The position numbers were made by a program, and so were the translations under genes. This document shows positions 1-64,000 of a stretch of 64,000 bases of DNA, in pieces; the first letter of the stretch is position 1, and each line of letters begins with the position of its first letter. The stretch lies in the NCBI GenBank assembly GCA_039794565.1, contig JAUQVX010000014.1, forward strand, positions 1-64,000. Reading direction: 5' to 3'. Under the pieces are notes generated by a model that did not search any database, had not been told where the DNA came from, and worked only from the letters and a program-made list of their open reading frames with translations. The DNA is from Gloeomargarita sp. SRBZ-1_bins_9. GTDB lineage: Bacteria; Cyanobacteriota; Cyanobacteriia; Gloeomargaritales; Gloeomargaritaceae.

Positions 1-744
1 CCGCACCAGAGCCTCCAGTTCCGGGGCTACCCCCCCCATGCGCACCAAAGCCAGCAACGGCGCCTTAACCACCACCCCCGACAACAGAGCCGACACCGGC
101 GCCGCCACCTCCGCGTGGGTCATGGGCAACCAGAACCCCAGCAAGAACACCCCCCCCTTGACCAGCAACCCCAGCACCAGCAGCGCCTTCGCCTCCGGGG
201 GCGCCCCCCGCAACCCTTGCCAAGCAAACGAACCCTGGGCCTCGTACACCAACACCGCCCCCACCAGGTAAAACAGCATGGCCACGTTGCTGACAAACAA
301 ATAGCGCAGCCCCACCCAGATCAACCGTTCCTGGCCCGTAATCGTCATCAGCAAAAACGCCGCAATCGCCACCACCTCCAGGGCCACATACAAGCTCACC
401 CCATCCGTCACCGCAAACGCCACATTCAAACTGCCGTGCAGGATCAGCAACTGGGCGCAAAAAAAGGGCGTTTGGGTATTCCAGGTTGCAAAGGTCACCG
501 CCAGGGTCACCAGGGCATTGGTCAGGACAAAAAACGCCGCCTGCTCATCCAGCAACAAACTCACCCCAAAGTGATCCAGCAAATGCAGGGATACCGGTGC
601 CTGTCCTCCCAGCAGAGCCACCCCATACCCCAGGGACCCAGCCGCCCCCAAAACACTAAAAAACCGCGCCAACCCCGGGAGCAAATAGGTCAAAAAGGCC
701 AGGAAAAACGCCCCCCCAAGCCAGAGAATCGTTCCCGTATTCAT
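1..744 (-). CDS. mnhD: Mrp/Mnh-type Na+/H+ antiporter subunit D (3' end outside window)
   Basis: Membrane subunit of a multisubunit cation/proton antiporter, homologous to the NuoL/M/N proton-pumping subunits of complex I. The reading frame is open from an ATG at 744 to the window edge (248 codons), so the C-terminal half is missing. The translation is strongly hydrophobic with several membrane helices. It carries the family signature for a proton-channel helix near residues 210-235 (HAEVAAPVSALLSGVVVKA). The ATG overlaps the TGA of the upstream subunit C gene (ATGA), indicating translational coupling. Together with the SulP transporter farther upstream it suggests a Na+-cycling module. NdhD/NdhF of the photosynthetic NDH-1 are related alternatives, but the small NuoK-like partner and the neighbouring transporter favour Mnh/Mrp. 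Confidence 0.8.
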   Translation of the reverse strand, partial: MNTGTILWLGGAFFLAFLTYLLPGLARFFSVLGAAGSLGYGVALLGGQAPVSLHLLDHFGVSLLLDEQAAFFVLTNALVTLAVTFATWNTQTPFFCAQLLILHGSLNVAFAVTDGVSLYVALEVVAIAAFLLMTITGQERLIWVGLRYLFVSNVAMLFYLVGAVLVYEAQGSFAWQGLRGAPPEAKALLVLGLLVKGGVFLLGFWLPMTHAEVAAPVSALLSGVVVKAPLLALVRMGGVAPELEALVR

Positions 745-1076
745 GGGCGGTAATGGCTTTCGATGTCCCCCACCTCCAACGTGGGAAAATCCCGCGCCAA
801 TTTCATCACCGCCACCAGCATCAGCGCCTGAATCGAAAGCCCAATCACAATCGCCGTCAAAATCACTCCCTGGGGCACCGGGTCAGCGTACTGCACCGCC
901 CGTCCCGGCGTAAAGATAGGTGTAAAAACCCCCTTTTGGGCCGCCGCCACCACGTAATACGCCACCACCCCCGTACTCATCACATCCATGGCGATGGTTT
1001 TCATGAGCAAATTGCGCTTGAGCAGGATACCCCCAAAACCCAACAGGACCGTGGCAAACACACAGGCCTCCAACAT
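741..1076 (-). CDS. mnhC: Mrp/Mnh-type Na+/H+ antiporter subunit C (NuoK-like)
   Basis: Small integral membrane protein of 111 residues with three predicted helices, the size and pattern of MnhC/MrpC, a homologue of NuoK. The segment VPQGVILTAIVIGLSIQA is typical of the family. It should form part of the membrane antiporter that expels Na+ in exchange for H+. Its stop overlaps the start of the subunit D gene, and it begins 38 bases after the SulP transporter gene, so the three probably form one operon. An 11-base G tract on the coding strand lies 5 bases before the ATG and may act as an unusual ribosome binding region. Confidence 0.82.
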   Translation of the reverse strand: MLEACVFATVLLGFGGILLKRNLLMKTIAMDVMSTGVVAYYVVAAAQKGVFTPIFTPGRAVQYADPVPQGVILTAIVIGLSIQALMLVAVMKLARDFPTLEVGDIESHYRP

Positions 1077-1114
1077 ATCTTCCCCCCCCCCCGCGTGCCT
1101 GCTTTGATCTTATC

Positions 1115-2782
1115 TTAAGCCGCCTCCACCGCCGTGGGTAGGTTCAATTCCACCAGCGCCTTTTGCAGGGCCAACTTGCGGTCGCTCACCAGGTGGTCGA
1201 GGGGTAATCGGTCCAGCAGCCCAAACTTTTGCAGGCGATTGCGCGTCCGCCCCGCCGCCCCCACGATATAGACCACCCGCCCTTTTTCCAGCGCCTCCAC
1301 CACCATATTCTCAATCGCCAAACAGGCCGTCACCCCCAGCATCGGCACATCCGTCAAATCCAAAATAATCGCCCCCACATTCTGCATCGCCGCATGTTCC
1401 CGGGCAATGGCCCTCGCCACCCCAAAAATCATCGGCCCGCTGAGATAAAAAAGCAGCACCTGCCCCTGCGCCTGGGCCAGCAACGCCTTCTCCTCCGGAG
1501 TTAAGGGAATCGCATCATCCGCATCCGTAATCGTTTTCACCTCTTTTGATTGCAACTCCGACAGGCGCTCAATCGTCAGCATATTGGCAATAAACACCCC
1601 CACAAACACCGCCACGATCAAATCCACCAACACCGTCAACGCCAGCACCGTGTACATAATCAGCGCTGCCCGCCACGACACCACATGCGCCCGCTTCAAG
1701 AAACTCCAATCCAAAATATCGATCCCCACCTTCACCGCAATACCCGCCAACACCGCCATTGGGATGTCTTTCATCAAAGGCGCCGCCCCCGCCACGATGG
1801 CCAAGAGCACCAACGCCCGCGTCATCCCAGAAATGGCCGTTTTCGCCCCCGTTTGGATATTCACCACCGTTCCCATCGTCGCCCCCGCCCCTGGCAATCC
1901 CCCACACAATCCCGAAACAAAATTGCCAATTCCCTGCCCGATTAACTCCTTATTGGAATCATGCTCCGTGCGGGTCAAACTATCGGCAATCACCGCCGTC
2001 AACAGCGTATCAATACAACCCAGGATAGCCAGCATAACCGCATCCACGAAAATCGTGCCCATCTGCCCCAGGGTAAAGGTTGGGCGCGTCAAAGTGGGCC
2101 ATCCTACCGGAATCTCCCCGATCACCCGAATATCCGCATCCTGGAAAAACAGCAACGACACCCCTGTACCGACAATCAGCGCCAACAATTGGGGGGGCAC
2201 AAAACGCTTCCACCGGTTAGGTGTCAAAAAAATAATCGCCAGGGCCAACGCTGCCAGAAACACCTCATTGGGGTCAATATTGCGCAGCAAGTCTGGGAGC
2301 GCCTTAAGCGTGCCGATAACTCCCCCCTTAGGTGTCTCCTGACCCAAAAATGGCCCGATTTGCAAAATGATTAAAATCACCCCAATTCCCGACATGAACC
2401 CCGAAATCACGCTATAGGGCATCAGGGTGATGTATTTTCCCAACTTAAACAGGCCCAAAATCACCTGAAAAATCCCCGCCAGCATCACCACCGTAAAGGC
2501 CATCGCCAGACCGTTTTCCGGGTTAGCCGCCGTCAAACTGGCCACAATGGTTGTCATAACGACCGTCATCGGTCCGGTGGGTTCCGAAATCAGCGTCGGT
2601 GTCCCCCCAAACAGCGCCGCAAAAAAACCCACACAGACCGCCCCGTACAGACCCGCCACCGGATTGCGCACCGCCGCCACCCCAAAGGTGAGCGCCAAGG
2701 GAATCGAAACAATCGCCGTTGTGATTCCCCCCAAAATATCCGCCCGCAAATTGCCTAAATGTATCTGGTTGGTGATGGCCAT
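1115..2782 (-). CDS. bicA: SulP-family transporter, probable BicA-type bicarbonate:Na+ symporter
   Basis: Integral membrane anion transporter of 555 residues, close to the length of cyanobacterial BicA (about 560). It opens directly with the SulP domain (AGLYGAVCVGFFAALFGG near residues 45-62, then ISEPTGPM). About 12-14 helices are followed by a short linker and a C-terminal cytoplasmic STAS domain (about residues 440-540; VLLFYLSGPMIFGVA, then AIILDLTDVPMLG). BicA takes up HCO3- with Na+ as part of the CO2-concentrating mechanism. The Mnh antiporter genes directly downstream would restore the Na+ gradient, which supports a bicarbonate rather than a sulfate role. Substrate specificity cannot be proved from sequence. 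The ATG at 2782 is preceded by GGAGCG. Confidence 0.8.
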   Translation of the reverse strand: MAITNQIHLGNLRADILGGITTAIVSIPLALTFGVAAVRNPVAGLYGAVCVGFFAALFGGTPTLISEPTGPMTVVMTTIVASLTAANPENGLAMAFTVVMLAGIFQVILGLFKLGKYITLMPYSVISGFMSGIGVILIILQIGPFLGQETPKGGVIGTLKALPDLLRNIDPNEVFLAALALAIIFLTPNRWKRFVPPQLLALIVGTGVSLLFFQDADIRVIGEIPVGWPTLTRPTFTLGQMGTIFVDAVMLAILGCIDTLLTAVIADSLTRTEHDSNKELIGQGIGNFVSGLCGGLPGAGATMGTVVNIQTGAKTAISGMTRALVLLAIVAGAAPLMKDIPMAVLAGIAVKVGIDILDWSFLKRAHVVSWRAALIMYTVLALTVLVDLIVAVFVGVFIANMLTIERLSELQSKEVKTITDADDAIPLTPEEKALLAQAQGQVLLFYLSGPMIFGVARAIAREHAAMQNVGAIILDLTDVPMLGVTACLAIENMVVEALEKGRVVYIVGAAGRTRNRLQKFGLLDRLPLDHLVSDRKLALQKALVELNLPTAVEAA

Positions 2783-2952
2783 AGGTAAAAATAAACGCTC
2801 CTGTACCGGGATAAGCCGGGACTATGTTTACTATAAAGAGAACTGTGGACCTAAGCTCATTAGTCTTATTTATTGTTGTTATCACCGGGTTTGATAGGTA
2901 TTTACACCGGGGGATAGGGGCTATAGCTACCGCTGCGTAACCCCAAAACCGG

Positions 2953-4335
2953 TCAGGGGGCCTGCAAGTTTTGTTTCAGCCATTTGAGCAGGGCGACGAT
3001 GGCGGTGAGCGTTACCCCTAGCACCAGGGACCCCAGCAGCAAGCGGTCAATGCCCTGCCGCAGCAGAACGGCCAACCCCACCAGCGTCATCCCCCACAGC
3101 CCCGCCAAGCCCCACACCGGCAGCCAGCTCCGCCCCCAAAACCACACCCATCCCCCCAGCAGCAACCCCACCAGGAGACTCCAGCCCGGCGGCACCGCCC
3201 AATACCAACTTACTGCCATCACCCCCAAGCCCATCTCCGCCGCCAACCAAAACACCTGTCCCAGACCTTGCCACCAGGGTTGAGCCATTTGCCGAGAAGG
3301 CAAAGGATGGGTGGACGCCACAGCGCCGCTACGGGGGGCGATCGTTGGGGGAGACGTGGGGCGCAGGGGCTTAGAGGAAGGGGGCAACTGGACTTTGCGG
3401 GGCATTTGGTTGAGCCGTTCCAAAACCGTCTGGGCGCTGGGGAAGCGTTCTTGTACCACCGTCCGCACCATCCGGTCGAGAATCTGGGCCAACTCAGGAC
3501 TCACGCGCACCTTATCCCGCCATTGCCAGGTACCCCGGTAGGCGTCGTAGAGTTCCTCCGGCGGCAACCCCGTCAATAACCGCAAACAAGTAACCCCCAA
3601 CCCGTATAAGTCTGTCGAAGGATAGACTTCTCCTCCGTGGTATTGCTCCGGCGCCGCATAGCCCACCGTGCCGATCGTCGTCCACTTGGAACCAGCAAAA
3701 AGGTCCCGTACCGCACCGAAATCCAGCAGATAAATCTTGCCCGTTTGCCGCTGGCGCATGATGTTGGCCGGTTTGATATCTCGGTGGATGATATTGCGGC
3801 TGTGGACAAAATCCAGAATGGGCAAAAGCGCCTTGAGTAACTCAATAACTTTTTGTTCTGTGAAGGGGCCAAGCCGTTGCAATTCGTGTTCCAAATCTTC
3901 GCCGTCAATGTATTCCTGCACCAGATAGAAGTGTTCTTGCAGTTGCTTGGGGTTATCCCTTTTGGGGACTGCTAGGGGAAAATAGGCATACAGGTCGGGG
4001 ATACAGTCATGTTCGTTGCCCACCTTTTGCAGCACCCGCGCTTCCCGGTCGAACAACCGCTTAGCCATGGCCACCTCCTCAGCATCCATCCCCCCAGGGC
4101 GAAAGTGTTTGACCACGCAGTACTCCATGGTGGGGAGATAGCGGTTGATGGCCAGGTAAGTCGCCCCAAAGCCCCCCTTACCCAAGGGCCGGATGGGAAT
4201 ATAGGCCCCCGCCAGAATCAAAGGCATCCCACAGCTTTGACAGTGGACTTGAGGAATACTGCGGAGCTTTTCCTCGTCAATATCTAGCCGGTTCAGGGGG
4301 CCAGGACAACCAGGGCGGGTGCAGTAAAAATCCAT
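2953..4335 (-). CDS. Ser/Thr protein kinase with N-terminal zinc-ribbon and C-terminal membrane segments
   Basis: Eukaryotic-type Ser/Thr kinase of 460 residues; numbering here counts from a GTG at 4347, four codons before the preferred ATG at 4335. The N-terminus has two Cys pairs (C9/C14 and C36/C39), a zinc-ribbon-like knuckle common in cyanobacterial kinases. The kinase domain (about 50-320) has the glycine loop GKGGFG (56-61), a lysine in VVKHF (80), HRDIKPANIM with catalytic Asp190, DFG at 209-211 and an APEQ activation-segment end. A proline-rich linker leads to about three hydrophobic helices at 375-455, so the kinase is probably membrane-anchored with a cytoplasmic catalytic domain. 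The target is unknown; FHA-domain proteins encoded in this window could read its phosphothreonines, but that is inference. Confidence 0.88.
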   Translation of the reverse strand: MDFYCTRPGCPGPLNRLDIDEEKLRSIPQVHCQSCGMPLILAGAYIPIRPLGKGGFGATYLAINRYLPTMEYCVVKHFRPGGMDAEEVAMAKRLFDREARVLQKVGNEHDCIPDLYAYFPLAVPKRDNPKQLQEHFYLVQEYIDGEDLEHELQRLGPFTEQKVIELLKALLPILDFVHSRNIIHRDIKPANIMRQRQTGKIYLLDFGAVRDLFAGSKWTTIGTVGYAAPEQYHGGEVYPSTDLYGLGVTCLRLLTGLPPEELYDAYRGTWQWRDKVRVSPELAQILDRMVRTVVQERFPSAQTVLERLNQMPRKVQLPPSSKPLRPTSPPTIAPRSGAVASTHPLPSRQMAQPWWQGLGQVFWLAAEMGLGVMAVSWYWAVPPGWSLLVGLLLGGWVWFWGRSWLPVWGLAGLWGMTLVGLAVLLRQGIDRLLLGSLVLGVTLTAIVALLKWLKQNLQAP

Positions 4336-4559
4336 GAACCCAGGCACGAGCGCTCACAGGAAAACCTGGCCGCAACCAGGCTAACTGTATTGTAGTCGGA
4401 AGCCAAAGCTGAGCAGTGGGAACCTAGGCACTTCCATCGGCACCTGTATTTTGCTTTTCAGGGCATGCCAACGACAACAGTTGCCTCTAGGTTCACAGAC
4501 CTGGCTGTTGGCGGGACGGGGCGGCATTAGGTCTGATGGAAACCAGCTAACGGCTACCC
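4336..4559. other. Non-coding stretch with inverted repeats
   Basis: About 220 bases between the end of the glycosyltransferase-like gene and the start of the kinase gene, both on the minus strand. No coding signal or tRNA is visible. It holds an 8-base perfect inverted repeat, GAACCTAG at 4420-4427 and CTAGGTTC at 4487-4494, and a smaller hairpin CCTGG/CCAGG around 4365-4380. It could be the kinase 5' leader or a terminator region; a small RNA cannot be excluded. Confidence 0.3.
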
Positions 4560-5780
4560 CTAACGCCGTAGGTACTGGGCCAGCCAGCGGGCAATCGTCA
4601 CACTGGCGCCAGGGCCACCCATCCGCTGCCGACCGTTGCGGGCGATCAGGTGCAGTTCGTCGGGATTGCTAAAGATGTCCTGGAGGGCGGGGCCGACGGC
4701 TTCTGGCCGCTCCACCAGGCGCAGGGAAGGGCCGAGCAAGCGCTGCTGGTAACGGGCAAAACGGCGGGTGTACTGGGGACCCTCCCCCGGAAAACTCACC
4801 ACCGGTTTCCCTAAACCCACCAATTGCTCGGTGGCCGTCCCCGCCAGGGCGATCCCCCCGTGGGCCAGGTGCAAACAGTCGTTAAACGCTCCCTGAACCA
4901 CCATCAGGCCCACCTGGCCGTAGCCAAACCCCACCCCTGGATACACCGGCCAGCGGTGTTGGCGCAGGGCTGCTTCGATGGGCTGCCGCTCCACGTTGGG
5001 GGCCAAAGCCGCCAGGAATAAAATTTGCGATGCCGTCAAGCACTCCACCACCCCCGGCAACGCCCGCAGGATCAATTCCCAGTTGCGATAGGCCTCCGGG
5101 ACCCGGGAACCGGGGAGCAATACAATCACCAGGGCTTCGGTAAAGGTCGTCGGTAGGGTCAATTGGCCGGTGGGGTCTAGGCCATCCATCATGGGGTTGC
5201 CCACCCACTGCACCGGTAGGGACCAGCGTTTGAGCCAGGTGCTGGTCAGTTCATCCCGGGCAAAGGTGACCAGGGAGCGGCGGATCAACCAGCGTTCCCA
5301 GGGGTAAAACACCGACCCAGCCCAGCCCTCACACCACTGGGTTGTGGGTAAAGGCCCCTGTTCATCCCGCAGGTGGTACTCCGACTTGGCGGTGGCCACA
5401 AACACAAAGGGGCGCCCACTTTGCCAGGCCAACCACAGGGGCCAAATATCCCCCACCGCCAAGACCAGTCCCCGGGGTGACGCCCGCGCCCATTGCCGGA
5501 CTGCCCGCCATTGCTGCCCAATCAAGCTCCATAACCCCGCCCGCAGGTCTTGCCACCAGCCCTTGTGGATAAAACCGCCGGACGGTAAATCCCGCGCCGG
5601 ACCGATCAGGGGAATCCCCATCTGCCGGTAAATTTCTCCCCGACCCACCAGGGGCAAGGCCCGGCAGACAACCCCCATTTGTTCCTGCTGCAACGCGGTT
5701 AAGATGTTGCCGGCGATCCGGTCTTCCCCATGGCCATTACTCAAACACAACAACCGCATCGGGGGTTCCAGGCCATTCAT
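4560..5780 (-). CDS. Lipid-A-disaccharide synthase-related glycosyltransferase
   Basis: Protein of 406 residues of the cyanobacterial and plastid family named lipid-A-disaccharide synthase-related protein, distantly similar to LpxB and MurG-type GT-B glycosyltransferases. The N-terminal motif MRLLCLSNGHGEDRIA is diagnostic. A second Rossmann half contains VIVLLPGSRVPEAYRN and, near the end, GIALAGTATEQLVGLGKPVVSFPGEGPQ, the nucleotide-sugar binding region. True cyanobacterial LpxB is a separate protein, so the acceptor of this enzyme is unknown. The start may be ATG 5780 or the internal ATG at 5759, which matches where homologues usually begin. Confidence 0.75.
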   Translation of the reverse strand: MNGLEPPMRLLCLSNGHGEDRIAGNILTALQQEQMGVVCRALPLVGRGEIYRQMGIPLIGPARDLPSGGFIHKGWWQDLRAGLWSLIGQQWRAVRQWARASPRGLVLAVGDIWPLWLAWQSGRPFVFVATAKSEYHLRDEQGPLPTTQWCEGWAGSVFYPWERWLIRRSLVTFARDELTSTWLKRWSLPVQWVGNPMMDGLDPTGQLTLPTTFTEALVIVLLPGSRVPEAYRNWELILRALPGVVECLTASQILFLAALAPNVERQPIEAALRQHRWPVYPGVGFGYGQVGLMVVQGAFNDCLHLAHGGIALAGTATEQLVGLGKPVVSFPGEGPQYTRRFARYQQRLLGPSLRLVERPEAVGPALQDIFSNPDELHLIARNGRQRMGGPGASVTIARWLAQYLRR

Positions 5781-5812
5781 GGACTGATATTACCGCACAA
5801 CACCAGCACCGT

Positions 5813-6544
5813 TTAATTCAACAAGGCCTCCAGGGCGGCCAAATCGGGCACTCGAATCAAGCCTCGTCCCGCCGTCCCCTCCCCCGACCCTTGGGCGCCT
5901 TTGCCGGCGACCCGCTCGATGACCCCTTCTTGCTCCAACTTGCGCAACACCCGGGTGACCGTTTCCCGCGTTAACCCACTGAGACTGCCCAGTTCCCGGT
6001 GGGGCAGGTTAGGAATTTCAATCCCCCGGGCGCTGGTGCGTCCCTGTCCTTCCGCCAGAAACAGCAATACATCCGCCACCCGCGCCACGCTATCCGACTC
6101 TCGCACCCGCAACCGCCGGTTCAGTTGCCGCAGCCGCCGGGCCATCAACTGGGACAGCCGCAATCCCATCAACGGCTCCGTCCGCACCAGGTGCATAAAG
6201 TCCCGCCCCGACAGGCCACCCACCAGCACGGGCGTCACACTTACCACATCGCAGGAGCGGGGGGAAGCCGCCAGGGCCGCCATTTCCCCAAAGATTTCCC
6301 CCGGTCCCAGAATATTCAGGGTAATTTCCCGCCCGTCCCGGTTATGGGTGCGGATCTTGACCCAGCCCTCGATGATGAAGTACACGGTGCCGCCCCCCTC
6401 TTCCTCCATAATCAGGATTTTGTCCGCCCCGTGGGGGGCCAGGGATAACCGCTGACCAACCCACTCCAAGGCCGTTGACTCCCAACCCTCGAACAGGGGC
6501 GAATGCCGCAAGGCGGTGAGGATGTCGGGGGTGGGTCTGGTCAT
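5813..6544 (-). CDS. Crp/Fnr-family transcriptional regulator
   Basis: Regulator of 243 residues: N-terminal cyclic-nucleotide-binding beta-barrel (about 15-130), dimerisation helix, and C-terminal winged helix with the recognition helix in LSGLTRETVTRVLRKLEQEG. In the phosphate-binding cassette (GEIFGEMAAL, then PRS) the Glu, Arg and Ser that contact cAMP in Crp are all present, so it may bind a cyclic nucleotide and resembles cyanobacterial SyCRP1. NtcA, the other cyanobacterial member, is less likely because it lacks this cassette. The start is the ATG at 6544, preceded by AGAGGG. It is transcribed divergently from the nuclease gene, across about 160 bases. Confidence 0.82.
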   Translation of the reverse strand: MTRPTPDILTALRHSPLFEGWESTALEWVGQRLSLAPHGADKILIMEEEGGGTVYFIIEGWVKIRTHNRDGREITLNILGPGEIFGEMAALAASPRSCDVVSVTPVLVGGLSGRDFMHLVRTEPLMGLRLSQLMARRLRQLNRRLRVRESDSVARVADVLLFLAEGQGRTSARGIEIPNLPHRELGSLSGLTRETVTRVLRKLEQEGVIERVAGKGAQGSGEGTAGRGLIRVPDLAALEALLN

Positions 6545-6704
6545 CAATAGCCCTCTGAGTGGGAAACGTCCGGGACTAAAGCGGGGCCTATGCTACAGTT
6601 TGTACAAAAAGTATTTACACAACCGTGGGCCGAGAAGACTGGATATGATCTCTCTACTATTCAAGCAAATCCCGGTCGGCAACTCCAGTCAAGGGGTTTG
6701 AGTC

Positions 6705-8129
6705 ATGCCTGCCAACCCAGGGCTGGTGGTGCTGACGGAGCATTTGTTTTACTACCATCGCTGCGCCCGTCGCAGTTTTTTGGACCACCGCCAGGGCGTA
6801 GTGCACCAACCCGAACGGTCGCGGCACCGGGAAGACCTTTACCAGCGCTGGCCGGGGGTACGTCCGGTGTATCAGCCGCCGGATTGGGAACAGGGGTTTC
6901 AGGGGACGGTTGCCTTGATGCAGCAGGGGGTGCCGGTTATTCACCAGGGGGTGTTGCGGGTGGAAACCCCTGCCGCTGTTTTAGTGGGACGACCGGACTT
7001 GCTGATTCGGGAACCGGGCGCCTCCCGCTGGGGGGACTGGCATTACCGACCGGTGGATATTCGGCTCGGCCAACGGCTCAAACCGGAATATCAGGCGGCG
7101 GCGGCGTTTCACAGTTGGTTGCTGGCCCAAATCCAAGGAGTTTGGCCTTGTTGGGGGGAATTGGCCTTACCGGGTCCCCGGTTTTTGCGGGTTAATCTGG
7201 CCCAAGCTCTCCCTTCCATGCACCAAATGCTGGCGGCCTGTCTGGAAACCCTCAAACAGGACCAAGCGCCGGAGGTGTTCATCAGCCGTAGCCGTTGTCA
7301 GCTGTGCCCCTGGCTGGACTATTGCAGTACGGTCGCCAAACAAAAGCACCACCTCAGCCTGGTGCCCGGTGTCACTCAAAAACGCTACCAGGAACTGCAA
7401 ACCCTAGGGTTAGGCAGCATCGAAGCCCTGGCCCAGGCGGACCCCCTTGAACTCTACCGGCGCACCAGCCTAGGGGTCAACACCAGCAATAAATTGGTGC
7501 GTCAGGCCCAGGCGATTGCCCAGCAACAGGCCCTGGCGATTGCCCCCATCACCCGTTTACCCCGGGCAGCCGTCGGCTACTTTTTTGATATCGAGGCCGA
7601 CCCCTATCTGGACTGCGTGTATTTGCACGGGGTTTTGGTGGTCACACCCCAGAAACAGGAGTTTTATTCCCTGGTGGCGGAGCGGGTTGAGGACGAAGGG
7701 CGCATCTGGCAGGAGTTGCTGGTGGTCCTGGCGCAGTATCCCCAGGCCCCCATTTACCATTTCTGTCCCTTCGAACCCCAAACCATCCAGCGGTTGGGCC
7801 AGCGGTATGGCACTCCCCCCGAACGGGTGCATGGGATTCGCCAGCGCTGCGTAGATTTGCACGCCCGCTTGGTGCGCTCGGTGGTCTTGCCGGTGGAGAA
7901 TTACACCCTGAAAGCCATTGCCCGCTGGTTGGGGTTTGAGTGGCAGCACCCCCGGGCCGACGGCGCCCAATGCACCCAGTGGTATAACCAGTGGCTCCAG
8001 ACCGGCGACCGCACCTATCTCCAGGCCCTGCAACGTTATAACTACGACGACTGCCTGGCCACCTATCACCTGTACCGCTGGCTGGTGGATTTTATGGGCA
8101 AGCAGGAACTGGCCCGTTCAACCGGCTGA
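6705..8129 (+). CDS. TM0106-family RecB-like nuclease with C-terminal RNase H-like exonuclease domain
   Basis: Protein of 474 residues with two nuclease folds. The N-terminal half resembles RecB/Cas4 nucleases: a Cys at position 20 and CQLCPWLDYC near 198-207 could bind a 4Fe-4S cluster, and GRPDLLI plus PVDIRLG are the catalytic motifs, although the usual Lys of the last motif is Arg here. The C-terminal half (about 285-465) is an RNase H-like, DEDD-type 3'-5' exonuclease with FDIEAD, CVDLHARL and YNYDDCLATY. The family is common in cyanobacteria and its role is unproven, probably DNA repair or turnover. SD AAGGGG lies before the ATG. The 3' end overlaps the convergent comEC gene by 12 bases. 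Confidence 0.78.
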   Translation: MPANPGLVVLTEHLFYYHRCARRSFLDHRQGVVHQPERSRHREDLYQRWPGVRPVYQPPDWEQGFQGTVALMQQGVPVIHQGVLRVETPAAVLVGRPDLLIREPGASRWGDWHYRPVDIRLGQRLKPEYQAAAAFHSWLLAQIQGVWPCWGELALPGPRFLRVNLAQALPSMHQMLAACLETLKQDQAPEVFISRSRCQLCPWLDYCSTVAKQKHHLSLVPGVTQKRYQELQTLGLGSIEALAQADPLELYRRTSLGVNTSNKLVRQAQAIAQQQALAIAPITRLPRAAVGYFFDIEADPYLDCVYLHGVLVVTPQKQEFYSLVAERVEDEGRIWQELLVVLAQYPQAPIYHFCPFEPQTIQRLGQRYGTPPERVHGIRQRCVDLHARLVRSVVLPVENYTLKAIARWLGFEWQHPRADGAQCTQWYNQWLQTGDRTYLQALQRYNYDDCLATYHLYRWLVDFMGKQELARSTG

Positions 8130-10334
8130 TTCCTGGCGCCCGCCGCTAAAGCCCCGTCCCGGTTGCCACTGCACGGCCCCCGCTTGCCCGGTTACAAACG
8201 TACGAATTTTCCAGCGTTCCAGGCGGCCCATTTCCCCCTTGGGCACCCGAAAGTTGGAGGCAATGGCGCCGTAGGGTTGTACGGTTCGCAGCAGGTTGTT
8301 GCCCAGACGGCCGCCGCTCCACCAGATCACCTGGGCTGACGGCACCCCCTGGCGCACCAGGGTATCTTGCTGTTCCAAGGTGGTGTCCGGCAACCAGAGC
8401 AACGATTCCCTACTGGCCGTGATATGCAACAACGGCGGCTGCGTATCGGTCACCTGGAAACGCACCGGCCCCAGCCTGACCCCCTGCAACGCCGACAAAG
8501 GTTGGGTTGCCCCCTCCCCATAGACCGCCCGCACCGGTAGGAACTGGCGTAAAGTGGTCCACCCCTGATTGGGCACCCCCGGCCAGGCCACCCCCAGGTC
8601 AATCCGGTTGACCCCCTGCAATTGCAAAAAGGGCAACAACGTAAACCGCACCGTGCGTTCATCCCCGGCATTGATCACCGCCACCCGGCCCCGGGCCTGC
8701 ACCACCATCACCGGTACCCGCCCCGTATCCAGCGCCGTGAATTGTAAGCGAGTGGCATGGCCAATCAACAAAGGCACCACCACCGCCGCCACCCCCAACC
8801 ACACCGCCCACAACCAGCGCCGCCGTTGCCAGAGCCACCCCCAGCTCAGCAAGCCCAGTAGCCCGTACAGGAGCACCACCTGTCCCACCGTGATCCGGCC
8901 CGCCGCAATGGAGTTCCAGGGCAGTTGGTTCGTCCACTGCACCAGCCCCAGCAACAGATTCAAGGGATACTGCAACAGGGCAGCCGCCCACACCCCCACC
9001 TGGAACTGCACCAGACCCAGCACCGCCGTCACCATCCCCCCCAACGTCAACACCGTCACCAAGGGCGCCGCCACCGCATTCAAGGGGATGGTGTAGGTAT
9101 TGATCAGGCCGAAGTAATGCAGTTGCAGGGGCAAGGTCCACAGGTACGCCGCCGTCGGCACCGCAATAAACTCCGCCAACCGGGGGGGCAAAAAGGTCAA
9201 CCGCTGGGCCATGGGGGTCGCCCACAGCATCAGCCCCAGGGTCGCCAGGAAACTGAACTGAAACCCCAGGTTCGTAATCCAATTAGGGTTGTAGAGTAAC
9301 AGGACCGCCGCCACCAGCAGTAACAAGGGCAAGGGCTGGCGTTTGCCAGTGACATCTCCCTGTCCCGTTTGCACCAACCCCCACAAGCCGACCGCCCCCA
9401 TCAGGGAAGCCCGGGCCACCCCCGCCTCAAACCCCGCCAACAGGACAAACACCCCCAGTGCCAGCAGACCCGCCACCAGTTGTACCCGCAACCCCAGGCG
9501 ATGGGTCACCGCCAGCACCGCCCCCAGCAACAGCGACACGTGGAACCCCGACGCCGCAATCGTATGGGCCAGCCCCGCCCGGGTAAACATCGCCCGCAGG
9601 TTACCATCCAAATCCACCACCCGCGCCCCTACCACCATAGCGCTCACCAGGGGTCCCCCCCTATCCCCCAGAGCCTGCTGATGCACGTCTGTTATCCGTT
9701 GGCGCAGCCGCCAGAAACCCCAGCCGGCACCCCCCCTATCCACCACCTGCACCTGTTCCCCCCGCAATCCGGCGAAGGTCCCGTGCTGGATCAGGTAGTT
9801 TCGAAAATCAAACCCCCCACGAAAGGCCGCCTTCACCGGGAGATACAGGTCCCCCCTCACCGCCACTTTGCGTCCCGGCGTCACCCCTGCGGCCTGGTCC
9901 GGCGCCACCGTCACATACAGATTACCGGTCACCCGTTCCGTGCGGGTGTAGGGCGCTTCCCCCACCTCCAATTGTTCAGCGGCCAGGAAAAACCGCCGTT
10001 TACCGGCAGCATTCAAGCGCGGCGGATTCAGCACCCGGCCCGTGACCACCACATCCGACTCAGGTGCCCTCCTACTGATGTCATTCGGTCCCGGTTGGGG
10101 CGTCCGCCAGTGCAAGTACAGCCCGGCCAACAACCCAATGACTCCGGCCACCACCCACACCCCGGCCACCAACCCCCGTCGCCGCCACCGAGGCATCCGC
10201 CGCGCCAGAACCGCCAGCCCCACCCCCAGCACCGGCATCCCATACATTCCGTAGGGCATCAAGGCCACCAACAACCCCACCACCCAGGCGGCGGCCCACA
10301 CCAGGATCGCTTCCGGCGTCACCAGGGAACCCAT
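8118..10334 (-). CDS. comEC: ComEC/Rec2-family DNA uptake channel protein
   Basis: Polytopic inner-membrane protein of 738 residues, the channel that carries single-stranded DNA into the cytoplasm during natural transformation. An N-terminal membrane pair and OB-like domain (DUF4131, about 1-210) precede the Competence domain, with SAMVVGARVVDLDGNLRAMFTRAGLAHTIAASG around 230-262 and about eight further helices to about 510. The C-terminal region (about 520-720) is in the position of the metallo-beta-lactamase domain, but the HxHxDH metal ligands are missing: the corresponding segment reads GVAWPGVPNQG. Transport could persist without nuclease activity. No other competence genes are in the window. 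Confidence 0.85.
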   Translation of the reverse strand: MGSLVTPEAILVWAAAWVVGLLVALMPYGMYGMPVLGVGLAVLARRMPRWRRRGLVAGVWVVAGVIGLLAGLYLHWRTPQPGPNDISRRAPESDVVVTGRVLNPPRLNAAGKRRFFLAAEQLEVGEAPYTRTERVTGNLYVTVAPDQAAGVTPGRKVAVRGDLYLPVKAAFRGGFDFRNYLIQHGTFAGLRGEQVQVVDRGGAGWGFWRLRQRITDVHQQALGDRGGPLVSAMVVGARVVDLDGNLRAMFTRAGLAHTIAASGFHVSLLLGAVLAVTHRLGLRVQLVAGLLALGVFVLLAGFEAGVARASLMGAVGLWGLVQTGQGDVTGKRQPLPLLLLVAAVLLLYNPNWITNLGFQFSFLATLGLMLWATPMAQRLTFLPPRLAEFIAVPTAAYLWTLPLQLHYFGLINTYTIPLNAVAAPLVTVLTLGGMVTAVLGLVQFQVGVWAAALLQYPLNLLLGLVQWTNQLPWNSIAAGRITVGQVVLLYGLLGLLSWGWLWQRRRWLWAVWLGVAAVVVPLLIGHATRLQFTALDTGRVPVMVVQARGRVAVINAGDERTVRFTLLPFLQLQGVNRIDLGVAWPGVPNQGWTTLRQFLPVRAVYGEGATQPLSALQGVRLGPVRFQVTDTQPPLLHITASRESLLWLPDTTLEQQDTLVRQGVPSAQVIWWSGGRLGNNLLRTVQPYGAIASNFRVPKGEMGRLERWKIRTFVTGQAGAVQWQPGRGFSGGRQESAG

Positions 10335-10533
10335 AGTCCAATCCTTTCGCCCTCGTATTGTAGGCCCATCCCCCCCACCACCCCCAATCCCTTGGTAGCG
10401 CCCATCACATCAGCGTTAAGTTATTTGAAAATCCGTGGACTTTAGTAAGTGTTGGTGGAAAAGCATTGAGGAATGCCCAGCCCGCGCCATTAGTGGGGAT
10501 AATGGAATACCGACACCACTGCGAGGAGGGGGC
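10335..10533. promoter_or_regulatory. Intergenic region between comEC and chlL
   Basis: About 200 bases between divergent genes. It contains a small hairpin (GCATT, GAGG, AATGC, near 10464-10477) and a GATAAT hexamer about 35 bases before the chlL start that could be a -10 element, without a convincing -35. The Shine-Dalgarno sequence of chlL, GAGGAGGGGG, is at its end. Confidence 0.35.
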
Positions 10534-11376
10534 ATGAAAATAGCCGTTTATGGCAAAGGAGGCATTGGCAAATCCACCACCAGTTGCAACATTTCGGTCG
10601 CCCTGGCCAAGCGGGGTAAAAAGGTGCTCCAAATCGGCTGCGACCCCAAACACGACAGTACCTTTACCCTCACCGGTTTTTTGATTCCCACCATCATTGA
10701 CACCCTGAAAGAACGGGATTACCACTACGAGGAAATCTGGCCGGAGGATGTAATTTATCCGGGCTATGCGGGTGTCCATTGCGTCGAAGCGGGCGGTCCC
10801 CCTGCTGGGGCTGGCTGTGGCGGTTATGTGGTGGGGGAAACGGTGAAATTGCTCAAGGAGTTAAACGCCTTTGATGCCTATGACGTGATTTTGTTCGACG
10901 TATTGGGGGATGTGGTGTGCGGGGGATTTGCCGCCCCTTTGAATTACGCCGACTATTGCCTCATTGTCACCGATAATGGCTTTGATGCCCTATTTGCCGC
11001 CAATCGCATTGTCGCCTCCGTCCGGGAAAAGGCCCGCACCCATCCCCTGCGTTTGGCGGGGTTAATTGGCAACCGTACGAGCAAGCGGGATTTGATTGAC
11101 AAATACACATCCGTTGTGCCGATTCCGGTGCTGGAAGTATTGCCGGTGATTGACGACATTCGCATCTCCCGAGTCAAGGGCAAAACCATTTTTGAAATGG
11201 CGGAAACAGACCCATCCCTGGATCCCATTTGTGATTATTACCTGCACATTGCCGACCAACTTTTAGCCCATCCAGAGGGAGTAGTCCCCCAGGAGGCCCC
11301 CGACCGGGAATTGTTTAACCTCCTGTCTGATATGTACCGGCATCCCCCGGCCCAGCCCGCCTTAGCAATGGTATGA
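10534..11376 (+). CDS. chlL: Light-independent protochlorophyllide reductase, iron-sulfur ATPase subunit ChlL
   Basis: NifH-like ATPase of 280 residues that delivers electrons to ChlN/ChlB for reducing protochlorophyllide to chlorophyllide without light. The P-loop GKGGIGKST is at residues 7-15. The two cysteines that bridge a 4Fe-4S cluster across the dimer are C95 (GAGCGGYVV) and C129 (GDVVCGGF). The ATG at 10534 is chosen because it follows GAGGAGGGGG and starts exactly at the family N-terminus [10 protein letters not shown]; an in-frame start farther upstream adds 33 residues unlike the family. It is followed at once by a DUF5331 gene and chlN. The third subunit gene, chlB, is not in the window, as is usual in cyanobacteria. 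The enzyme is oxygen-sensitive. Confidence 0.97.
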
Positions 11377-11411
11377 ACTTAAGCTTGTTGTTGTCATCGG
11401 GAGGGACAGCT

Positions 11412-11765
11412 ATGGCCGCGTTTGAGGAATTAAAACTGGCCCTGCGCAACGGCTGGCTGGACTATGTCCGTAACCACCGCCCCTGGCTAGAGGTCTATCT
11501 CAAACAGCGGGGGTTCAAAACGCCGGACCATGGTCGTCGTCCCGATGCCGGTTTAATCCTCGGGGTGATCACCATGCAGGCGCCCCAATTGCTGGAAATC
11601 CTGCCCACCTTTTTCAAACTCAGCCAGGGTAATCCCGATGCCATTATTGAAGCCTTGGACTTGAACTTTGACCCCTTCAAGGAATTAGCCAAACCAGTGG
11701 GGCAACTGCCGGAATCCGCCGGTCACCCCCAGGAAGCTGAAAGTACTGATGGCAGCTCTTTTTGA
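11412..11765 (+). CDS. DUF5331-type protein between chlL and chlN
   Basis: Small protein of 117 residues starting MAAFEELKLALRNGW, of the family often found between chlL and chlN in cyanobacteria. The N-terminal 90 residues look helical and soluble, ending in an acidic, polar tail. No catalytic motif is visible. The conserved position suggests a role tied to the dark-operative reductase, but none is proved. The ATG at 11412 follows GGGAGGGACA; an earlier in-frame start overlapping the chlL stop is less likely. The gap to chlN is 12 bases, so all three are probably co-transcribed. Confidence 0.78.
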   Translation: MAAFEELKLALRNGWLDYVRNHRPWLEVYLKQRGFKTPDHGRRPDAGLILGVITMQAPQLLEILPTFFKLSQGNPDAIIEALDLNFDPFKELAKPVGQLPESAGHPQEAESTDGSSF

Positions 11766-13504
<1,739 letters not shown>

Positions 13505-13554
13505 GGTCCCACTCCTTAGCAATGACTGTGATCGTCTATCTTAGTATGCCTGCT

Positions 13555-13881
13555 TCAGGGCTCGTCAATGCGCACCTGGATGATCGGTCCCGAAGCCGCC
13601 AGACGAATGGTTGCCCCATCCACCAGCTTGGTTTTATCCGTCACGGGTTCACCGTCAATAAACGTGCCGTTAGCCCCCAAGCTCAACAATTCCCACTGGC
13701 CGTTTTCGTGGCGGAGTTCCACATGGTGCCGCGAGACCACTGAGCTGAGCAACACCACCTCGTTGTCCGGTGCACGGCCAATCCGGATCACCTTCTCGTC
13801 CTTAAAACACCAGTCCCGGATGGACGTTCCCTGAACAGGGTTCATCAAACTCAGCGTAATCACGGCTGCTTTCCCAACCAT
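13555..13881 (-). CDS. Small FHA-domain protein
   Basis: Single forkhead-associated domain of 108 residues. Key phosphothreonine-binding motifs are present: IGRAPDNEVVL, VSRHHVEL and NGTFIDGEPV. Nothing else is fused, so it is probably an adaptor that recognises phosphothreonine produced by Ser/Thr kinases such as the one encoded at 3-4 kb. It lies 50 bases from the STAS gene on the same strand, consistent with an operon. The partner is unknown. Confidence 0.85.
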   Translation of the reverse strand: MVGKAAVITLSLMNPVQGTSIRDWCFKDEKVIRIGRAPDNEVVLLSSVVSRHHVELRHENGQWELLSLGANGTFIDGEPVTDKTKLVDGATIRLAASGPIIQVRIDEP

Positions 13882-13915
13882 CTAATTCCGGCGTCCTGCC
13901 CCTATTTTACCCCCA

Positions 13916-14635
13916 TTAGACGGCGTAATTAACCCCCAAAAAGTGGGCTTTCACCTGGGGATTGGCATAGAGTTCAGTGGCGGTGCCGGCGGCCAGTATT
14001 GAGCCGTTGTGCAGGATATAAGCCCGGTCCGTGATGGCCAGGGTATCCCGCACGTTGTGGTCGGTAATCAGAATCCCCAATTGCTGTTGCCGCAACCGGC
14101 GAATGATGCCTTGCAATTCCTGCACTGCAATCGGGTCCACTCCGGCAAAGGGTTCGTCCAGCAAGAGAAAGTGGGGTCGTGCTGCCAAAGCCCGGGCAAT
14201 TTCCGCCCGCCGCCGTTCCCCTCCGGAAACCTGCCCCCCCAGGGTATGGGCCACGGCTTCTAGGCGCAATTCCTGCAACAACTTTTGGACATAGCTGTGT
14301 TGGTCCCGCGCCGGTACGCCGGTTTCCTGCATGACCAACAAAAGATTATCCCGGATAGACAGGTGGCGAAAAATGCTGGCTTCCTGGGCCAAATAACTGA
14401 TGCCTAGGCGGGCGCGACGGTGCATCGGCCAGGAGGTAATGTCGCGATGGTTGAGCCGCACCACCCCCAGATCCGGTCGTTCCAAGCCCACAATGATATA
14501 AAACGTCGTGGTTTTACCAGCTCCGTTGGGTCCCAATAGCCCAACCACTTCCCCCTGACCAATGGTGAGGTGGACATCCCGGACGACACTGCGGCGGCTA
14601 TAGGCTTTGTAGAGATTTTCGACTATAATTTCCAT
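13916..14635 (-). CDS. lptB: LPS export ABC transporter ATP-binding protein LptB
   Basis: ABC ATPase of 239 residues that powers extraction of lipopolysaccharide from the inner membrane with LptF/LptG. Walker A GPNGAGKTT (about 34-42), signature VSGGERRRAEIARAL, Walker B HFLLLDEPFAGVDP and the switch His in ITDHNVRDT are all present. The last three motifs match LptB more closely than branched-chain amino acid ATPases. The membrane partners are not in this window. It may be transcribed with the FHA and STAS genes downstream, although their functions are not obviously related. Confidence 0.9.
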   Translation of the reverse strand: MEIIVENLYKAYSRRSVVRDVHLTIGQGEVVGLLGPNGAGKTTTFYIIVGLERPDLGVVRLNHRDITSWPMHRRARLGISYLAQEASIFRHLSIRDNLLLVMQETGVPARDQHSYVQKLLQELRLEAVAHTLGGQVSGGERRRAEIARALAARPHFLLLDEPFAGVDPIAVQELQGIIRRLRQQQLGILITDHNVRDTLAITDRAYILHNGSILAAGTATELYANPQVKAHFLGVNYAV

Positions 14636-14679
14636 GCCTGGCCCATGGGCAGAGTTCTTTCATCTATTGTGCCCCGCCG

Positions 14680-15399
14680 ATGAACCAAGTGATCTGCGCC
14701 GACCTGGAGGCCTTGAGTGAGCAGGCCCTATGGCTGGTGGAAAAGCGAGTCCAGGCGGCCGTGGCTGAACGGGGACAGGTGACACTGGTATTGGCGGGCG
14801 GCCGTACCCCCCGGCGGCTGTACCAACGCATCGCCCAGCGGGAGTGGCCCTGGCCCCGGTTACATCTGTTTTGGGGGGATGAGCGGTTTGTGCCCCCCGA
14901 CCACCCGGAGAGCAACTACCGCATGGCTTGCGAAACCTGGCTGGATCACGTCCCCATCCCGGCTGACCATGTCCATCCCATCCCCACGCTGCCGTTGACC
15001 CCTGCCGAAGCAGCCACCCGGTATGAACAGGAATTGCAGCGATTTTTCGGTCTCCAGCCCGGGGAATTTCCGGTGTTTGACGTGATTTTGCTGGGGATGG
15101 GGGAGGACGGGCACACGGCCTCTTTGTTTCCCTACACGGCGGCATTACAGGTGTGCGACCGGATTGTGACCGTGGGCTACAAGGGGGATGAACCCCGGAT
15201 TACGTTGACCATCCCTACGTTGAATTCTGGTCGGTGTGTCATTTTTCTGGTGGCGGGCGCCAGTAAGGCAACGGCCTATGCCCAGGTGACCGGTGACCAA
15301 CCCGATGGGAACCGGTATCCCGCCGCTTTGATCCGGCCCCAAGTTGGGGAATTGTGGTGGTTGGTGGAAGCGGCGGTGTTGGCTGCGCCGGAACCCTGA
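14680..15399 (+). CDS. pgl: 6-phosphogluconolactonase
   Basis: Protein of 239 residues of the DevB/Pgl family that hydrolyses 6-phosphogluconolactone to 6-phosphogluconate in the oxidative pentose phosphate pathway, the main NADPH source of cyanobacteria in the dark. Family motifs are LAGGRTPRRLYQ, FWGDERFVPPDHPESN and LLGMGEDGHTASLFP. Length is normal. It is divergent from lptB with only 44 bases between the start codons, so the promoters overlap or are very short. Confidence 0.93.
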   Translation: MNQVICADLEALSEQALWLVEKRVQAAVAERGQVTLVLAGGRTPRRLYQRIAQREWPWPRLHLFWGDERFVPPDHPESNYRMACETWLDHVPIPADHVHPIPTLPLTPAEAATRYEQELQRFFGLQPGEFPVFDVILLGMGEDGHTASLFPYTAALQVCDRIVTVGYKGDEPRITLTIPTLNSGRCVIFLVAGASKATAYAQVTGDQPDGNRYPAALIRPQVGELWWLVEAAVLAAPEP

Positions 15400-15507
15400 C
15401 TCCAGTTGCCCCGTCTGCTAGGACGAGCTTTCCGTTAGAATGGGAACCAAATTTTCGCTCCGGCTTGTGGTCATTCCTTGTCGTGACACCTGGTGAGGAG
15501 TGTTATT

Positions 15508-16569
15508 ATGCGCTTTTATCCCCTAGCTGGTTGGACCTTTCTGTTAACCCTGTGGCTGACAGCCAACGTGCAGGCCAGTCCCGGAACGCCCCCTAATCGC
15601 CTACAGGTGCCCACACCGCCTCCTGGAAGACCGGTTAATCAGCCGTCTCCCCAACCCATAGCGGTCAATATGCCGCCGCCCCAATCCACCCCTGTGCAGG
15701 CCCAGCGGGTGTTGTACGTCCATCCCACCGCTGGTCAAGATGGCAATACGGGGCAAACCCCCCAAACCGCCCTGCGGACCATTACCCGCGCCCTGCAACT
15801 GGCGGAACCGGGCACCTTGATCCAACTGGCGCCTGGCAAGTACAGCGGTGAATCCGGGGAAAAATTCCCCCTGTTCCTCAAACCCGGTGTGATCCTGCGG
15901 GGAAACGAAGCCACCCGGGGTGAAGGGGTGGTCATTGAGGGGGGCGGTCAATTTGTCAGTCGGCTGTTTGCCCGCCAAAACGCCACGATCCTGGCCGGTG
16001 AAAACAGTATGGTCCTGGGGGTGACGGTCACCAACCGCAACGTCCGGGGTACGGCCATCTGGGTCGAGTCCACCAACCCCACCATTCGCAATTGCACGTT
16101 TACGAACAATCACCGGGAGGGAGTTTTTGTCACCGGCGAAGGCCATCCCCGCATCGAAGATAGTCTGTTTATCCGCAACGGGGGCAACGGCGTTTCCTTC
16201 ACCCGGGCGGCCAAAGGAGAGGTCCGGCGTAACTGGTTTGTTCAAACCGGTTTTGGCCTAGCCATTGGCGGGGTAGCTTCTCCCATCGTGGCCGACAACC
16301 ACATCGAACACAACGTGGATGGTCTGGTCATCGGCGATGTGGCCCGGCCCATCTTGCGGGGTAATCGCATCGCCTTTAATCGTCGCAGTGGGATTGTGGT
16401 GATTGCTGGCGCCCAACCCGACCTGGGCAACAACGGTAGCCCCGGTAACAACACCTTTTACAGCAATGGCGACCATGACCTGCACAATGCCACCCGCAAT
16501 GTCATTTTGAACAGCGTGGGCAACCGGCTGGACCTGAACAAGGTCAACGGCCAGGTGCTGCTGCAGTAG
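15508..16569 (+). CDS. Secreted right-handed beta-helix (DUF1565) protein
   Basis: Protein of 353 residues with an N-terminal signal peptide (cleavage probably after NVQAS), a proline-rich spacer (about 30-70) and a parallel beta-helix of repeated strands (about 75-345). The opening YVHPTAGQDGNTGQTPQTALRTI-type segment is the DUF1565 signature. Repeats such as NPTIRNCTFTNN, HPRIEDSLFIRN and SPIVADNHIEHN form the rungs. Such proteins act outside the cytoplasm, often binding or modifying polysaccharide; no catalytic residue can be assigned. The start is ATG 15508 after GAGGAG rather than the GTG 15 bases earlier. The 3' end overlaps the convergent peptidase gene by 26 bases. Confidence 0.8.
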   Translation: MRFYPLAGWTFLLTLWLTANVQASPGTPPNRLQVPTPPPGRPVNQPSPQPIAVNMPPPQSTPVQAQRVLYVHPTAGQDGNTGQTPQTALRTITRALQLAEPGTLIQLAPGKYSGESGEKFPLFLKPGVILRGNEATRGEGVVIEGGGQFVSRLFARQNATILAGENSMVLGVTVTNRNVRGTAIWVESTNPTIRNCTFTNNHREGVFVTGEGHPRIEDSLFIRNGGNGVSFTRAAKGEVRRNWFVQTGFGLAIGGVASPIVADNHIEHNVDGLVIGDVARPILRGNRIAFNRRSGIVVIAGAQPDLGNNGSPGNNTFYSNGDHDLHNATRNVILNSVGNRLDLNKVNGQVLLQ

Positions 16570-17278
16570 GTCTGCGGTAGAACAGCTCCAAACTGGCGGG
16601 AGTACCCACAAAGCGCCAGTGCCAGGGTTCGTAGCTAATGCCCTGGGGATTGTCCTTGGGAAACGACATCTCAAAGTGGAACTGGGCGGCCCGGCGCTGG
16701 AGCCAAGCAAAGGCGGCGGTCTGGTCAAAGGCGGGTTGCAGGTGGGTATCCGGTCGCCGTCCGTCCCCAATGTCAATGGCGTAACCGGTGTGGTGTTCGC
16801 TGTAGCCGGGGGGAGCGCTCACCTTAGCTCGTTCCCAGACCTGCTGGCCCCGTTCCGCCTTCACGTCGTAGAAAATGGCCTGCTGCTCCCGGTAGGAACG
16901 AAACCCCGACAACGGCACCAGAATGACCCCCTCCGCCTGGGCCGCCCGCTGCATAGCCAGAAATGCTCGCGCCGCATCCCGGTGCAATTTCACCCGTCCG
17001 TCCGCCGTGACCGCCTCTAAATCCAGCAGGTTGGCTTCGGGATAGGCCAAATGTCCCAGTAAGCTCGTAGGGGTTGCCGGTTCCGGGGATGCGGTTGCCT
17101 CCGGCGTCGGTAGGGGATGGGTCAGCCACCTGCCCACCGCTCCCAGGGAGACCCCGGCCGCCATCAGCAAGAGCAGCACCAGGAACCCCCTGCCCCGGCG
17201 TCTTCCCATCCCCATCTGGGGGGTAACCGGCGTCTGCCGCCGCGCCTCCGGGATGTCATCTACCCAAGCCAAGGTCAC
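16544..17278 (-). CDS. M15-family D-alanyl-D-alanine carboxypeptidase (VanY-like), membrane-anchored
   Basis: Protein of 244 residues with a single N-terminal membrane helix (about 28-50) and a periplasmic zinc peptidase domain of the VanY/DdcB type. Metal ligands are visible in SEHHTGYAIDIGD (His and Asp) and EPWHWRF (His), with the catalytic Glu just before the last His. SGFRSYREQQAIF is another family motif. It would trim the terminal D-Ala of peptidoglycan stem peptides. The start is GTG at 17278, preceded by GAGGAGGTGA. Convergent with the beta-helix gene. Confidence 0.88.
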   Translation of the reverse strand: MTLAWVDDIPEARRQTPVTPQMGMGRRRGRGFLVLLLLMAAGVSLGAVGRWLTHPLPTPEATASPEPATPTSLLGHLAYPEANLLDLEAVTADGRVKLHRDAARAFLAMQRAAQAEGVILVPLSGFRSYREQQAIFYDVKAERGQQVWERAKVSAPPGYSEHHTGYAIDIGDGRRPDTHLQPAFDQTAAFAWLQRRAAQFHFEMSFPKDNPQGISYEPWHWRFVGTPASLELFYRRPTAAAPGR

Positions 17279-17321
17279 TCACCTCCTCAACCGTCTTGCT
17301 GTGATGATACTGCCCCCGACG

Positions 17322-18656
17322 TCACAGGGTGTAACAGAAATCGGCCACCAGCATCCCCGGCGCCAGGGTTCCCCCCAAACGGCGGTGTTCGTAGGTGTCG
17401 GTGGCGGGCACCAGCTCCCGGGTTTCCGTCAAGGCCAGCAACCCTTCGCCCCAAAAGTGATAGAGACTCTCGTCAAACCGGAGATTCTCGATGGGCGCCA
17501 CCCATTCGCCCCCCTCCACCCAAAAACAGGCATAGCGGGTCATGCCAGTGATGCGCCCCGTGGCCTGGTCGCTCCAGTTCAGGTAGTGCAAATTCGACAC
17601 ATACAACCCCTGCCCCAGCGCCGTCAGGATTTGGTCCGTCGCCAAGGTACCCGGTTGCACCTCCGGCGCCCGCAGATATTCCCCCGCTGCAGCGCCATTG
17701 GCGGTTAGGCCGTACTCCTTAGCTGTGCGCTGGCTGACCAACGTCTGCACCAATTCCCCCTCCTGCACCACCTCCAACTGCTCCGGCGCCAGGTCCCCCT
17801 GATCCGTAAACCGGGGTACGGGAATGGCCTGGAAGTTTTCCCGCAGCGAGAAGGCCCGAGCCAAGCGGCGTTCCCCTCGGCGCAGGGGCAAAAGGGCGCT
17901 GGTTCCCTGGCGCATGGCCGCCTCGCTCACCCCACCCCAGGACAACATACCCACCAATTCCGCCACCGCCGCTGGCGCCAAATAGGTCCGATAGCGACCG
18001 GGGGGCAAAATTTTGGCCGGCTGGTTCAATAGCTCCAGTTGCTCCCGTAGGGCCTGGATTTGACGGGCAAAAGCCCCAGCGTTCCACCGCCGGTCGCTGT
18101 AATAACCCTTGACCGCCCGCTGCTGGGCATTGAACAGGGAGTAATCCAGGGTCAACGTCTCCGCCACAAACCAATGGGATTGCCCGGCGCTGTCGGCATA
18201 GGCTCGCACCTGGGGTCCGGCGGCATAGAGACCCGTCATATCTACCCCCGCCACCACCTCCACTACCTGGGCTACCACCTCGGTCGCCGGCGGTATTTGC
18301 CCGACCTGGACCGTGTGGCTCCGGGCTGACCCCACTGGTAACACCAGAAAGGGATCCGGGGGCAACGTGGGCACCTCCCGCTGAAGGTCCTCCACTGCCT
18401 GCTGCACTTGCGCCAAATCCAGCTCAACCACCCCCGTTACGGGCAAGCGGCGATAACTCCAGCGGTCCTCCCCCATCAAGGTCACGGTCAACTCCGCTTT
18501 CTCCACCCTGCCCCCCTGACGCACCTTCCCCTGGTTAAACCGCACAAAATCGCTAAATTCGGCCACCAACGCCGCTCGCCAGGGGTCCTTCAAGGTCGTG
18601 AGGTACTGCCCACAGGCCTGCCAACTGGCCGATATCCCGGTGATCCAGTCCGCCAT
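17322..18656 (-). CDS. TldD/PmbA-family protein (putative metallopeptidase)
   Basis: Protein of 444 residues of the TldD/PmbA superfamily. TldD and PmbA (TldE) form a heterodimeric zinc protease that trims peptides; cyanobacteria have an additional divergent group to which this appears to belong. Features include WFVAETLTLDYSLF, a central LAPAAVAELVGMLSWGGVSEAA, and a C-terminal ENLRFDESLYHFW, the usual place of the family's IENG motif. The canonical HExxxH zinc motif of TldD is not seen, so it may be the TldE-like, non-catalytic type. The start is ATG 18656 after GGAG; an in-frame upstream start would add a glycine run. The gene is divergent from the allophycocyanin cassette. Confidence 0.78.
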   Translation of the reverse strand: MADWITGISASWQACGQYLTTLKDPWRAALVAEFSDFVRFNQGKVRQGGRVEKAELTVTLMGEDRWSYRRLPVTGVVELDLAQVQQAVEDLQREVPTLPPDPFLVLPVGSARSHTVQVGQIPPATEVVAQVVEVVAGVDMTGLYAAGPQVRAYADSAGQSHWFVAETLTLDYSLFNAQQRAVKGYYSDRRWNAGAFARQIQALREQLELLNQPAKILPPGRYRTYLAPAAVAELVGMLSWGGVSEAAMRQGTSALLPLRRGERRLARAFSLRENFQAIPVPRFTDQGDLAPEQLEVVQEGELVQTLVSQRTAKEYGLTANGAAAGEYLRAPEVQPGTLATDQILTALGQGLYVSNLHYLNWSDQATGRITGMTRYACFWVEGGEWVAPIENLRFDESLYHFWGEGLLALTETRELVPATDTYEHRRLGGTLAPGMLVADFCYTL

Positions 18657-18839
18657 GATAACTCCACCCCCACCTCCACCCATTATGCCACCCCCAGGCC
18701 GTCACACATTTTGCAGTACAAAAAAGCACTTTTTTATTGCACATTTATTTCAAATCACAACTTTTTCTTCATAATATATGTCGCCACTTTAGGTCCCACT
18801 TTATCTTATTAGCTGTAGTTCACTATCTACCATAAAACT
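18657..18839. promoter_or_regulatory. AT-rich promoter region of the apcD4-apcB3-isiX cassette
   Basis: About 180 bases between the TldD-like gene and apcD4. From about 18715 the composition drops sharply to AT-rich, unlike its surroundings. A possible sigma-70 promoter is TTTCAA at 18748-18753 and ATAATA at 18771-18776, with a 17-base spacer. No Shine-Dalgarno sequence precedes the apcD4 ATG. The assignment is visual only. Confidence 0.4.
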
Positions 18840-19313
18840 ATGAGTATCGTTGCCCAAGTGATTGCCCAATCGGATGCGGCTGACCGTTTCCTCAGCAGCG
18901 CCGAATTGAACAAATTAGAAGAGTTTTTTAGTAAGGGGGCCTTACGAATTCAGGTGGCCCAAAAATTAGCGGCCAACGAGCGCAAGATAGTGGAAGAGGG
19001 CAGCCGGCGTTTTTGGGCCAAATGTCCGAATACCCCGAGCAACCGGGGCGACGCCCAAAAAACTGCCCTATGCCAGCGGGATCAGGCCTGGTATCTGCGG
19101 CTGATCAGCTACTGTGTCCTAGCGGGGAATGACAAACCCCTAGAGGATATCGGCTTAAATGGTATGCGGGAGATGTACACTTCCCTGGGGGTGCCGCTGA
19201 ACAATTTGCGTATCGCCATGGCCAGTCTCAAGGAGGTCACAGCGAGTTTGTTATCACCGGAGGAAATGGCCCTGGTCGCCCCTTATTTTGACCGTTTAAT
19301 CCGCGCTTTTTAA
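18840..19313 (+). CDS. apcD4: Allophycocyanin alpha-type subunit, ApcD4-like
   Basis: Phycobiliprotein of 157 residues. The bilin-binding Cys lies in ALCQRDQAWYLRL (C78), and ISYCVLAGNDKPLEDIGLNGMREMY is the typical allophycocyanin-alpha region. It is clearly diverged from the ordinary core ApcA and from ApcD, with a short, unusual segment before the bilin Cys (CPNTPSNRGDAQK). Together with the following apcB3 and isiX genes it matches the low-light photoacclimation cassette known from thermophilic Synechococcus, where ApcD4 and ApcB3 form far-red-absorbing assemblies. The ApcD4 name rests on this context; a tree would be needed to separate it from other ApcD paralogues. Confidence 0.82.
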   Translation: MSIVAQVIAQSDAADRFLSSAELNKLEEFFSKGALRIQVAQKLAANERKIVEEGSRRFWAKCPNTPSNRGDAQKTALCQRDQAWYLRLISYCVLAGNDKPLEDIGLNGMREMYTSLGVPLNNLRIAMASLKEVTASLLSPEEMALVAPYFDRLIRAF

Positions 19314-19354
19314 GGTGACGTTGCCCAGATATTAGCCATGACGGAGGAGGCTCT

Positions 19355-19840
19355 ATGCAAGACACTATTACGGCCTTGATCAATCCCGCCGATGCCCAGG
19401 GACAATATTTGAGTGAGGCGGCCCTGAATCAACTCCGGCAATACTTTGAACGGGGGATGATGCGGGTTAAAGCGGCTGCCACCATCAGCGCCACCGCCAG
19501 CCAGATCATCAGCCGCACAGTGGCCAAAAGTTTGCTCTACGGAGACATCACCCTACCGGGGGGGAACATGTATCCGACCCGGCGCTATGCCGCCTGTCTG
19601 CGGGATTTGCAATACTTTTTGCGCTACGCCACCTATGCCATGTTGGCCGCCGACCCCTCGATTTTAGACGAGCGGGTGCTCAATGGTCTCAAGGACACCT
19701 ACCAGGCGCTGGGGGTGCCGATTGACCGGGTGATCCAGGCCCTCAACGCCATGAAGGAGGTGTTGAACGAGACGGTGGGGGCGGAAGCCGGTCAGGAATT
19801 GGCGGGATACCTCGACCACATCATTGCCGGTCTGGCCTAG
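19355..19840 (+). CDS. apcB3: Allophycocyanin beta-type subunit, ApcB3-like
   Basis: Phycobiliprotein of 161 residues. The chromophore Cys is in [20 protein letters not shown]; the Asn that is usually methylated lies just before it in [10 protein letters not shown]. Length and motifs are those of ApcB. It starts 41 bases after the alpha-type gene with GGAGG before the ATG, and would pair with that subunit as a heterodimer. The isiX-like gene starts 37 bases after its stop, so the three are very probably one transcript. It is not the housekeeping apcB, which normally follows apcA. Confidence 0.85.
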
Positions 19841-19877
19841 ACCCCATGGGGGGTGTTTTTCCTTGGCAGGTGGAGTT

Positions 19878-21260
19878 ATGAACAGGAGACAACCGTATCC
19901 CTGGTGGGCTGGGAATGCTCGGTTTACGGACCTTTCCAATACGTTCATCGTGGCCCATGTGGCCCAGGCGGCGTTGATCGTGTTTTGGGTAGGGGTTATG
20001 ACCCTGTTTGAACTGGCCCGCTATAACCCGGCCCGACCCATGTACGAACAGGGGTTGATCCTTTTGCCCCACCTAGCGACCTTGGGGTTGGGAGTGGGGG
20101 CGGGGGGACGGGTGGTGAATACCTTTCCCTATATGGCCGTGGCTGCCTTTCATCTGGTGAGCGCGGGGGTGCTGGCCTGGGGTGCCTGGTTCCATTTCAC
20201 GAAACTGCCGCCGAGTTTGGAAATGCTGGGGCCGCCGGCGGGCAAGTTTCATTTCCGCTGGAATGACGAGCGGCAGTTGGGTCTTATCCTGGGCCATCAC
20301 CTGCTGGTGTTGGGGCTAGGGGCTTTGCTGCTGGTGGTCAAGGCAACCGTCGGTGGTGGGTTATATGACGCTACCTTGGGGCAAGTGCGCACCATCCAGC
20401 CCACCTTGGACTGGGCCACCATCTGGGGCTACCGCACCCACCTATTCGACGTCAACAACCTGGAGGACCTGGTGGGGGGGCACGTGTACGTGGCGGTATT
20501 GTTGCTGCTAGGGGGGACTTGGCATATCCTGGTGCCGCCCTTTGGCTGGGTCAAACGCCGTTTTCTGTTTTCCGCCGATGGGATTTTGAGCTACTCCCTG
20601 TTCGGGATTGCCCTGGCGGGATTTGCGGCGTCCTATTACTGCGGGTTCAATACCTTAGCCTATCCTGAGGTGTTTTACGGCCCGGCCCTGAAGCTACGGT
20701 CGGCGCTGCTACCGGCCTATTACGACCCCAGCGGTGCCCCGGTCTATTCCGCGCGGGTGTGGTTGGCCAACGCCCATTTCTACCTGGCCTTCTTTTTCCT
20801 GCAGGGGGGGCTGTGGCACTTCCAGCGGGCAATGGGTCTAGACGTCACCCAGATATTCCGGGCCTGGCGTGGGGAGCCACAGGCGGTCTATCAACCCCAG
20901 TTCACCGGCAACGCTCCCCCCTTGCCGGAGGTGGTTTACGCACCGCGTTTCGTACCCCTACCGGCCTTGACGCCACTTGCCGCCGATGCCCTTTATGAGC
21001 CGGTGCAAGGAGCCGTGGCCCCTTCCTTAGCTACCCGTAATGGTGTTGCCTATACCCTCTACCAAGCGGTTTACCGACGTCAGACCTGGATTTTCTATGA
21101 ACCGGCCCGGGCAAATGTGTCTCTCCGGCGACTCTGGGGATTCCTCTACGCACCACCAACGCCGGTGACCAAAACCGCTATCCCTCGTCCGCCGGAGGAG
21201 TCTGCTCCTCCCTCTTCACCGCCATCGGTGGCAACCGACCCAGCAGCGCCGACGGCCTAG
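19878..21260 (+). CDS. isiX: CP43/IsiA-family chlorophyll-binding antenna protein, IsiX-like, with C-terminal extension
   Basis: Membrane chlorophyll a antenna of 460 residues in the IsiA/Pcb/CP43 family. Six helices can be placed at about 20-48, 60-105, 132-160, 192-222, 230-262 and 290-318, with chlorophyll-ligand histidines ([47 protein letters not shown]). IsiA proteins end soon after helix six (about 340 residues). Here roughly 130 further residues follow: a tyrosine- and proline-rich segment, one hydrophobic-aromatic stretch ([12 protein letters not shown]), then a Pro/Ser/Ala-rich tail. The extension shows no PsaL-like membrane helices that I can see. The start is ATG 19878 after GGTGGAG. 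Last gene of the cassette, followed by a likely terminator. Confidence 0.85.
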
Positions 21261-21271
21261 GGGGATAACCC

Positions 21272-21313
21272 CAGGAACCAGCCGGACAGGGAGCCAGCGC
21301 TTCCTGTTTTTTT
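21272..21313 (+). terminator. Probable intrinsic terminator of the apcD4-apcB3-isiX operon
   Basis: CAGGAA at 21272-21277 pairs with TTCCTG at 21301-21306 and is followed by seven T residues (21307-21313). The stem is only six base pairs with a long loop, so this is a moderate call. It sits between the convergent isiX and sigA genes, 12 bases after the isiX stop. Confidence 0.5.
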
Positions 21314-21319
21314 CTGGAC

Positions 21320-22444
21320 CTAGCGGATGTATTCCTTGAGGATGCTGTTGCGGTTGGGATGACGGAGTTTGCGCAAGGCTTTGGCCTCGATTTGCCGGAT
21401 GCGTTCGCGGGTCACATTGAAGGTTTGACCGATTTCCTCCAGGGTTTTCATCCGCCCATCATCTAGCCCATAGCGCAGGCGCAAGACATCCCGTTCCCGC
21501 GGGCTGAGGGTGTTCAAAACTGTTTCCAAATCCTCCCGCAGCAGGTGTTTGGCCACCTGGTCTTCGGGGGTTTCCCCATCCGCCTCGATGAAATCCCCCA
21601 GGCGTGAGTCTTCTTCCTTGCCGATGGGGGTTTCGAGGGAAATAGGCAACTGGGCCGACTTGGCAATAAAACGTAGCTTTTCAATGGTAATTTCCATACG
21701 GGTAGCAATTTCTTCTTCCGTAGGTTTACGGCCCATTTCCTGGGACAGGATTTTGGTGGTTTTCTTGATGCGGGAAATGGTTTCGTACAGGTGGACCGGC
21801 AAACGGATGGTGCGGGACTGGTCGGCAATGGCCCGGGTAATGGCCTGGCGAATCCACCAGGTGGCGTAGGTGGAGAATTTATACCCCTTCTCGTGGTCAA
21901 ATTTTTCCGCCGCTCGAATCAACCCCAGGCTGCCCTCTTGGATCAAATCCTGGAACGAGAGGCCCCGGTTCATATACTTTTTGGCAATGGAGACCACCAG
22001 GCGCAAATTGGACTGCACCATCTTTTCTTTGGCGCGATAGCCCTGCCGTAGTTGCCGCCGGAATTCCTCCACCGGTAGTCCCACCAACTCGGCCCATTGT
22101 TCCTCCGTGGGCGGTTGCCCCTGTCGCCGGGTCCATTCATCCCGCTTGCGTTCAAACTCCAGCAGGACAGAAATTTGCCGGGCCAGTTCGATTTCCTCAT
22201 CCGCCCGCAACAAACGAATCCGACCTATCTCCTGCAAATAGAGGCGAATCGAGTCTTCGGTGTAGGGATTTTTCTTACTTGCTGACCGCTTGCGTCCCGA
22301 CCGTGGAGCCGCCTCTTCCTCCTCTAGATCCTGGTCGAGGTCGTCCAGTTCCAAATTACTCAGGTCATCCCCCACGGTTTCGTCTTCTAAGTCATCGAGG
22401 GATGGGTCAGCAAGGGTCGGCAGGACATCAGGCACCTGAGTCAT
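21320..22444 (-). CDS. sigA: Principal RNA polymerase sigma factor SigA/RpoD (group 1)
   Basis: Sigma-70 factor of 374 residues. An acidic N-terminus (region 1.1-like, about 1-55) precedes region 1.2 ([12 protein letters not shown]), region 2 with [29 protein letters not shown] and [14 protein letters not shown], region 3, and region 4 with the helix-turn-helix [21 protein letters not shown]. All four regions are complete, as expected for the essential housekeeping factor of cyanobacteria. The start is ATG 22444 (MTQVPDV) with AAGGAG upstream; an earlier in-frame start adds 14 residues unlike the family. Confidence 0.95.
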
Positions 22445-22764
22445 CGCGTCGGGTACTCCTTGGACTACAATACTAAACGTAAACAAATGCTCATGTTAGC
22501 AGGGAAAGGAAAGAATGGTAGCAGGTGGTCGGTAACCTTCCCCGCCTTGAGCAATCCTATTGTAATCCTGATAACAACCAAAGTTGCCTAGTCTCGCTCC
22601 CTCCCTCAGCCACTTAACCCTGAAAAAGGGTCACAAAACCGGTAATTGTTATATAACTTTACATTTACGGTGAGGAAACTCTATCGAGCTGCCGGTTGGT
22701 GTGGCGGAAATTGACCAGGAGGCGGGTATATCAGATAGTAGTAGCGGCCTAAGGGTAAGGTGGA
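22445..22764. promoter_or_regulatory. Divergent intergenic region between sigA and cysQ
   Basis: 320 bases with no gene that I can support. It contains a small hairpin, ACCCT at 22617-22621 and AGGGT at 22627-22631 with a GAAAA loop, and an AT-rich element TTATATAA at 22649-22656. A TACAAT hexamer on the minus strand (22559-22564) could be a sigA -10 element. No T-run follows the hairpin, so it is not a classical terminator. Confidence 0.4.
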
Positions 22765-23547
22765 ATGGATAGGGAGTTGGCGGTGGTGGCGACAGCGTTG
22801 CAGGCGGCGGGTGCGGCGGTGCAGGGGGTGGTCCAGGACGGTTTACAAACCACCTACAAAAGGGGCGACGACCCCCTCACCCAGGCTGACTTGGCGGCGA
22901 ATCGGGTCCTCCAGGAGCAGCTTTTGGGAGCGTTTCCCCAGGATGGTTGGTTGTCGGAGGAAACCCAGGACCAGGAAGAACGGTTGCGGCGGGAGCGGGT
23001 GTGGGTGGTGGACCCCATCGATGGTACGCGGGAGCTGGTGGCCGGGATTCCCGAGTATGCTCTGTCGGTAGCCTTGGTGGTGCAGGGGCAACCGGTGTTG
23101 GGGGGAGTGTACAATCCGGCGCGGGATGAGTTGTTCCTAGGGGTGGTGGGCCAGGGGGTGACCTACAATGGTCGGTCGGTGCGAGCGGACCATCCTTTAC
23201 AGCAGCCGCCCCTGGTGTTGGCCAGTCGTTCTGAGGTGCGCCGGGGGGAATGGACGGGGTTCCAGTCCACCCTGCAGGTGCAAGTCGTGGGTTCGATTGC
23301 CTACAAACTGGCGCGGGTTGCAGCCGGCCAGGCAGATGCTACTTTCAGTCTGGGACCCAAACACGAATGGGATGTGGCCGGGGGGGCGGCGTTGGTGATG
23401 GCGGCGGGGGGAGTGGTGACCGATGCCCGGGGCCAGGCGCTGCGCTTTAATCAAATGCCCCCTTTGCTGCCGGGAATTGTGGCGACCACCCCAGCGGCAT
23501 GGGAAGTCATTTGGCCGTTCATTGCCGCAGCCTCACCCCAAACATGA
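22765..23547 (+). CDS. cysQ: 3'(2'),5'-bisphosphate nucleotidase / inositol monophosphatase family protein
   Basis: Mg2+- and Li+-sensitive phosphatase of 260 residues. The metal-binding motifs are all present: DPLTQADLAAN, SEET (about 71-74), WVVDPIDGTRELV and HEWDVAGGAALVMAAGG. The pattern fits CysQ, which removes 3'-phosphoadenosine 5'-phosphate made in sulfate assimilation, but inositol monophosphatase activity is possible in this family. The ATG at 22765 has only a weak upstream purine stretch. Confidence 0.85.
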   Translation: MDRELAVVATALQAAGAAVQGVVQDGLQTTYKRGDDPLTQADLAANRVLQEQLLGAFPQDGWLSEETQDQEERLRRERVWVVDPIDGTRELVAGIPEYALSVALVVQGQPVLGGVYNPARDELFLGVVGQGVTYNGRSVRADHPLQQPPLVLASRSEVRRGEWTGFQSTLQVQVVGSIAYKLARVAAGQADATFSLGPKHEWDVAGGAALVMAAGGVVTDARGQALRFNQMPPLLPGIVATTPAAWEVIWPFIAAASPQT

Positions 23548-23551
23548 CGGC

Positions 23552-24469
23552 TCAGGCCAGGTCTGCCGGTTCGGCTACTGGACCCTCACCCTCAGATAGG
23601 GGGGATGACTTGGGGGTGACCGTGTACACTTGGCCGTTGATCAGCAAATGGGTAATGCCCTTGTCGTAGAGATAGGGGCTGGTTTTGTAAATCAGTTGGC
23701 CATCGGGGACCTTGACCACCCGGTGATGCCGCCCGGAAAAACGTTTGGCGACGCGGTGATTGTCAAATACGGGCAGGGTCGTTGCCGCGGCATTGACCGT
23801 AGGCAGTTCGCCCCAACGGCTGAATTCGGTCAAGGGACGCACCACCAGCTCGGCAAAGCGGTCCACCACCAAGTAACAGGTGGGGGGTAAAACCGATGCA
23901 TCGAGGGGTAAAATCTGTTGGCTCAGGGAAGGAGCGTTCAAACCGGGGGCCGGGGGTTCTTCCTCCTCCAGGCTATCCCCTTCTTCCTCATCCCAGTCGT
24001 CTTGGGCATCCACGTCCCACTCCGGTAGCACGGGTGGGGATGTCGTTTCTTCCGTTGTCAATGGGGTTAGGGTTTCTAATTCCGGTTCCGGTAAGGGCGC
24101 ATTGACTTCCATCTCTGATGCCGACATCTCCCGATCCGGCGGCGCTGGCGGCGGCACCAAAACTGGCGATTCGGCAGGAGTCGTCCCTGTCTCCGGCGGG
24201 GCATCGGTCACCGGTTTATAGGCGCGAATTTTCGGACCGGTTGCCGGTGCCGGGGGCGTTGAGGGCGAGGATTCTTGCCAGCGTCCCGCCCGCTTCTGGG
24301 GCACCAATGATTCGTAAACCGCCTCGGTTAGCTCCTCTTTCAAGATACGAATGATGGTGCTAATGCTTACGTCGTACTCCGCCGCCAGGCTGGTCGCTGT
24401 GGCCGATGTCTCCCGAAAACGTTGGGCAATTTGGCTACGATCAGCAGGTGTCAGCTTTGTACGGGGCAT
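23552..24469 (-). CDS. Helix-turn-helix protein with acidic linker, cyanobacterial, function unknown
   Basis: Protein of 305 residues. The N-terminus (about 1-65) is a helix-turn-helix resembling transposase or resolvase DNA-binding heads (LTPADRSQIAQRF, then TSLAAEYDVSISTIIRILK). A long acidic and proline-rich low-complexity linker spans about 70-200. The C-terminal 100 residues form a separate compact, beta-rich domain (RFAELVVRPL, HHRVVKVPDGQLI, GITHLLINGQVYTV). I do not recognise an enzyme motif. It could be a nucleoid-associated or regulatory DNA-binding protein. The ATG at 24469 is chosen over an upstream TTG. Divergent from radC with 41 bases between. Confidence 0.6.
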   Translation of the reverse strand: MPRTKLTPADRSQIAQRFRETSATATSLAAEYDVSISTIIRILKEELTEAVYESLVPQKRAGRWQESSPSTPPAPATGPKIRAYKPVTDAPPETGTTPAESPVLVPPPAPPDREMSASEMEVNAPLPEPELETLTPLTTEETTSPPVLPEWDVDAQDDWDEEEGDSLEEEEPPAPGLNAPSLSQQILPLDASVLPPTCYLVVDRFAELVVRPLTEFSRWGELPTVNAAATTLPVFDNHRVAKRFSGRHHRVVKVPDGQLIYKTSPYLYDKGITHLLINGQVYTVTPKSSPLSEGEGPVAEPADLA

Positions 24470-24510
24470 AGGCTTAATCAAGCAAGCACTTTTTCTAGTA
24501 TAGATCGGCT

Positions 24511-25242
24511 ATGAGCGATACCTACCGCCTACGTATCTGTGACCTGCCCGCCAAGGAGCGCCCCCGGGAACGGTTGCTCCAACAGGGGGTTACGGCGCTG
24601 GGTACCGGTGAATTGTTGGCTATTTTGCTGGGCACGGGGTCGGGGCAACTGTCAGCGGTGGGGCTAGGGCAATACCTGCTCCAGGTGCTGGGGCAACACC
24701 AACAAGACCCCCTGGCGGTTTTGCGGGACATTCAGCCGGCGGAACTGATGGCGATTCCCGGCATCGGTCCAGCCAAGGCCACCACCATCCTGGCAGCCAT
24801 CGAACTGGGCAAACGGGTTTTTCTCAGCCGACCTTTGGAGCGCACACCCATTGACAGCCCCGAAATGGCGGTGGCAGCTCTGGCGCCGGATTTGATGTGG
24901 GCACAGACGGAGCGTTTTGCTGTGCTATTGCTGGATGCTCGACACCGGTTGCTGGGCAGTCGGGTTCTTACCATCGGTACGGCCACCGAAACCCTGGCGC
25001 ACCCGCGGGACATTTTCCGGGAAGCGATTCGTCTGGGGGCCACCCGCCTCATCGTTGGTCATAACCACCCCTCTGGGGATGTCACCCCCAGTGAGAGCGA
25101 CCTAGACCTCACGCGTCAATTGCTCGCATGCAGTAAGATTCTGGATATTCCCCTGTTGGATCATGTGATTCTGGGGCAAGGACAACATGTGAGCCTGCGC
25201 CGGGCGACTCGTCTGTGGGAAGAAGCAGGGGTCAATTTCTAG
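24511..25242 (+). CDS. radC: RadC-family DNA repair protein (JAB/MPN domain)
   Basis: Protein of 243 residues. An N-terminal helix-hairpin-helix-like UPF0758 part ([20 protein letters not shown]) is followed by a JAB metalloprotease-fold domain with the metal motif [16 protein letters not shown] and the upstream Glu region. RadC was first described in repair, but the activity of the family is still uncertain. Full-length, normal motifs. The next gene starts 13 bases after its stop. Confidence 0.9.
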
Positions 25243-25255
25243 GGAGGGACGGGGG

Positions 25256-26212
25256 ATGAAGCTACAGGCGCCGGTGGTTTTTTTGATCTTCAATCGTCCC
25301 GAACTGACGCGCAAGGTTTTTCAGGTAATTCGCCAGGTGCAGCCCAAACGGTTATTTATCGTTGCCGACGGTCCCCGAGATACCGCAGAAACCGCCGTCT
25401 GCCAAGAAACCCGCCGGGTGGTTGAACAGGAAATTAATTGGGATTGCCAGGTGGAACGCCATTATGCCGAGAAGAATTTGGGTTGTCGCCGACGGGTGGC
25501 CAGTGGGCTGAGCTGGGTTTTTAGCCAAACGGACCGGGCCATTATTCTCGAGGACGACTGTTTACCCAACTTGTCCTTCTTTCAATTCTGCGATGAGCTA
25601 CTGGTGAAGTACCAGGATGACGAGCGGGTGATGGCCATCAACGGCACCAACTACCAACGGGGACGGGTTGTCACACCCTATAGCTATTACTTCTCCAAGT
25701 ATTTTCACTGCTGGGGGTGGGCCACCTGGGCGCGGGCTTGGCAATACTATGACGTCGAAATGCAACACTGGCCGGAATTTCGAGATCAGGGGTATTTGCG
25801 ATTTGTAACGGATGACGCCTATGAATACCGCTACTGGAGCGATAAATTTGAACGGATGTATCGGCAGGAAATTGACACGTGGGACTATCCTTTTTTGTTT
25901 GCCTGTTTCAGCCAGAACGGTTTGGCAGCGACTCCCCGGGTGAATCTGGTGTCGAACCTAGGGTTTGGCGTGGGGGCCACCCATACCCATAATCCCAACC
26001 ATCCCTTGGCTAATCTGCCGACGGAAGCCTTAGCAGAGTTACCGCGAATGAACCATCCTCCCTTTGTCGCCCGACACGTTGAAGCAGACCGGCGGGTTTT
26101 CGATTGGGTTTTTGGGGGAAAGGCATTGCGGGATAGGGATACCCTGTTGGGGCGATTGCGATATTGGAAAGGGCAGTTGCACCGTCGGATTGGTTCCAAA
26201 AAACTATCATAA
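25256..26212 (+). CDS. Glycosyltransferase, GT-A fold (HlpA-like family)
   Basis: Cytoplasmic enzyme of 318 residues. The N-terminal VVFLIFNRPELTRKVFQ and LFIVADGPRD form the nucleotide-sugar binding start, and IILEDDCLPN carries the DxD-type metal motif at about residues 99-108. WGWATWARAW and a conserved NQ/NG loop match family proteins that cyanobacteria annotate as hemolytic protein HlpA-like or glycosyltransferase. It probably acts in exopolysaccharide, O-antigen or glycan assembly; donor and acceptor are unknown. SD GGGAGGGACGGGGG precedes the ATG. The hisH gene begins 7 bases after the stop, although the functions seem unrelated. Confidence 0.72.
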   Translation: MKLQAPVVFLIFNRPELTRKVFQVIRQVQPKRLFIVADGPRDTAETAVCQETRRVVEQEINWDCQVERHYAEKNLGCRRRVASGLSWVFSQTDRAIILEDDCLPNLSFFQFCDELLVKYQDDERVMAINGTNYQRGRVVTPYSYYFSKYFHCWGWATWARAWQYYDVEMQHWPEFRDQGYLRFVTDDAYEYRYWSDKFERMYRQEIDTWDYPFLFACFSQNGLAATPRVNLVSNLGFGVGATHTHNPNHPLANLPTEALAELPRMNHPPFVARHVEADRRVFDWVFGGKALRDRDTLLGRLRYWKGQLHRRIGSKKLS

Positions 26213-26219
26213 AAAAGCG

Positions 26220-26846
26220 ATGCGCATCGGCATTATTGATTACGATATGGGGAATCTACATTCGGTGAGCAAAGCCCTCGCTTATTTGGGCGTACAAGGC
26301 GAAATTACGGCGAAAATTACTGATGATTACGATGGGTTAATTCTGCCGGGGGTGGGTGCCTTTGATCCGGCCATCCAGCACCTGCGCCAGCGCGATCTGA
26401 TAACCCCCTTGCAAAGGTGGGTTCGGCAAAATAGGCCATTTTTAGGGATTTGTTTGGGGTTGCAATTGCTATTGACCGCCAGCGCCGAAGGGCAGGAACG
26501 TGGGTTAGATGTGATTCCTGGTCAAGTACAACCCCTGCGCCCAACACCCGGTCACCCGATTCCCCACATGGGGTGGAACCAACTGCATTTTGTACAACGG
26601 GACTGTCCCCTGTGGCGCGACCTACCGACGCCGGCCTGGGTTTATTTCGTGCATTCCTACCATGCAGTGCCCAGTGACCCGGGGATAGTGGCAGCGACAG
26701 TGGAATACGGGGGAGAAACCGTTACGGCGGCCTTAGGTCACGGCCATTGCTGGGCCACCCAATTCCACCCCGAAAAATCGGGTTGTGTAGGCCTGCAAAT
26801 TCTCCGTAACTGGCTCCAGTATTGCGTCGGACGAGTACCTCCTTAG
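26220..26846 (+). CDS. hisH: Imidazole glycerol phosphate synthase, glutamine amidotransferase subunit
   Basis: Class I glutamine amidotransferase of 208 residues that supplies ammonia to HisF for imidazole glycerol phosphate formation in histidine biosynthesis. Motifs are IGIIDYDMGNLHSV at the start, nucleophile Cys in FLGICLGLQLLL, VYFVHSYHA, and the catalytic His/Glu in TQFHPEKSG. The ATG at 26220 is selected because it gives the family N-terminus MRIGIIDYD; a longer in-frame extension overlaps the upstream gene and is not real. hisF is not in the window. Confidence 0.95.
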   Translation: MRIGIIDYDMGNLHSVSKALAYLGVQGEITAKITDDYDGLILPGVGAFDPAIQHLRQRDLITPLQRWVRQNRPFLGICLGLQLLLTASAEGQERGLDVIPGQVQPLRPTPGHPIPHMGWNQLHFVQRDCPLWRDLPTPAWVYFVHSYHAVPSDPGIVAATVEYGGETVTAALGHGHCWATQFHPEKSGCVGLQILRNWLQYCVGRVPP

Positions 26847-26893
26847 CCTTACCCGTTAACGGGAATAGAGAGCCGAATCCCTCAGCCCAGGGA

Positions 26894-29062
26894 TTACCGA
26901 GCGCTGCCGCGTCCAAGGGGGGCATCGGCTTCCGACAAGGCCCGTTGCATGAGGAGCGTGTGGGAACCCCGTTCCGGTTCGCCCGGTGCTGGCCGGCGCT
27001 GGATATAGGTGCCATCCGGTTGTAAATCCCAGGCCTGCCGGTTGTCCTGCCACATGAGTTCCATGATCTCCTGCAACTCCCGTTTGAGACCGGCATCCAA
27101 CACCGGTGCCAGGGTTTCCACTCGCCGGTCGAGGTTCCGAGTGCGCCAATCCGCACTGCCGATGTACATCAACTCCTCGCCGCCGTGATGGAACCAAAAC
27201 ACCCGCGAGTGCTCCAAAAACCGTCCGATGATGCTCACCACCCGAATCCGCTCGCTTAGGCCCGGCACCCCCGGTCGCAAAGTACACATCCCCCGTACCA
27301 GCAAACGAATCTCCACCCCCGCCTGGGCTGCCCGATACAGCTCCAAAATGATGTCCGAATCGGCCAGGGCATTCATCTTGGCAAAAATAAACGCAGGGCC
27401 TCCCTGACGGGCTTGTTCCGCTTCGTAGCGAATCAGGCGCACCGTTTCCTCCCGCAGACTCACGGGGGCCACCAATAACCGCCGGTACCGCCGTTGCCGC
27501 GAGTAGCCCGTCAGGAAATTAAACAGTTCCGAGACATCGGCGGCCAGGTCTTCTCGGCAGGTAAACAGGCCCAGGTCCGTATAAATCCGCGCCGTTTTGG
27601 AGTTGTAGTTGCCGGTGCCCAGGTGCATGTAGCGGTGGATGTTATCCCCTTCCCGCCGCACTACCAAAGCTACCTTACAGTGGGTTTTCAGCCCAATCAG
27701 CCCATAGACCACGTGCACCCCCGCCCGCTCCAGCTGCTTGGCCCACTGGATGTTGTTTTCTTCGTCAAAACGGGCCTTGAGTTCCACCAGCACCGCCACC
27801 TGAATCCCGTTTTCTGCGGCGGTAATCAACGATTGGACGATGGGGGAATCCCCCGACGTGCGGTATAGGGTCATTTTGATACCCAGGACATCCGGGTCAT
27901 GGGCTGCCTGCTCGATGAACCGCTCCACCGTGCCGGCAAAGGAATGGTAGGGGTGATGCACCAGCACGTCCCCCTGCTGAATCAAATGAAACCAGTCAAT
28001 CCCGTCCAGGGTCTCACTGTAGGCTTTTTCCTCAAAGATGGCCGGCAGCACCGGGGTCCAATCCGGGTCCCGCAGGTCCGGGAAAGGCAGTGAGGCCAAC
28101 TCCAGCAAATCCCCCAGGTTAATCAGCGTATCAATCTCGTAAATCCAGGGGGGACCGATGCGCAGCCCCTGCCTTAAGATTTCCCGCACCGGCTCCGGCA
28201 TGGCCTTGGCGATTTCCAGGCGGGTGGCCTCCCGACCGTAGCGACGGCTGCGCACCTCCTTTTCGATTTCCGCCAACAAATCCCCCGCCTCGTCCTCCCG
28301 GATTTCCAGGTCCGCATCCCGCGTCACCCGAAAGGGATACCAGCCGATAATTTCCATGCCCGGAAACAGGGCAGCCAAATGATGGCCAATCACCTGCTCC
28401 AACGGCACCCCCAGCCAGCGCACCCCCGCCGGTCGCAACGGTTCCGGTAAGGTCACAAACCGCTTGAGGGCCTTGCCCCCCGCATTGGTAGCGGCTTTGG
28501 TGGGCACTTTCACCCGGGCAAAATGCTGCTGGCCCGTCTGGTGGTCCCGCAACAGCACCGCCAGGTTCAAACTCAGGTTAGACATGTAGGGAAACGGATG
28601 GCCGGGGTCCACCGCCAAAGGCGTCAGGATGGGAAACACCCGCCGCATGAAATCATGCTCCAGGTAAGCCTTTTGCTCCGGTGTCAAATCCGGGTAGTCG
28701 GCAATGACAATTCCGGCCTCCGCCAGGCGGGGACGAATGCTTTTGGCAAAGTACTCGTGCTGCTGGGCTACCACCGGAGCGAGATGCTCGCTGATTAAAT
28801 CCAATTGATCCTGGGGGGTGAGGCCATCCGGCGTCGGGGTGGTGACATGGGCTTCGATTTGGTCCCGCAGGGCGTCAATGCGCACCATGAAGTACTCGTC
28901 CAAGTTGGTGCTGAAAATGGCCAAGAACTTCACCTGCTCCAGCAAGGGGGTGCGTGGGTCAAACGCTTCGTGTAAAACCCGGTCGTTGAACCGCAACCAA
29001 CTCTTTTCGCGGTTGAGGAAATGGCTGGGATGACCTAACGGTAAGGCAGCCACGTCGTCCAT
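26894..29062 (-). CDS. ppk1: Polyphosphate kinase 1
   Basis: Enzyme of 722 residues that polymerises the gamma-phosphate of ATP into polyphosphate. The N-terminal domain begins with FLNREKSWLRFNDRVLHEA; the catalytic phospholipase-D-like halves contain the autophosphorylated His in GLKTHCKVALV and the second HSRVFWFHHGG motif. LGTGNYNSKTARIYTDLGLFTC is another signature. Normal length. The start is ATG 29062 rather than a TTG two codons earlier. An exopolyphosphatase gene lies at 42 kb, so synthesis and breakdown genes share the region but not an operon. Confidence 0.96.
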   Translation of the reverse strand: MDDVAALPLGHPSHFLNREKSWLRFNDRVLHEAFDPRTPLLEQVKFLAIFSTNLDEYFMVRIDALRDQIEAHVTTPTPDGLTPQDQLDLISEHLAPVVAQQHEYFAKSIRPRLAEAGIVIADYPDLTPEQKAYLEHDFMRRVFPILTPLAVDPGHPFPYMSNLSLNLAVLLRDHQTGQQHFARVKVPTKAATNAGGKALKRFVTLPEPLRPAGVRWLGVPLEQVIGHHLAALFPGMEIIGWYPFRVTRDADLEIREDEAGDLLAEIEKEVRSRRYGREATRLEIAKAMPEPVREILRQGLRIGPPWIYEIDTLINLGDLLELASLPFPDLRDPDWTPVLPAIFEEKAYSETLDGIDWFHLIQQGDVLVHHPYHSFAGTVERFIEQAAHDPDVLGIKMTLYRTSGDSPIVQSLITAAENGIQVAVLVELKARFDEENNIQWAKQLERAGVHVVYGLIGLKTHCKVALVVRREGDNIHRYMHLGTGNYNSKTARIYTDLGLFTCREDLAADVSELFNFLTGYSRQRRYRRLLVAPVSLREETVRLIRYEAEQARQGGPAFIFAKMNALADSDIILELYRAAQAGVEIRLLVRGMCTLRPGVPGLSERIRVVSIIGRFLEHSRVFWFHHGGEELMYIGSADWRTRNLDRRVETLAPVLDAGLKRELQEIMELMWQDNRQAWDLQPDGTYIQRRPAPGEPERGSHTLLMQRALSEADAPLGRGSAR

Positions 29063-29310
29063 AAACAACCTATGGCAGACGGCACCCCTAATGTACCAAG
29101 TTTAGCCGCTGGCTCCAACGACCGAAGGTGGGGTCTGGCTGCAACAGTTGTTAACGTATCCAGCCAGGGCTCCTTTTCCCTCGATAGCATAGAAATACAA
29201 ATCCTAGTGTGCAAAGTCCACCTGAAGGTGAGACCTGTGGGCGGTTTAATTATTAAGAAAAATGGAAATTTCTGAGGGGTCATGGCAGCAGTTGACCAGA
29301 GGGGGTTTTG
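29063..29310. promoter_or_regulatory. Divergent promoter region between ppk1 and the Mg-chelatase operon
   Basis: 248 bases without a credible gene. An 11-base palindrome, TTAAT-T-ATTAA at 29246-29256, sits in an AT-rich patch about 55 bases before chlI and is a candidate operator or promoter element. CACCTGAAGGTG near 29219-29230 is another short palindrome. No regulator can be named. Confidence 0.4.
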
Positions 29311-30399
29311 ATGGGTAACAGGCAAGCTCATCGCCATCCCTATCCCTTTACCGCCATCGTGGGGCAGGAGGAAATGAAACTGTGCCTGCTGCTCAACGTG
29401 GTGGACCCCCGCATTGGCGGTGTGATGATTATGGGCCATCGGGGTACGGGGAAAAGCACGGCGGTGCGGGCTTTGGCGGAGGTCTTGCCTAAAATTACGC
29501 GCCTAGCCGGTGACCCGTTTAACCGTCCCCCGAAAGAGGTGCCGGCAGCAGACCCCCTGCTGGCCATGGTGGGTATTCACGAGCGCCCCCGCAAAATCGA
29601 GCGCATTCCCGTGCCGGTGGTGGATTTGCCCCTAGGGGCCACCGAAGACCGGGTGTGCGGCACGATTGATATCGAGGCGGCCCTGACGCGGGGGGTCAAA
29701 CGGTTTCAACCGGGGTTGCTGGCCCAGGCTAACCGGGGGTTTCTTTACATTGACGAGGTCAACCTGCTGGAGGACCATCTGGTGGATTTGTTGCTGGATG
29801 TGGCCGCCAGTGGCTGGAATGTGGTCGAGCGAGAGGGCATTAGCGTCCGGCACCCGGCCCGGTTTGTCCTGGTCGGTTCGGGTAACCCGGAGGAAGGGGA
29901 GTTGCGCCCGCAGTTGCTGGACCGGTTTGGCCTGCACGCCCGCATTGTCACCATTACGGACCTGGAGCAGCGCCTAGAGATCGTGCGTCGCCGTCGGGCC
30001 TATGACGCCGACCCTGCCGGTTTTTGCGCCCAGTGGCGTCCTCAACAGCGGGCTTTACAACGGCGGATTCTGGCGGCGCGGAAACGGTTGCCCCAGGTGA
30101 CGTTACCCGAGAACGTCCTACAGTTTGCTGCGGAATTGTGTATGGTGCTGCGGGTGGACGGTCACCGGGGGGAGCTGACCCTGGCACGGGCTGCCTGCGC
30201 CCTGGCGGCTTTGGAGGCACGCTCCCAGGCCACCTTGGAGGATGTGTGCCGCGTGGCCGTACCCGCCCTACGCCATCGCCTGCGCCGCGACCCTTTGGAG
30301 ACCACCGACGCGGGAGACAAAGTAGCCCAAGCCATGGCCGACCTACTGGCTCGGCAGCAGCGTTCAGCCCCTAAGACCCCAGTCATGACCGTGACCTAA
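29311..30399 (+). CDS. chlI: Magnesium chelatase AAA+ subunit I (BchI-like)
   Basis: AAA+ ATPase of 362 residues that drives Mg2+ insertion into protoporphyrin IX with subunits D and H. Walker A is MGHRGTGKST, Walker B is LYIDEVNLLEDHLVDLLLDVA, and VDLPLGATEDRVCGTIDIE and LVGSGNPEEGELRPQLLDRFG are family hallmarks. Compared with the usual cyanobacterial ChlI it has GHRGTGKST in place of GDRGTGKST and a different segment after the P-loop (PFNRPPKEVPAADPLL), which looks closer to bacteriochlorophyll-type BchI. The ATG at 29311 is taken over a TTG one codon earlier. First gene of an I-D-H operon, with five bases to chlD. Confidence 0.9.
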   Translation: MGNRQAHRHPYPFTAIVGQEEMKLCLLLNVVDPRIGGVMIMGHRGTGKSTAVRALAEVLPKITRLAGDPFNRPPKEVPAADPLLAMVGIHERPRKIERIPVPVVDLPLGATEDRVCGTIDIEAALTRGVKRFQPGLLAQANRGFLYIDEVNLLEDHLVDLLLDVAASGWNVVEREGISVRHPARFVLVGSGNPEEGELRPQLLDRFGLHARIVTITDLEQRLEIVRRRRAYDADPAGFCAQWRPQQRALQRRILAARKRLPQVTLPENVLQFAAELCMVLRVDGHRGELTLARAACALAALEARSQATLEDVCRVAVPALRHRLRRDPLETTDAGDKVAQAMADLLARQQRSAPKTPVMTVT

Positions 30400-30404
30400 G
30401 CGCT

Positions 30405-32207
30405 ATGGCCGCCGGTGCCTGTCTGACCTTGCCTTTTACCCGTCTTGTCGGTTTGGAAACGGCGCAGCAGGCTCTGCTGTTGCTGGCGGTCCATCCGGCC
30501 TTAGCGGGGGCTGCGATTGCGGCACCACCCGGAAGCGGCAAGTCTGCTCTGGTGCGGGCCTTTGCCGAACTACTTCCCGAGGGAACGCCTTTTGTGGAAT
30601 TGCCCCTCAACATCACCGAGGACCGGCTGGTGGGGGGATTGGACCTGGAGGCGACGTTGATCCAAGGCGTGCCGGTGCTGGAGCCGGGGGTATTGGCTCG
30701 CGCCCATGGGGGGGTGTTGTACGTTGACCAGGCCAATCGCCTGGAACCCCTGATGACCGCCACCTTGGCCGAGGTACTCAGCAGCGGTGTGGTGCGGGTC
30801 GAGCGGGAGGGGATCAGTACGGTCCAGCCAGCGCATTTTGTGCTCATTGCCACCTATGACCCCCAAGAGGGCGACTTACCGGCGACGTTCCTGGACCGGC
30901 TAGGGTTGTTGGTGCCCCTGGTGCCCCGGGGAGATGCCCCCACGCGGGCGGAGGTGGTGCGCCGGCATTGGTTCCCCCAGACCGATATCGAGACCGTCTC
31001 TCTGCTGCGGGGCCTAATCCAAGCGGCGCGAGAACGCCTGCCCCGGGTGCACATCACCGATGAGCAAATCACGGCTTTGGCGCAAACGGCCTTGGCTTTA
31101 GGGGTCGAGGGGAATCGGGTGGATATTTTTGCCGTGGCTGCTGCTGTGGCTAGTGCCGCTTTAGCAGGTCGGGAGACCGTAGAGGAGGAGGACCTGCGCC
31201 TAGCTGCGCAATTGGTCCTGGTGCCCCGCGCCACCCAAGTTCCCCAGCCAGAGACGGCCCCCCCCCCACCAACGGCTCCTTCCCCCAGCACTCCTACAGA
31301 CACCGGTGCCGATGAAGTGCCAGCGACAGGGGAACCGTCTCTGCAGGAGTTGCTGCTCACGGCAGCGGCAACGGCTTTGCCACCCGACCTGTTGGATTTA
31401 CCCTTTGCCCTGCGTCGCCGGAGCCGCCGGGGCAGTCGCGGACAGACCCTCAAGGCTCGCCGGGGTCGTTATATTCGGGCGGTGGTGGACGATCCCCGCA
31501 CCGGTCGGATTGCCCTGGTGCCGACTCTGTTGGCGGCTGCACCTTGGCAACGGTGGCGTCAACGGCCAGGGGAGCAGCGGTTGCAGGTGCGCTATGACGA
31601 CCTGCGGGTGAAGCGCTTCCGGGATAAGGCCGGCACGCTGTATATCTTGGCCGTGGATGCCAGCGGTTCGATGGCCATCAACCGCATGCGGGAGGCCAAG
31701 GGGGCTGCCCTGTGCCTGCTGCAGGATGCCTACGTCCATCGGGACCAAGTCGCTCTCATCGCCTTTCGAGGACAACAGGCCCAAGTCTTGCTGCCGCCCT
31801 CCCAAAGCGTGGAGCGCGCCCGGCGGGAGTTAGACGTGTTGCCAACGGGGGGTGGGACGCCTTTGGCTGCCGCTTTGTTGACGGCTTGGCAAATGGCCCA
31901 ACAGGCCCGCCAACGGGGGATGGCCAATGTGACCCTGGTGTTGATGACCGATGGCCGGGCCAACGTGGGGCTGACGGAGGCGGCCACCCGCGACCGCCAG
32001 CGCCTGCAGGCAGAAATCCAACAACTGGCCAGGCAACTTCAGGCCGATGGTGTCCAAGCCCTGGTGCTGGATACCCAAGTAAACTACCTATCCCGGAGTG
32101 AAGCGGCACAATTGGCCCAGTGGCTGGGGGGACGGTATGTATATTTGCCCAATGCCCGCGCCGAGCAGATTGCCCAGACCTTGACAGCCAGTCGAGCATC
32201 ATCCTGA
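30405..32207 (+). CDS. chlD: Magnesium chelatase subunit D (BchD-like)
   Basis: Protein of 600 residues. The N-terminal AAA+ domain (about 1-270) has Walker A APPGSGKSA but a Walker B of LYVDQANRL, where the catalytic Glu is Gln, so it is probably unable to hydrolyse ATP, as expected of the D subunit. A Pro/Thr linker (about 280-305) leads to a basic region (RRRSRRGSRG) and a C-terminal von Willebrand A domain with the MIDAS motif DASGSM near residue 417. It forms the double-ring assembly with subunit I. It is shorter than the typical cyanobacterial ChlD (about 670). chlH starts 14 bases after its stop. Confidence 0.9.
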   Translation: MAAGACLTLPFTRLVGLETAQQALLLLAVHPALAGAAIAAPPGSGKSALVRAFAELLPEGTPFVELPLNITEDRLVGGLDLEATLIQGVPVLEPGVLARAHGGVLYVDQANRLEPLMTATLAEVLSSGVVRVEREGISTVQPAHFVLIATYDPQEGDLPATFLDRLGLLVPLVPRGDAPTRAEVVRRHWFPQTDIETVSLLRGLIQAARERLPRVHITDEQITALAQTALALGVEGNRVDIFAVAAAVASAALAGRETVEEEDLRLAAQLVLVPRATQVPQPETAPPPPTAPSPSTPTDTGADEVPATGEPSLQELLLTAAATALPPDLLDLPFALRRRSRRGSRGQTLKARRGRYIRAVVDDPRTGRIALVPTLLAAAPWQRWRQRPGEQRLQVRYDDLRVKRFRDKAGTLYILAVDASGSMAINRMREAKGAALCLLQDAYVHRDQVALIAFRGQQAQVLLPPSQSVERARRELDVLPTGGGTPLAAALLTAWQMAQQARQRGMANVTLVLMTDGRANVGLTEAATRDRQRLQAEIQQLARQLQADGVQALVLDTQVNYLSRSEAAQLAQWLGGRYVYLPNARAEQIAQTLTASRASS

Positions 32208-32221
32208 CGGAGGGAACTGCC

Positions 32222-35200
32222 ATGTCCAAACCCCATGTGGTCGCCATTGTCGGTCTTGAGCACTTCAACCAAGCGGTTTGGGAGCAGGTGAAAACCGAGC
32301 TGGCGCCGGTAGCCCACTTCCAGCAATGGACCGAATGGGAACTGGAGCGTCGGGACCCCCAAGTGGCCCAGGCCATTCACCAGGCCGACTGCCTGTTTAT
32401 CTCCATGATTAACTTCAAAGACCAGGCGGACTGGTTGCGGGAGCAGGTGGCTCAGTCCCGCGCTCGGGTGGTCTTGGCTTTTGAGTCCATGCCAGAGGTG
32501 ATGGCTCTCAACCGGCTGGGGGACTGTACCGTTGCTGGGCGCAAGGGGGGCCTGCCAGAGCCAGTCAAGCAAGTCGTTCGCCTATTGGTGCGGGGCCGGG
32601 ACGAAGACACCCTCTATGGCTACACCAAACTTCTGAAGCTTATGCCCACCCTGTTGCGTTTCCTGCCGGCCAAGTTGCGGGACTTCAAAAACTGGATGCA
32701 GGTCAACCTCTACTGGAACCAGCCCCTGCCGGTAAATATTGTCAATATGTTCCGCTTCCTGCTGCGGGAGTACTTCCAGGTGCCGGTCGAGGTGCAACCG
32801 GTGGTGGAGGTGCCCATGATGGGCCTTTACCATCCCGACGCCCCCCACTTTTTCCCAGACCCCAAGCGCTATCGCCAGTGGCAAAGGCAACGCCCCCGCC
32901 CGGAGACCCCTTACCGCGTGGCCCTATTGGCATTCCGCAAACACGTGCTGCAAGAGCGGGGTTACATTGACGCCTTGATCCGGGCTATGGAAGCGGCTGG
33001 TCTGGAGGTGCTGCCCATTTTCGTGGCTGGTGTGGAGGGACATGTGGTGGTGCGGGATTGGCTGGTCCAAGAGTCGGTGGATGTGCTGGTGAGCACCATT
33101 GGCTTTGCCCTGGTGGGCGGGCCGGCAGGTTCCACCAGTCCCGGTGTCCATCGCGATGCGGCCATTGGCATCCTGGAGCGGCTGGACGTGCCCTATATTG
33201 TTGCCCAGCCCCTGTATGTGCAAGACAGCCACTCGTGGCACAGCCAGGGTGTCGGACCCATGCAAGCTGCCGCCCTGTATGCCCTGCCGGAAATGGACGG
33301 GGCCATCAACCCGGTGGTGATTGGTACTCTGGAGCAGGGACGCTTTGCGGTGGTGCCAGACCGGGTCCAACGGCTCGTGACACGAGTGAAAAACTGGGCC
33401 CGCTTGCGCCATACGCCCAACCGGGACAAAAAAGTGGCCCTGGTGGTGTACGACTATCCGCCGGGACTGGGGAAGAAGGCCACCGCCGCTTTGCTGGACG
33501 TGCCCCGCTCCCTGCTGAACATCCTGAAGCGGCTCCAGGCAGAAGGCTATACGGTGGGACCCATCCCCGCAACCCCCGAGGCCCTTCTCGAGCAACTGGA
33601 GGCGGCGACCACCCTGCAAGCCGGCGGTTTACGGGTTACAGCGGAGGAGTTCCGCGCCTGGACCACCCCCTGGGAGCGGCAGCGGGTAGAAGAGCGCTGG
33701 GGACCCTGGCCAGGGGACATAGCACCGGCGGGGCGGGATGCCGTATTCATTGGCGGGCTGCGCTTGGGCAATATCTACATCGGCGTACAACCGCGTTTAG
33801 GGGTAACCGGCGACCCCATGCGTCTGCTATTTGACAAGGAAAACACGCCCCACCACCAGTACCTGGCCTTTTATCGCTGGCTCACCCACGGCTTTGGCGC
33901 CCATGCGCTGGTGCATGTGGGGATGCACGGTTCCGCCGAGTGGATGCCCGGTTTGCCCCTGGGTCTGACTCAACACTGCTGGCCAGATGCCCTGCTGGGG
34001 GACCTGCCCCAGTTTTACCTCTACCCCATGAACAACCCCAGCGAGGCCAACATCGCCAAGCGGCGGGGCTATGCGGTGATGATTTCCCATGCCGTGCCGC
34101 CTTTGACCCGCGCGGGTCTGTACCGGGAATTGGCAGCCCTCAAGGACATGCTCCAGGACTATCGGGAGCGCCAGCTCGAACACTACGGCCACGGGGACAG
34201 CACTTTGGCAGAGGCCATCTTGCAAAAAGTGGCCCTGGCCAACCTGGACGCGGATTGCCCGCACCTGCAGGGGGAATCCTTTGACGACTACGTGGCGCGC
34301 CTGTACACCTACATCCGCGACCTGGAGCAGCGGCTGATCACGACTTCACTCCACGTGTTTGGGGAAGCTCCCTCCCCCGAATCCCAGCTGATTACCATCA
34401 CCGAGGCCCTAAAGGCGCGCAGCGGTGGTCAAGGTTTGGCTGACCTGTTGTTACCGGCGATTGCGCCCCAGACCCCCAGCTATAGTGCCTTGGCTGCCTT
34501 AGCCCGCCAGGGGGACCCCACCGCGTGGCAGCAGCGGGAACGAGTAGACGACCTGTGCCGCGCTTTTGTCCAGCGCACGGTCTTGGGTCAAGAAAGCCCT
34601 GCCACTGCTGTACGCCATCTCCTGCCCTACGGTTCACCGGAAATGAACCTGGCGGCATTACAGGAAGTGGTCCAGGCCGGACGACAGATGGCGCAGCTTT
34701 TGCGCGATAACCACAGCGAGTTAGACGCCCTGGTGCGGGGGTTAAACGGGCGTTATATCCCCCCGGCTCCCGGTGGGGACCTTATTCGGGATGGGCTAGG
34801 GGTGTTGCCGACGGGACGGAACATCCACGCCATTGACCCCTGGCGCATCCCCAGCGAGCTGGCCTACCGGCGGGGTCAACAAATTGCCGACGCCCTACTG
34901 GCCAAACACCGGGCGGAGAACAACGGTCAATATCCCGAAACCATTGCCCTGGTGCTGTGGGGGCTAGACACCATCAAAACCAAGGGGGAAGCGGTTGCCG
35001 TAGCCCTGCATCTTATCGGTGCGCGGCCCCACCACGACAGTCAAGGCAAAATCAGCCATTACCAGCTCATCCCCTTGGCGGAACTGGGCCGTCCCCGCAT
35101 TGATGTTCTGCTGCAACTGAGTCCCATCTTTCGGGATACGTTTGCCATGCTGATGGACCACCTGGACCGGCTGGTGCAAACGGCTGCCCGAGCCGACGAA

Positions 35201-35998
35201 CCCCCGGAGATGAACTTCATCAAAAAACATGTGGCGGCTGCTATGGCGGAAGGGTTGACCTTTGAGCAGGCCACTGCCCGATTATTCACCCAGCCCCCCG
35301 GCCAGTACGGCACCTACGTGGACGACCTGGTGGAGGACGCTGCCTGGCAAACCGAGGACGACCTGGCCCAGACCTTTGTGCGCCGCAATGCCTATGCCTA
35401 CGGAGGTGGTCGTTACGGCCAACCGGTTCCCCAAACCCTGGAGCGACTGCTGCGCACCGTCAGCCGTGTGGCCCACACCGTTGACTCCCTAGAATTCGGG
35501 GTTACCGACATTGACCATTACTTTGCTTCCTCAGGGGCGTTGCAACTGGCGGCGCGCAAACACCGGGGCAGTGACGTGAAACTAAACTACATCGAAACCT
35601 ACACTGCCGACACGCGCGTGGAGGACCTGGAGCAAGTGCTGCGCCGGGAATACCGCACCAAACTGCTCAACCCCCGCTGGTACGAGGGCATGTTGCAACA
35701 TGGCCACAGCGGTGCGGCAGAAATCAGCAACCGCTTTACCTATCTACTGGGGTGGGATGCCGTCAGTGGGGCTGTGGACGACTGGACCTATACCGCTGCC
35801 GCCCGCACCTACGTCTTGGACCCGGCCATGCGGGAGCGCCTAGCCCAGCTCAATTCCCAGGCCTTGCGCAATATGGTTGGGCGGTTACTGGAGGCCCATG
35901 GTCGGGGGCTATGGCCGGTAGATGAGGCCACCCTTACCCAACTGCGGGACCTCTACGCCGACTTGGAGGACCGCCTAGAGGGGGTAACCGCCGCCTAG
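32222..35998 (+). CDS. chlH: Magnesium chelatase porphyrin-binding subunit H (BchH-like)
   Basis: Catalytic subunit of 1258 residues that binds protoporphyrin IX and Mg2+. The CobN/Mg-chelatase core is clear: HVGMHGSAEWMPGLPLGLTQ, FYLYPMNNPSEANIAKRRG and LEFGVTDIDHYFASSGALQ. It is shorter than common cyanobacterial ChlH (about 1330), and its N-terminus (VVAIVGLEHFNQAVW, WTEWELERRDP, FISMINFKDQADWL) resembles BchH of anoxygenic phototrophs rather than the cyanobacterial form, as judged from memory and not by alignment. The start is ATG 32222 after GGAGGGA. The I-D-H gene order in one operon is unusual for cyanobacteria, where the three are usually scattered. Overlaps convergent ribE by 4 bases. 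Confidence 0.9.
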   Translation: MSKPHVVAIVGLEHFNQAVWEQVKTELAPVAHFQQWTEWELERRDPQVAQAIHQADCLFISMINFKDQADWLREQVAQSRARVVLAFESMPEVMALNRLGDCTVAGRKGGLPEPVKQVVRLLVRGRDEDTLYGYTKLLKLMPTLLRFLPAKLRDFKNWMQVNLYWNQPLPVNIVNMFRFLLREYFQVPVEVQPVVEVPMMGLYHPDAPHFFPDPKRYRQWQRQRPRPETPYRVALLAFRKHVLQERGYIDALIRAMEAAGLEVLPIFVAGVEGHVVVRDWLVQESVDVLVSTIGFALVGGPAGSTSPGVHRDAAIGILERLDVPYIVAQPLYVQDSHSWHSQGVGPMQAAALYALPEMDGAINPVVIGTLEQGRFAVVPDRVQRLVTRVKNWARLRHTPNRDKKVALVVYDYPPGLGKKATAALLDVPRSLLNILKRLQAEGYTVGPIPATPEALLEQLEAATTLQAGGLRVTAEEFRAWTTPWERQRVEERWGPWPGDIAPAGRDAVFIGGLRLGNIYIGVQPRLGVTGDPMRLLFDKENTPHHQYLAFYRWLTHGFGAHALVHVGMHGSAEWMPGLPLGLTQHCWPDALLGDLPQFYLYPMNNPSEANIAKRRGYAVMISHAVPPLTRAGLYRELAALKDMLQDYRERQLEHYGHGDSTLAEAILQKVALANLDADCPHLQGESFDDYVARLYTYIRDLEQRLITTSLHVFGEAPSPESQLITITEALKARSGGQGLADLLLPAIAPQTPSYSALAALARQGDPTAWQQRERVDDLCRAFVQRTVLGQESPATAVRHLLPYGSPEMNLAALQEVVQAGRQMAQLLRDNHSELDALVRGLNGRYIPPAPGGDLIRDGLGVLPTGRNIHAIDPWRIPSELAYRRGQQIADALLAKHRAENNGQYPETIALVLWGLDTIKTKGEAVAVALHLIGARPHHDSQGKISHYQLIPLAELGRPRIDVLLQLSPIFRDTFAMLMDHLDRLVQTAARADEPPEMNFIKKHVAAAMAEGLTFEQATARLFTQPPGQYGTYVDDLVEDAAWQTEDDLAQTFVRRNAYAYGGGRYGQPVPQTLERLLRTVSRVAHTVDSLEFGVTDIDHYFASSGALQLAARKHRGSDVKLNYIETYTADTRVEDLEQVLRREYRTKLLNPRWYEGMLQHGHSGAAEISNRFTYLLGWDAVSGAVDDWTYTAAARTYVLDPAMRERLAQLNSQALRNMVGRLLEAHGRGLWPVDEATLTQLRDLYADLEDRLEGVTAA

Positions 35999-36621
35999 AC
36001 AAACCCGTGCTGTGCCAAAAACTCAGCCGTGAGCGGGGCTGGGACCGACCAGGGCTGCAAAAACCGTTCCACATATTTGCCCAGTAGGTCCGCCTCCAGG
36101 TTCACCGGGTCGCCGGGGCGTAGGTATTGCAAATTAGTGTGCTGATAGGTCAGGGGAATGACGGCCACGCGAAAGGTGGTCCCCTGTAGGTTGGCAATCG
36201 TCAGGCTCACCCCATTGACCGCAATGCTGCCTTTGGGCACCAGGTAGCGGGCCACCTCGGGCGGAGCGGTAAAGGCCATTTCCCAAAACTCGCTGCCTAC
36301 GGCCTGCTTATCTTGTAGGTAGCCCACCCCATCCACATGGCCGGTGACAAAGTGCCCCCCCAGTTTTTGGCCCACCCGCAGGGCTGCTTCTACATTCACC
36401 CACTCCCGTTGACCCAAGCAGCTGCGCCGCAGCGTTTCGGGGGAGGTAGCCGCTGTAAACCCCTGGGGGTCATAGGCCGTGACCGTCAGGCACACCCCGT
36501 CTACCGCCATGCTGTCTCCCACCGCCAGGTCGGGAAAACACGCCATATTGGTGGTAATTTCCAGGCAATGCCCACTGCAGCGGCGCACCCGGCCCAAAGC
36601 CTGAACCAAACCGGTGAACAT
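35995..36621 (-). CDS. ribE: Riboflavin synthase alpha subunit
   Basis: Enzyme of 208 residues that converts two 6,7-dimethyl-8-ribityllumazine molecules into riboflavin. It has the internal duplication of two lumazine-binding domains: MFTGLVQALGRV with DGVCLTV in the first half, and GHFVTGHVDGVG with GSIAVNGVSLTI in the second. The start and length are typical. The gene stands alone here, without other rib genes. An FMN riboswitch was looked for upstream and not seen. Confidence 0.95.
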   Translation of the reverse strand: MFTGLVQALGRVRRCSGHCLEITTNMACFPDLAVGDSMAVDGVCLTVTAYDPQGFTAATSPETLRRSCLGQREWVNVEAALRVGQKLGGHFVTGHVDGVGYLQDKQAVGSEFWEMAFTAPPEVARYLVPKGSIAVNGVSLTIANLQGTTFRVAVIPLTYQHTNLQYLRPGDPVNLEADLLGKYVERFLQPWSVPAPLTAEFLAQHGFV

Positions 36622-36702
36622 GGGGTGTCCCTTTGCGCCCCTTTCGCCTTAGTATAGTAGTAGATAGCGTTGACCTTCACCCCGAGACGGCGGAATCCAA
36701 GC

Positions 36703-37224
36703 ATGATTGAAATGAAGGTTGCTGGGATTGCCCTGGATGCGCTCAGCCGCAGTCCGATCGTGTTGCTGAAGGATACGGCAGAGCGGCGGGCATTACCGAT
36801 TTGGATTGGCCAGGCGGAGGCACGGGCAATTATCAGTGCGTTAGAGGGTGAGGAACCCCCCCGGCCCCTGACCCACGACCTTATGCTCAATAGTTGGAAG
36901 CTGTGGGGGATTACGCTCCAGCGGGTGATCATTCACTCCTTGCAGGATAATGTGTTCCATGCGGTTTTGTTCCTGGCCCAGGGGGATGAGGTGCGCCAGT
37001 TGGATGCCCGTCCTAGTGATGCTATTGCCCTGGCCCTCAAGGCCAATGTGCCGATTTGGGTGATGGAGGAGGTGGTGGCTAATGCTTCCATTCCGGTGGA
37101 CCGGGAGGCGGACGAGGCGGAGTTAGAAGCCTTCCGGGAATTTGTCTCTAAGGTGCGCCCGGAAGATTTTGTAGGTTGGAGCGCGAGTCGCAGCGAGGGA
37201 CAGGAATCATCGGATCGGGGCTAG
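36703..37224 (+). CDS. Bifunctional nuclease family (DUF151) protein
   Basis: Protein of 173 residues. DUF151 spans about 5-130, with LPIWIGQAEARAI and LDARPSDAIALALKANVPIWV as hallmark motifs. Plant homologues have been described as bifunctional nucleases; the bacterial role is uncertain. A polar, acidic C-terminal tail follows. The ATG at 36703 (MIEMKVAGIALD) matches the family start. The next gene (potC) probably begins inside or just after its 3' end, suggesting coupling, though the functions look unrelated. Confidence 0.85.
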   Translation: MIEMKVAGIALDALSRSPIVLLKDTAERRALPIWIGQAEARAIISALEGEEPPRPLTHDLMLNSWKLWGITLQRVIIHSLQDNVFHAVLFLAQGDEVRQLDARPSDAIALALKANVPIWVMEEVVANASIPVDREADEAELEAFREFVSKVRPEDFVGWSASRSEGQESSDRG

Positions 37225-38069
37225 GTTGGCCGCGCTGGGGGTTGTGGGCCTGGGCGGTGGGGGTATTCGGGTTTCTTTACCTGCCGATTCTCGTTCTGGT
37301 GATTTTTTCCTTTAACAACTCCCGCTTTGGCGGCACTTGGCAGGGATTTACCTGGGATTGGTATCGGGTGTTGTTCACCGGGCAGGGGGCGGCTTTTCCA
37401 GAAACGGTGGGCTTTGGGCGCTATGGACTCCTGCCGGCCCTGGTAAATAGCTTGCTGGTGGCCGGTGTGACGGCGGTGGTGGCGACGGTGCTGGGGACGG
37501 CCCTGGCCCTGGGGTTAGAGCGGGTGCGCTGCCCGGGGCGGGTGGGCCTGGAGGGGTTGGTGCTGCTGCCACTGGTCATCCCGGAGATTGCCCAAGGGGT
37601 GTCCCTGCTGGTGTTTTTTCACCTGGTTTTTCGCCTGTGGCGGGCCTGGACGGGACAGGAGTGGACGCTGGGGCTGCCGACAGTGACCATTGGCCATATC
37701 ACGTTTGCCATTTCTTTTGTGACATTGGTGGTGCGGGCGCGATTGGTGGAACTCAATCCCTGTTGGGAGGAGGCGGCCATGGATTTGGGGGCCAACCATT
37801 GGCAGACCCTGTGGCATGTCACCCTGCCTTGGTTGACACCGGCGATGCTCAGTGGCGCCTTGCTGGCCTTTACCTTGTCCCTGGATGACTTCGTGGTGAC
37901 GTTTTTTACGGCGGGTACGGGGGCTACAACATTACCGGTCTTTGTCTATGGCATGATTAAATTTGCGGTGACGCCGGCGATTAATGCCATTTCCACTCTG
38001 ATGCTGTTGGCTTCGGTGGTGCTGGTGCTGCTGGCCTGGGGGCTGCAACGACGGGGGGAGCAGATGTAG
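37176..38069 (+). CDS. potC: Spermidine/putrescine-type ABC transporter permease (PotC)
   Basis: Inner-membrane permease of up to 297 residues with about six helices. The EAA loop that docks the ATPase is in EEAAMDLGANHWQTLWHVTLPWL. SLDDFVVTFFTAGTGATTLPVFVYGMIKF is the PotC signature. It would move polyamines with PotD and PotA encoded next. The start is uncertain: TTG 37176 overlaps the upstream gene by 49 bases; TTG or GTG codons around 37239-37257 are alternatives, and no ATG is available. No PotB permease is encoded beside it. Confidence 0.85.
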   Translation: MERESQRGTGIIGSGLGWPRWGLWAWAVGVFGFLYLPILVLVIFSFNNSRFGGTWQGFTWDWYRVLFTGQGAAFPETVGFGRYGLLPALVNSLLVAGVTAVVATVLGTALALGLERVRCPGRVGLEGLVLLPLVIPEIAQGVSLLVFFHLVFRLWRAWTGQEWTLGLPTVTIGHITFAISFVTLVVRARLVELNPCWEEAAMDLGANHWQTLWHVTLPWLTPAMLSGALLAFTLSLDDFVVTFFTAGTGATTLPVFVYGMIKFAVTPAINAISTLMLLASVVLVLLAWGLQRRGEQM

Positions 38070-38078
38070 GGGGAGTAA

Positions 38079-39158
38079 ATGGTGGGACGACGCTGGTGGC
38101 TGTGGGGCTTGGTGATGCTCTGGGTGGCTTGGCTGCCCCTGGGTTGTGGTTTGGGCCATGGCCCGCCCTCACCCGGTGATGTGCCAACCCTGAATGTTTA
38201 CAATTGGGCTACTTACATCGCGCCCCAGGTGCTGACGGATTTTGAAAAAAAATTCAACGTGCGCATCAAGTACGACACGTTTGATAGCCCAGATACGCTC
38301 TATGCCAAGTTGAAGCCGGGCAACCCCGGATACGATGTGATCTTCCCCTCGGACTACTTGGTGACGCGCCTGATCCAGGAGGACATGCTGGTGCCGTTGG
38401 ACCTGGGGAAGATTCCCAACCGGGTGCATTTGGGACAACGCTTTCAGAACCTGCCCTATGACCCCGGCAATCGCTACAGCATGCCCTATTTGTGGGGGAC
38501 GCAGGGGATTGGCTATAACCGCAAGCAAACGGGTCAGGTCATTGACAGTTGGCAGGCCATGTTTGACCCCCGGTACCGGGTGGCTTGGCAGGAGGAGTCC
38601 CGGGCGACCTTGGGGGCGGTGTTGATTGCCCTGGGCCTCAATCCCAACTCCACCAACCCGGCGGACATCCAGAAAGCGCGGGATTGGTTGATCCAGCACC
38701 GGGGCAATATCGTGGCTTTTGCGCCGGATACGGGGGAGACGTTGCTCAACCAGGGGGAGGTGACCTTGGCCTTGGAAAACAGCGGTGATGTGTTCCAGGT
38801 GATGGCGGAAAACCCGGATATTGCCTATGCCATTCCCCGGGAAGGGGCGATTTTGTGGGTGGATGCCATGGCCATTCCCAAGGGGGCGCCCCACAGGGAG
38901 CTGGCCCACCAATTCATTAATTATTTGCTGGAACCGCCGGTGGCCGCCCAGATTGCCAACTACACCCGCTACGCCACCCCCAACCAGACGGCCATTGACC
39001 AGAAGTTGATCCGGGCTGAGGATTTACAGAATCCCAGCATTTACCCTCCGCCGTCGGTTTTGGCCAAGCTCCAGGTGCTGGAAAACCTGCCGCCAGCGGC
39101 CCTGAAGCTCTATGAGGCGGCCTGGAATGAAATTAAATTGCGGGTGGGCCGGGGCTGA
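38079..39158 (+). CDS. potD: Spermidine/putrescine-binding lipoprotein PotD
   Basis: Extracytoplasmic solute-binding protein of 359 residues. The N-terminus is a lipoprotein signal with the lipobox LPLGC (Cys about residue 28), so it is anchored to the membrane. LNVYNWATYIAPQVLTDFEKKFNVRIKYDTFDS-type residues are the PotD/PotF signature, and VWVDAMAIPKGAPH and the acidic binding-site region are present. SD GGGGGAG lies upstream. Ends with TGATG, sharing one base with the potA start. Confidence 0.9.
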   Translation: MVGRRWWLWGLVMLWVAWLPLGCGLGHGPPSPGDVPTLNVYNWATYIAPQVLTDFEKKFNVRIKYDTFDSPDTLYAKLKPGNPGYDVIFPSDYLVTRLIQEDMLVPLDLGKIPNRVHLGQRFQNLPYDPGNRYSMPYLWGTQGIGYNRKQTGQVIDSWQAMFDPRYRVAWQEESRATLGAVLIALGLNPNSTNPADIQKARDWLIQHRGNIVAFAPDTGETLLNQGEVTLALENSGDVFQVMAENPDIAYAIPREGAILWVDAMAIPKGAPHRELAHQFINYLLEPPVAAQIANYTRYATPNQTAIDQKLIRAEDLQNPSIYPPPSVLAKLQVLENLPPAALKLYEAAWNEIKLRVGRG

Positions 39159-40285
39159 TGTTGACCCTTTCCCAGGTGTGGAAAACCTATCGCCGGGAGA
39201 GTCGCCCTGCTGTTGCTGGGTTGGACCTGACGATTCGGGCGGGGGAGTTTTTCGCCCTCCTGGGACCTTCCGGCTGTGGCAAGACGACAACGCTGCGCCT
39301 GATTGCCGGATTTGAAACGCCGGACTGGGGGGACATTCGTCTGGGGGAGCGGTCTTTGCTGGGGTTGCCGCCCTTTCGCCGTCCGGTGCACACCGTGTTC
39401 CAAAACTACGCCCTGTTTCCCCATCTGACGGTGGCCCAGAACATTGCCTTCGGGTTGGAGATGCGGGGGCTGCCCCGGCGGGAAATTCGTTCGCGGGTGG
39501 GGGAGATGCTGGCGCTGGTGCGTTTAGATGGCCTGGCCCACCGTTACCCCCGGGAGTTGTCGGGTGGTCAGCAACAGCGGGTGGCCCTGGCCCGCGCCCT
39601 GATCCAAAAACCCCAGGTGCTGCTGCTGGATGAACCGTTGGGGGCGCTGGACTTGCAATTGCGCAAACAGATGCAAAGCGAACTCAAGTACATGCAGCAG
39701 CAGTTGGGCATTACGTTTCTCTACGTCACCCACGACCAGGAGGAGGCCCTCGCTTTGGCCAACCGCTTGGCGGTGATGCAGGGGGGACGGCTGTTGCAGG
39801 TGGGCACGCCCCAGGAGGTGTACGAGTACCCTACCAGTTACTTCGTGGCGGATTTCATCGGCGAGTCGAACTTCCTTACAGGCACGGTGGTGGAGGGGCA
39901 TTCCCCCTGGTTACGGGTGCGGCTGACCAACGGCCACCTGGTGCGGGTGCATCATAACGAAGCGGCCTATCCCCCTGGCAGCGAGGTCACCCTGATGATC
40001 CGTCCGGAAAAAGTGCAACTGCAACCGGCCACGGAGGAGGAGGTCCCTGCCCGCATTATCAGCGCCGATTATCTGGGTTTGGACACCCGTTACACCGTGG
40101 AATTGGCCGGTGGGATTACCCTGTGCGTGCGCCAGGCGGGGTGCGCTTGGCAAGTGGGGGAAGCGGTTACCGTGGCCCTACCGCCCCAAGCCCTGCGGCT
40201 TATCCGCCTCGACCCGGCAGTTGGCCCTCCAGATACAGCCGCGCGGCCGCCGTCGCTCCCAGCAACCCCACCCGTGGGCTGGTAA
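39158..40285 (+). CDS. potA: Spermidine/putrescine ABC transporter ATP-binding protein PotA
   Basis: ATPase of 375 residues: Walker A GPSGCGKTT (about 36-44), Q-loop FQNYALFPHLTV, signature LSGGQQQRVALARAL, Walker B VLLLDEPLGALD and switch His in YVTHDQEEA. The C-terminal TOBE domain (about 240-350) is PotA-like. The last 29 residues are proline-rich and are encoded by DNA that also encodes, on the other strand, the C-terminus of glucokinase (86-base overlap). Start overlaps the potD stop by one base. Confidence 0.9.
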   Translation: MLTLSQVWKTYRRESRPAVAGLDLTIRAGEFFALLGPSGCGKTTTLRLIAGFETPDWGDIRLGERSLLGLPPFRRPVHTVFQNYALFPHLTVAQNIAFGLEMRGLPRREIRSRVGEMLALVRLDGLAHRYPRELSGGQQQRVALARALIQKPQVLLLDEPLGALDLQLRKQMQSELKYMQQQLGITFLYVTHDQEEALALANRLAVMQGGRLLQVGTPQEVYEYPTSYFVADFIGESNFLTGTVVEGHSPWLRVRLTNGHLVRVHHNEAAYPPGSEVTLMIRPEKVQLQPATEEEVPARIISADYLGLDTRYTVELAGGITLCVRQAGCAWQVGEAVTVALPPQALRLIRLDPAVGPPDTAARPPSLPATPPVGW

Positions 40286-41192
40286 TCAGGTACACGGGAA
40301 TCTCGGCCAGCAAGGGACCCATGCGCCCCTTGTCGGCAAAGGCCCGCAGAAATCCCCCCTGCCGAAAGCGCTCCACCAACCGCGGCGCGATGCCCCCCGC
40401 CAGATACATACCCCCCCGGGCCAGGAGCTTGAGGGCCCAATTGCCCGCCTCACTGCCGTAGTTGGCAATAAACATATCCACGGCCTGGCTGCACAGGGGG
40501 TCGTCTAGGCGCGCCGTAATCATGGCCGGGTCCTGGGCCGCCAGAATATCGGCTTGGGCCTGCTCCGGGTACACCTGGGCCAAGTAGCGGTAGATGTTGC
40601 ACAACCCCGGACCGGAAACCACCCGCTCGGCCGACACCCGCCCAAATTGGGTCTGTAGGTAGCGCCATAGCCCCAGTTCCCGGTCATTGCGGGGAGCAAA
40701 GTCCGTATGCCCCCCCTCCGACGGCCAGACCCGGTACCGCTGCCCATCCCAGGTCAAAAAACATTCCCCCAACCCAGTACCCGCGGCCACGATACCAATG
40801 GGTGCACCTGAAACCTTTTTGCCCTCCTGCAGCACCACCCAATCCTTTGGCTCCAGATAGGCCAACCCATAGCCCACTGCCTCCAGGTCGTTGATCAGAT
40901 GCACCTGGGGAATATCCCACTGCTGGGCCAGTTCATCGCCGGCGAGACGCCAGCCCCGATTGGTCAGGTTCAGGGTGTTGTCTATCACAGGTCCGGCGAC
41001 GGCCAGGCAAGCCATCTGGGGACGGACGGAGGCCTGGGCCAAAAAGACCTGCCCAATCCGATTCAAGTCCGGGTAGTCATCGTTGCGATAGTGTTGGGCC
41101 AGCAAGACTTGGGGGGGGTCGGCCAGGTGGATCAGCTCCAAGCGCGTATTCGTACCACCAATATCCCCCACCAATACAACCGGTCGCAGCAC
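40200..41192 (-). CDS. glk: Glucokinase
   Basis: ATP-dependent hexokinase of the bacterial glucokinase family, 330 residues, converting glucose to glucose 6-phosphate. Motifs are LVGDIGGTNTRLEL (phosphate 1), VINDLEAVGYG-like LINDLEAVGYG with the catalytic Asp, GTGLGECFL and SEGGHTDFAPR. GMYLAGGIAPRLV closes the adenosine site. The start is GTG 41192, which has GGGAG eight bases upstream; a TTG five codons earlier lacks a ribosome site. Overlaps the convergent potA gene by 86 bases. Confidence 0.92.
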   Translation of the reverse strand: MLRPVVLVGDIGGTNTRLELIHLADPPQVLLAQHYRNDDYPDLNRIGQVFLAQASVRPQMACLAVAGPVIDNTLNLTNRGWRLAGDELAQQWDIPQVHLINDLEAVGYGLAYLEPKDWVVLQEGKKVSGAPIGIVAAGTGLGECFLTWDGQRYRVWPSEGGHTDFAPRNDRELGLWRYLQTQFGRVSAERVVSGPGLCNIYRYLAQVYPEQAQADILAAQDPAMITARLDDPLCSQAVDMFIANYGSEAGNWALKLLARGGMYLAGGIAPRLVERFRQGGFLRAFADKGRMGPLLAEIPVYLITSPRVGLLGATAAARLYLEGQLPGRGG

Positions 41193-41279
41193 CCGTCGGA
41201 CTCCCAAAGTCTAAAGTCTCAGGACGATTATGCCATCCCGACCAACCGCTATACTAAAAACCGCAGCCCAGGCGAGGAC

Positions 41280-41999
41280 ATGGCCATTCTACGGCGGTTA
41301 GCAGTGCGCAAACAGCGGGCCAATGAAGCGTTAGTGCGTCTGAAGCGGCGGTATCCTGACGCTACCTGCACCTTGAACTACCAAACTCCGGTGCAATTGT
41401 TGGTGGCCACCATCCTGTCGGCCCAGTGCACCGATGAGCGGGTCAATCAAGTCACGCCGGCGCTTTTTGCCCGTTTCCCTGATGCCCAGGCCCTGGCCAA
41501 CGCCGACATTCACGAACTGGAAACCCTGATCAAACCCACCGGTTTCTATCGCAACAAGGCCCGCCACATCCAGGGCGCCTGCCGCAAAATTGTGCAGGAA
41601 TTCGGGGGGCAAGTGCCCAAAAACATGGAGCAGTTGTTAACCCTGCCGGGGGTGGCCCGCAAGACGGCCAACGTGGTACTGGCCCATGCCTACGGCATCA
41701 ACGCCGGTGTCACAGTGGATACCCACGTCAAGCGCGTCTCCCGGCGGTTGGGCCTGACCGACCACACGGACCCGGTACGCATTGAGCGGGATTTGATGGA
41801 GCTGATTCCCCAACCGGATTGGGAAAACTGGTCCATTCGCTTGATCTATCACGGACGGGACACCTGCACCGCCCGGCATCCCCAATGTGCCACCTGCATC
41901 CTGGCTGATATTTGCCCTGCACGGGAGACCTTTCTAGCCCAGGCCAATGGTGTCCCACCATCCCCTAAGATGAAAAAGGATGAAAAATCACCGTCCTAG
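41280..41999 (+). CDS. nth: Endonuclease III (DNA glycosylase/AP lyase)
   Basis: Base-excision repair enzyme of 239 residues that removes oxidised pyrimidines. The helix-hairpin-helix LPGVARKTANVV contains the catalytic Lys, VDTHVKRVSRRLG the catalytic Asp, and CTARHPQCATCILADIC binds the 4Fe-4S cluster (C-x6-C-x2-C-x5-C). The ATG at 41280 follows GGCGAGGAC; a longer in-frame extension upstream is antisense to glucokinase and rejected. The C-terminal 25 residues are a short polar tail. Confidence 0.95.
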   Translation: MAILRRLAVRKQRANEALVRLKRRYPDATCTLNYQTPVQLLVATILSAQCTDERVNQVTPALFARFPDAQALANADIHELETLIKPTGFYRNKARHIQGACRKIVQEFGGQVPKNMEQLLTLPGVARKTANVVLAHAYGINAGVTVDTHVKRVSRRLGLTDHTDPVRIERDLMELIPQPDWENWSIRLIYHGRDTCTARHPQCATCILADICPARETFLAQANGVPPSPKMKKDEKSPS

Positions 42000-42012
42000 A
42001 GCCATCTGAGAC

Positions 42013-43623
42013 GTGGTGAACACCCCCTTTAACCTGGCGGCCATTGATGTGGGCACCAATTCCATCCACATGGTGGTGGTGCAAATTCAACCCCACTTGC
42101 CCGCCTTTACCGTCATTGCCCGGGAAAAGGAGACGGTGCGGCTAGGGGAGCGCTGTCCCGACACCGGTAACCTTACCCCGGGGGCTATGCAACGGGCCAT
42201 TGCAGCGCTCAAACGCTGTTGCACCCTGGCGCGCACCCACCAGGCGGAAGCCGTTGTTGCCGTGGCCACCAGCGCGGTCCGGGAGGCCCCCAACGGTCAT
42301 GAGTTTCTCGAGCGGGTCCGGGAGGAAACCGGATTGGTGGTGGATTTAATTTCCGGCACGGAAGAGGCCCGCTGCATTTATCTAGGGGTACTCTCAGGCA
42401 TGGAACTCCACGGCCAACCCCACGTGATCATTGACATTGGCGGCGGCTCGACGGAATTGATTCTAGGGGATGGGGGGGAACCTCAGTACCTCAGCAGCAC
42501 CAAAGTCGGGGCGGTGCGCCTCACTCAAGAAATGATCACCACCGACCCTATTAGCAGTGCCGAGTACGACTGGTTGCGGGCCTATTTGCGGGGCATGTTG
42601 GAGTGGCCCATTCAAGACATCCGGCGGCTGTTGGGCTGGCGACGGGTGCCCCTGATCGGCACATCGGGAACCATTGAAGCCCTGTTTTTACTGCAAGCCC
42701 ATCTCAACAACGCCCCACCCCCCCAACCGTTGCAGGGACAAAAACTCAGCCGCGCTCAGGTGCAAAACCTGGTACAAAAACTGCGCAGTTTGAACGACCA
42801 ACAGCGGCGCAACCAGTTGCACATTCCCCCCAAGCGCTCAGAAATCATCCTGGCCGGGGCGTTGATTCTCCAAGAGGCCATGCACTTGCTTGATTGCGAA
42901 GTGATTATCTTTTGCGAGCGGGCCTTGCGGGAGGGGTTGATCGTCAACTGGATGCTCAACCACGGCCTGATTGCCGACCACTTGCGTTACCAGAGTTCGG
43001 TGCGCCGGCGCAGCGTGTACAAGTTAGCGGATAAATACCAGGTGCGTTTGGAACATGCCCAGCAGGTGGCCAAGCTGGCGCTGCAATTGTTTGACCAGAC
43101 CCAGGGGCAATTGCATCCGGGGGACCCGTTGGAGCGGGAGTACCTGTGGGCTGCTGCTATGCTCCACAATTGCGGTCATTTCATTAGCCACGACGCCCAC
43201 CACAAACACTCGTATTATTTAATTCGGTACGGGGAGTTGCTGGGGTACACGGAAAACGAAATTGCCATTATTGCCAACGTGGCCCGCTATCACCGCAAAA
43301 GTCCCCCCAAACGCAAGCACGACAACTTCAACAGTCTGGATAAGCGATCGCGGACCGTCATTGAGCGGTTGAGTGCGTTTTTGCGCATTGCCGTAGCTTT
43401 GGACCGGCGGCAGATCGGGGCCATTCAGCGCTTGGAATGTCAAATGTCCCCCCCGGATTTTCACCTGTATCTTTATCCCCAGGACCCCCAGGACGACTGC
43501 ACCCTGGAGCTGTGGAATCTGAACTACAAAAAGACTTGGTTTGAGTCCCTGTTTGGGGTGCAGGTGCATGCCCATCTGGCGGCGACTCCCCACCCGACCA
43601 CGACGGCCCTGCTCACCCCTTGA
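42013..43623 (+). CDS. ppx: Ppx/GppA-family exopolyphosphatase
   Basis: Enzyme of 536 residues that removes terminal phosphate from polyphosphate, or pppGpp. The actin-like N-terminal half has AAIDVGTNSIHMVVV, ATSAVREAPN, and IIDIGGGSTELILG. The C-terminal half (about 320-500) is an HD-type helical domain (AAMLHNCGHFISHDAHHKHSYYLI). The length is that of long-form Ppx. The start is GTG, either 42013 or 42016 (tandem GTG). It begins 13 bases after nth on the same strand. Confidence 0.9.
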   Translation: MVNTPFNLAAIDVGTNSIHMVVVQIQPHLPAFTVIAREKETVRLGERCPDTGNLTPGAMQRAIAALKRCCTLARTHQAEAVVAVATSAVREAPNGHEFLERVREETGLVVDLISGTEEARCIYLGVLSGMELHGQPHVIIDIGGGSTELILGDGGEPQYLSSTKVGAVRLTQEMITTDPISSAEYDWLRAYLRGMLEWPIQDIRRLLGWRRVPLIGTSGTIEALFLLQAHLNNAPPPQPLQGQKLSRAQVQNLVQKLRSLNDQQRRNQLHIPPKRSEIILAGALILQEAMHLLDCEVIIFCERALREGLIVNWMLNHGLIADHLRYQSSVRRRSVYKLADKYQVRLEHAQQVAKLALQLFDQTQGQLHPGDPLEREYLWAAAMLHNCGHFISHDAHHKHSYYLIRYGELLGYTENEIAIIANVARYHRKSPPKRKHDNFNSLDKRSRTVIERLSAFLRIAVALDRRQIGAIQRLECQMSPPDFHLYLYPQDPQDDCTLELWNLNYKKTWFESLFGVQVHAHLAATPHPTTTALLTP

Positions 43624-46556
<2,933 letters not shown>

Positions 46557-46557
46557 G

Positions 46558-47712
46558 GTGATCCATCCCCAGGTCTGGGTGCTGTTGGTGGGCCGCTTCC
46601 TGTCGCAATGGGGGAGCGGTTTCACCTTATTTTATGGACCGATTGTTTTTGTCCACCGGGTGGGCCTGAGCGCGACGGCGGTGGGCTTGGGGCTGGGGGC
46701 GACGGCCCTTAGTGGCATAGCTGGCCGGATAGCCGGGGGCTGGGGCAGCGATAGGTTGGGACGCAAACCGGTTTTACTCTTGGCGGCGGCGATTGCAGCC
46801 CTGGGGTGTGGGGTGCTGGCGGTGGCCGGGGATTTCGCCAGCTTCACCCTGGGGAATTTGATTTTGGGGCTGGGGGTGGGGCTGTACTGGCCGGCCAATG
46901 AGGCAGCGGTGGCGGATGTGACCACACCGGCCCAACGCCAGGAGGCCTATGCGTTAACCCGTTTGGCGGATGCGGTGGGGCTGGGGTTGGGGGTGGCCCT
47001 GGGGGGATTTCTGGTGGAGGACTTCTACCGCTGGCTGTTTGTGATAGACGGGGTGACGTTTGCCCTGTTTGGGGTGCTGGTGGGCTGGGGTTTCCGGGAA
47101 CCCCTGCGCAAGACGTCTCTGTCGCTGGAGCACCTGGGGGAGGTCCTGCGCCAGGATGGGGCACTGCGCTGGTATGCCCTGCTGAATGTGGGATTTACCT
47201 TTTCCCTGGCCCAGACCAACAGTGCCCTACCCCTGTATCTGAAAACTGTCGCCGGGGCACAGCGCCTATCCAACTGGGAAATCGCCACGTTTTTTACGGT
47301 GTTTGTGCTGGTGACGGCGGTGGTGCAGTTGCCGGTGGCCCGCTTGGCCCGACCCCTGGGGCTGGTGGGGACCCTACAGTTTTCGGCGCTGCTGTGGGCG
47401 GTGGGGTTTGCCACGATTGGGCTGCGGGTTTGGGCGGGGGTGGGATTGAGTGTGCTGGCGGTGGCCACAGCGGCCTATTTACCGACGGCGTCCACGTGGG
47501 TGGCGGCCTGGGCACCGGCGCACCTGCGGGGGACCTACCTGGCGGTGAATTCCCTGTGCTGGTCGGTGGGGTATTTGCTGGGGCCACCGGTGGGGGGCTG
47601 GTTTCTGGATTTGCCGGAACCTTGGGCAGACAGCCTGTGGTGGATGCTGGTGGGGATGGCCGGTGGTTTGGTGTGGGGGTTGACCCGCTTACCGGAACCG
47701 GCCCAGTTATAA
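46558..47712 (+). CDS. Major facilitator superfamily transporter
   Basis: Integral membrane protein of 384 residues with about 12 helices. The MFS loop motif between helices 2 and 3 is GRIAGGWGSDRLGRKPV, and RPLGLVG-type basic loops separate the halves. The resemblance is to drug- or sugar-efflux permeases; the substrate cannot be predicted. The start is GTG 46558, one base after apcE, so expression may be coupled to apcE. The coding strand is rich in G tracts. Confidence 0.82.
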   Translation: MIHPQVWVLLVGRFLSQWGSGFTLFYGPIVFVHRVGLSATAVGLGLGATALSGIAGRIAGGWGSDRLGRKPVLLLAAAIAALGCGVLAVAGDFASFTLGNLILGLGVGLYWPANEAAVADVTTPAQRQEAYALTRLADAVGLGLGVALGGFLVEDFYRWLFVIDGVTFALFGVLVGWGFREPLRKTSLSLEHLGEVLRQDGALRWYALLNVGFTFSLAQTNSALPLYLKTVAGAQRLSNWEIATFFTVFVLVTAVVQLPVARLARPLGLVGTLQFSALLWAVGFATIGLRVWAGVGLSVLAVATAAYLPTASTWVAAWAPAHLRGTYLAVNSLCWSVGYLLGPPVGGWFLDLPEPWADSLWWMLVGMAGGLVWGLTRLPEPAQL

Positions 47713-47713
47713 T
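47708..47713 (+). promoter_or_regulatory. Possible -10 element for the CheY-like gene
   Basis: Perfect TATAAT, 27 bases before the ATG at 47740 and overlapping the MFS stop. No good -35 lies at the right distance (TTGACC at 47680-47685 is 22 bases away), so the call is moderate. Confidence 0.4.
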
Positions 47714-47739
47714 ACAAGCAACAGGTGGGCGGGACGGCC

Positions 47740-48417
47740 ATGGCTGGAAAAATGCAACGGGTGCTGGTCATTGATGACAGCATCATGATCCGCAAGATGG
47801 TAGTGGACTTGTTGCAGGACCAGTACCAGGTGTTGGAGGCGCGCAATGGGCGGGAAGGGTTGCGGCTGGCCAAAGAACTGCAACCGGATGTGATCCTGCT
47901 CGATTTTGTCATGCCAGAGTTGGATGGCTACGCCACGTTACAACTGTTGCGCCAGGACCCGGTTTTGCAGCAGATTCCGGTCATTATGATGTCCGGGCTG
48001 CCGGATGAGGTGGCCAGCAGAGTCCCTCAGCCCTTTGAGGGGTTCGAGTTTTTGGAAAAGCCCTTTCAACCGGAGGACCTGCGGCGGCAGATCAAAAAGG
48101 CCCTGACGGGGGAAATGCCGGTGCGCCAACCGGTGGCGGGGGCCACGGAAATGCAAACCCTGACCAACAAGCTCATCAATATCGAAACCTTGCTGATTCA
48201 GGGGATCGAGGGGTTGGTGCAGCGGGAGATTGTTTCCCGGTTGATGGAACTGGATGCCCAAGGGGAGTCCCAGGAAAACCGTCTGGTGAATTTAGAAACG
48301 CGGGTGGAACGGCTGCAATCTCAATTGGATCAGCAGACAAAAATTCTTTTGCGCTTGGTGGAGGAAATGCAGCAATTGCGTGGGGTTCTCCAGGGGGGCA
48401 ACTATGTCCGCGCCTGA
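47740..48417 (+). CDS. CheY-like response regulator with C-terminal coiled coil
   Basis: Protein of 225 residues. The receiver domain (about 1-125) has the acidic pair in VLVIDDS, phosphoacceptor Asp in VILLDFVMPELDG, and the conserved Lys in EKPFQPEDL. There is no DNA-binding domain. From about 140 to 220 the sequence is a heptad-rich coiled coil (ENRLVNLETRVERLQSQLDQQ), probably for dimerisation or partner binding. The ATG at 47740 is preferred. Its last 14 bases overlap the HEAT-repeat gene, indicating translational coupling. Confidence 0.88.
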   Translation: MAGKMQRVLVIDDSIMIRKMVVDLLQDQYQVLEARNGREGLRLAKELQPDVILLDFVMPELDGYATLQLLRQDPVLQQIPVIMMSGLPDEVASRVPQPFEGFEFLEKPFQPEDLRRQIKKALTGEMPVRQPVAGATEMQTLTNKLINIETLLIQGIEGLVQREIVSRLMELDAQGESQENRLVNLETRVERLQSQLDQQTKILLRLVEEMQQLRGVLQGGNYVRA

Positions 48418-49063
48418 GCAGGTCCAGGCTCTGTTGCAGGAGGCGGATTGGGGGCGGCGGTTGCAAGGGGTGGAACAGTGTCGCCGTTTACCGCCGGACG
48501 AGGCGCTGGCTTTGCTCAAAACGGTGGTGACGGACCGCAACGCCCGGGTGCGCTACGCGGCAGTGAGTCAATTGGGCAACATGGGGGGGTTATCGCCGGA
48601 ACAGAAGCGGGAACTGTTGCCCCTGTTGCGGGAACGGCTCTACGGGGATACGGAACCGGATGTGCAGGCGGCGGCAGCGGATGCTTTGGCGGGATTGGGT
48701 CTCCGGGAGGCCTACGAGGACCTGGAGCGGGCGTACCGGGAAAGTCCCGAATGGCTGGTGAAATTCAGTGTGCTGGCCGGACTGGGGGTGCTGGGGGATC
48801 GCCGCGCCTATCCCCTGCTGCTGGAGGCCTTGACCGATCCCAACGAACTTCTGCAAATGGCGGCGATTGGGGCGCTAGCGGATTTGGGGGATGCTCAGGC
48901 GGTACCGGCGCTGGGGGCGTTGGTGCGCCATCCCGATTGGCAAATTCGACTGCGGGTGGCCCAAGCCCTGCACCGGCTCAATAGTGCCGAGGCTGCACCC
49001 TTTTTGGCCACCTTGGCCCAAGATGAAGTAGCACCGGTCGCCGCTGCGGCGCGAGGGCAGTAA
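48404..49063 (+). CDS. HEAT-repeat protein, NblB/CpcE-like
   Basis: All-helical protein of 219 residues made of about five HEAT or PBS-lyase repeats (ARVRYAAVSQLGNMG, PDVQAAAADALAGLG, WLVKFSVLAGLGVLGD, LLQMAAIGALADLGDAQAV, WQIRLRVAQALHRL). The size and repeat type are those of NblB, needed for phycobilisome turnover, and of the CpcE/CpcF bilin lyases. The position two genes after apcE supports a link with phycobilisomes, but HEAT proteins are difficult to assign. The start ATG lies inside the upstream regulator gene. Confidence 0.75.
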   Translation: MSAPEQVQALLQEADWGRRLQGVEQCRRLPPDEALALLKTVVTDRNARVRYAAVSQLGNMGGLSPEQKRELLPLLRERLYGDTEPDVQAAAADALAGLGLREAYEDLERAYRESPEWLVKFSVLAGLGVLGDRRAYPLLLEALTDPNELLQMAAIGALADLGDAQAVPALGALVRHPDWQIRLRVAQALHRLNSAEAAPFLATLAQDEVAPVAAAARGQ

Positions 49064-49131
49064 CTCGGTTTGGCGGGAAGGGCAGCTTTATTGTACTTTA
49101 TCTATCTAGCAGAAAAGCGCCGCTGACGCCT

Positions 49132-51897
49132 ATGCCGTCTCCCCTGCCGACAGGTCTTGCCTGCCTTGTCATTACTACTTCCCAGGACAGCCGTAAAGAG
49201 CCATTAGTGAAAGAACGGATATTGCTGGGACGCCATCCAGCTTGCGACATTGTGATTGAAGAATCGGTCGTTTCCGGTCGCCATGCTCGTTTAGAACGGC
49301 AACCTGACGGCAGCTACGTGATTGTGGACTTAGAAAGCAGCAACGGTTTGTACTACAACGGGCAGCGGGTACCACGCCACCACCTGCGACCTGGGGATGT
49401 CCTCAAAATCGGCAACCGGGTGACCTTGACCTACCAAATCCTGAGTGCCGACCAGCCGGCTACTTGGCAAAGCGGGGGGGAGGACCCTAGCCAAACGGTG
49501 GTTATGACTGGTGCCCCGGTGGCGATCAGCGAAAGCCAGCCGACTTTGGTGAACCTGCGGGGGCGACAAGTGCTCACCATCGGCCGTGACCCGCGCAATG
49601 ACTTAGTGATTGCTCATCCAACGGTTTCCCGTTTCCACGCCCGGGTGGAACGCCACGACGGGTCCTTTGTCCTGACCGATTTGGGGTCCACCAACGGTAC
49701 TTTCGTCAACGGCAAACCCGTTACCCAGCCCTATGTGCTGCGCGCCCGGGACACGATCCGCATTGGCTCCCACCTGCTGGTGCTCAACATGGATGAGACC
49801 CTGGTGCAGACCAATGAGGTGGGCAACCTGCGGCTGGATGCCGTGAACCTAACCAAGGTGGTCAAATCAGGCGCTCGGGTCCTGGACCGGGTGTCCCTTT
49901 CCATCCTACCGCGGGAGTTTGTGGCCATTTTAGGTCCGTCGGGGTCGGGGAAATCTACACTCCTGGATGCCCTCAATGGCCTGCGCCCGGCAACGGCAGG
50001 TATGGTGCTGGTCAACGGAGTGGACTTATACCGCTACTTCGACGCCTACCACAACGAAATTGGCTACGTGCCCCAAAAAAACATCATCCACGAGGAGTTG
50101 ACGGTGGCCCAGTCCCTGGACTTTGCTGCCCAGTTGCGCATGCCAGCGGATACCACCCCCGCCGAGCGCCAAGCCCGGATTGACGAAGTGCTCCGGGAAC
50201 TGGGGCTGTCCCATCGGCGGCATGTGCCCGTCAAAAATCTCAGCGGTGGGCAGCAGCGGCGGGTGTGCATCGGGGTGGAATTGCTCACCAAACCTAGTTT
50301 GTTTTTCCTGGATGAAGCCACCTCGGGGCTGGACCCGGGCACGGAAACGGATTTGATGGAGCTGCTGCGCCAGTTGGCCGACCAGGGCCGGACGGTTTTG
50401 CTCATCACCCACGCCGCCCAAAACGTGAACCTGTGCGACCTGGTGATTTACATGGCAGAGGGGGGGCGCTTGGCCTACTTTGGGCCGCCGGGGGAACTGG
50501 TGCCCTATTTCTTAGAACACTTTGCCGAGGCGCTGGCGCCGTTTCCCATTCGGGATATTACAGGAATTTATCGCGCCCTGGACCGGGAAAAAAATCCCAA
50601 CGCGCCGACGCCACTGCAACTGCAAGAGACCTATCTGGCCTCGGCCCAGTACCGCAAGTACGTGTTAGAGCGGCAGCAATCCCTGGGCACCATTAGCCAG
50701 CCGGACAGTGGTGGTGTCCGCCCCCAACCCCCCAAACCGCCCCACGTCAGCACCCGCGTGTCCCCCTGGCAGCAGTTTGGGATTCTCCTGCGCCGGAATA
50801 TCGCCCTACTGCAACAGGATGTGGGGAGTTTTGCGTTGATCCTGCTGACGCCCCTTCTGCTGGGCCTGTTAGATTTCATCGCTTGGCGGCGGGATATTTT
50901 TCAGACCAACACGGGCAATGCAGCCCAGGCCATGACCATGTTGTTTGTCAGCGCCCTGATTGCCGTACTCATTGGGGAACTCACCACCATGCGGGAATTG
51001 GTCAAGGAGGTGGAGGTGTACCGGCGCGAGCGGATGGTGGGGTTGCAATTGTTGCCCTATCTGGGGGCGAAGGTGGTGCTGGCGCTGTTGTTTGCCGCCT
51101 ACCAGGGGGCAATGTTTCTGCTGGTGAAAAAACTGGCGGTGGACATACCCGGTGGTTGGAGTGTAGTCGGGGCCATGTATGTCACCTTGGCGCTGGCGAC
51201 GTTTGCCGGGATGGTGATGGGGTTGCTGGTGTCGGCGTTGGCTCCCAACCAGAACATGGCCCCCCTGTTGAGTATCCTGTTTCTGGTGCCGATGATTATT
51301 TTTAGCGGGGGGATTCAACCAGTCAGTACCATGAACGGCCCCGCCCGTTTCCTATCCCAGCTTTCGGTGATCCGCTGGCCCTACGAAGCCCTGGTAAGCC
51401 TGTCGGGGATGGGGCGTGACCTGATGCAGGACCCCTGCTGGCAAACCGACCGAGCTTTGACCCCAGCGGAACTGAGTCAATGCGCTTGCAAAGGTCCCAA
51501 TGTCTTTCGCCGCTGCAATTTCCCGGGCATTGGCAAGTACTACGACCCGGCGGTGGACCAACCGGAACCGGTGCAGCCCCAGAAACCCGCCGACCCGGGC
51601 GACATTCCGGAAACTCCGGCGGCGCTGGCGGCCTTTCGAGATACCCTACGGGCCTACCGGGACAACATGCGGGCCTACGAAAAAGCGATGACCGCCTGGC
51701 AAGAGCAGTACAAAGTCTGGCAGGAAGCCCGCAGCCGCGCCATTAACGAGGCCGAGGGGGTGCTCAGCACCTTCAAAAAAGACCATGGCCCCCTGTTTCA
51801 GGCGGATGTGGGTACCACCTGGCGGAACCTAGGGCTGTTGATTGGGGCGATGTTGTTGGCGCTGCCGTTTCTCCAACGCCGGCGGGATGGGGTGTAA
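49132..51897 (+). CDS. ABC half-transporter (ABCG/White-like) with two N-terminal FHA domains
   Basis: Protein of 921 residues combining signalling and transport. FHA domain 1 is at about 25-100 (LGRHPACDIVI, SGRHARLER, SSNGLYYNG) and FHA 2 at about 140-215 (IGRDPRNDLVI, VSRFHARVER, STNGTFVNG). The ABC ATPase (about 245-480) has GPSGSGKST, LSGGQQRRVCIGVELL and LFFLDEATSGLD. An ABC2-type membrane domain follows (about 555-910) with six helices; between helices 5 and 6 there is a long hydrophilic insert (about 765-885) rich in Pro, Tyr and Lys with coiled-coil character. FHA domains suggest that activity is controlled by threonine phosphorylation. Substrate unknown. Confidence 0.88.
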   Translation: MPSPLPTGLACLVITTSQDSRKEPLVKERILLGRHPACDIVIEESVVSGRHARLERQPDGSYVIVDLESSNGLYYNGQRVPRHHLRPGDVLKIGNRVTLTYQILSADQPATWQSGGEDPSQTVVMTGAPVAISESQPTLVNLRGRQVLTIGRDPRNDLVIAHPTVSRFHARVERHDGSFVLTDLGSTNGTFVNGKPVTQPYVLRARDTIRIGSHLLVLNMDETLVQTNEVGNLRLDAVNLTKVVKSGARVLDRVSLSILPREFVAILGPSGSGKSTLLDALNGLRPATAGMVLVNGVDLYRYFDAYHNEIGYVPQKNIIHEELTVAQSLDFAAQLRMPADTTPAERQARIDEVLRELGLSHRRHVPVKNLSGGQQRRVCIGVELLTKPSLFFLDEATSGLDPGTETDLMELLRQLADQGRTVLLITHAAQNVNLCDLVIYMAEGGRLAYFGPPGELVPYFLEHFAEALAPFPIRDITGIYRALDREKNPNAPTPLQLQETYLASAQYRKYVLERQQSLGTISQPDSGGVRPQPPKPPHVSTRVSPWQQFGILLRRNIALLQQDVGSFALILLTPLLLGLLDFIAWRRDIFQTNTGNAAQAMTMLFVSALIAVLIGELTTMRELVKEVEVYRRERMVGLQLLPYLGAKVVLALLFAAYQGAMFLLVKKLAVDIPGGWSVVGAMYVTLALATFAGMVMGLLVSALAPNQNMAPLLSILFLVPMIIFSGGIQPVSTMNGPARFLSQLSVIRWPYEALVSLSGMGRDLMQDPCWQTDRALTPAELSQCACKGPNVFRRCNFPGIGKYYDPAVDQPEPVQPQKPADPGDIPETPAALAAFRDTLRAYRDNMRAYEKAMTAWQEQYKVWQEARSRAINEAEGVLSTFKKDHGPLFQADVGTTWRNLGLLIGAMLLALPFLQRRRDGV

Positions 51898-51902
51898 CGC
51901 CC

Positions 51903-52526
51903 CTAGGGCCTATACTTCACCGAGCAACCGTAGGGTTGGGTAGTGGGCGTGGTCACCTTTTGGCCGGCCATCAGTTGTTGCAGGGCCGCCCGGACGTAGT
52001 TATTGGCCTTGGTGGGGTCTTGATTTAAACCCGGCGCGTCGTCAATCGCCCCCATGTACTGCAAAATCCCAGCCCTATCAATCACAAACATGTGGGGAGT
52101 GGTGCGGGCACCGTACAGCCGACCGATGGTGCCCTCCGGGTCTAGCAGCACTGCCGTGGGGCTGGCTTTGCGCTCCTTGAGGATGGCATTGGCCTGTTCC
52201 GCGGTCACAAACCCCTGTTGTCCCGGTGCTGACGACACGATGGATAGCCAAACCACGCCCTTGGCTTTCGCCTCCTGCTGGAGTTTTTGCATGTTGCCGG
52301 ACTGGTAGTGCTTGACCACAAAGGGACATTCGTGGTTAGCCCACTCCAGCACCACTATTCGGCCCCGGTAATCCCCCAGGCGCACCGTTTGGCCAGTACT
52401 GGTCCGGGCGGTGAAATCCGGAGCCGGTTGACCCACCCGCACCGCTGCCGCAGTGGGTATGGTCAACGTAGCTGCAACGGCTCCCGTGACCACCACCGCT
52501 GCTGTAACGGGTCCCATCCAACGCAT
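51903..52526 (-). CDS. Periplasmic redoxin / AhpC-TSA-like thioredoxin-fold protein
   Basis: Protein of 207 residues with an N-terminal signal peptide (about 1-28, ending AAAVR) followed by a thioredoxin-fold redoxin domain: VGQPAPDFTARTSTGQTVRLGDYRGR, then a single N-terminal Cys in WANHECPFVVKHY in the position of the peroxidatic Cys, and TTPHMFVIDRAGIL with the conserved cis-Pro region. It could be a peroxiredoxin or thiol reductant. The gene is two bases from the dsbD-like stop, so the membrane reductase probably feeds it electrons. Confidence 0.85.
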   Translation of the reverse strand: MRWMGPVTAAVVVTGAVAATLTIPTAAAVRVGQPAPDFTARTSTGQTVRLGDYRGRIVVLEWANHECPFVVKHYQSGNMQKLQQEAKAKGVVWLSIVSSAPGQQGFVTAEQANAILKERKASPTAVLLDPEGTIGRLYGARTTPHMFVIDRAGILQYMGAIDDAPGLNQDPTKANNYVRAALQQLMAGQKVTTPTTQPYGCSVKYRP

Positions 52527-52528
52527 GG

Positions 52529-54592
52529 TTAACCTCCCATTTGCGACGACAACAAAGTTTTCACCTGGTCGGGATGGAGGCGGCTGGGCCAGACCACTGG
52601 CGCTCGGTCTTGACCGGGATACAGCACGTACAGGGGAACGCCACTGCGCCCAAAGGTTTGCAATAGCTGGGTAATATCCGGGTCTTGGCGCGTCCAGTCC
52701 GCTTTAAGCAGGTGCACCCCCCGCTGCCGAAAGGCCTGTTGGACCTCGGGTCGGCCAAACACCAGGCGTTCATTCACCTGGCAACTAAGGCACCAGGCCG
52801 CCGTGACATTGACAAAGACCGGTCGTCCCTGGCGACGGAGTTCTTCCAAGCGCGCCGGCGTAAAGGGTTCCCAGAGCGTTTCGGTGACCAAGGGGGCGGG
52901 AGTTTTATCGGGGACTGGCAACCAGCCCGGCAACGTCAAGCAAAAACCCACCAACGCCAAGGTCACCACCAGCCCCCAGCGTCGCCCCCAGGTGTGCCGT
53001 TGCCCCTGACCATACAGCCAGGCCGCTAGACCTACTAGCAACAGTCCCAGCAAGCCGACGGCTAGGCCATCCGTTCCCGTTTGCCGCGTCAGCACCCACA
53101 GTAACCAAGCCGCCGCCGCGTACAGGGGAAAGGCCAGCAATTGCTGCAGCGTGTGCATCCAGTTCCCGGGGCGGGGTAGCCAGCGCCGCCAGGCCGGCAC
53201 AAAACACAGCAGGACATAAGGCAGGGCAAATCCCACCCCCAATCCCGTAAACACCCCCAGGGCCGCCAGGGGAGGCAAGGTCAAAGCCGCGCCAATGGCC
53301 GTAGCCATAAACGGGGCCGTACAGGGCGTCGCTGCCACCGTGGCCAGCACCCCGCTGAAAAATTCCCCTAGGTATCCCGATTTCTCCGTCAGGGATTGGC
53401 CTGCCCCCACCCAGCGCGTCCCCACCGTGAACACACCGGAGAGATTCAGCGCCACCGCAAACAGCACCAGCATCAACCCCAGCACCATGCCGGGCGACTG
53501 TAACTGAAACCCCCAGCCCAGTTGTTGTCCCAACGCCCGCAGCCCCAGCAATCCCCCCGCCAAGGCCCAAAAACTCAGGACCACACCCGCCCCATACACC
53601 AAACCACTGGTGCGCACCTGCGCCGGGGATTGCCGCACCTTGTCCACTAAATGCAGGGTCTTCAGGGAGAGAATGGGCAACACACAGGGCATGACATTCA
53701 GCAACAGCCCCCCAACAAAGGCCAGCCCCAGCCATTGCCACCAGGGAGTGCTGCCAGTCCCATCTGGCGTGGCCACGATGTGATATGCCCGCGTACCTAG
53801 GGAGGTCGTAGCCACCAACACCCCCTCCACAGTTGACAGTTCCTCCAAGTAACCCCGTTGCAATGTCAGTTCATTCCGGGAGCCTTGGCTACGCAGGATT
53901 TGGGGGGCCGCGTTGGTAATCACCCCATCGGTCAAAGGAAAGAAAACCGCCCGTTGGACGTCCCCCTCCGGCCAACGCAGGGTCAAGGTGTCTGCCGTCA
54001 GTGCATAACTCACCGGCCAGGGGGCGGGCTGGGGATGACTCCAACGCACCTGGTCAAACCGCGCCGCCACTGCCGGGTCCACCACCGCCTGGGAACCCAC
54101 TGGCAGGGATAACGACAGGGTTGTCGCTTCGGGAACGCAATCGGTTTGGCAAACCAACCAAATCGCTTCCCCACGCAAATCCAGGGTTTGGCCAGGGGAA
54201 AGGGTTGCCGGCGGCGTCACCGGGGCCAGGAGAAGGACTTCATTTTTATAGCCAAAACTGACCAGGGGTCCATTGGGGATGCGTTGGGGGTAGGGCCATA
54301 GCCATTCACCGATGGTGACTCCTGCCGGGAGTTGCCAGTCCACCCGCACCCGGTCGCCCGCATCCCCTGGATTTTGCCAATACACATGCCAGCCTGGCGC
54401 GATGCGCATCTGCAACCCCACCCAAAACGGCTGCCCCGGCTGCACCACCTGCACCTCGCTAAGCAAATCCGCCTGCACATAGCGGGGAGTGGCCCCCCAA
54501 GCCGGTAATGTCCCCACCAGCCAGCTCACCAATAGCAGCACCAGCCAGCCTAGTCTAAGCCCTTTGCTCCTGTCCATAGCCCCTGTGGTCAT
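52529..54592 (-). CDS. dsbD: DsbD/ScsB-like transmembrane thiol:disulfide reductase
   Basis: Protein of up to 687 residues. A signal sequence is followed by a periplasmic domain (about 35-250, with the CQTDC pair, DsbC/ScsB-type), a membrane domain of about eight helices (270-560) with the paired Cys sites MPCVLPILSLKTL and ATPCTAPFMATA, and a C-terminal thioredoxin domain with WCLSCQVNE. It moves electrons from cytoplasmic thioredoxin to periplasmic acceptors, presumably the redoxin encoded next and c-type cytochrome maturation. The start may be ATG 54592, immediately after an 11-base G tract, or ATG 54577. Confidence 0.9.
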   Translation of the reverse strand: MTTGAMDRSKGLRLGWLVLLLVSWLVGTLPAWGATPRYVQADLLSEVQVVQPGQPFWVGLQMRIAPGWHVYWQNPGDAGDRVRVDWQLPAGVTIGEWLWPYPQRIPNGPLVSFGYKNEVLLLAPVTPPATLSPGQTLDLRGEAIWLVCQTDCVPEATTLSLSLPVGSQAVVDPAVAARFDQVRWSHPQPAPWPVSYALTADTLTLRWPEGDVQRAVFFPLTDGVITNAAPQILRSQGSRNELTLQRGYLEELSTVEGVLVATTSLGTRAYHIVATPDGTGSTPWWQWLGLAFVGGLLLNVMPCVLPILSLKTLHLVDKVRQSPAQVRTSGLVYGAGVVLSFWALAGGLLGLRALGQQLGWGFQLQSPGMVLGLMLVLFAVALNLSGVFTVGTRWVGAGQSLTEKSGYLGEFFSGVLATVAATPCTAPFMATAIGAALTLPPLAALGVFTGLGVGFALPYVLLCFVPAWRRWLPRPGNWMHTLQQLLAFPLYAAAAWLLWVLTRQTGTDGLAVGLLGLLLVGLAAWLYGQGQRHTWGRRWGLVVTLALVGFCLTLPGWLPVPDKTPAPLVTETLWEPFTPARLEELRRQGRPVFVNVTAAWCLSCQVNERLVFGRPEVQQAFRQRGVHLLKADWTRQDPDITQLLQTFGRSGVPLYVLYPGQDRAPVVWPSRLHPDQVKTLLSSQMGG

Positions 54593-54676
54593 ACCCCCCC
54601 CCCCACCCCAATTTTATACCCACCAGCGGCAGCCCTAGTTCAGCCTCTACAATCAAAGGGGAAGGAGAATCCGGCA

Positions 54677-55435
54677 ATGATTTGGGTGCAGCGGTTCGGC
54701 AGCGCCCTACTGTTGTGGGGGCAGGTGATTGTCCATCTGTTGCGGGGGCGGGTCCATCGGCGGAATTTGCGGGCCCAGTTGAACGTCGTCGGGCCGGAGT
54801 CCCTGCTGGTGGTGGTCCTCACCGGTTTATTTGTCGGCATGGTCTTTACGATTCAGGTGGCGCGGGAGTTTATCCGGTTTGGGTCTGGGGATTTGGTCGG
54901 CGGCGTTTTGGCCCTGGCCCTGATCCGGGAGTTAGCGCCGGTGCTGACAGCTGTGATTGTCACCGGGCGGGTGGGGTCGGCCTTTGCGGCAGAGCTGGGC
55001 ACCATGCGCGTAACCGAACAGATTGACGCCCTATATATGTTGAAAACCGACCCGGTGGATTATCTGGTATTGCCGCGGGTGCTGGCCTGTATCCTGATGC
55101 TGCCTTTATTAACTGTGGTGGCCTTTGTGGTGGGTATCGCCGGTGGGATACTGATTGCTCATGGTCTATACGACCTGAGTATCCGGCAATTTCTAGACTC
55201 AGTGGAGCAGTTCATGGAGGCCCAGGACCTGGTCAAAGCCCTGGTCAAAGCCGCCATTTTTGGTATGTTGGTGGCGACGATTGGGTGTGGCTGGGGGTTG
55301 ACAACGACAGGTGGAGCCAAGGGCGTTGGCCAGTCCACTACGGCTTCGGTGGTCACCGGCTTATTGGCCATCTTCATCGCCGACTTTTTCCTGTCCTGGT
55401 TAATGTTTCGGGGAGTGGGGACGGCACCGTTTTAG
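54677..55435 (+). CDS. mlaE: MlaE/TGD1-family lipid ABC transporter permease
   Basis: Inner-membrane permease of 252 residues, five to six helices, of the MlaE family that with MlaF and MlaD moves phospholipid between membranes; plastid TGD1 is the homologue. Family motifs include FVGMVFTIQVAREF, LALALIRELAPVLTAVIVTGRVGSAFAAELGTM and TEQIDALYMLKTDPVDYLVLPRVLA. SD GAAGGAG precedes the ATG. The ATPase and MCE-domain partners are not in the window. Confidence 0.92.
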   Translation: MIWVQRFGSALLLWGQVIVHLLRGRVHRRNLRAQLNVVGPESLLVVVLTGLFVGMVFTIQVAREFIRFGSGDLVGGVLALALIRELAPVLTAVIVTGRVGSAFAAELGTMRVTEQIDALYMLKTDPVDYLVLPRVLACILMLPLLTVVAFVVGIAGGILIAHGLYDLSIRQFLDSVEQFMEAQDLVKALVKAAIFGMLVATIGCGWGLTTTGGAKGVGQSTTASVVTGLLAIFIADFFLSWLMFRGVGTAPF

Positions 55436-55441
55436 GAACCG

Positions 55442-55729
55442 ATGGGACAGGGCTTATCCAGTATCAGGGTGGGGTCTGCCTGGACAGCACAGGAACCGCT
55501 GTGGGGTTGGCGACACTTTCAGGTGAAAAATATCCAGCGCCGGGACCGGTTCACTTTTGTCGAAATGGTGGCCGTATGCGACCCGCAGGTGCGTTTCTGG
55601 CTGAATGCTCAACAACTGCGCAACCGAACCCTGTGGCAACCCGGTTGGCACTCCCTTTCATCATCCCAGGACCCCCCTGAAGGGATGCCCCCTGTCCCCC
55701 CCTACGAACAGGAGACATCAGACGGATAA
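55442..55729 (+). CDS. TIGR02450-family Trp-rich protein
   Basis: Small protein of 95 residues. The first 70 residues match the cyanobacterial Trp-rich family (VGSAWTAQEPLWGWRHFQV, VEMVAVCDPQVRFWL, LRNRTLWQPGWHSL). The C-terminal 20 residues are a proline-rich tail. No function is known. It starts 6 bases after mlaE, suggesting co-transcription. Confidence 0.8.
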   Translation: MGQGLSSIRVGSAWTAQEPLWGWRHFQVKNIQRRDRFTFVEMVAVCDPQVRFWLNAQQLRNRTLWQPGWHSLSSSQDPPEGMPPVPPYEQETSDG

Positions 55730-55740
55730 ATCTCTAGATT

Positions 55741-56172
55741 TTACTGCGGGACCGAGCCGACACCAGCAATGACCCCCCAGGAACCCAGACGACCCACGTT
55801 ACAGCCCCCTAGACGTCCCACGGCACTAATCTGCAACGCATGATGGCCCCGAGGGAAACCCCTGCCCAGCTCGACAGCCGCCTGCTGCCCTGGTGCCAAG
55901 AACCCGGTTTCCCAACGTTGTCCACTGCTTGTTGTGACAATGTACTTCACATCAGAACAATGGCTCGCCGGTGCCCTAAGTTGCATAAAGTACTCCACGT
56001 GAGAACCATCCGAGTGAAAGTTATAGTTGGCGCTGCGGTCACAGGTCTGTCCGGCTGAGCTACAGTTGACGACGATGGGATTGGCATAAGTCTGTTGGGG
56101 AGCGACCGTCAAGCCAACCATGGTCATAGCCCCCAGGGCCGTCACCTGGAGCGCAAAGCGTTGATAAAACAT
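55741..56172 (-). CDS. Small secreted protein of unknown function
   Basis: Protein of 143 residues with an N-terminal signal peptide ending about NQTYAN-like PQQTYAN. The mature part has four cysteines (CSSAGQTC, SHCSD, GGCN) that could form two disulfides, and a predicted beta-rich fold. I do not recognise the family. The ATG at 56172 follows GGAGG by eight bases, which decides it over longer in-frame starts. It ends 12 bases beyond the convergent Trp-rich gene. Confidence 0.65.
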   Translation of the reverse strand: MFYQRFALQVTALGAMTMVGLTVAPQQTYANPIVVNCSSAGQTCDRSANYNFHSDGSHVEYFMQLRAPASHCSDVKYIVTTSSGQRWETGFLAPGQQAAVELGRGFPRGHHALQISAVGRLGGCNVGRLGSWGVIAGVGSVPQ

Positions 56173-56352
56173 GAGAAAAACCTCCATGGGTATGATGTCA
56201 ATCATAGGGTATAGAGATAGAGACCACCCCAAGGAGTTGACGTAGGGGATTGATCACCGCTTGCCGGAGTCACCAATCCCCCAGGATTGGGTCATAGGCC
56301 CTTGTTGGGCATCTGCAAGGGTCTAGCCCCCATGAGCGGTTGGGTGGCTGAA
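56173..56352. other. Structured intergenic region between WYL regulator and secreted-protein gene
   Basis: 180 bases with three inverted repeats: GGGGATTG (56244-56251) with CAATCCCC (56273-56280); CCAATCC (56272-56278) with GGATTGG (56284-56290), which competes with the first; and AGGCCCTTG (56296-56304) with CAAGGGTCT (56316-56324), eight of nine paired. It may hold the end of the WYL transcript, a 5' leader with alternative folds, or a small RNA. No reading frame is supported. Confidence 0.4.
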
Positions 56353-57312
56353 CTACCCCTGCAAGCCATATCTTTGATACGCCCGCTGCAGTTCCTGACT
56401 CAATTCTTGAGCAAACCAATCCGGTTCCAGCACCTGGGCCTGGGCACCGTATTGCAACAATCGCTGGCGCAACCAAAATAGGGAATCCACCGTTGCCTCC
56501 AAGTCCACGAACGTTCCATCCGCAGCAGTGGCCACTACCTGTTCGTAGGGCCGCCGGGGTTGGTAGGTTGCCAGCTCCCCGTATAACCGATAGCGCACGG
56601 TCAAAGTGGGAAAACATTGGCGGCGCCAGGGAACCTTTGACGCGGGACCCACCCCGACGATCCGGTCCACCCGCAGGGTGAAGTTTTCTTCCACACTGGG
56701 CGAGGGCAGGCGACGCACTAGGGGAATGGGGGGATTCGGCACCCAGGCAAACAAGTACAACACCCCATTGTGCCAGCGCAGTTCCGAGTAATCGCAATCC
56801 CACTGACTCTCCTGCCCCGAGGACGCTCGGTAGCGGACCACAAAACGCCGCCGCTGCCGCATCCGCTCCTGCAAATCGGCCAGCAACACCTGGTAGTGGG
56901 GTTCGCTGTAATCAACGGGGGGGTGAAACTCCGCCTTCAAGGCCCTGGGAAAGTCCGTTTCCTGGAGCCGTCCCACCTGCAGCAGGTGATGCGCTTCCCG
57001 GTTGAACCCCAGCGCCGCCAGTAGGTGGGTCCCTAGCGCCAATGCTCGCCTTTGCTCGACCGACAGCAGCACTGGAAACGCTGAAGCCACTAGCTCGTAG
57101 GGACGATGGGGGCCACTGCGAATCTCAAACCCACAGTCCCGCAGTCGGCGAATGGCTCGCACCACCTTTTGCTCCAGGTCCCCCACCGGTTGCTTCTGCT
57201 GCTCCAGCCAACCCTCCAAAGCCACCACCAACTCCCGTCGCCACCGGGGTTTCTCCGTCAAAAGCCGCAACAACTCTAAGTAGAATGCTAAGTTGTCATT
57301 TTTTGATAACAT
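56353..57312 (-). CDS. WYL-domain transcriptional regulator, CRISPR-associated
   Basis: Protein of 319 residues: an N-terminal winged-helix-like region (about 1-75; NLAFYLELLRLLTEK, VVRAIRRLRDCGFEI), a middle WYL sensor domain (about 140-230; MRQRRRFVVRYRAS, LRWHNGVLYLFAW) and a C-terminal WCX-type extension (about 240-315). WYL proteins bind nucleic acid-derived ligands and commonly regulate CRISPR-Cas loci. Here it is divergent from cas3 with a 48-base gap, so control of the I-D operon and of itself is likely. The ATG at 57312 is preferred; an earlier start overlaps the promoter and cas3. Confidence 0.85.
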   Translation of the reverse strand: MLSKNDNLAFYLELLRLLTEKPRWRRELVVALEGWLEQQKQPVGDLEQKVVRAIRRLRDCGFEIRSGPHRPYELVASAFPVLLSVEQRRALALGTHLLAALGFNREAHHLLQVGRLQETDFPRALKAEFHPPVDYSEPHYQVLLADLQERMRQRRRFVVRYRASSGQESQWDCDYSELRWHNGVLYLFAWVPNPPIPLVRRLPSPSVEENFTLRVDRIVGVGPASKVPWRRQCFPTLTVRYRLYGELATYQPRRPYEQVVATAADGTFVDLEATVDSLFWLRQRLLQYGAQAQVLEPDWFAQELSQELQRAYQRYGLQG

Positions 57313-57360
57313 ACTCGCGAAAAAGTGGTTTAGGATGAATGTGTTGCTAATGACGAGTAT
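57311..57360. promoter_or_regulatory. Divergent WYL/cas3 promoter with flanking inverted repeat
   Basis: The 48-base AT-rich gap between the two start codons is framed by an inverted repeat, ATACTCG at 57311-57317 and CGAGTAT at 57354-57360, each touching a start codon. This symmetry is what an operator controlling both directions would look like. -10 and -35 elements cannot be assigned with confidence. Confidence 0.45.
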
Positions 57361-59487
57361 ATGAGATTTCTGGTTCAACCCTTGTATGTAGCCCGAAACC
57401 CTGGTGTAGGGCAGTGTCCGTTGGGGTGTACTCGCCAATGTTGGGTCATGGAAGAGGCTCCCAACTTTGCGGCGTCCTCAGGGCAAAGTTGTCCCCTGTT
57501 CCAGCACCAGGCTGAAACTTGGGCAGCCCTACAGCAGGGGCAAGCCAATGTTATTTTCAACACCGCCCCTACGGGTGCCGGGAAAACCCTGGCGGCATTG
57601 GGGTTGGGGTTGTGCCAGCCGAACCAGCGGACTATGGCCCTTTATCCCACCATTGAACTGATTGAGGACCAGGTGCGCAGTTTACGGGGGTGGCACGAGC
57701 GGTTGGGACAGGATTTCGACCAGCGGGTGGAGCATTTATACGGGGAGGAACTCAGTCGGCGGGTGGTCCAGGGCACCAGCAGCCGGTTTGAGGTATTGGC
57801 CCAGGCGATCCAGCAAAAACCCCTCCTACTGACCAACCCGGATATTTTCCATCTGATCGCCCATTTCCGTTACCGAGACCCCCACTACAGTAGTGATTTG
57901 CTGCCCCTGGCGCTGGCGGATTTTCCCCATGTATGGGTAGCCGATGAGTTTCACCTGTTTGGGGCGCACCAGGAGGCTGCCATGTTGAATACCATGGTTT
58001 TTCTGCGGGCGGTCCGAGGGGACCAGCGGCCCTACCGGTTTGTCTTTACTTCGGCGACACCCAACCCTGCGTTTCAAGACCAACTGCAGCAGGCGGGTTT
58101 TAAGGTGCAGGAAATCAATTGTCGGAGTGTTGCCCAAGATACACCAGGCTATGCGCTCGTGGCGCAACCTGTGACCTTGGAGTTTGTCCAATTGACACGG
58201 GAGCAAACAGCCAGCGATTGGCTCCTGGACCATGCCGAAGTCATCCGCCAGATTCTGCAGGCGGAATCACCGGGGCGGGGGCTGGTGATTCTCAACTCCC
58301 TTGCCCAGGTCACCCAGGTAGCGAGGCAGTTAAGGGAGCGTTTGCCGGAGGTGATGGTGCGGGAAATCAGCGGGCGCATGGACCGGCGACAGCGGGCGCA
58401 GACCCAGGCGCTTTTGCACCAGGCACAGCAACCAGTACTGGTGGTGGCCACATCGGCGGCCGACGTAGGGGTGGATTTTCGCATCCATTTGCTCATCACC
58501 GAGGGGAGTAACAGTGCGACGGTGATTCAACGCCTGGGGCGGGTGGGCCGTCATCCCGGTTTCGGGGTCTATCGCGCCTATGTGTTGATAGCCGGTTCTA
58601 CGCCCTGGGTGTCGGAACGGCTGCGGCAGCAATGGCAGTCGGAGCAGCCGGTGGCGCGTCCGCACCTGGTGGAGATTATTCGCCAAGCCTTTGATCCGCC
58701 GCCCACCTTTCCGGAGTATCAGAGGCGCTGGGGGGCCTTACAGGCGCAGGGGTTGCTCTGGCAGATGAGGCAGGAGCATGGAGCCGTTTTCCAACAGACC
58801 TACGAGCGCATGGTGGCAGCTCTCCAGCAGGTTTATGGCCAGCAACTGCAACCCCGGTTGGGGGGCTGGCGCCGGTTAGCCGACCAGGGGGACCTGGGCC
58901 GAGCCATCCAGCAGGAGCTATTGCGGTTTCGGGGCGGGACTACCCTGCAGGCAGCGGTGTGGGATGAGCACTCCTTTTACACCTATGACCTGCTGCGGCT
59001 ATTGCCCTATGTGGACGTCGAACTTTTGACTCGGGAAGACTTTTTGCAGGCGGTGGAATCAGCTGGTTTCAGTCCCCTGGCGTTTCCTCCCGAGGGGATA
59101 ACCCTTTATCTGCGGGTACGGAAGTGGCGGGAGCAACGTTTGCTGGTGAAATTGCAGTGCCATCAGCCCGCGACCAATTTGCGCACCGGCGAGCTGACGC
59201 TATTGACGGGAGTAGCTGTGTCAGGACCTCCCCACGTCCGGGAAATCAGTCAGGTGTTAGCGCGCCAGAAACTGCTAGCTTTCCTGGTGCCCCTGTCGGA
59301 TCAGCAATCCGCCGACACAGTGCGTCGCCATTTACGGTTGAGCGCCCTATTTGGGCTATACGATTTACAGGACGGGGATGGCTACCGCTACGCCTGTGCC
59401 TTTAACCAAGATGCCTTATTATTAGAGGCCCTGAGATCCCGGCTCACACCCTTTTTACGCAACGACCATTCGTCATTGATTTTTTAG
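57361..59487 (+). CDS. cas3: Type I-D CRISPR-associated helicase Cas3'
   Basis: Superfamily 2 helicase of 708 residues of the type I-D kind, without a fused HD nuclease (in I-D the HD domain is in Cas10d). Walker A is TAPTGAGKT at about 68-76, the DExH box is VADEFHLFG, motif III is FTSATPN and motif VI is QRLGRVGRHPG. The N-terminus FLVQPLYVARNPG matches I-D homologues, which supports the ATG at 57361; an ATG at 57448 is an alternative. It unwinds target DNA after Cascade recognition. The cas10d gene follows after 11 bases. Confidence 0.92.
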   Translation: MRFLVQPLYVARNPGVGQCPLGCTRQCWVMEEAPNFAASSGQSCPLFQHQAETWAALQQGQANVIFNTAPTGAGKTLAALGLGLCQPNQRTMALYPTIELIEDQVRSLRGWHERLGQDFDQRVEHLYGEELSRRVVQGTSSRFEVLAQAIQQKPLLLTNPDIFHLIAHFRYRDPHYSSDLLPLALADFPHVWVADEFHLFGAHQEAAMLNTMVFLRAVRGDQRPYRFVFTSATPNPAFQDQLQQAGFKVQEINCRSVAQDTPGYALVAQPVTLEFVQLTREQTASDWLLDHAEVIRQILQAESPGRGLVILNSLAQVTQVARQLRERLPEVMVREISGRMDRRQRAQTQALLHQAQQPVLVVATSAADVGVDFRIHLLITEGSNSATVIQRLGRVGRHPGFGVYRAYVLIAGSTPWVSERLRQQWQSEQPVARPHLVEIIRQAFDPPPTFPEYQRRWGALQAQGLLWQMRQEHGAVFQQTYERMVAALQQVYGQQLQPRLGGWRRLADQGDLGRAIQQELLRFRGGTTLQAAVWDEHSFYTYDLLRLLPYVDVELLTREDFLQAVESAGFSPLAFPPEGITLYLRVRKWREQRLLVKLQCHQPATNLRTGELTLLTGVAVSGPPHVREISQVLARQKLLAFLVPLSDQQSADTVRRHLRLSALFGLYDLQDGDGYRYACAFNQDALLLEALRSRLTPFLRNDHSSLIF

Positions 59488-59498
59488 AGGAGTTAGCC

Positions 59499-62432
59499 AT
59501 GAGCCTGTTACGGACATTACTTTTACGCACCCTTCCACCGGAGACGGACCCCATTTTGCGCACCTATATCGAAACCGTGGTGCCAGCAATGGAGCAGAAA
59601 TTTGGTGGTATTACGGCGCTGGGAGGTTCCCAGGAGGTTCATTTCCACATCCTGCAGGCCAAAGGGGACCCACAGGCCGCTGTCAAGGCCCAACGTTATG
59701 CCCAGCGACCTGAGCAAAGCTTACTGGTTCACGTCCTCAATGCCCTAAGCATTGCCTGGCAGTTAATCCCCTACTTAGAAACGCCCCTCAGTGACACGGA
59801 AAAACGTTTATTGTGCTTGGGGCTAACTCTGCACGACTACAACAAGTGGTGTGCAGGCGATGAGCAAGACCCCCCTCTGGCCAGCGATGTTGCAGGCATC
59901 AAAGCCCTCTGTGCGTCCCTGGGGGAAAAACTAAACTTTGCCGGCTTCTGGCCTGAGTGGCGTACGTATCTGACAGAAATCGGCTATTTAGCCCAAAACA
60001 CCCAAGCCAAGGTCGGCACCAACCTCCCCAAGGTCAACTGGGAGCCATTTCAGATTGATGATGTAACGCGTCTGGATATGCCTTTGCGGTGGTTATTGCG
60101 CTTTGGGGATTTGGCTGTGCATTTGCAGGACCCCGGCGACCTGGTTACCAGCCAAACCGGCCAAAGCCTGCAAGAAACCCTGTGCTGGTTAAACCTAAAG
60201 CAAAAGCTGGTCTATCACCGATTACGGGACTGCACCGGCATTTTAACTGATGGTATTCACAACGCCGTTTTAGACGCTGCCAAGCAACGGGGCTGGCAAC
60301 CCCTGATCTTTTTTGCCCAGGGGGTTATTTATCTAGCGCCGCCGGATGCCTTGCCACCCCCACTGACGGAATTACAGGACATCATTTGGCAGTGCATCAG
60401 CAACGTTCTCAGCCAGAGGCATATCGGCTTCAAGCGGGACGGCAAAGGGTTAAAAGTGGCTCCCCAGATTCTAGAGCTTTTATCGCCTGCCGACCTGATT
60501 CGCCAGCTTCCCCACGTCATCGAGTCCTATGTCAAAAACGCCAAAAATCCCGCCACACCCAAGCGCTTAGAAAAGTTAGATTTAACCCCCCAGGAGCGGC
60601 AATTTTTGGCTCGAGGCGCTGACTTAAGGGCCGATCGTTTAGCTGAATTTATTACCTTTGTGCAACGGGAGTTTTTCAGCTGCTGTATCCCTGAATTTAC
60701 GCGTTGGATGCTGGAGAAATTGGAGCTAGCAACCGAATTCAGGCCCGAACAAACGCAGGAGCAAGCCGGCGGCGTGATTTACGGCTGGTATCGGGCAGCG
60801 GCCCACTTTATTGCCCAGCATGCTACTTGGGATGACCGACAGGCGATGGAACATTTACAAACCCTAGCCAACGACCTGGCCAGCTGGGCCGCGCAAAGGC
60901 AATTACTGCCGGTGCAGAGCAGTCCAACTCAGACCACCTTTCGTGAATATTTAGCCCACTATTTAGAGCTACAGGGCTGGGAGCCATCAGCACCGGCAGT
61001 GGCTACTGAACTCAGTCGTTATACAGAAGCCAAAACCCGTGAGGCCCAGGCTCCACTTTGTTCCCTCAGCTCCGGCGAATTTGACACCGAAGAGCAGTTG
61101 GATTCGGTAGTGTTATTCAAGCCCCAGCAATATAGCAACAAAAATCCCCTAGGTGGGCGGCAAGTTAAGCGGGGGATTTCTCGGATATGGGCCTTAGAAA
61201 TGCTGTTGCGTCGGACTTTTTGGTCCGCCCAGCGTATACCCGAAGAAGACCAAAACCCCATCTTTTTGTATCTGTTTCCGGCCTATGTGTATTCGCCAGC
61301 TGTAGCCCAGGCCATTCGCCTACTCGTCAAAGAACTTAAGTCGGTGAACTTTTGGGACCTGCATCGTTATTGGCTCGAGCAGGGCATGGAGGTCAGTAGC
61401 CTGCGCCACTACAACTGGCTATTAACCCCTGATGACCGTTGCACTTCCTCGCGGCAGACCTACACGCGAGAAGATTTGCCCTTTTTAGCCGTTACCTACA
61501 CCACCACCCGCGGCAAAACGGTGGCCGAAGCCTGGGTAGAACCCCTATTTTTGGGACTGCTGTTGCCGTATTTACTAGGCATTAAAGTAGTGGTTACCCC
61601 CAGTCCCATTCCCCTGTACGACAGCGACAGTGACTTTCTAGAATCCATCAAATTAGACGGTCCACCTGATTTTTGGCACGTGTTGGCGTTACCGACTTCC
61701 ATCTATCTGCGCAACTGGACCCAGCAGCAAGTTCAAGACCTGGGGCAGATGCTGAATCGTTTACTGGTGGCCTACAGCCTACATTTGAGCAGTCGGGGGC
61801 AGCCCCCTGATGCCCGTTGGCAGGACCTACCGCGCACCATTCGCGACGTCCAAACGGACATTTGGTTTCTCTTTGCCATTGCCCAAGAAGGATTACGCAA
61901 CGGTAACCGTAAACCCAGTGCCCAGGAAGTGAAGCGTTACTGGCACTATGCAGAACTTTGGTCACAAGGAGATGTTGCTATGCAAACCAAACTCAAAATC
62001 ACCCAGCGATTGGTGGAGGAATACCGCCAGTTTTATCGGCCCCGTCTGGAGGAATCCAGCCACACTTTGCTATTGCCTTTAACCAAGGCTCTCGACCACA
62101 TCCTATCCGTTCCTGAGGATTGGGACGATGAAGAGATCATCCTGCAGGGGGCCGGCATTTTACAGGACGCCATCAAGCGGCAGGAAGTGGCCAAACGCCC
62201 CATCATGTGTGATAAAAGCAAACCGTTTGCCGAGCGGCGCCGTCTTGAACTCCAAGCCATTTATCAGTTTATGTCCACTTGTGTCCATGAGTTGTTTTGC
62301 CAGCTGTGCAAAGGAGACCGCGCCCTGTTGCAAAAACATCGCAACCGGTTAAAATCCGGTGCCGAATTTGCCTATTGCCTTCTGGCCCTTCAGAATGAAC
62401 AAGCCCAAGCAGGTTTAGCCCAACCCAACTAA
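59499..62432 (+). CDS. cas10d: Type I-D large subunit Cas10d (Csc3) with HD nuclease
   Basis: Large subunit of 977 residues. The N-terminal HD nuclease domain is seen in HVLNALSIAWQ (His78) and LTLHDYNKW (His112, Asp113). The palm domains are degenerate, and no GGDD cyclase motif is seen, as expected for Cas10d, which does not make cyclic oligoadenylate. The C-terminal 150 residues are helical and coincide with the separately translated Cas11d small subunit. SD GAGGAG precedes the ATG. The gene lies between cas3 and csc2, the usual I-D order. Confidence 0.93.
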   Translation: MSLLRTLLLRTLPPETDPILRTYIETVVPAMEQKFGGITALGGSQEVHFHILQAKGDPQAAVKAQRYAQRPEQSLLVHVLNALSIAWQLIPYLETPLSDTEKRLLCLGLTLHDYNKWCAGDEQDPPLASDVAGIKALCASLGEKLNFAGFWPEWRTYLTEIGYLAQNTQAKVGTNLPKVNWEPFQIDDVTRLDMPLRWLLRFGDLAVHLQDPGDLVTSQTGQSLQETLCWLNLKQKLVYHRLRDCTGILTDGIHNAVLDAAKQRGWQPLIFFAQGVIYLAPPDALPPPLTELQDIIWQCISNVLSQRHIGFKRDGKGLKVAPQILELLSPADLIRQLPHVIESYVKNAKNPATPKRLEKLDLTPQERQFLARGADLRADRLAEFITFVQREFFSCCIPEFTRWMLEKLELATEFRPEQTQEQAGGVIYGWYRAAAHFIAQHATWDDRQAMEHLQTLANDLASWAAQRQLLPVQSSPTQTTFREYLAHYLELQGWEPSAPAVATELSRYTEAKTREAQAPLCSLSSGEFDTEEQLDSVVLFKPQQYSNKNPLGGRQVKRGISRIWALEMLLRRTFWSAQRIPEEDQNPIFLYLFPAYVYSPAVAQAIRLLVKELKSVNFWDLHRYWLEQGMEVSSLRHYNWLLTPDDRCTSSRQTYTREDLPFLAVTYTTTRGKTVAEAWVEPLFLGLLLPYLLGIKVVVTPSPIPLYDSDSDFLESIKLDGPPDFWHVLALPTSIYLRNWTQQQVQDLGQMLNRLLVAYSLHLSSRGQPPDARWQDLPRTIRDVQTDIWFLFAIAQEGLRNGNRKPSAQEVKRYWHYAELWSQGDVAMQTKLKITQRLVEEYRQFYRPRLEESSHTLLLPLTKALDHILSVPEDWDDEEIILQGAGILQDAIKRQEVAKRPIMCDKSKPFAERRRLELQAIYQFMSTCVHELFCQLCKGDRALLQKHRNRLKSGAEFAYCLLALQNEQAQAGLAQPN
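61966..61979 (+). promoter_or_regulatory. Internal ribosome binding site for Cas11d
   Basis: AAGGAG at 61966-61971 followed by an 8-base spacer before an in-frame ATG at 61980 inside cas10d. Spacing and sequence are ideal for initiation and are unlikely by chance at just this place. Confidence 0.7.
61980..62432 (+). CDS. cas11d: Cas11d small subunit, internally translated from cas10d
   Basis: In-frame internal product of 150 residues (codons 828-977 of cas10d) starting MQTKLKITQRLVEEYRQFY. It is helical throughout, with a Cys-rich stretch (MSTCVHELFCQLCKG). Type I-D systems are known to make their small subunit by separate translation from the 3' end of cas10d, and the length fits. The strong Shine-Dalgarno sequence supports it here. 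It would line the belly of the effector complex. Evidence is the ribosome site and family knowledge, not homology seen by search. Confidence 0.7.
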   Translation: MQTKLKITQRLVEEYRQFYRPRLEESSHTLLLPLTKALDHILSVPEDWDDEEIILQGAGILQDAIKRQEVAKRPIMCDKSKPFAERRRLELQAIYQFMSTCVHELFCQLCKGDRALLQKHRNRLKSGAEFAYCLLALQNEQAQAGLAQPN

Positions 62433-62449
62433 ACTAAAGGAGGTGTATC

Positions 62450-63544
62450 ATGACCACCAAGAAACTACCCATTCAATCAGAGGCTCTGCAGGCTCTGCAG
62501 TCTCAACTGCATAAAGCTTTTCCCCGGCTGGCTTCTGGGAAATACGTTCACTTTTTCCTAGTGCGTCACAGTCGTTCCTTCCCCGTTTTTCAAACCGATG
62601 GGGTGCTCAATACTGCCCGCGTACAGGCTGGTTTACAATCAACCAAGATGATGAGCCGACTGGTGATATTCAAGCGCAAGCAAGTGACCCCTGAGCGGTT
62701 GATGGGGCGGGAGTTATTGCGGGCTTTAGGACTCACCAGTGGCAACGAAGGTGACGCCAACTACTGCCAGTACAACGGCGAAAACACCTGCAAAAAATGC
62801 CCCGATTGCATTATTTATGGCTTTGCCATTGGCAATCAAGGGTCTGAGCGCTCCAAGGTATATTCCGACTCCGCCTTTTCGCTGACCCCCTATGAAATTT
62901 CCCACCAAAGTTTTACCTTTAATGCCCCCTCCGAAGCTGGGACCATGAGTGAGCAGGGCGAAATGCGCAGTTCTATCAACGAACTGGACCATGTGCTGCC
63001 TGAGGTTAACTTTCCGGCAGTGGAAACCCTGCGTGACCCCACGTGGGAAGCCTTTATTTACGTACTGGGGAACTTGCTACGCACCAAACGTTACGGCGCC
63101 CAAGAATCGCGCACGGGTACCATGACCAACCACATTGTCGGCATTGCCCTATGCGATGGTGAAGTCTTTAGCAATTTACACTTCACCCAAGCCCTGTATG
63201 ATGCCCTCAAAGCCCGAGGTGAGATCAACGGTCCCATTGCCGATATTTGCCAGCAGGCCAGTCAAGTAGCGCAAGAATTGCTCACCCAGGAACCTGTCAC
63301 CAAACAACAGCTCATCTTTGGTGAAGCTCTAGAGCAACTGCTTGCCGATGTAACCCACATTTATCAAAGCAGTGACCAACTGCGAACTGTACTTGAAACC
63401 CTCTACGGGCAAACCACCACCTATGCCCAGGAGTACGGTGCGTTGCATGGAGCTAAAGAAGAGGGCAAGAGAAAGGGGCGTAAGCGCCGGGACCAGGGGG
63501 ATGAGTCCGATGCTACTGAGAGCGAGCAGGAAACCCTCTTTTAG
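62450..63544 (+). CDS. csc2: Type I-D backbone subunit Csc2 (Cas7d)
   Basis: Protein of 364 residues, RAMP/Cas7-like, which polymerises along the CRISPR RNA. A cysteine cluster CQYNGENTCKKCPDC may bind zinc, and YGFAIGNQGSERSKVYSDSAFSL is a characteristic segment. The C-terminus is a lysine- and acid-rich tail. SD AAAGGAGGTG is the best in the window. csc1 follows after 14 bases. Confidence 0.93.
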   Translation: MTTKKLPIQSEALQALQSQLHKAFPRLASGKYVHFFLVRHSRSFPVFQTDGVLNTARVQAGLQSTKMMSRLVIFKRKQVTPERLMGRELLRALGLTSGNEGDANYCQYNGENTCKKCPDCIIYGFAIGNQGSERSKVYSDSAFSLTPYEISHQSFTFNAPSEAGTMSEQGEMRSSINELDHVLPEVNFPAVETLRDPTWEAFIYVLGNLLRTKRYGAQESRTGTMTNHIVGIALCDGEVFSNLHFTQALYDALKARGEINGPIADICQQASQVAQELLTQEPVTKQQLIFGEALEQLLADVTHIYQSSDQLRTVLETLYGQTTTYAQEYGALHGAKEEGKRKGRKRRDQGDESDATESEQETLF

Positions 63545-63558
63545 TTGGGAGCAGGATC

Positions 63559-64000
63559 ATGCCCATTTACCAATGCACCTTGACCCTGCATGACAATGTC
63601 TTTTTTGCCACCCGCGAGATGGGAATTCTCTACGAAACAGAGAAGTATCTCCACAACTGGGCACTGAGTTATGCCCTATTTGCAGGCATCCACGTCATGC
63701 AGTCGTACCGGCTGGTGGGTCCAGACGCCCAGCGCCCTAGCTACCTTGACCCCACCAGTGAGCAAAATCTCTTACCACTCAATAAGGAGGGAATTTATGT
63801 ATTTCCAGCCAAACCGTTGCAATGGTCCTACCAGGTTCATACGTTTAAGGCAGCCCAAGTTCACTACTATGCTGAAGCGGTGAAATTTGGCGACTGCACC
63901 GGCAATTTTCCTATCAATTACGGGCGGGCAAAGGAGCTGGCTGTAGGTAGTATTTATCAAACCTACATCCTTGCCCCAGAAACGGTTCAGATTCCCCGCT
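63559..64000 (+). CDS. csc1: Type I-D subunit Csc1 (Cas5d), truncated by the window end
   Basis: First 147 codons of a RAMP/Cas5-like protein (MPIYQCTLTLHDNVFFATRE start) that binds the crRNA 5' handle. The frame is open to base 64000. YPTSYLLAYAL-like NWALSYALFAGIHVMQSYRL is typical of Csc1. GGGAGCAGG precedes the ATG. Cas6, Cas4, Cas1, Cas2 and a CRISPR array are expected beyond the window. Confidence 0.88.
   Translation, partial: MPIYQCTLTLHDNVFFATREMGILYETEKYLHNWALSYALFAGIHVMQSYRLVGPDAQRPSYLDPTSEQNLLPLNKEGIYVFPAKPLQWSYQVHTFKAAQVHYYAEAVKFGDCTGNFPINYGRAKELAVGSIYQTYILAPETVQIPR

Follow-up and report, generated by a model that had tools for sequence, protein, structure and literature searches.

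A probable low-light photoacclimation operon, apcD4-apcB3-isiX, in Gloeomargarita, with invariant tyrosines in the IsiX tail and a conserved upstream leader

Low-light photoacclimation (LoLiP), FRL-AP nanotubes and the chlorophyll-binding protein IsiX have already been described (PMC4477158; PMC10038336; PMC12214013). Nanotubes of ApcD4 and ApcB3 absorb at 709 nm in Synechococcus A1463, and the FRL-AP of relatives co-purifies with IsiX. The A1463 tube, PDB entry 8DDY, is reported to have seven protomers per 720 degrees and 72.6 Å (PMC10038336). In that account, attachment of the tube to photosystem I is a proposal and the IsiX extension is proposed to thread the tube as a ruler; attachment to the photosystem and control of tube length are both named as needing work (PMC10038336). 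The regulation and prevalence of LoLiP are described as open in PMC12214013, while horizontal transfer has been thought possible for hot-spring strains (PMC4477158).

The window analysed here is a 64,000-nucleotide stretch from a Gloeomargarita draft genome of 2,224,153 bases in 21 contigs. We infer, with a probability of about 0.8, that three of its genes form a LoLiP operon encoding an IsiX-anchored far-red tube antenna. The cassette and its surroundings are as follows, with the isiX start taken as the ATG at 19878 (the open reading frame list begins isiX at TTG 19824).

17322 to 18683, minus strand: PmbA/TldD-type metallopeptidase gene (PF19289), divergent upstream neighbour, outside the cassette
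18840 to 19313, plus strand: apcD4, far-red allophycocyanin alpha subunit, 157 residues
19355 to 19840, plus strand: apcB3, allophycocyanin beta subunit, 161 residues
19841 to 19854, plus strand: weak hairpin and T-run between apcB3 and isiX, possible attenuator
19878 to 21260, plus strand: isiX, IsiA-type chlorophyll-binding protein with a C-terminal tail, 460 residues from the ATG
21284 to 21309, plus strand: intrinsic terminator, an 11-bp stem then a T-run, 3' of isiX
21320 to 22486, minus strand: gene that we take to be sigma-factor-like, convergent downstream neighbour, outside the cassette

The three genes lie adjacent on one strand, as in the LoLiP cassette, and the open reading frame coordinates bear out the initial annotation, which had described them in a row with gaps of 41 bases (apcD4 to apcB3) and 37 bases (apcB3 to isiX). 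Gene order is identical in all seven genomes of the genus that were examined, this one included, so the arrangement is not a matter of chance. The probable terminator that had been placed after isiX was also recovered; its 11-bp stem and T-run lie in a region with a fold z-score of -3.26, in a scan that returned four terminator-like sites against an average of 3.9 in shuffles, i.e., no excess. Because the count of such sites is at shuffle level, the evidence for the hairpin at 19841-19854 is weak, and it is listed as a possible attenuator. A gene of the PmbA/TldD type stands upstream in five of the seven genus cassettes (in G389 the contig ends there and G388 has a different gene), and a homologue of the sigma-factor-like gene stands downstream in three of the seven. 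Elsewhere in the window, two phycobilisome-domain stretches (43956-44564) fall within one 897-residue open frame that is probably apcE.

Both phycobiliprotein subunits match the PF00502 profile (ApcD4, 177.5 bits; ApcB3, 179.1 bits), and their best PDB matches are the two chains of 8DDY: chain A for ApcD4 at 285 bits (next chain, 172 bits) and chain B for ApcB3 at 271 bits (next chain, 227 bits). Scores against the NCBIfam models of the ordinary subunits fall below the cut-offs, at 135.9 bits for ApcD4 against ApcA (cut-off 270) and 202 bits for ApcB3 against ApcB (cut-off 228.15). Published marks of FRL-AP are alpha Ser11, Phe58, Lys74 and Cys78 and beta Thr4, Asn71, Pro74 and Cys81 (PMC10038336; PMC11614940), of which alpha Ser11 and beta Thr4 have been tied to helical assembly (PMC10038336); alpha Cys62 and Cys92 have been discussed for Halomicronema hongdechloris (PMC12279586). 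Residues S11, F58, C62, K74, C78 and C92 are all present in ApcD4, as are T4, N71, P74 and C81 in ApcB3, and the alpha Cys78 and beta CLRDLQYF on which the initial annotation had relied are both found in the sequences. Alpha residue 71 is Asp here versus Asn in the type protein.

Phylogeny places both subunits accordingly. A maximum-likelihood tree of 66 rows (32 ApcD4, 32 outgroup rows picked from 182 alpha-type frames and the two other alpha subunits of the genome) gathers the ApcD4 rows into one clade (100/99) with this alpha subunit inside, with presumed FaRLiP ApcDs as its sister group and ordinary ApcA/ApcD-type rows outside. In the corresponding ApcB3 tree (maximum-likelihood, 41 rows), 33 rows including this beta subunit make up a single clade (100/99) that excludes both the ordinary ApcB of this genome and presumed FaRLiP ApcB2; outgroup labels in both trees derive from identity and gene neighbourhood. 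On sequence grounds, the alpha and beta subunits are ApcD4 and ApcB3 of the known LoLiP kind. The earlier suggestion that they differ from ordinary ApcA, ApcB and ApcD is thus upheld by the tree check it called for, and the reading of the locus as a LoLiP cassette draws support from the 8DDY matches, the two clades, the marker residues and the IsiA fold of the third protein.

The third protein, IsiX, carries beyond its chlorophyll-binding core a long C-terminal tail.

20868 to 21257, plus strand: IsiX tail, residues 331-460, with tyrosines at 338, 354, 373, 395, 399, 407 and 424

Residues 349-460 have a pLDDT below 50 in the AlphaFold2 model, and the 130-residue tail, in keeping with the extension of roughly 100-130 residues that marks IsiX in a LoLiP cassette, is predicted to be disordered. 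It has no match in the PDB up to an E-value of 10, and a search of 20 members against Pfam placed none in a family. An alignment was made of 34 IsiX proteins (of the genus, of Thermostichus-like genomes and of other cyanobacteria), 25 of which were kept at below 90% identity; SynAce01 and M65_K2018_010 (isiX in two frames), three mini-IsiX proteins and the G477 remnant were omitted from the counts. Tyr338, Tyr354, Tyr373, Tyr395 and Tyr407 are invariant, in 25/25 non-redundant and 34/34 overall, while Tyr399 is found in 23 and Tyr424 in 21 of the 25. The tail around them is variable, with a mean commonest-residue fraction of 0.43 over its columns versus 0.74 in the core, and the remaining tail columns at 0.9 or above (339, 394 and 406) each adjoin a conserved tyrosine. 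Conservation is higher in columns where the window tail has a tyrosine than in the rest of its columns (Mann-Whitney p 6e-5). The full-length tail is under purifying selection in all ten pairs compared, with dN/dS of 0.14-0.32 (binomial p at most 0.036; core, 0.04-0.27), the pairs sharing genomes and hence being non-independent. YxP was set aside as a tail motif; it fits the genus and is without enrichment in many other IsiX. A second motif, hY[QE], reaches p of 0.001 or less in 20/20 tails, values that are descriptive only because the motif was picked after viewing the data; column conservation is the stronger evidence.

Tail and ApcD4 are distributed together. A profile of the tail finds five of 386 phylum genomes, and the same five carry an ApcD4 of at least 70% identity. 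Among 291 genomes of the order that includes G070, a set overlapping the first, ApcD4 is found at an E-value of 1e-73 or better in 18 (next best, 5.9e-62), all of them among the 19 genomes with the tail; only the top first-look candidates were scored per genome, so that misses are possible in both counts. In the nineteenth, G477 (L203), the tail occurs in a 122-residue open frame that is missing the core, and ApcD4 was sought there with no match at an E-value of 1e-50. Together with the invariance of the five tyrosines, this almost perfect co-occurrence suggests that the tail may tether the tube at several points.

A chain that is disordered, varies except at short conserved sites and is found with ApcD4 has the look expected of a multivalent tether, whose tyrosines could dock on protomers. 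In such a mechanism, phycocyanobilin would be bound by both ApcD4 and ApcB3, which would assemble into helical nanotubes of far-red-absorbing allophycocyanin; the tube would be anchored by IsiX, located in the membrane next to photosystem I. Its disordered tail would be the tether, with the conserved tyrosines binding successive phycobiliprotein protomers, each tail site docking in one of a series of like pockets spaced along the tube. Seven such tyrosines are present in the window tail and the published tube has seven protomers per 720 degrees, an equality that may be coincidental. CsoS2 and EPYC1 are repeat scaffolds to which the tail can be likened. By that analogy, the tail may clamp ApcD4-ApcB3 protomers and so nucleate and limit the nanotube at photosystem I, and the cassette with its leader may be a mobile far-red module core to the genus; we advance this combined proposal tentatively, at somewhat less than even odds. 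Against a tether stand three genomes in which IsiX no longer has its chlorophyll core, and one tail remnant without ApcD4.

For the tether part alone, a competing reading is that the tyrosines reflect shared ancestry or a modification site and not a protomer scaffold. This has a real but minority chance of being correct, and is favoured by a tail that has neither a Pfam family (0/20) nor a PDB match; it sits less well with tyrosines that stay invariant while the tail varies (0.43 versus 0.74 in the core) and with a tail omega of 0.14-0.32.

Several isiX loci depart from the full-length form. In G070, G555 and G543, all of one genus, the first ~28 residues of IsiX run directly into the tyrosine tail. 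These mini-IsiX genes (L176:7621-8142; L191; L088:11407-11940, the same protein as L195) adjoin apcD4-apcB3; their frames are open, the six-helix chlorophyll core is lost, and they differ from one another by whole codons. The G543 form is common to Pleurocapsales LEGE 10410. Their tail omega is ~0.5 (p 0.098 and 0.12), so that constraint is not significant, and the closest pair differs by 0 synonymous and 5 nonsynonymous changes; mini-IsiX was consequently set aside as proof of tail function. The isiX of SynAce01 (Synechococcus sp.; L094:11182-12701) has a reading frame broken in the assembly with apcD4 and apcB3 intact alongside, and that of M65_K2018_010 (L089:3778-5251) is likewise split over two frames.

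IsiX as a whole scores 390.8 bits against TIGR03041 (cut-off 335). Its AlphaFold2 model (mean pLDDT 68.9; 22 sequences in the alignment) has six long helices, and Foldseek matches it best to the IsiA chains in PSI-IsiA supercomplexes, consistent with the six-helix CP43/IsiA protein first proposed for this frame. Over the matched parts, the core shares 59% of its residues with the IsiA of this genome and 54% with the CP43 encoded there. That IsiA, encoded by a separate isiA elsewhere in the genome, lacks such a tail, since it ends five residues past the matched core, against the 130 residues of the IsiX tail. In a tree of 40 rows, for which a long-branch warning was raised, 34 IsiX form one clade (99/99) apart from four IsiA and two CP43. 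A match to the IsrR antisense RNA (RF01419; 62.8 bits, window 20259-20433, minus strand) opposite isiX was not taken as a sign of such an RNA. That model also reaches 153 bits on psbC and 98-116 bits on five isiA genes, so the score on isiX is explained by coding homology; the model contains hardly any base pairs, several of which are non-standard at isiX.

These features bear on what the antenna serves. It is unlikely that the LoLiP genes supply photosystem II or the phycobilisome with a red terminal emitter in place of IsiX-bound tubes at photosystem I. The latter model is itself a proposal (PMC10038336), which leaves this alternative some room; yet the IsiX core is nearer to the IsiA of PSI-IsiA than to PSII CP43 or Pcb, the tube-linked Ser11 and Thr4 are present, and tail and ApcD4 co-occur. 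Far less probable is that IsiX is an ordinary iron-stress antenna, or a general accessory one, with apcD4-apcB3 as incidental neighbours: an identity of 59% with the IsiA of this genome across the part they share would fit, but a separate tail-less isiA exists in the same genome, IsiX and IsiA form separate clades, and among the genomes searched the tail occurs only with ApcD4, barring one remnant.

The initial annotation had judged far-red psa and psb paralogues absent from the window, and the statement holds across the draft genome. PF00223 has two matches, an adjacent psaA and psaB forming one pair, and PF00124 has two, which we take to be psbA and psbD, one of each; no far-red paralogue of psaA/psaB or psbA/psbD was found across the draft. 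With psbA and psbD each single there is no ChlF-type paralogue, and with a single psaA/psaB pair besides there is no FaRLiP photosystem set, for which reason FaRLiP membership was rejected. The sole psbA found lies at G000:C2:274061-274960. Although the tree makes presumed FaRLiP ApcDs the sister group of ApcD4 and some strains own both systems (PMC4477158), the idea that the pair belongs to a FaRLiP (chlorophyll f) response with its remainder elsewhere in the genome retains next to no probability given just two PF00124 and two PF00223 matches and no ChlF-type paralogue.

No photoreceptor gene is linked to this cassette, its neighbours being the PmbA/TldD-type and sigma-factor-like genes. Genes were listed around 22 cassettes, and Pfam scans of eight large neighbour frames returned just two GAF-domain kinases, a PAS/GAF histidine kinase after the G070 cassette on the same strand and one by that of SM2_3_1 on the other strand. 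Linkage to LcyA, the photoreceptor of the type cluster, was not counted as required because clusters with a dissimilar photoreceptor or none have been described (PMC12214013). The genome encodes bilin-type GAF domains at other loci. One 1417-residue open frame has five GAF domains (G000:C10:30271-32802), each with DPCF and CH signatures, which we take to be those of cyanobacteriochromes. This five-GAF protein is a candidate light sensor acting in trans.

Upstream of apcD4, two stretches of DNA are conserved.

18701 to 18720, plus strand: distal conserved block GTCACACATTTTGCAGTACA, aligned in six genus leaders
18735 to 18839, plus strand: conserved leader, with candidate -35 TTTCAA (18748-18753), a 16-nt spacer and candidate -10 CATAAT (18770-18775)

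The leader, ~100 bases 5' of apcD4, is conserved as DNA in the six genus cassettes whose leader is complete, and in the seventh as far as the sequence reaches. A 10-leader alignment with the genus extends it to three Thermostichus-like cassettes and, more weakly, to Spirulina; by eye, the other 17 of 28 leaders are without it. Leader identity is 0.60-0.81 versus 0.26-0.57 at apcD4 fourfold sites in 9/9 pairs compared (Fisher p at most 0.005), bearing in mind that alignment alone raises identity, shuffled leaders averaging 0.44-0.48 (20 shuffles per pair). Identity between the window leader and that of Spirulina (0.60) is not above its shuffle maximum of 0.61, and that with Th394 (0.66) is barely above its maximum of 0.64. 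At up to three mismatches, the leader core occurs once in the genome and in 3/386 phylum genomes, always before the cassette; a backward control matched one genome.

A consensus scan of the region returned no sigma-70 promoter; the -35 placed in the leader is weak, and RNAalifold predicts 0 pairs in leader RNA. An HLR1/RpaB site was sought in ten 220-base leaders and rejected, the best match of 11-13 of 16 being equalled by 36-168 of 200 shuffles. Since HLR1 sites would explain low-light activation, their failure to exceed chance counts against the LoLiP reading, as do alpha Asp71 and the lack of an adjoining LcyA. The leader is the putative promoter of the cassette. Because it is more conserved than fourfold sites and shared with Thermostichus-like genomes and, weakly, with Spirulina, the cassette probably spreads together with this promoter. 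Expression would then be driven from a leader that travels with the genes, with no dedicated photoreceptor linked to them.

The cassette occurs in 7/7 genomes of the genus (Gloeomargaritales) versus 3/6 of a genus, that of G177, G393 and G394, which we take to be Thermostichus-like. Within the order of G177, an ApcD4 at 72-80% identity is encoded by four of nine genomes, three among the six of that genus and SM2_3_1 of another genus of the same family; the ApcD4 of G394 scores 317 bits against 8DDY. Trees of ApcD4 and ApcB3 join Gloeomargaritales to the Thermostichus-like rows (99/95 and 99/94), SM2_3_1 falling elsewhere, whereas that of IsiX joins Thermostichus-like to Spirulina (90/85). With the IsiX tree in conflict, direct transfer between Gloeomargaritales and the Thermostichus-like genus was not retained. 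As far as sequences go, the distribution fits horizontal transfer of genes plus leader.

Titles and abstracts retrieved for Gloeomargarita with allophycocyanin, or with far-red and phycobilisome, do not concern this cassette, an earlier mention being possible. The available sections of a study of G. lithophora phycobiliproteins (PMC13022049) do not mention ApcB3 or IsiX, and those of PMC10038336 do not mention a repeated motif in the IsiX extension, the word "motif" being absent from its main text. Both the invariant tyrosines of the tail and the shared, conserved leader thus apparently add to the published accounts of LoLiP, and they offer defined residues and bases for mutation. With the cassette present in all seven genus genomes, this antenna is placed in an order reported to stand nearest to the chloroplast (PMC13022049).

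The ApcD2, ApcD3 and ApcD5 proteins and ApcB2 of FaRLiP are far-red allophycocyanins as here, with Cys62 and Cys78 in most (PMC12279586), but FaRLiP ApcD and ApcB2 fall in a separate clade and are partnered with a chlorophyll f photosystem set absent here. IsiA shares the six-helix core at 59% identity, and the genome's own IsiA is without the 130-residue tail and located elsewhere. LoLiP-like clusters of Halomicronema hongdechloris and Chlorogloeopsis fritschii have the same three genes. The former, as here, has no photoreceptor nearby (PMC12279586), and the latter, unlike here, has isiX on the opposite strand (PMC6424891); both strains are described as possessing FaRLiP as well, unlike this draft genome. 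The type LoLiP cluster has a linked LcyA, and no LcyA-type photoreceptor is linked here. In other respects Thermostichus LoLiP (Synechococcus A1463 and PE A4/A14) is a close counterpart: apcD4, apcB3 and isiX stand together in both, the subunits are of the 8DDY type, the IsiX tail is given as 127 residues in A1463 (PMC10038336) versus 130 here, and three Thermostichus-like cassettes have their leader in common with this one.

Follow-up and report, generated by a model that had tools for sequence, protein, structure and literature searches.

Genes at the divergent WYL/cas3' locus

The window analysed here is a stretch of 64,000 nucleotides from a Gloeomargarita genome, and towards its end a gene for a WYL regulator and the helicase gene cas3' are divergently oriented (Table 1). 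The ATG of the WYL gene occupies 57312-57310 on the minus strand and cas3' begins at 57361 on the plus strand, leaving a gap of 48 bp (57313-57360). The first-pass annotation had described this pair, its 48-bp spacing and its association with a type I-D system, all of which were borne out by the coordinates and the gene identities; the profiles for Cas3' (TIGR03158), Cas10d/Csc3 (TIGR03174), Csc2 (TIGR03157) and Csc1 (TIGR03159) all scored above the NCBIfam cut-offs. Beyond the window, the contig carries ORFs named by eye, from their order and sequence, as putative cas6, cas4 and cas1, and an array of 37-bp repeats follows the putative cas1 ORF and reaches the contig end.

The WYL protein carries the Pfam domains WYL (PF13280) and WCX (PF25583), and its AlphaFold model (pLDDT 89) has the wHTH-WYL-WCX fold. 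The best structural matches of this model were PafBC and DriD, followed by CapW and BrxR. A profile search of PDB sequences with the WYL protein gave no match at E<=0.01, BrxR included; the predicted fold does resemble that of BrxR. The protein is 47.7% identical over 97% of its length to Sll7009, encoded on pSYSA of Synechocystis 6803 in the same divergent arrangement with cas3'. Sll7009 is described as regulating CRISPR1, the I-D system of Synechocystis, negatively, since deletion of sll7009 raised crRNA (PMC10212523, PMC4012209). By analogy with the WYL family, the Gloeomargarita protein may be responsive to a ligand. One congener encodes a second, contig-truncated WYL paralog (G001:C22:3-638, locus L023) that is 73% identical to the query.

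Table 1. Features of the WYL/cas3' locus (positions in the window)
Feature	Position	Strand	Basis
Winged-HTH regulator with WYL and WCX domains (319 aa); Synechocystis Sll7009 ortholog	56353..57312	-	PF13280, PF25583, fold
Candidate WYL operator, 27-bp imperfect palindrome CTAAGTTGTCA-TTTTT-TGATAACATAC	57288..57314	.	conservation in related I-D loci
Left arm ATACTCG of the 7-bp repeat, probably chance	57311..57317	.	not kept in congeners
-10-like TAGGAT (TANNNT), presumed cas3' promoter	57331..57336	+	exactly 30 bp from operator centre
Predicted cas3' transcription start, approximate	57343..57343	+	inferred, about 7 nt past -10
Right arm CGAGTAT of the 7-bp repeat	57354..57360	.	not conserved
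cas3', type I-D helicase	57361..59487	+	TIGR03158 above cut-off; PADLOC Cas3d E=6e-265
cas10d/csc3, next in operon	59499..62432	+	TIGR03174
csc2 (cas7d)	62450..63544	+	PF18320, TIGR03157
csc1 (cas5d), runs beyond window end	63559..64000	+	TIGR03159

The 7-bp inverted repeat at the start codons is probably incidental

As the operator of this region, the first-pass annotation had proposed the inverted repeat ATACTCG/CGAGTAT. The repeat is indeed a perfect one of 7 bp and touches both start codons. Two bases of its left arm belong to the WYL start codon. The start codons of the two genes, moreover, are complementary already. Shuffling the 54-bp stretch that includes both of them gave a perfect repeat of 7 bp or longer in 2.9% of cases; among 54-mers drawn at random from the window, the share was 2.1%. 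Requiring the repeat to be anchored at both ends lowers the frequency to 0.4%, a condition that is post hoc since it was chosen after the repeat had been seen. The gap was then compared in relatives. Three congeners (G001, G006 and G003) keep the WYL/cas3' pair with gaps of 49, 50 and 57 bp, respectively, and the ATACTCG/CGAGTAT pair was absent from all three; the gaps of G001 and G003 contain other, unrelated 7-bp repeats, by chance. The annotation had staked its proposal on conservation in close relatives with the same gene pair, and by its own measure the repeat is thus refuted as an operator. That it could still serve as one in this species is very improbable: it exists and adjoins both starts, but besides its absence from the congeners its arm centres lie 43 bp apart, repeats of such kind are common by chance, and the right arm would fall within the predicted cas3' leader. 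The repeat was therefore rejected as operator and is probably incidental. A minus-strand -10-like TATACT at 57361-57356 overlaps the right arm and is possibly an element of the WYL promoter.

A 27-bp palindrome is conserved upstream of cas3' at type I-D loci

The alignment of the congeners revealed a different stretch of strongly conserved DNA, TTGTCATTTTTTGATAACAT, spanning the WYL start codon. The candidate operator found here is an imperfect palindrome of 11+5+11 geometry with the core TTGTCATTTTTTGATAA at 57293-57309 and its centre at 57301; it overlaps WYL codons 1-9 and shares 4 bp with the left arm of the 7-bp repeat. By comparison between loci a consensus was derived (AGTTGTWRTCA-N5-TGAYWACAACT). 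Because the palindrome overlaps the codons for MLSKND in this genome and the congeners, coding could explain part of the local conservation. In distant cyanobacteria the palindrome is located 60-67 bp upstream of cas3' in non-coding DNA, with the central T-tract in either orientation, and conservation due solely to MLSKND coding was rejected since the sites elsewhere are mostly non-coding. The 2.2-Mb genome holds a single exact match of the palindrome, hence it was rejected as the box of a global regulator; the combination of palindrome and -10-like box described below also occurs once in this genome, allowing up to one mismatch. In 390 cyanobacterial genomes a tight pattern gave 21 exact matches, 7 of them at I-D loci, the other 14 being little above the level of a reversed-pattern control.

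For scoring, the pattern TTGTWRTCA-N5-TGAYWACAA (18 informative positions) was used with a threshold of 13/18 within 160 bp of cas3'. At least 13/18 was reached at 28 of the 34 I-D loci with an orthologous WYL gene, and at none of the 16 control loci (Fisher p=1.5e-8; the loci share ancestry, so that the counts are not independent and p is uncorrected for kinship). The controls comprised 4 loci of the same cas3' lineage with a different WYL family and 12 loci of another cas3' lineage; taken by themselves, the former had the site in 0/4 cases (p=0.003). The palindrome was centred at -60 to -67 from cas3' in 25/34 of the loci with the orthologous WYL gene, and in several more it is displaced or has altered arms. 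A match at -39 in G117 is probably spurious. Most of the scored loci had also contributed to the consensus. Only three, on plasmids found afterwards, were held out, and all three carry the site: Synechocystis 6803 pSYSA, where it scored 14/18 at -61 and is among the weaker ones, Picosynechococcus 7002 pAQ4, where it scored 15/18 at -61 although the two genes are separated by an insertion, and Gloeothece 7822 (17/18 at -66).

Some loci match the consensus poorly, such as those of G331 and G304. Poorly matching loci often bear an altered palindrome of the same geometry in the same place, ACATCA...TGATGT in G280 and G117 and AGATAGAGCCA-ATATA-TGGCGTTATCT at -58 in Adonisia (L041), the latter recognised by eye, as were some other site assignments in diverged loci. 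In a diverged subset picked by hand, arm symmetry within sites was 7.3/11, against 6.5 when partners were shuffled (p=0.002); over all 38 sites, tested against swapped arms, p was 0.05. A protein that binds DNA as a dimer would be expected to make both arms change in pairs like this. The Adonisia operator is also the only one with GCCA in place of RTCA as inner arm bases; it is paired with the Adonisia WYL protein (L129), the sole aligned WYL whose predicted recognition helix begins with R where the others have Q (DATRK, elsewhere DxxQK).

The palindrome follows the WYL gene

Across genomes, the palindrome follows the WYL gene rather than cas3'. In G230 an orthologous WYL gene adjoins a cas3' from the other lineage, yet a site is kept, and one is likewise kept in G142, where most of cas3' has been lost. 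At three loci (L113, L120 and L121) the WYL gene is remote from cas3' and a further copy of the palindrome lies near the WYL start. At loci with other WYL families, the layout of 11-5-11 palindrome plus box at +30 was not found.

Several individual loci were inspected as well. At L147 (G142, about 2600-2900) cas3' is an N-terminal remnant followed by csc2, and both operator and -10 box are retained. The WYL gene of L155 (G164) contains in-frame stops and is pseudogene-like; its operator next to cas3' nevertheless scores 15/18. L042, L064 and L168 have a second WYL family, of about 290 aa and with about 25% identity, together with ACGGACACTTTA-like repeats near cas3' that are possibly the operator of this family.

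A -10-like box lies at a fixed distance from the palindrome

On the cas3' strand, a -10-like TANNNT was located exactly 30 bp from the palindrome centre in all sites (39/39), which had been chosen regardless of the box. At +28, +29 and +31 to +34 the frequency was 0/39, and the background is 2% per position. Counting non-redundant loci only, the box was present at +30 in 20/20, and the rule also holds at sites displaced to -78, -131, -145, -164 and -204. The compared sites have no -35 hexamer in common. For the gap itself, a sigma-70 promoter that includes a -35 element was rejected, as a consensus scan found no such pair here. Copies of the palindrome on the WYL side lack TANNNT at +30 (7/7). 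If transcription starts some 7 nt beyond the box, as predicted, the operator centre comes to lie at about -42. In L162 (G183) the operator is present twice before cas3', at -61 and at -131, and TATAGGCT follows 30 bp downstream of either copy, which suggests a duplicated promoter.

Comparison with known regulatory systems

The Sll7009/CRISPR1 locus of Synechocystis 6803 is akin to the one described here in its orthologous WYL gene divergent from cas3', its palindrome at -61 and its TANNNT at +30. It differs in that the gap is 88 bp and the operator lies upstream of, not over, the WYL start codon. On pSYSA the site spans about 6299-6325, and its -10 box 6342-6347. No copy of the operator was found in the CRISPR leader of pSYSA, the best match there being 10/18. 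A search of the open-access literature, outside which the original sll7009 paper falls, yielded neither an operator for Sll7009/CRISPR1 nor a prior description of the palindromic operator.

Among other WYL proteins, the BREX and CBASS repressors BrxR and CapW share the wHTH-WYL-WCX fold. The palindromic operators of BrxR have arms of 10-11 bp around a 5-bp spacer (PMC9122601, PMC9122589), a geometry to which the candidate site with its 11+5+11 consensus conforms. In contrast to the situation here, the BrxR/CapW operators act on a defence operon that includes brxR, and the operator sequence is different. DriD of Caulobacter is, together with PafBC, the top structural match. DriD sites keep one fixed distance from the -10 in promoters with poor -35 boxes (PMC12340889), similar to the constant -10 distance without a good -35 observed here. 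However, the DriD operator is ATACGAC-N7-GTCGTAT, its site is centred on the -35 element and it has no CRISPR link; the distance, here 30 bp from centre to -10, also appears to differ from that of DriD. The promoter motif of PafBC is described as non-palindromic and hence unlike the palindrome here. Both DriD and PafBC are activators triggered by single-stranded DNA, while CapW and BrxR are repressors. A comparable layout is known from class II promoters of NtcA, in which the site is centred at about -41.5 and the -10 box is TAN3T (PMC3898017); the predicted position of the operator centre and the -10 box found here agree with these. NtcA itself is an unrelated protein with a different box (GTAN8TAC).

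Possible modes of control by the WYL protein

Judged from sequence comparison, the neighbouring WYL protein probably acts through the 27-bp palindrome on both genes, whatever the sign. The idea of the first-pass annotation that one WYL protein controls both directions from one site is thus well supported in general; the particular site it had named is not supported. A WYL dimer would bind at 57288-57314, about 42 bp upstream of the presumed cas3' start and over the would-be -35 region, at a promoter that would offer a TANNNT -10 box only. From this position its action on RNA polymerase at the operon promoter (cas3'-cas10d-csc2-csc1) would be direct. Since the site covers the WYL start codon in this genome, binding should also block transcription of the regulator's own gene. 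It is improbable that a transcription factor other than the WYL protein binds the palindrome, because the site tracks the WYL ortholog, is missing with another WYL family and recurs near displaced WYL genes. For NtcA in particular, a GTAN8TAC box is absent from 57288-57314, and the palindrome has no second exact copy in the genome.

The sign of the control is pulled in two directions, the deletion data favouring net repression in uninduced cells and the spacing and fold favouring activation. We prefer a ligand-gated switch, which reconciles both: the free WYL protein would keep cas expression low, in keeping with the sll7009 deletion, and on binding a ligand would become an activator without changing its site. 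Single-stranded DNA, the trigger of DriD and PafBC, is a plausible ligand. Pure repression comes close to this reading in likelihood. The dimer would then cover the cas3' -35 region and the WYL start codon, and a ligand would release it without activation. The raised crRNA after deletion of the orthologous sll7009 (PMC10212523) speaks for this, and BrxR represses from sites of equal arm and spacer length; as the pSYSA array leader has no copy of the site, the crRNA effect could come about via the cas operon. Yet a simple steric repressor tolerates many positions, whereas the spacing is exactly 30 bp at 39/39 sites, which moreover lack a conserved -35 box. The published deletion data alone do not predict this activator-type spacing, which, being rigid, lacking a -35 and matching the NtcA layout (PMC3898017), would suit a class II activator of cas3' that represses its own gene, as many divergent regulators of the LysR type do. 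The nearest folds, those of the activators DriD and PafBC, and the lack of the +30 box at the WYL-side copies point the same way, although the WYL-side sites are few and Sll7009 is described as a negative regulator of CRISPR1 crRNA; overall, we consider plain activation somewhat unlikely.

Implications for type I-D immunity

A further reading, which we put forward as a long shot, is that a DriD-like WYL activator senses single-stranded DNA and switches on cyanobacterial I-D operons, acting from the fixed class II site at a promoter without a -35 and shutting down its own gene. If so, immune expression would be coupled to damaged or invading DNA, with the single-stranded DNA arising, for example, from phage replication or from the action of Cas3'/Cas10d.

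In a 2023 review of type I-D systems, the regulator's mode of control and what it senses were listed as an open question (PMC10212523). The present analysis provides an exact candidate site together with a constant promoter geometry, and points to Synechocystis 6803 as a tractable model strain. The spacing rule moreover predicts the cas start point in many cyanobacteria.
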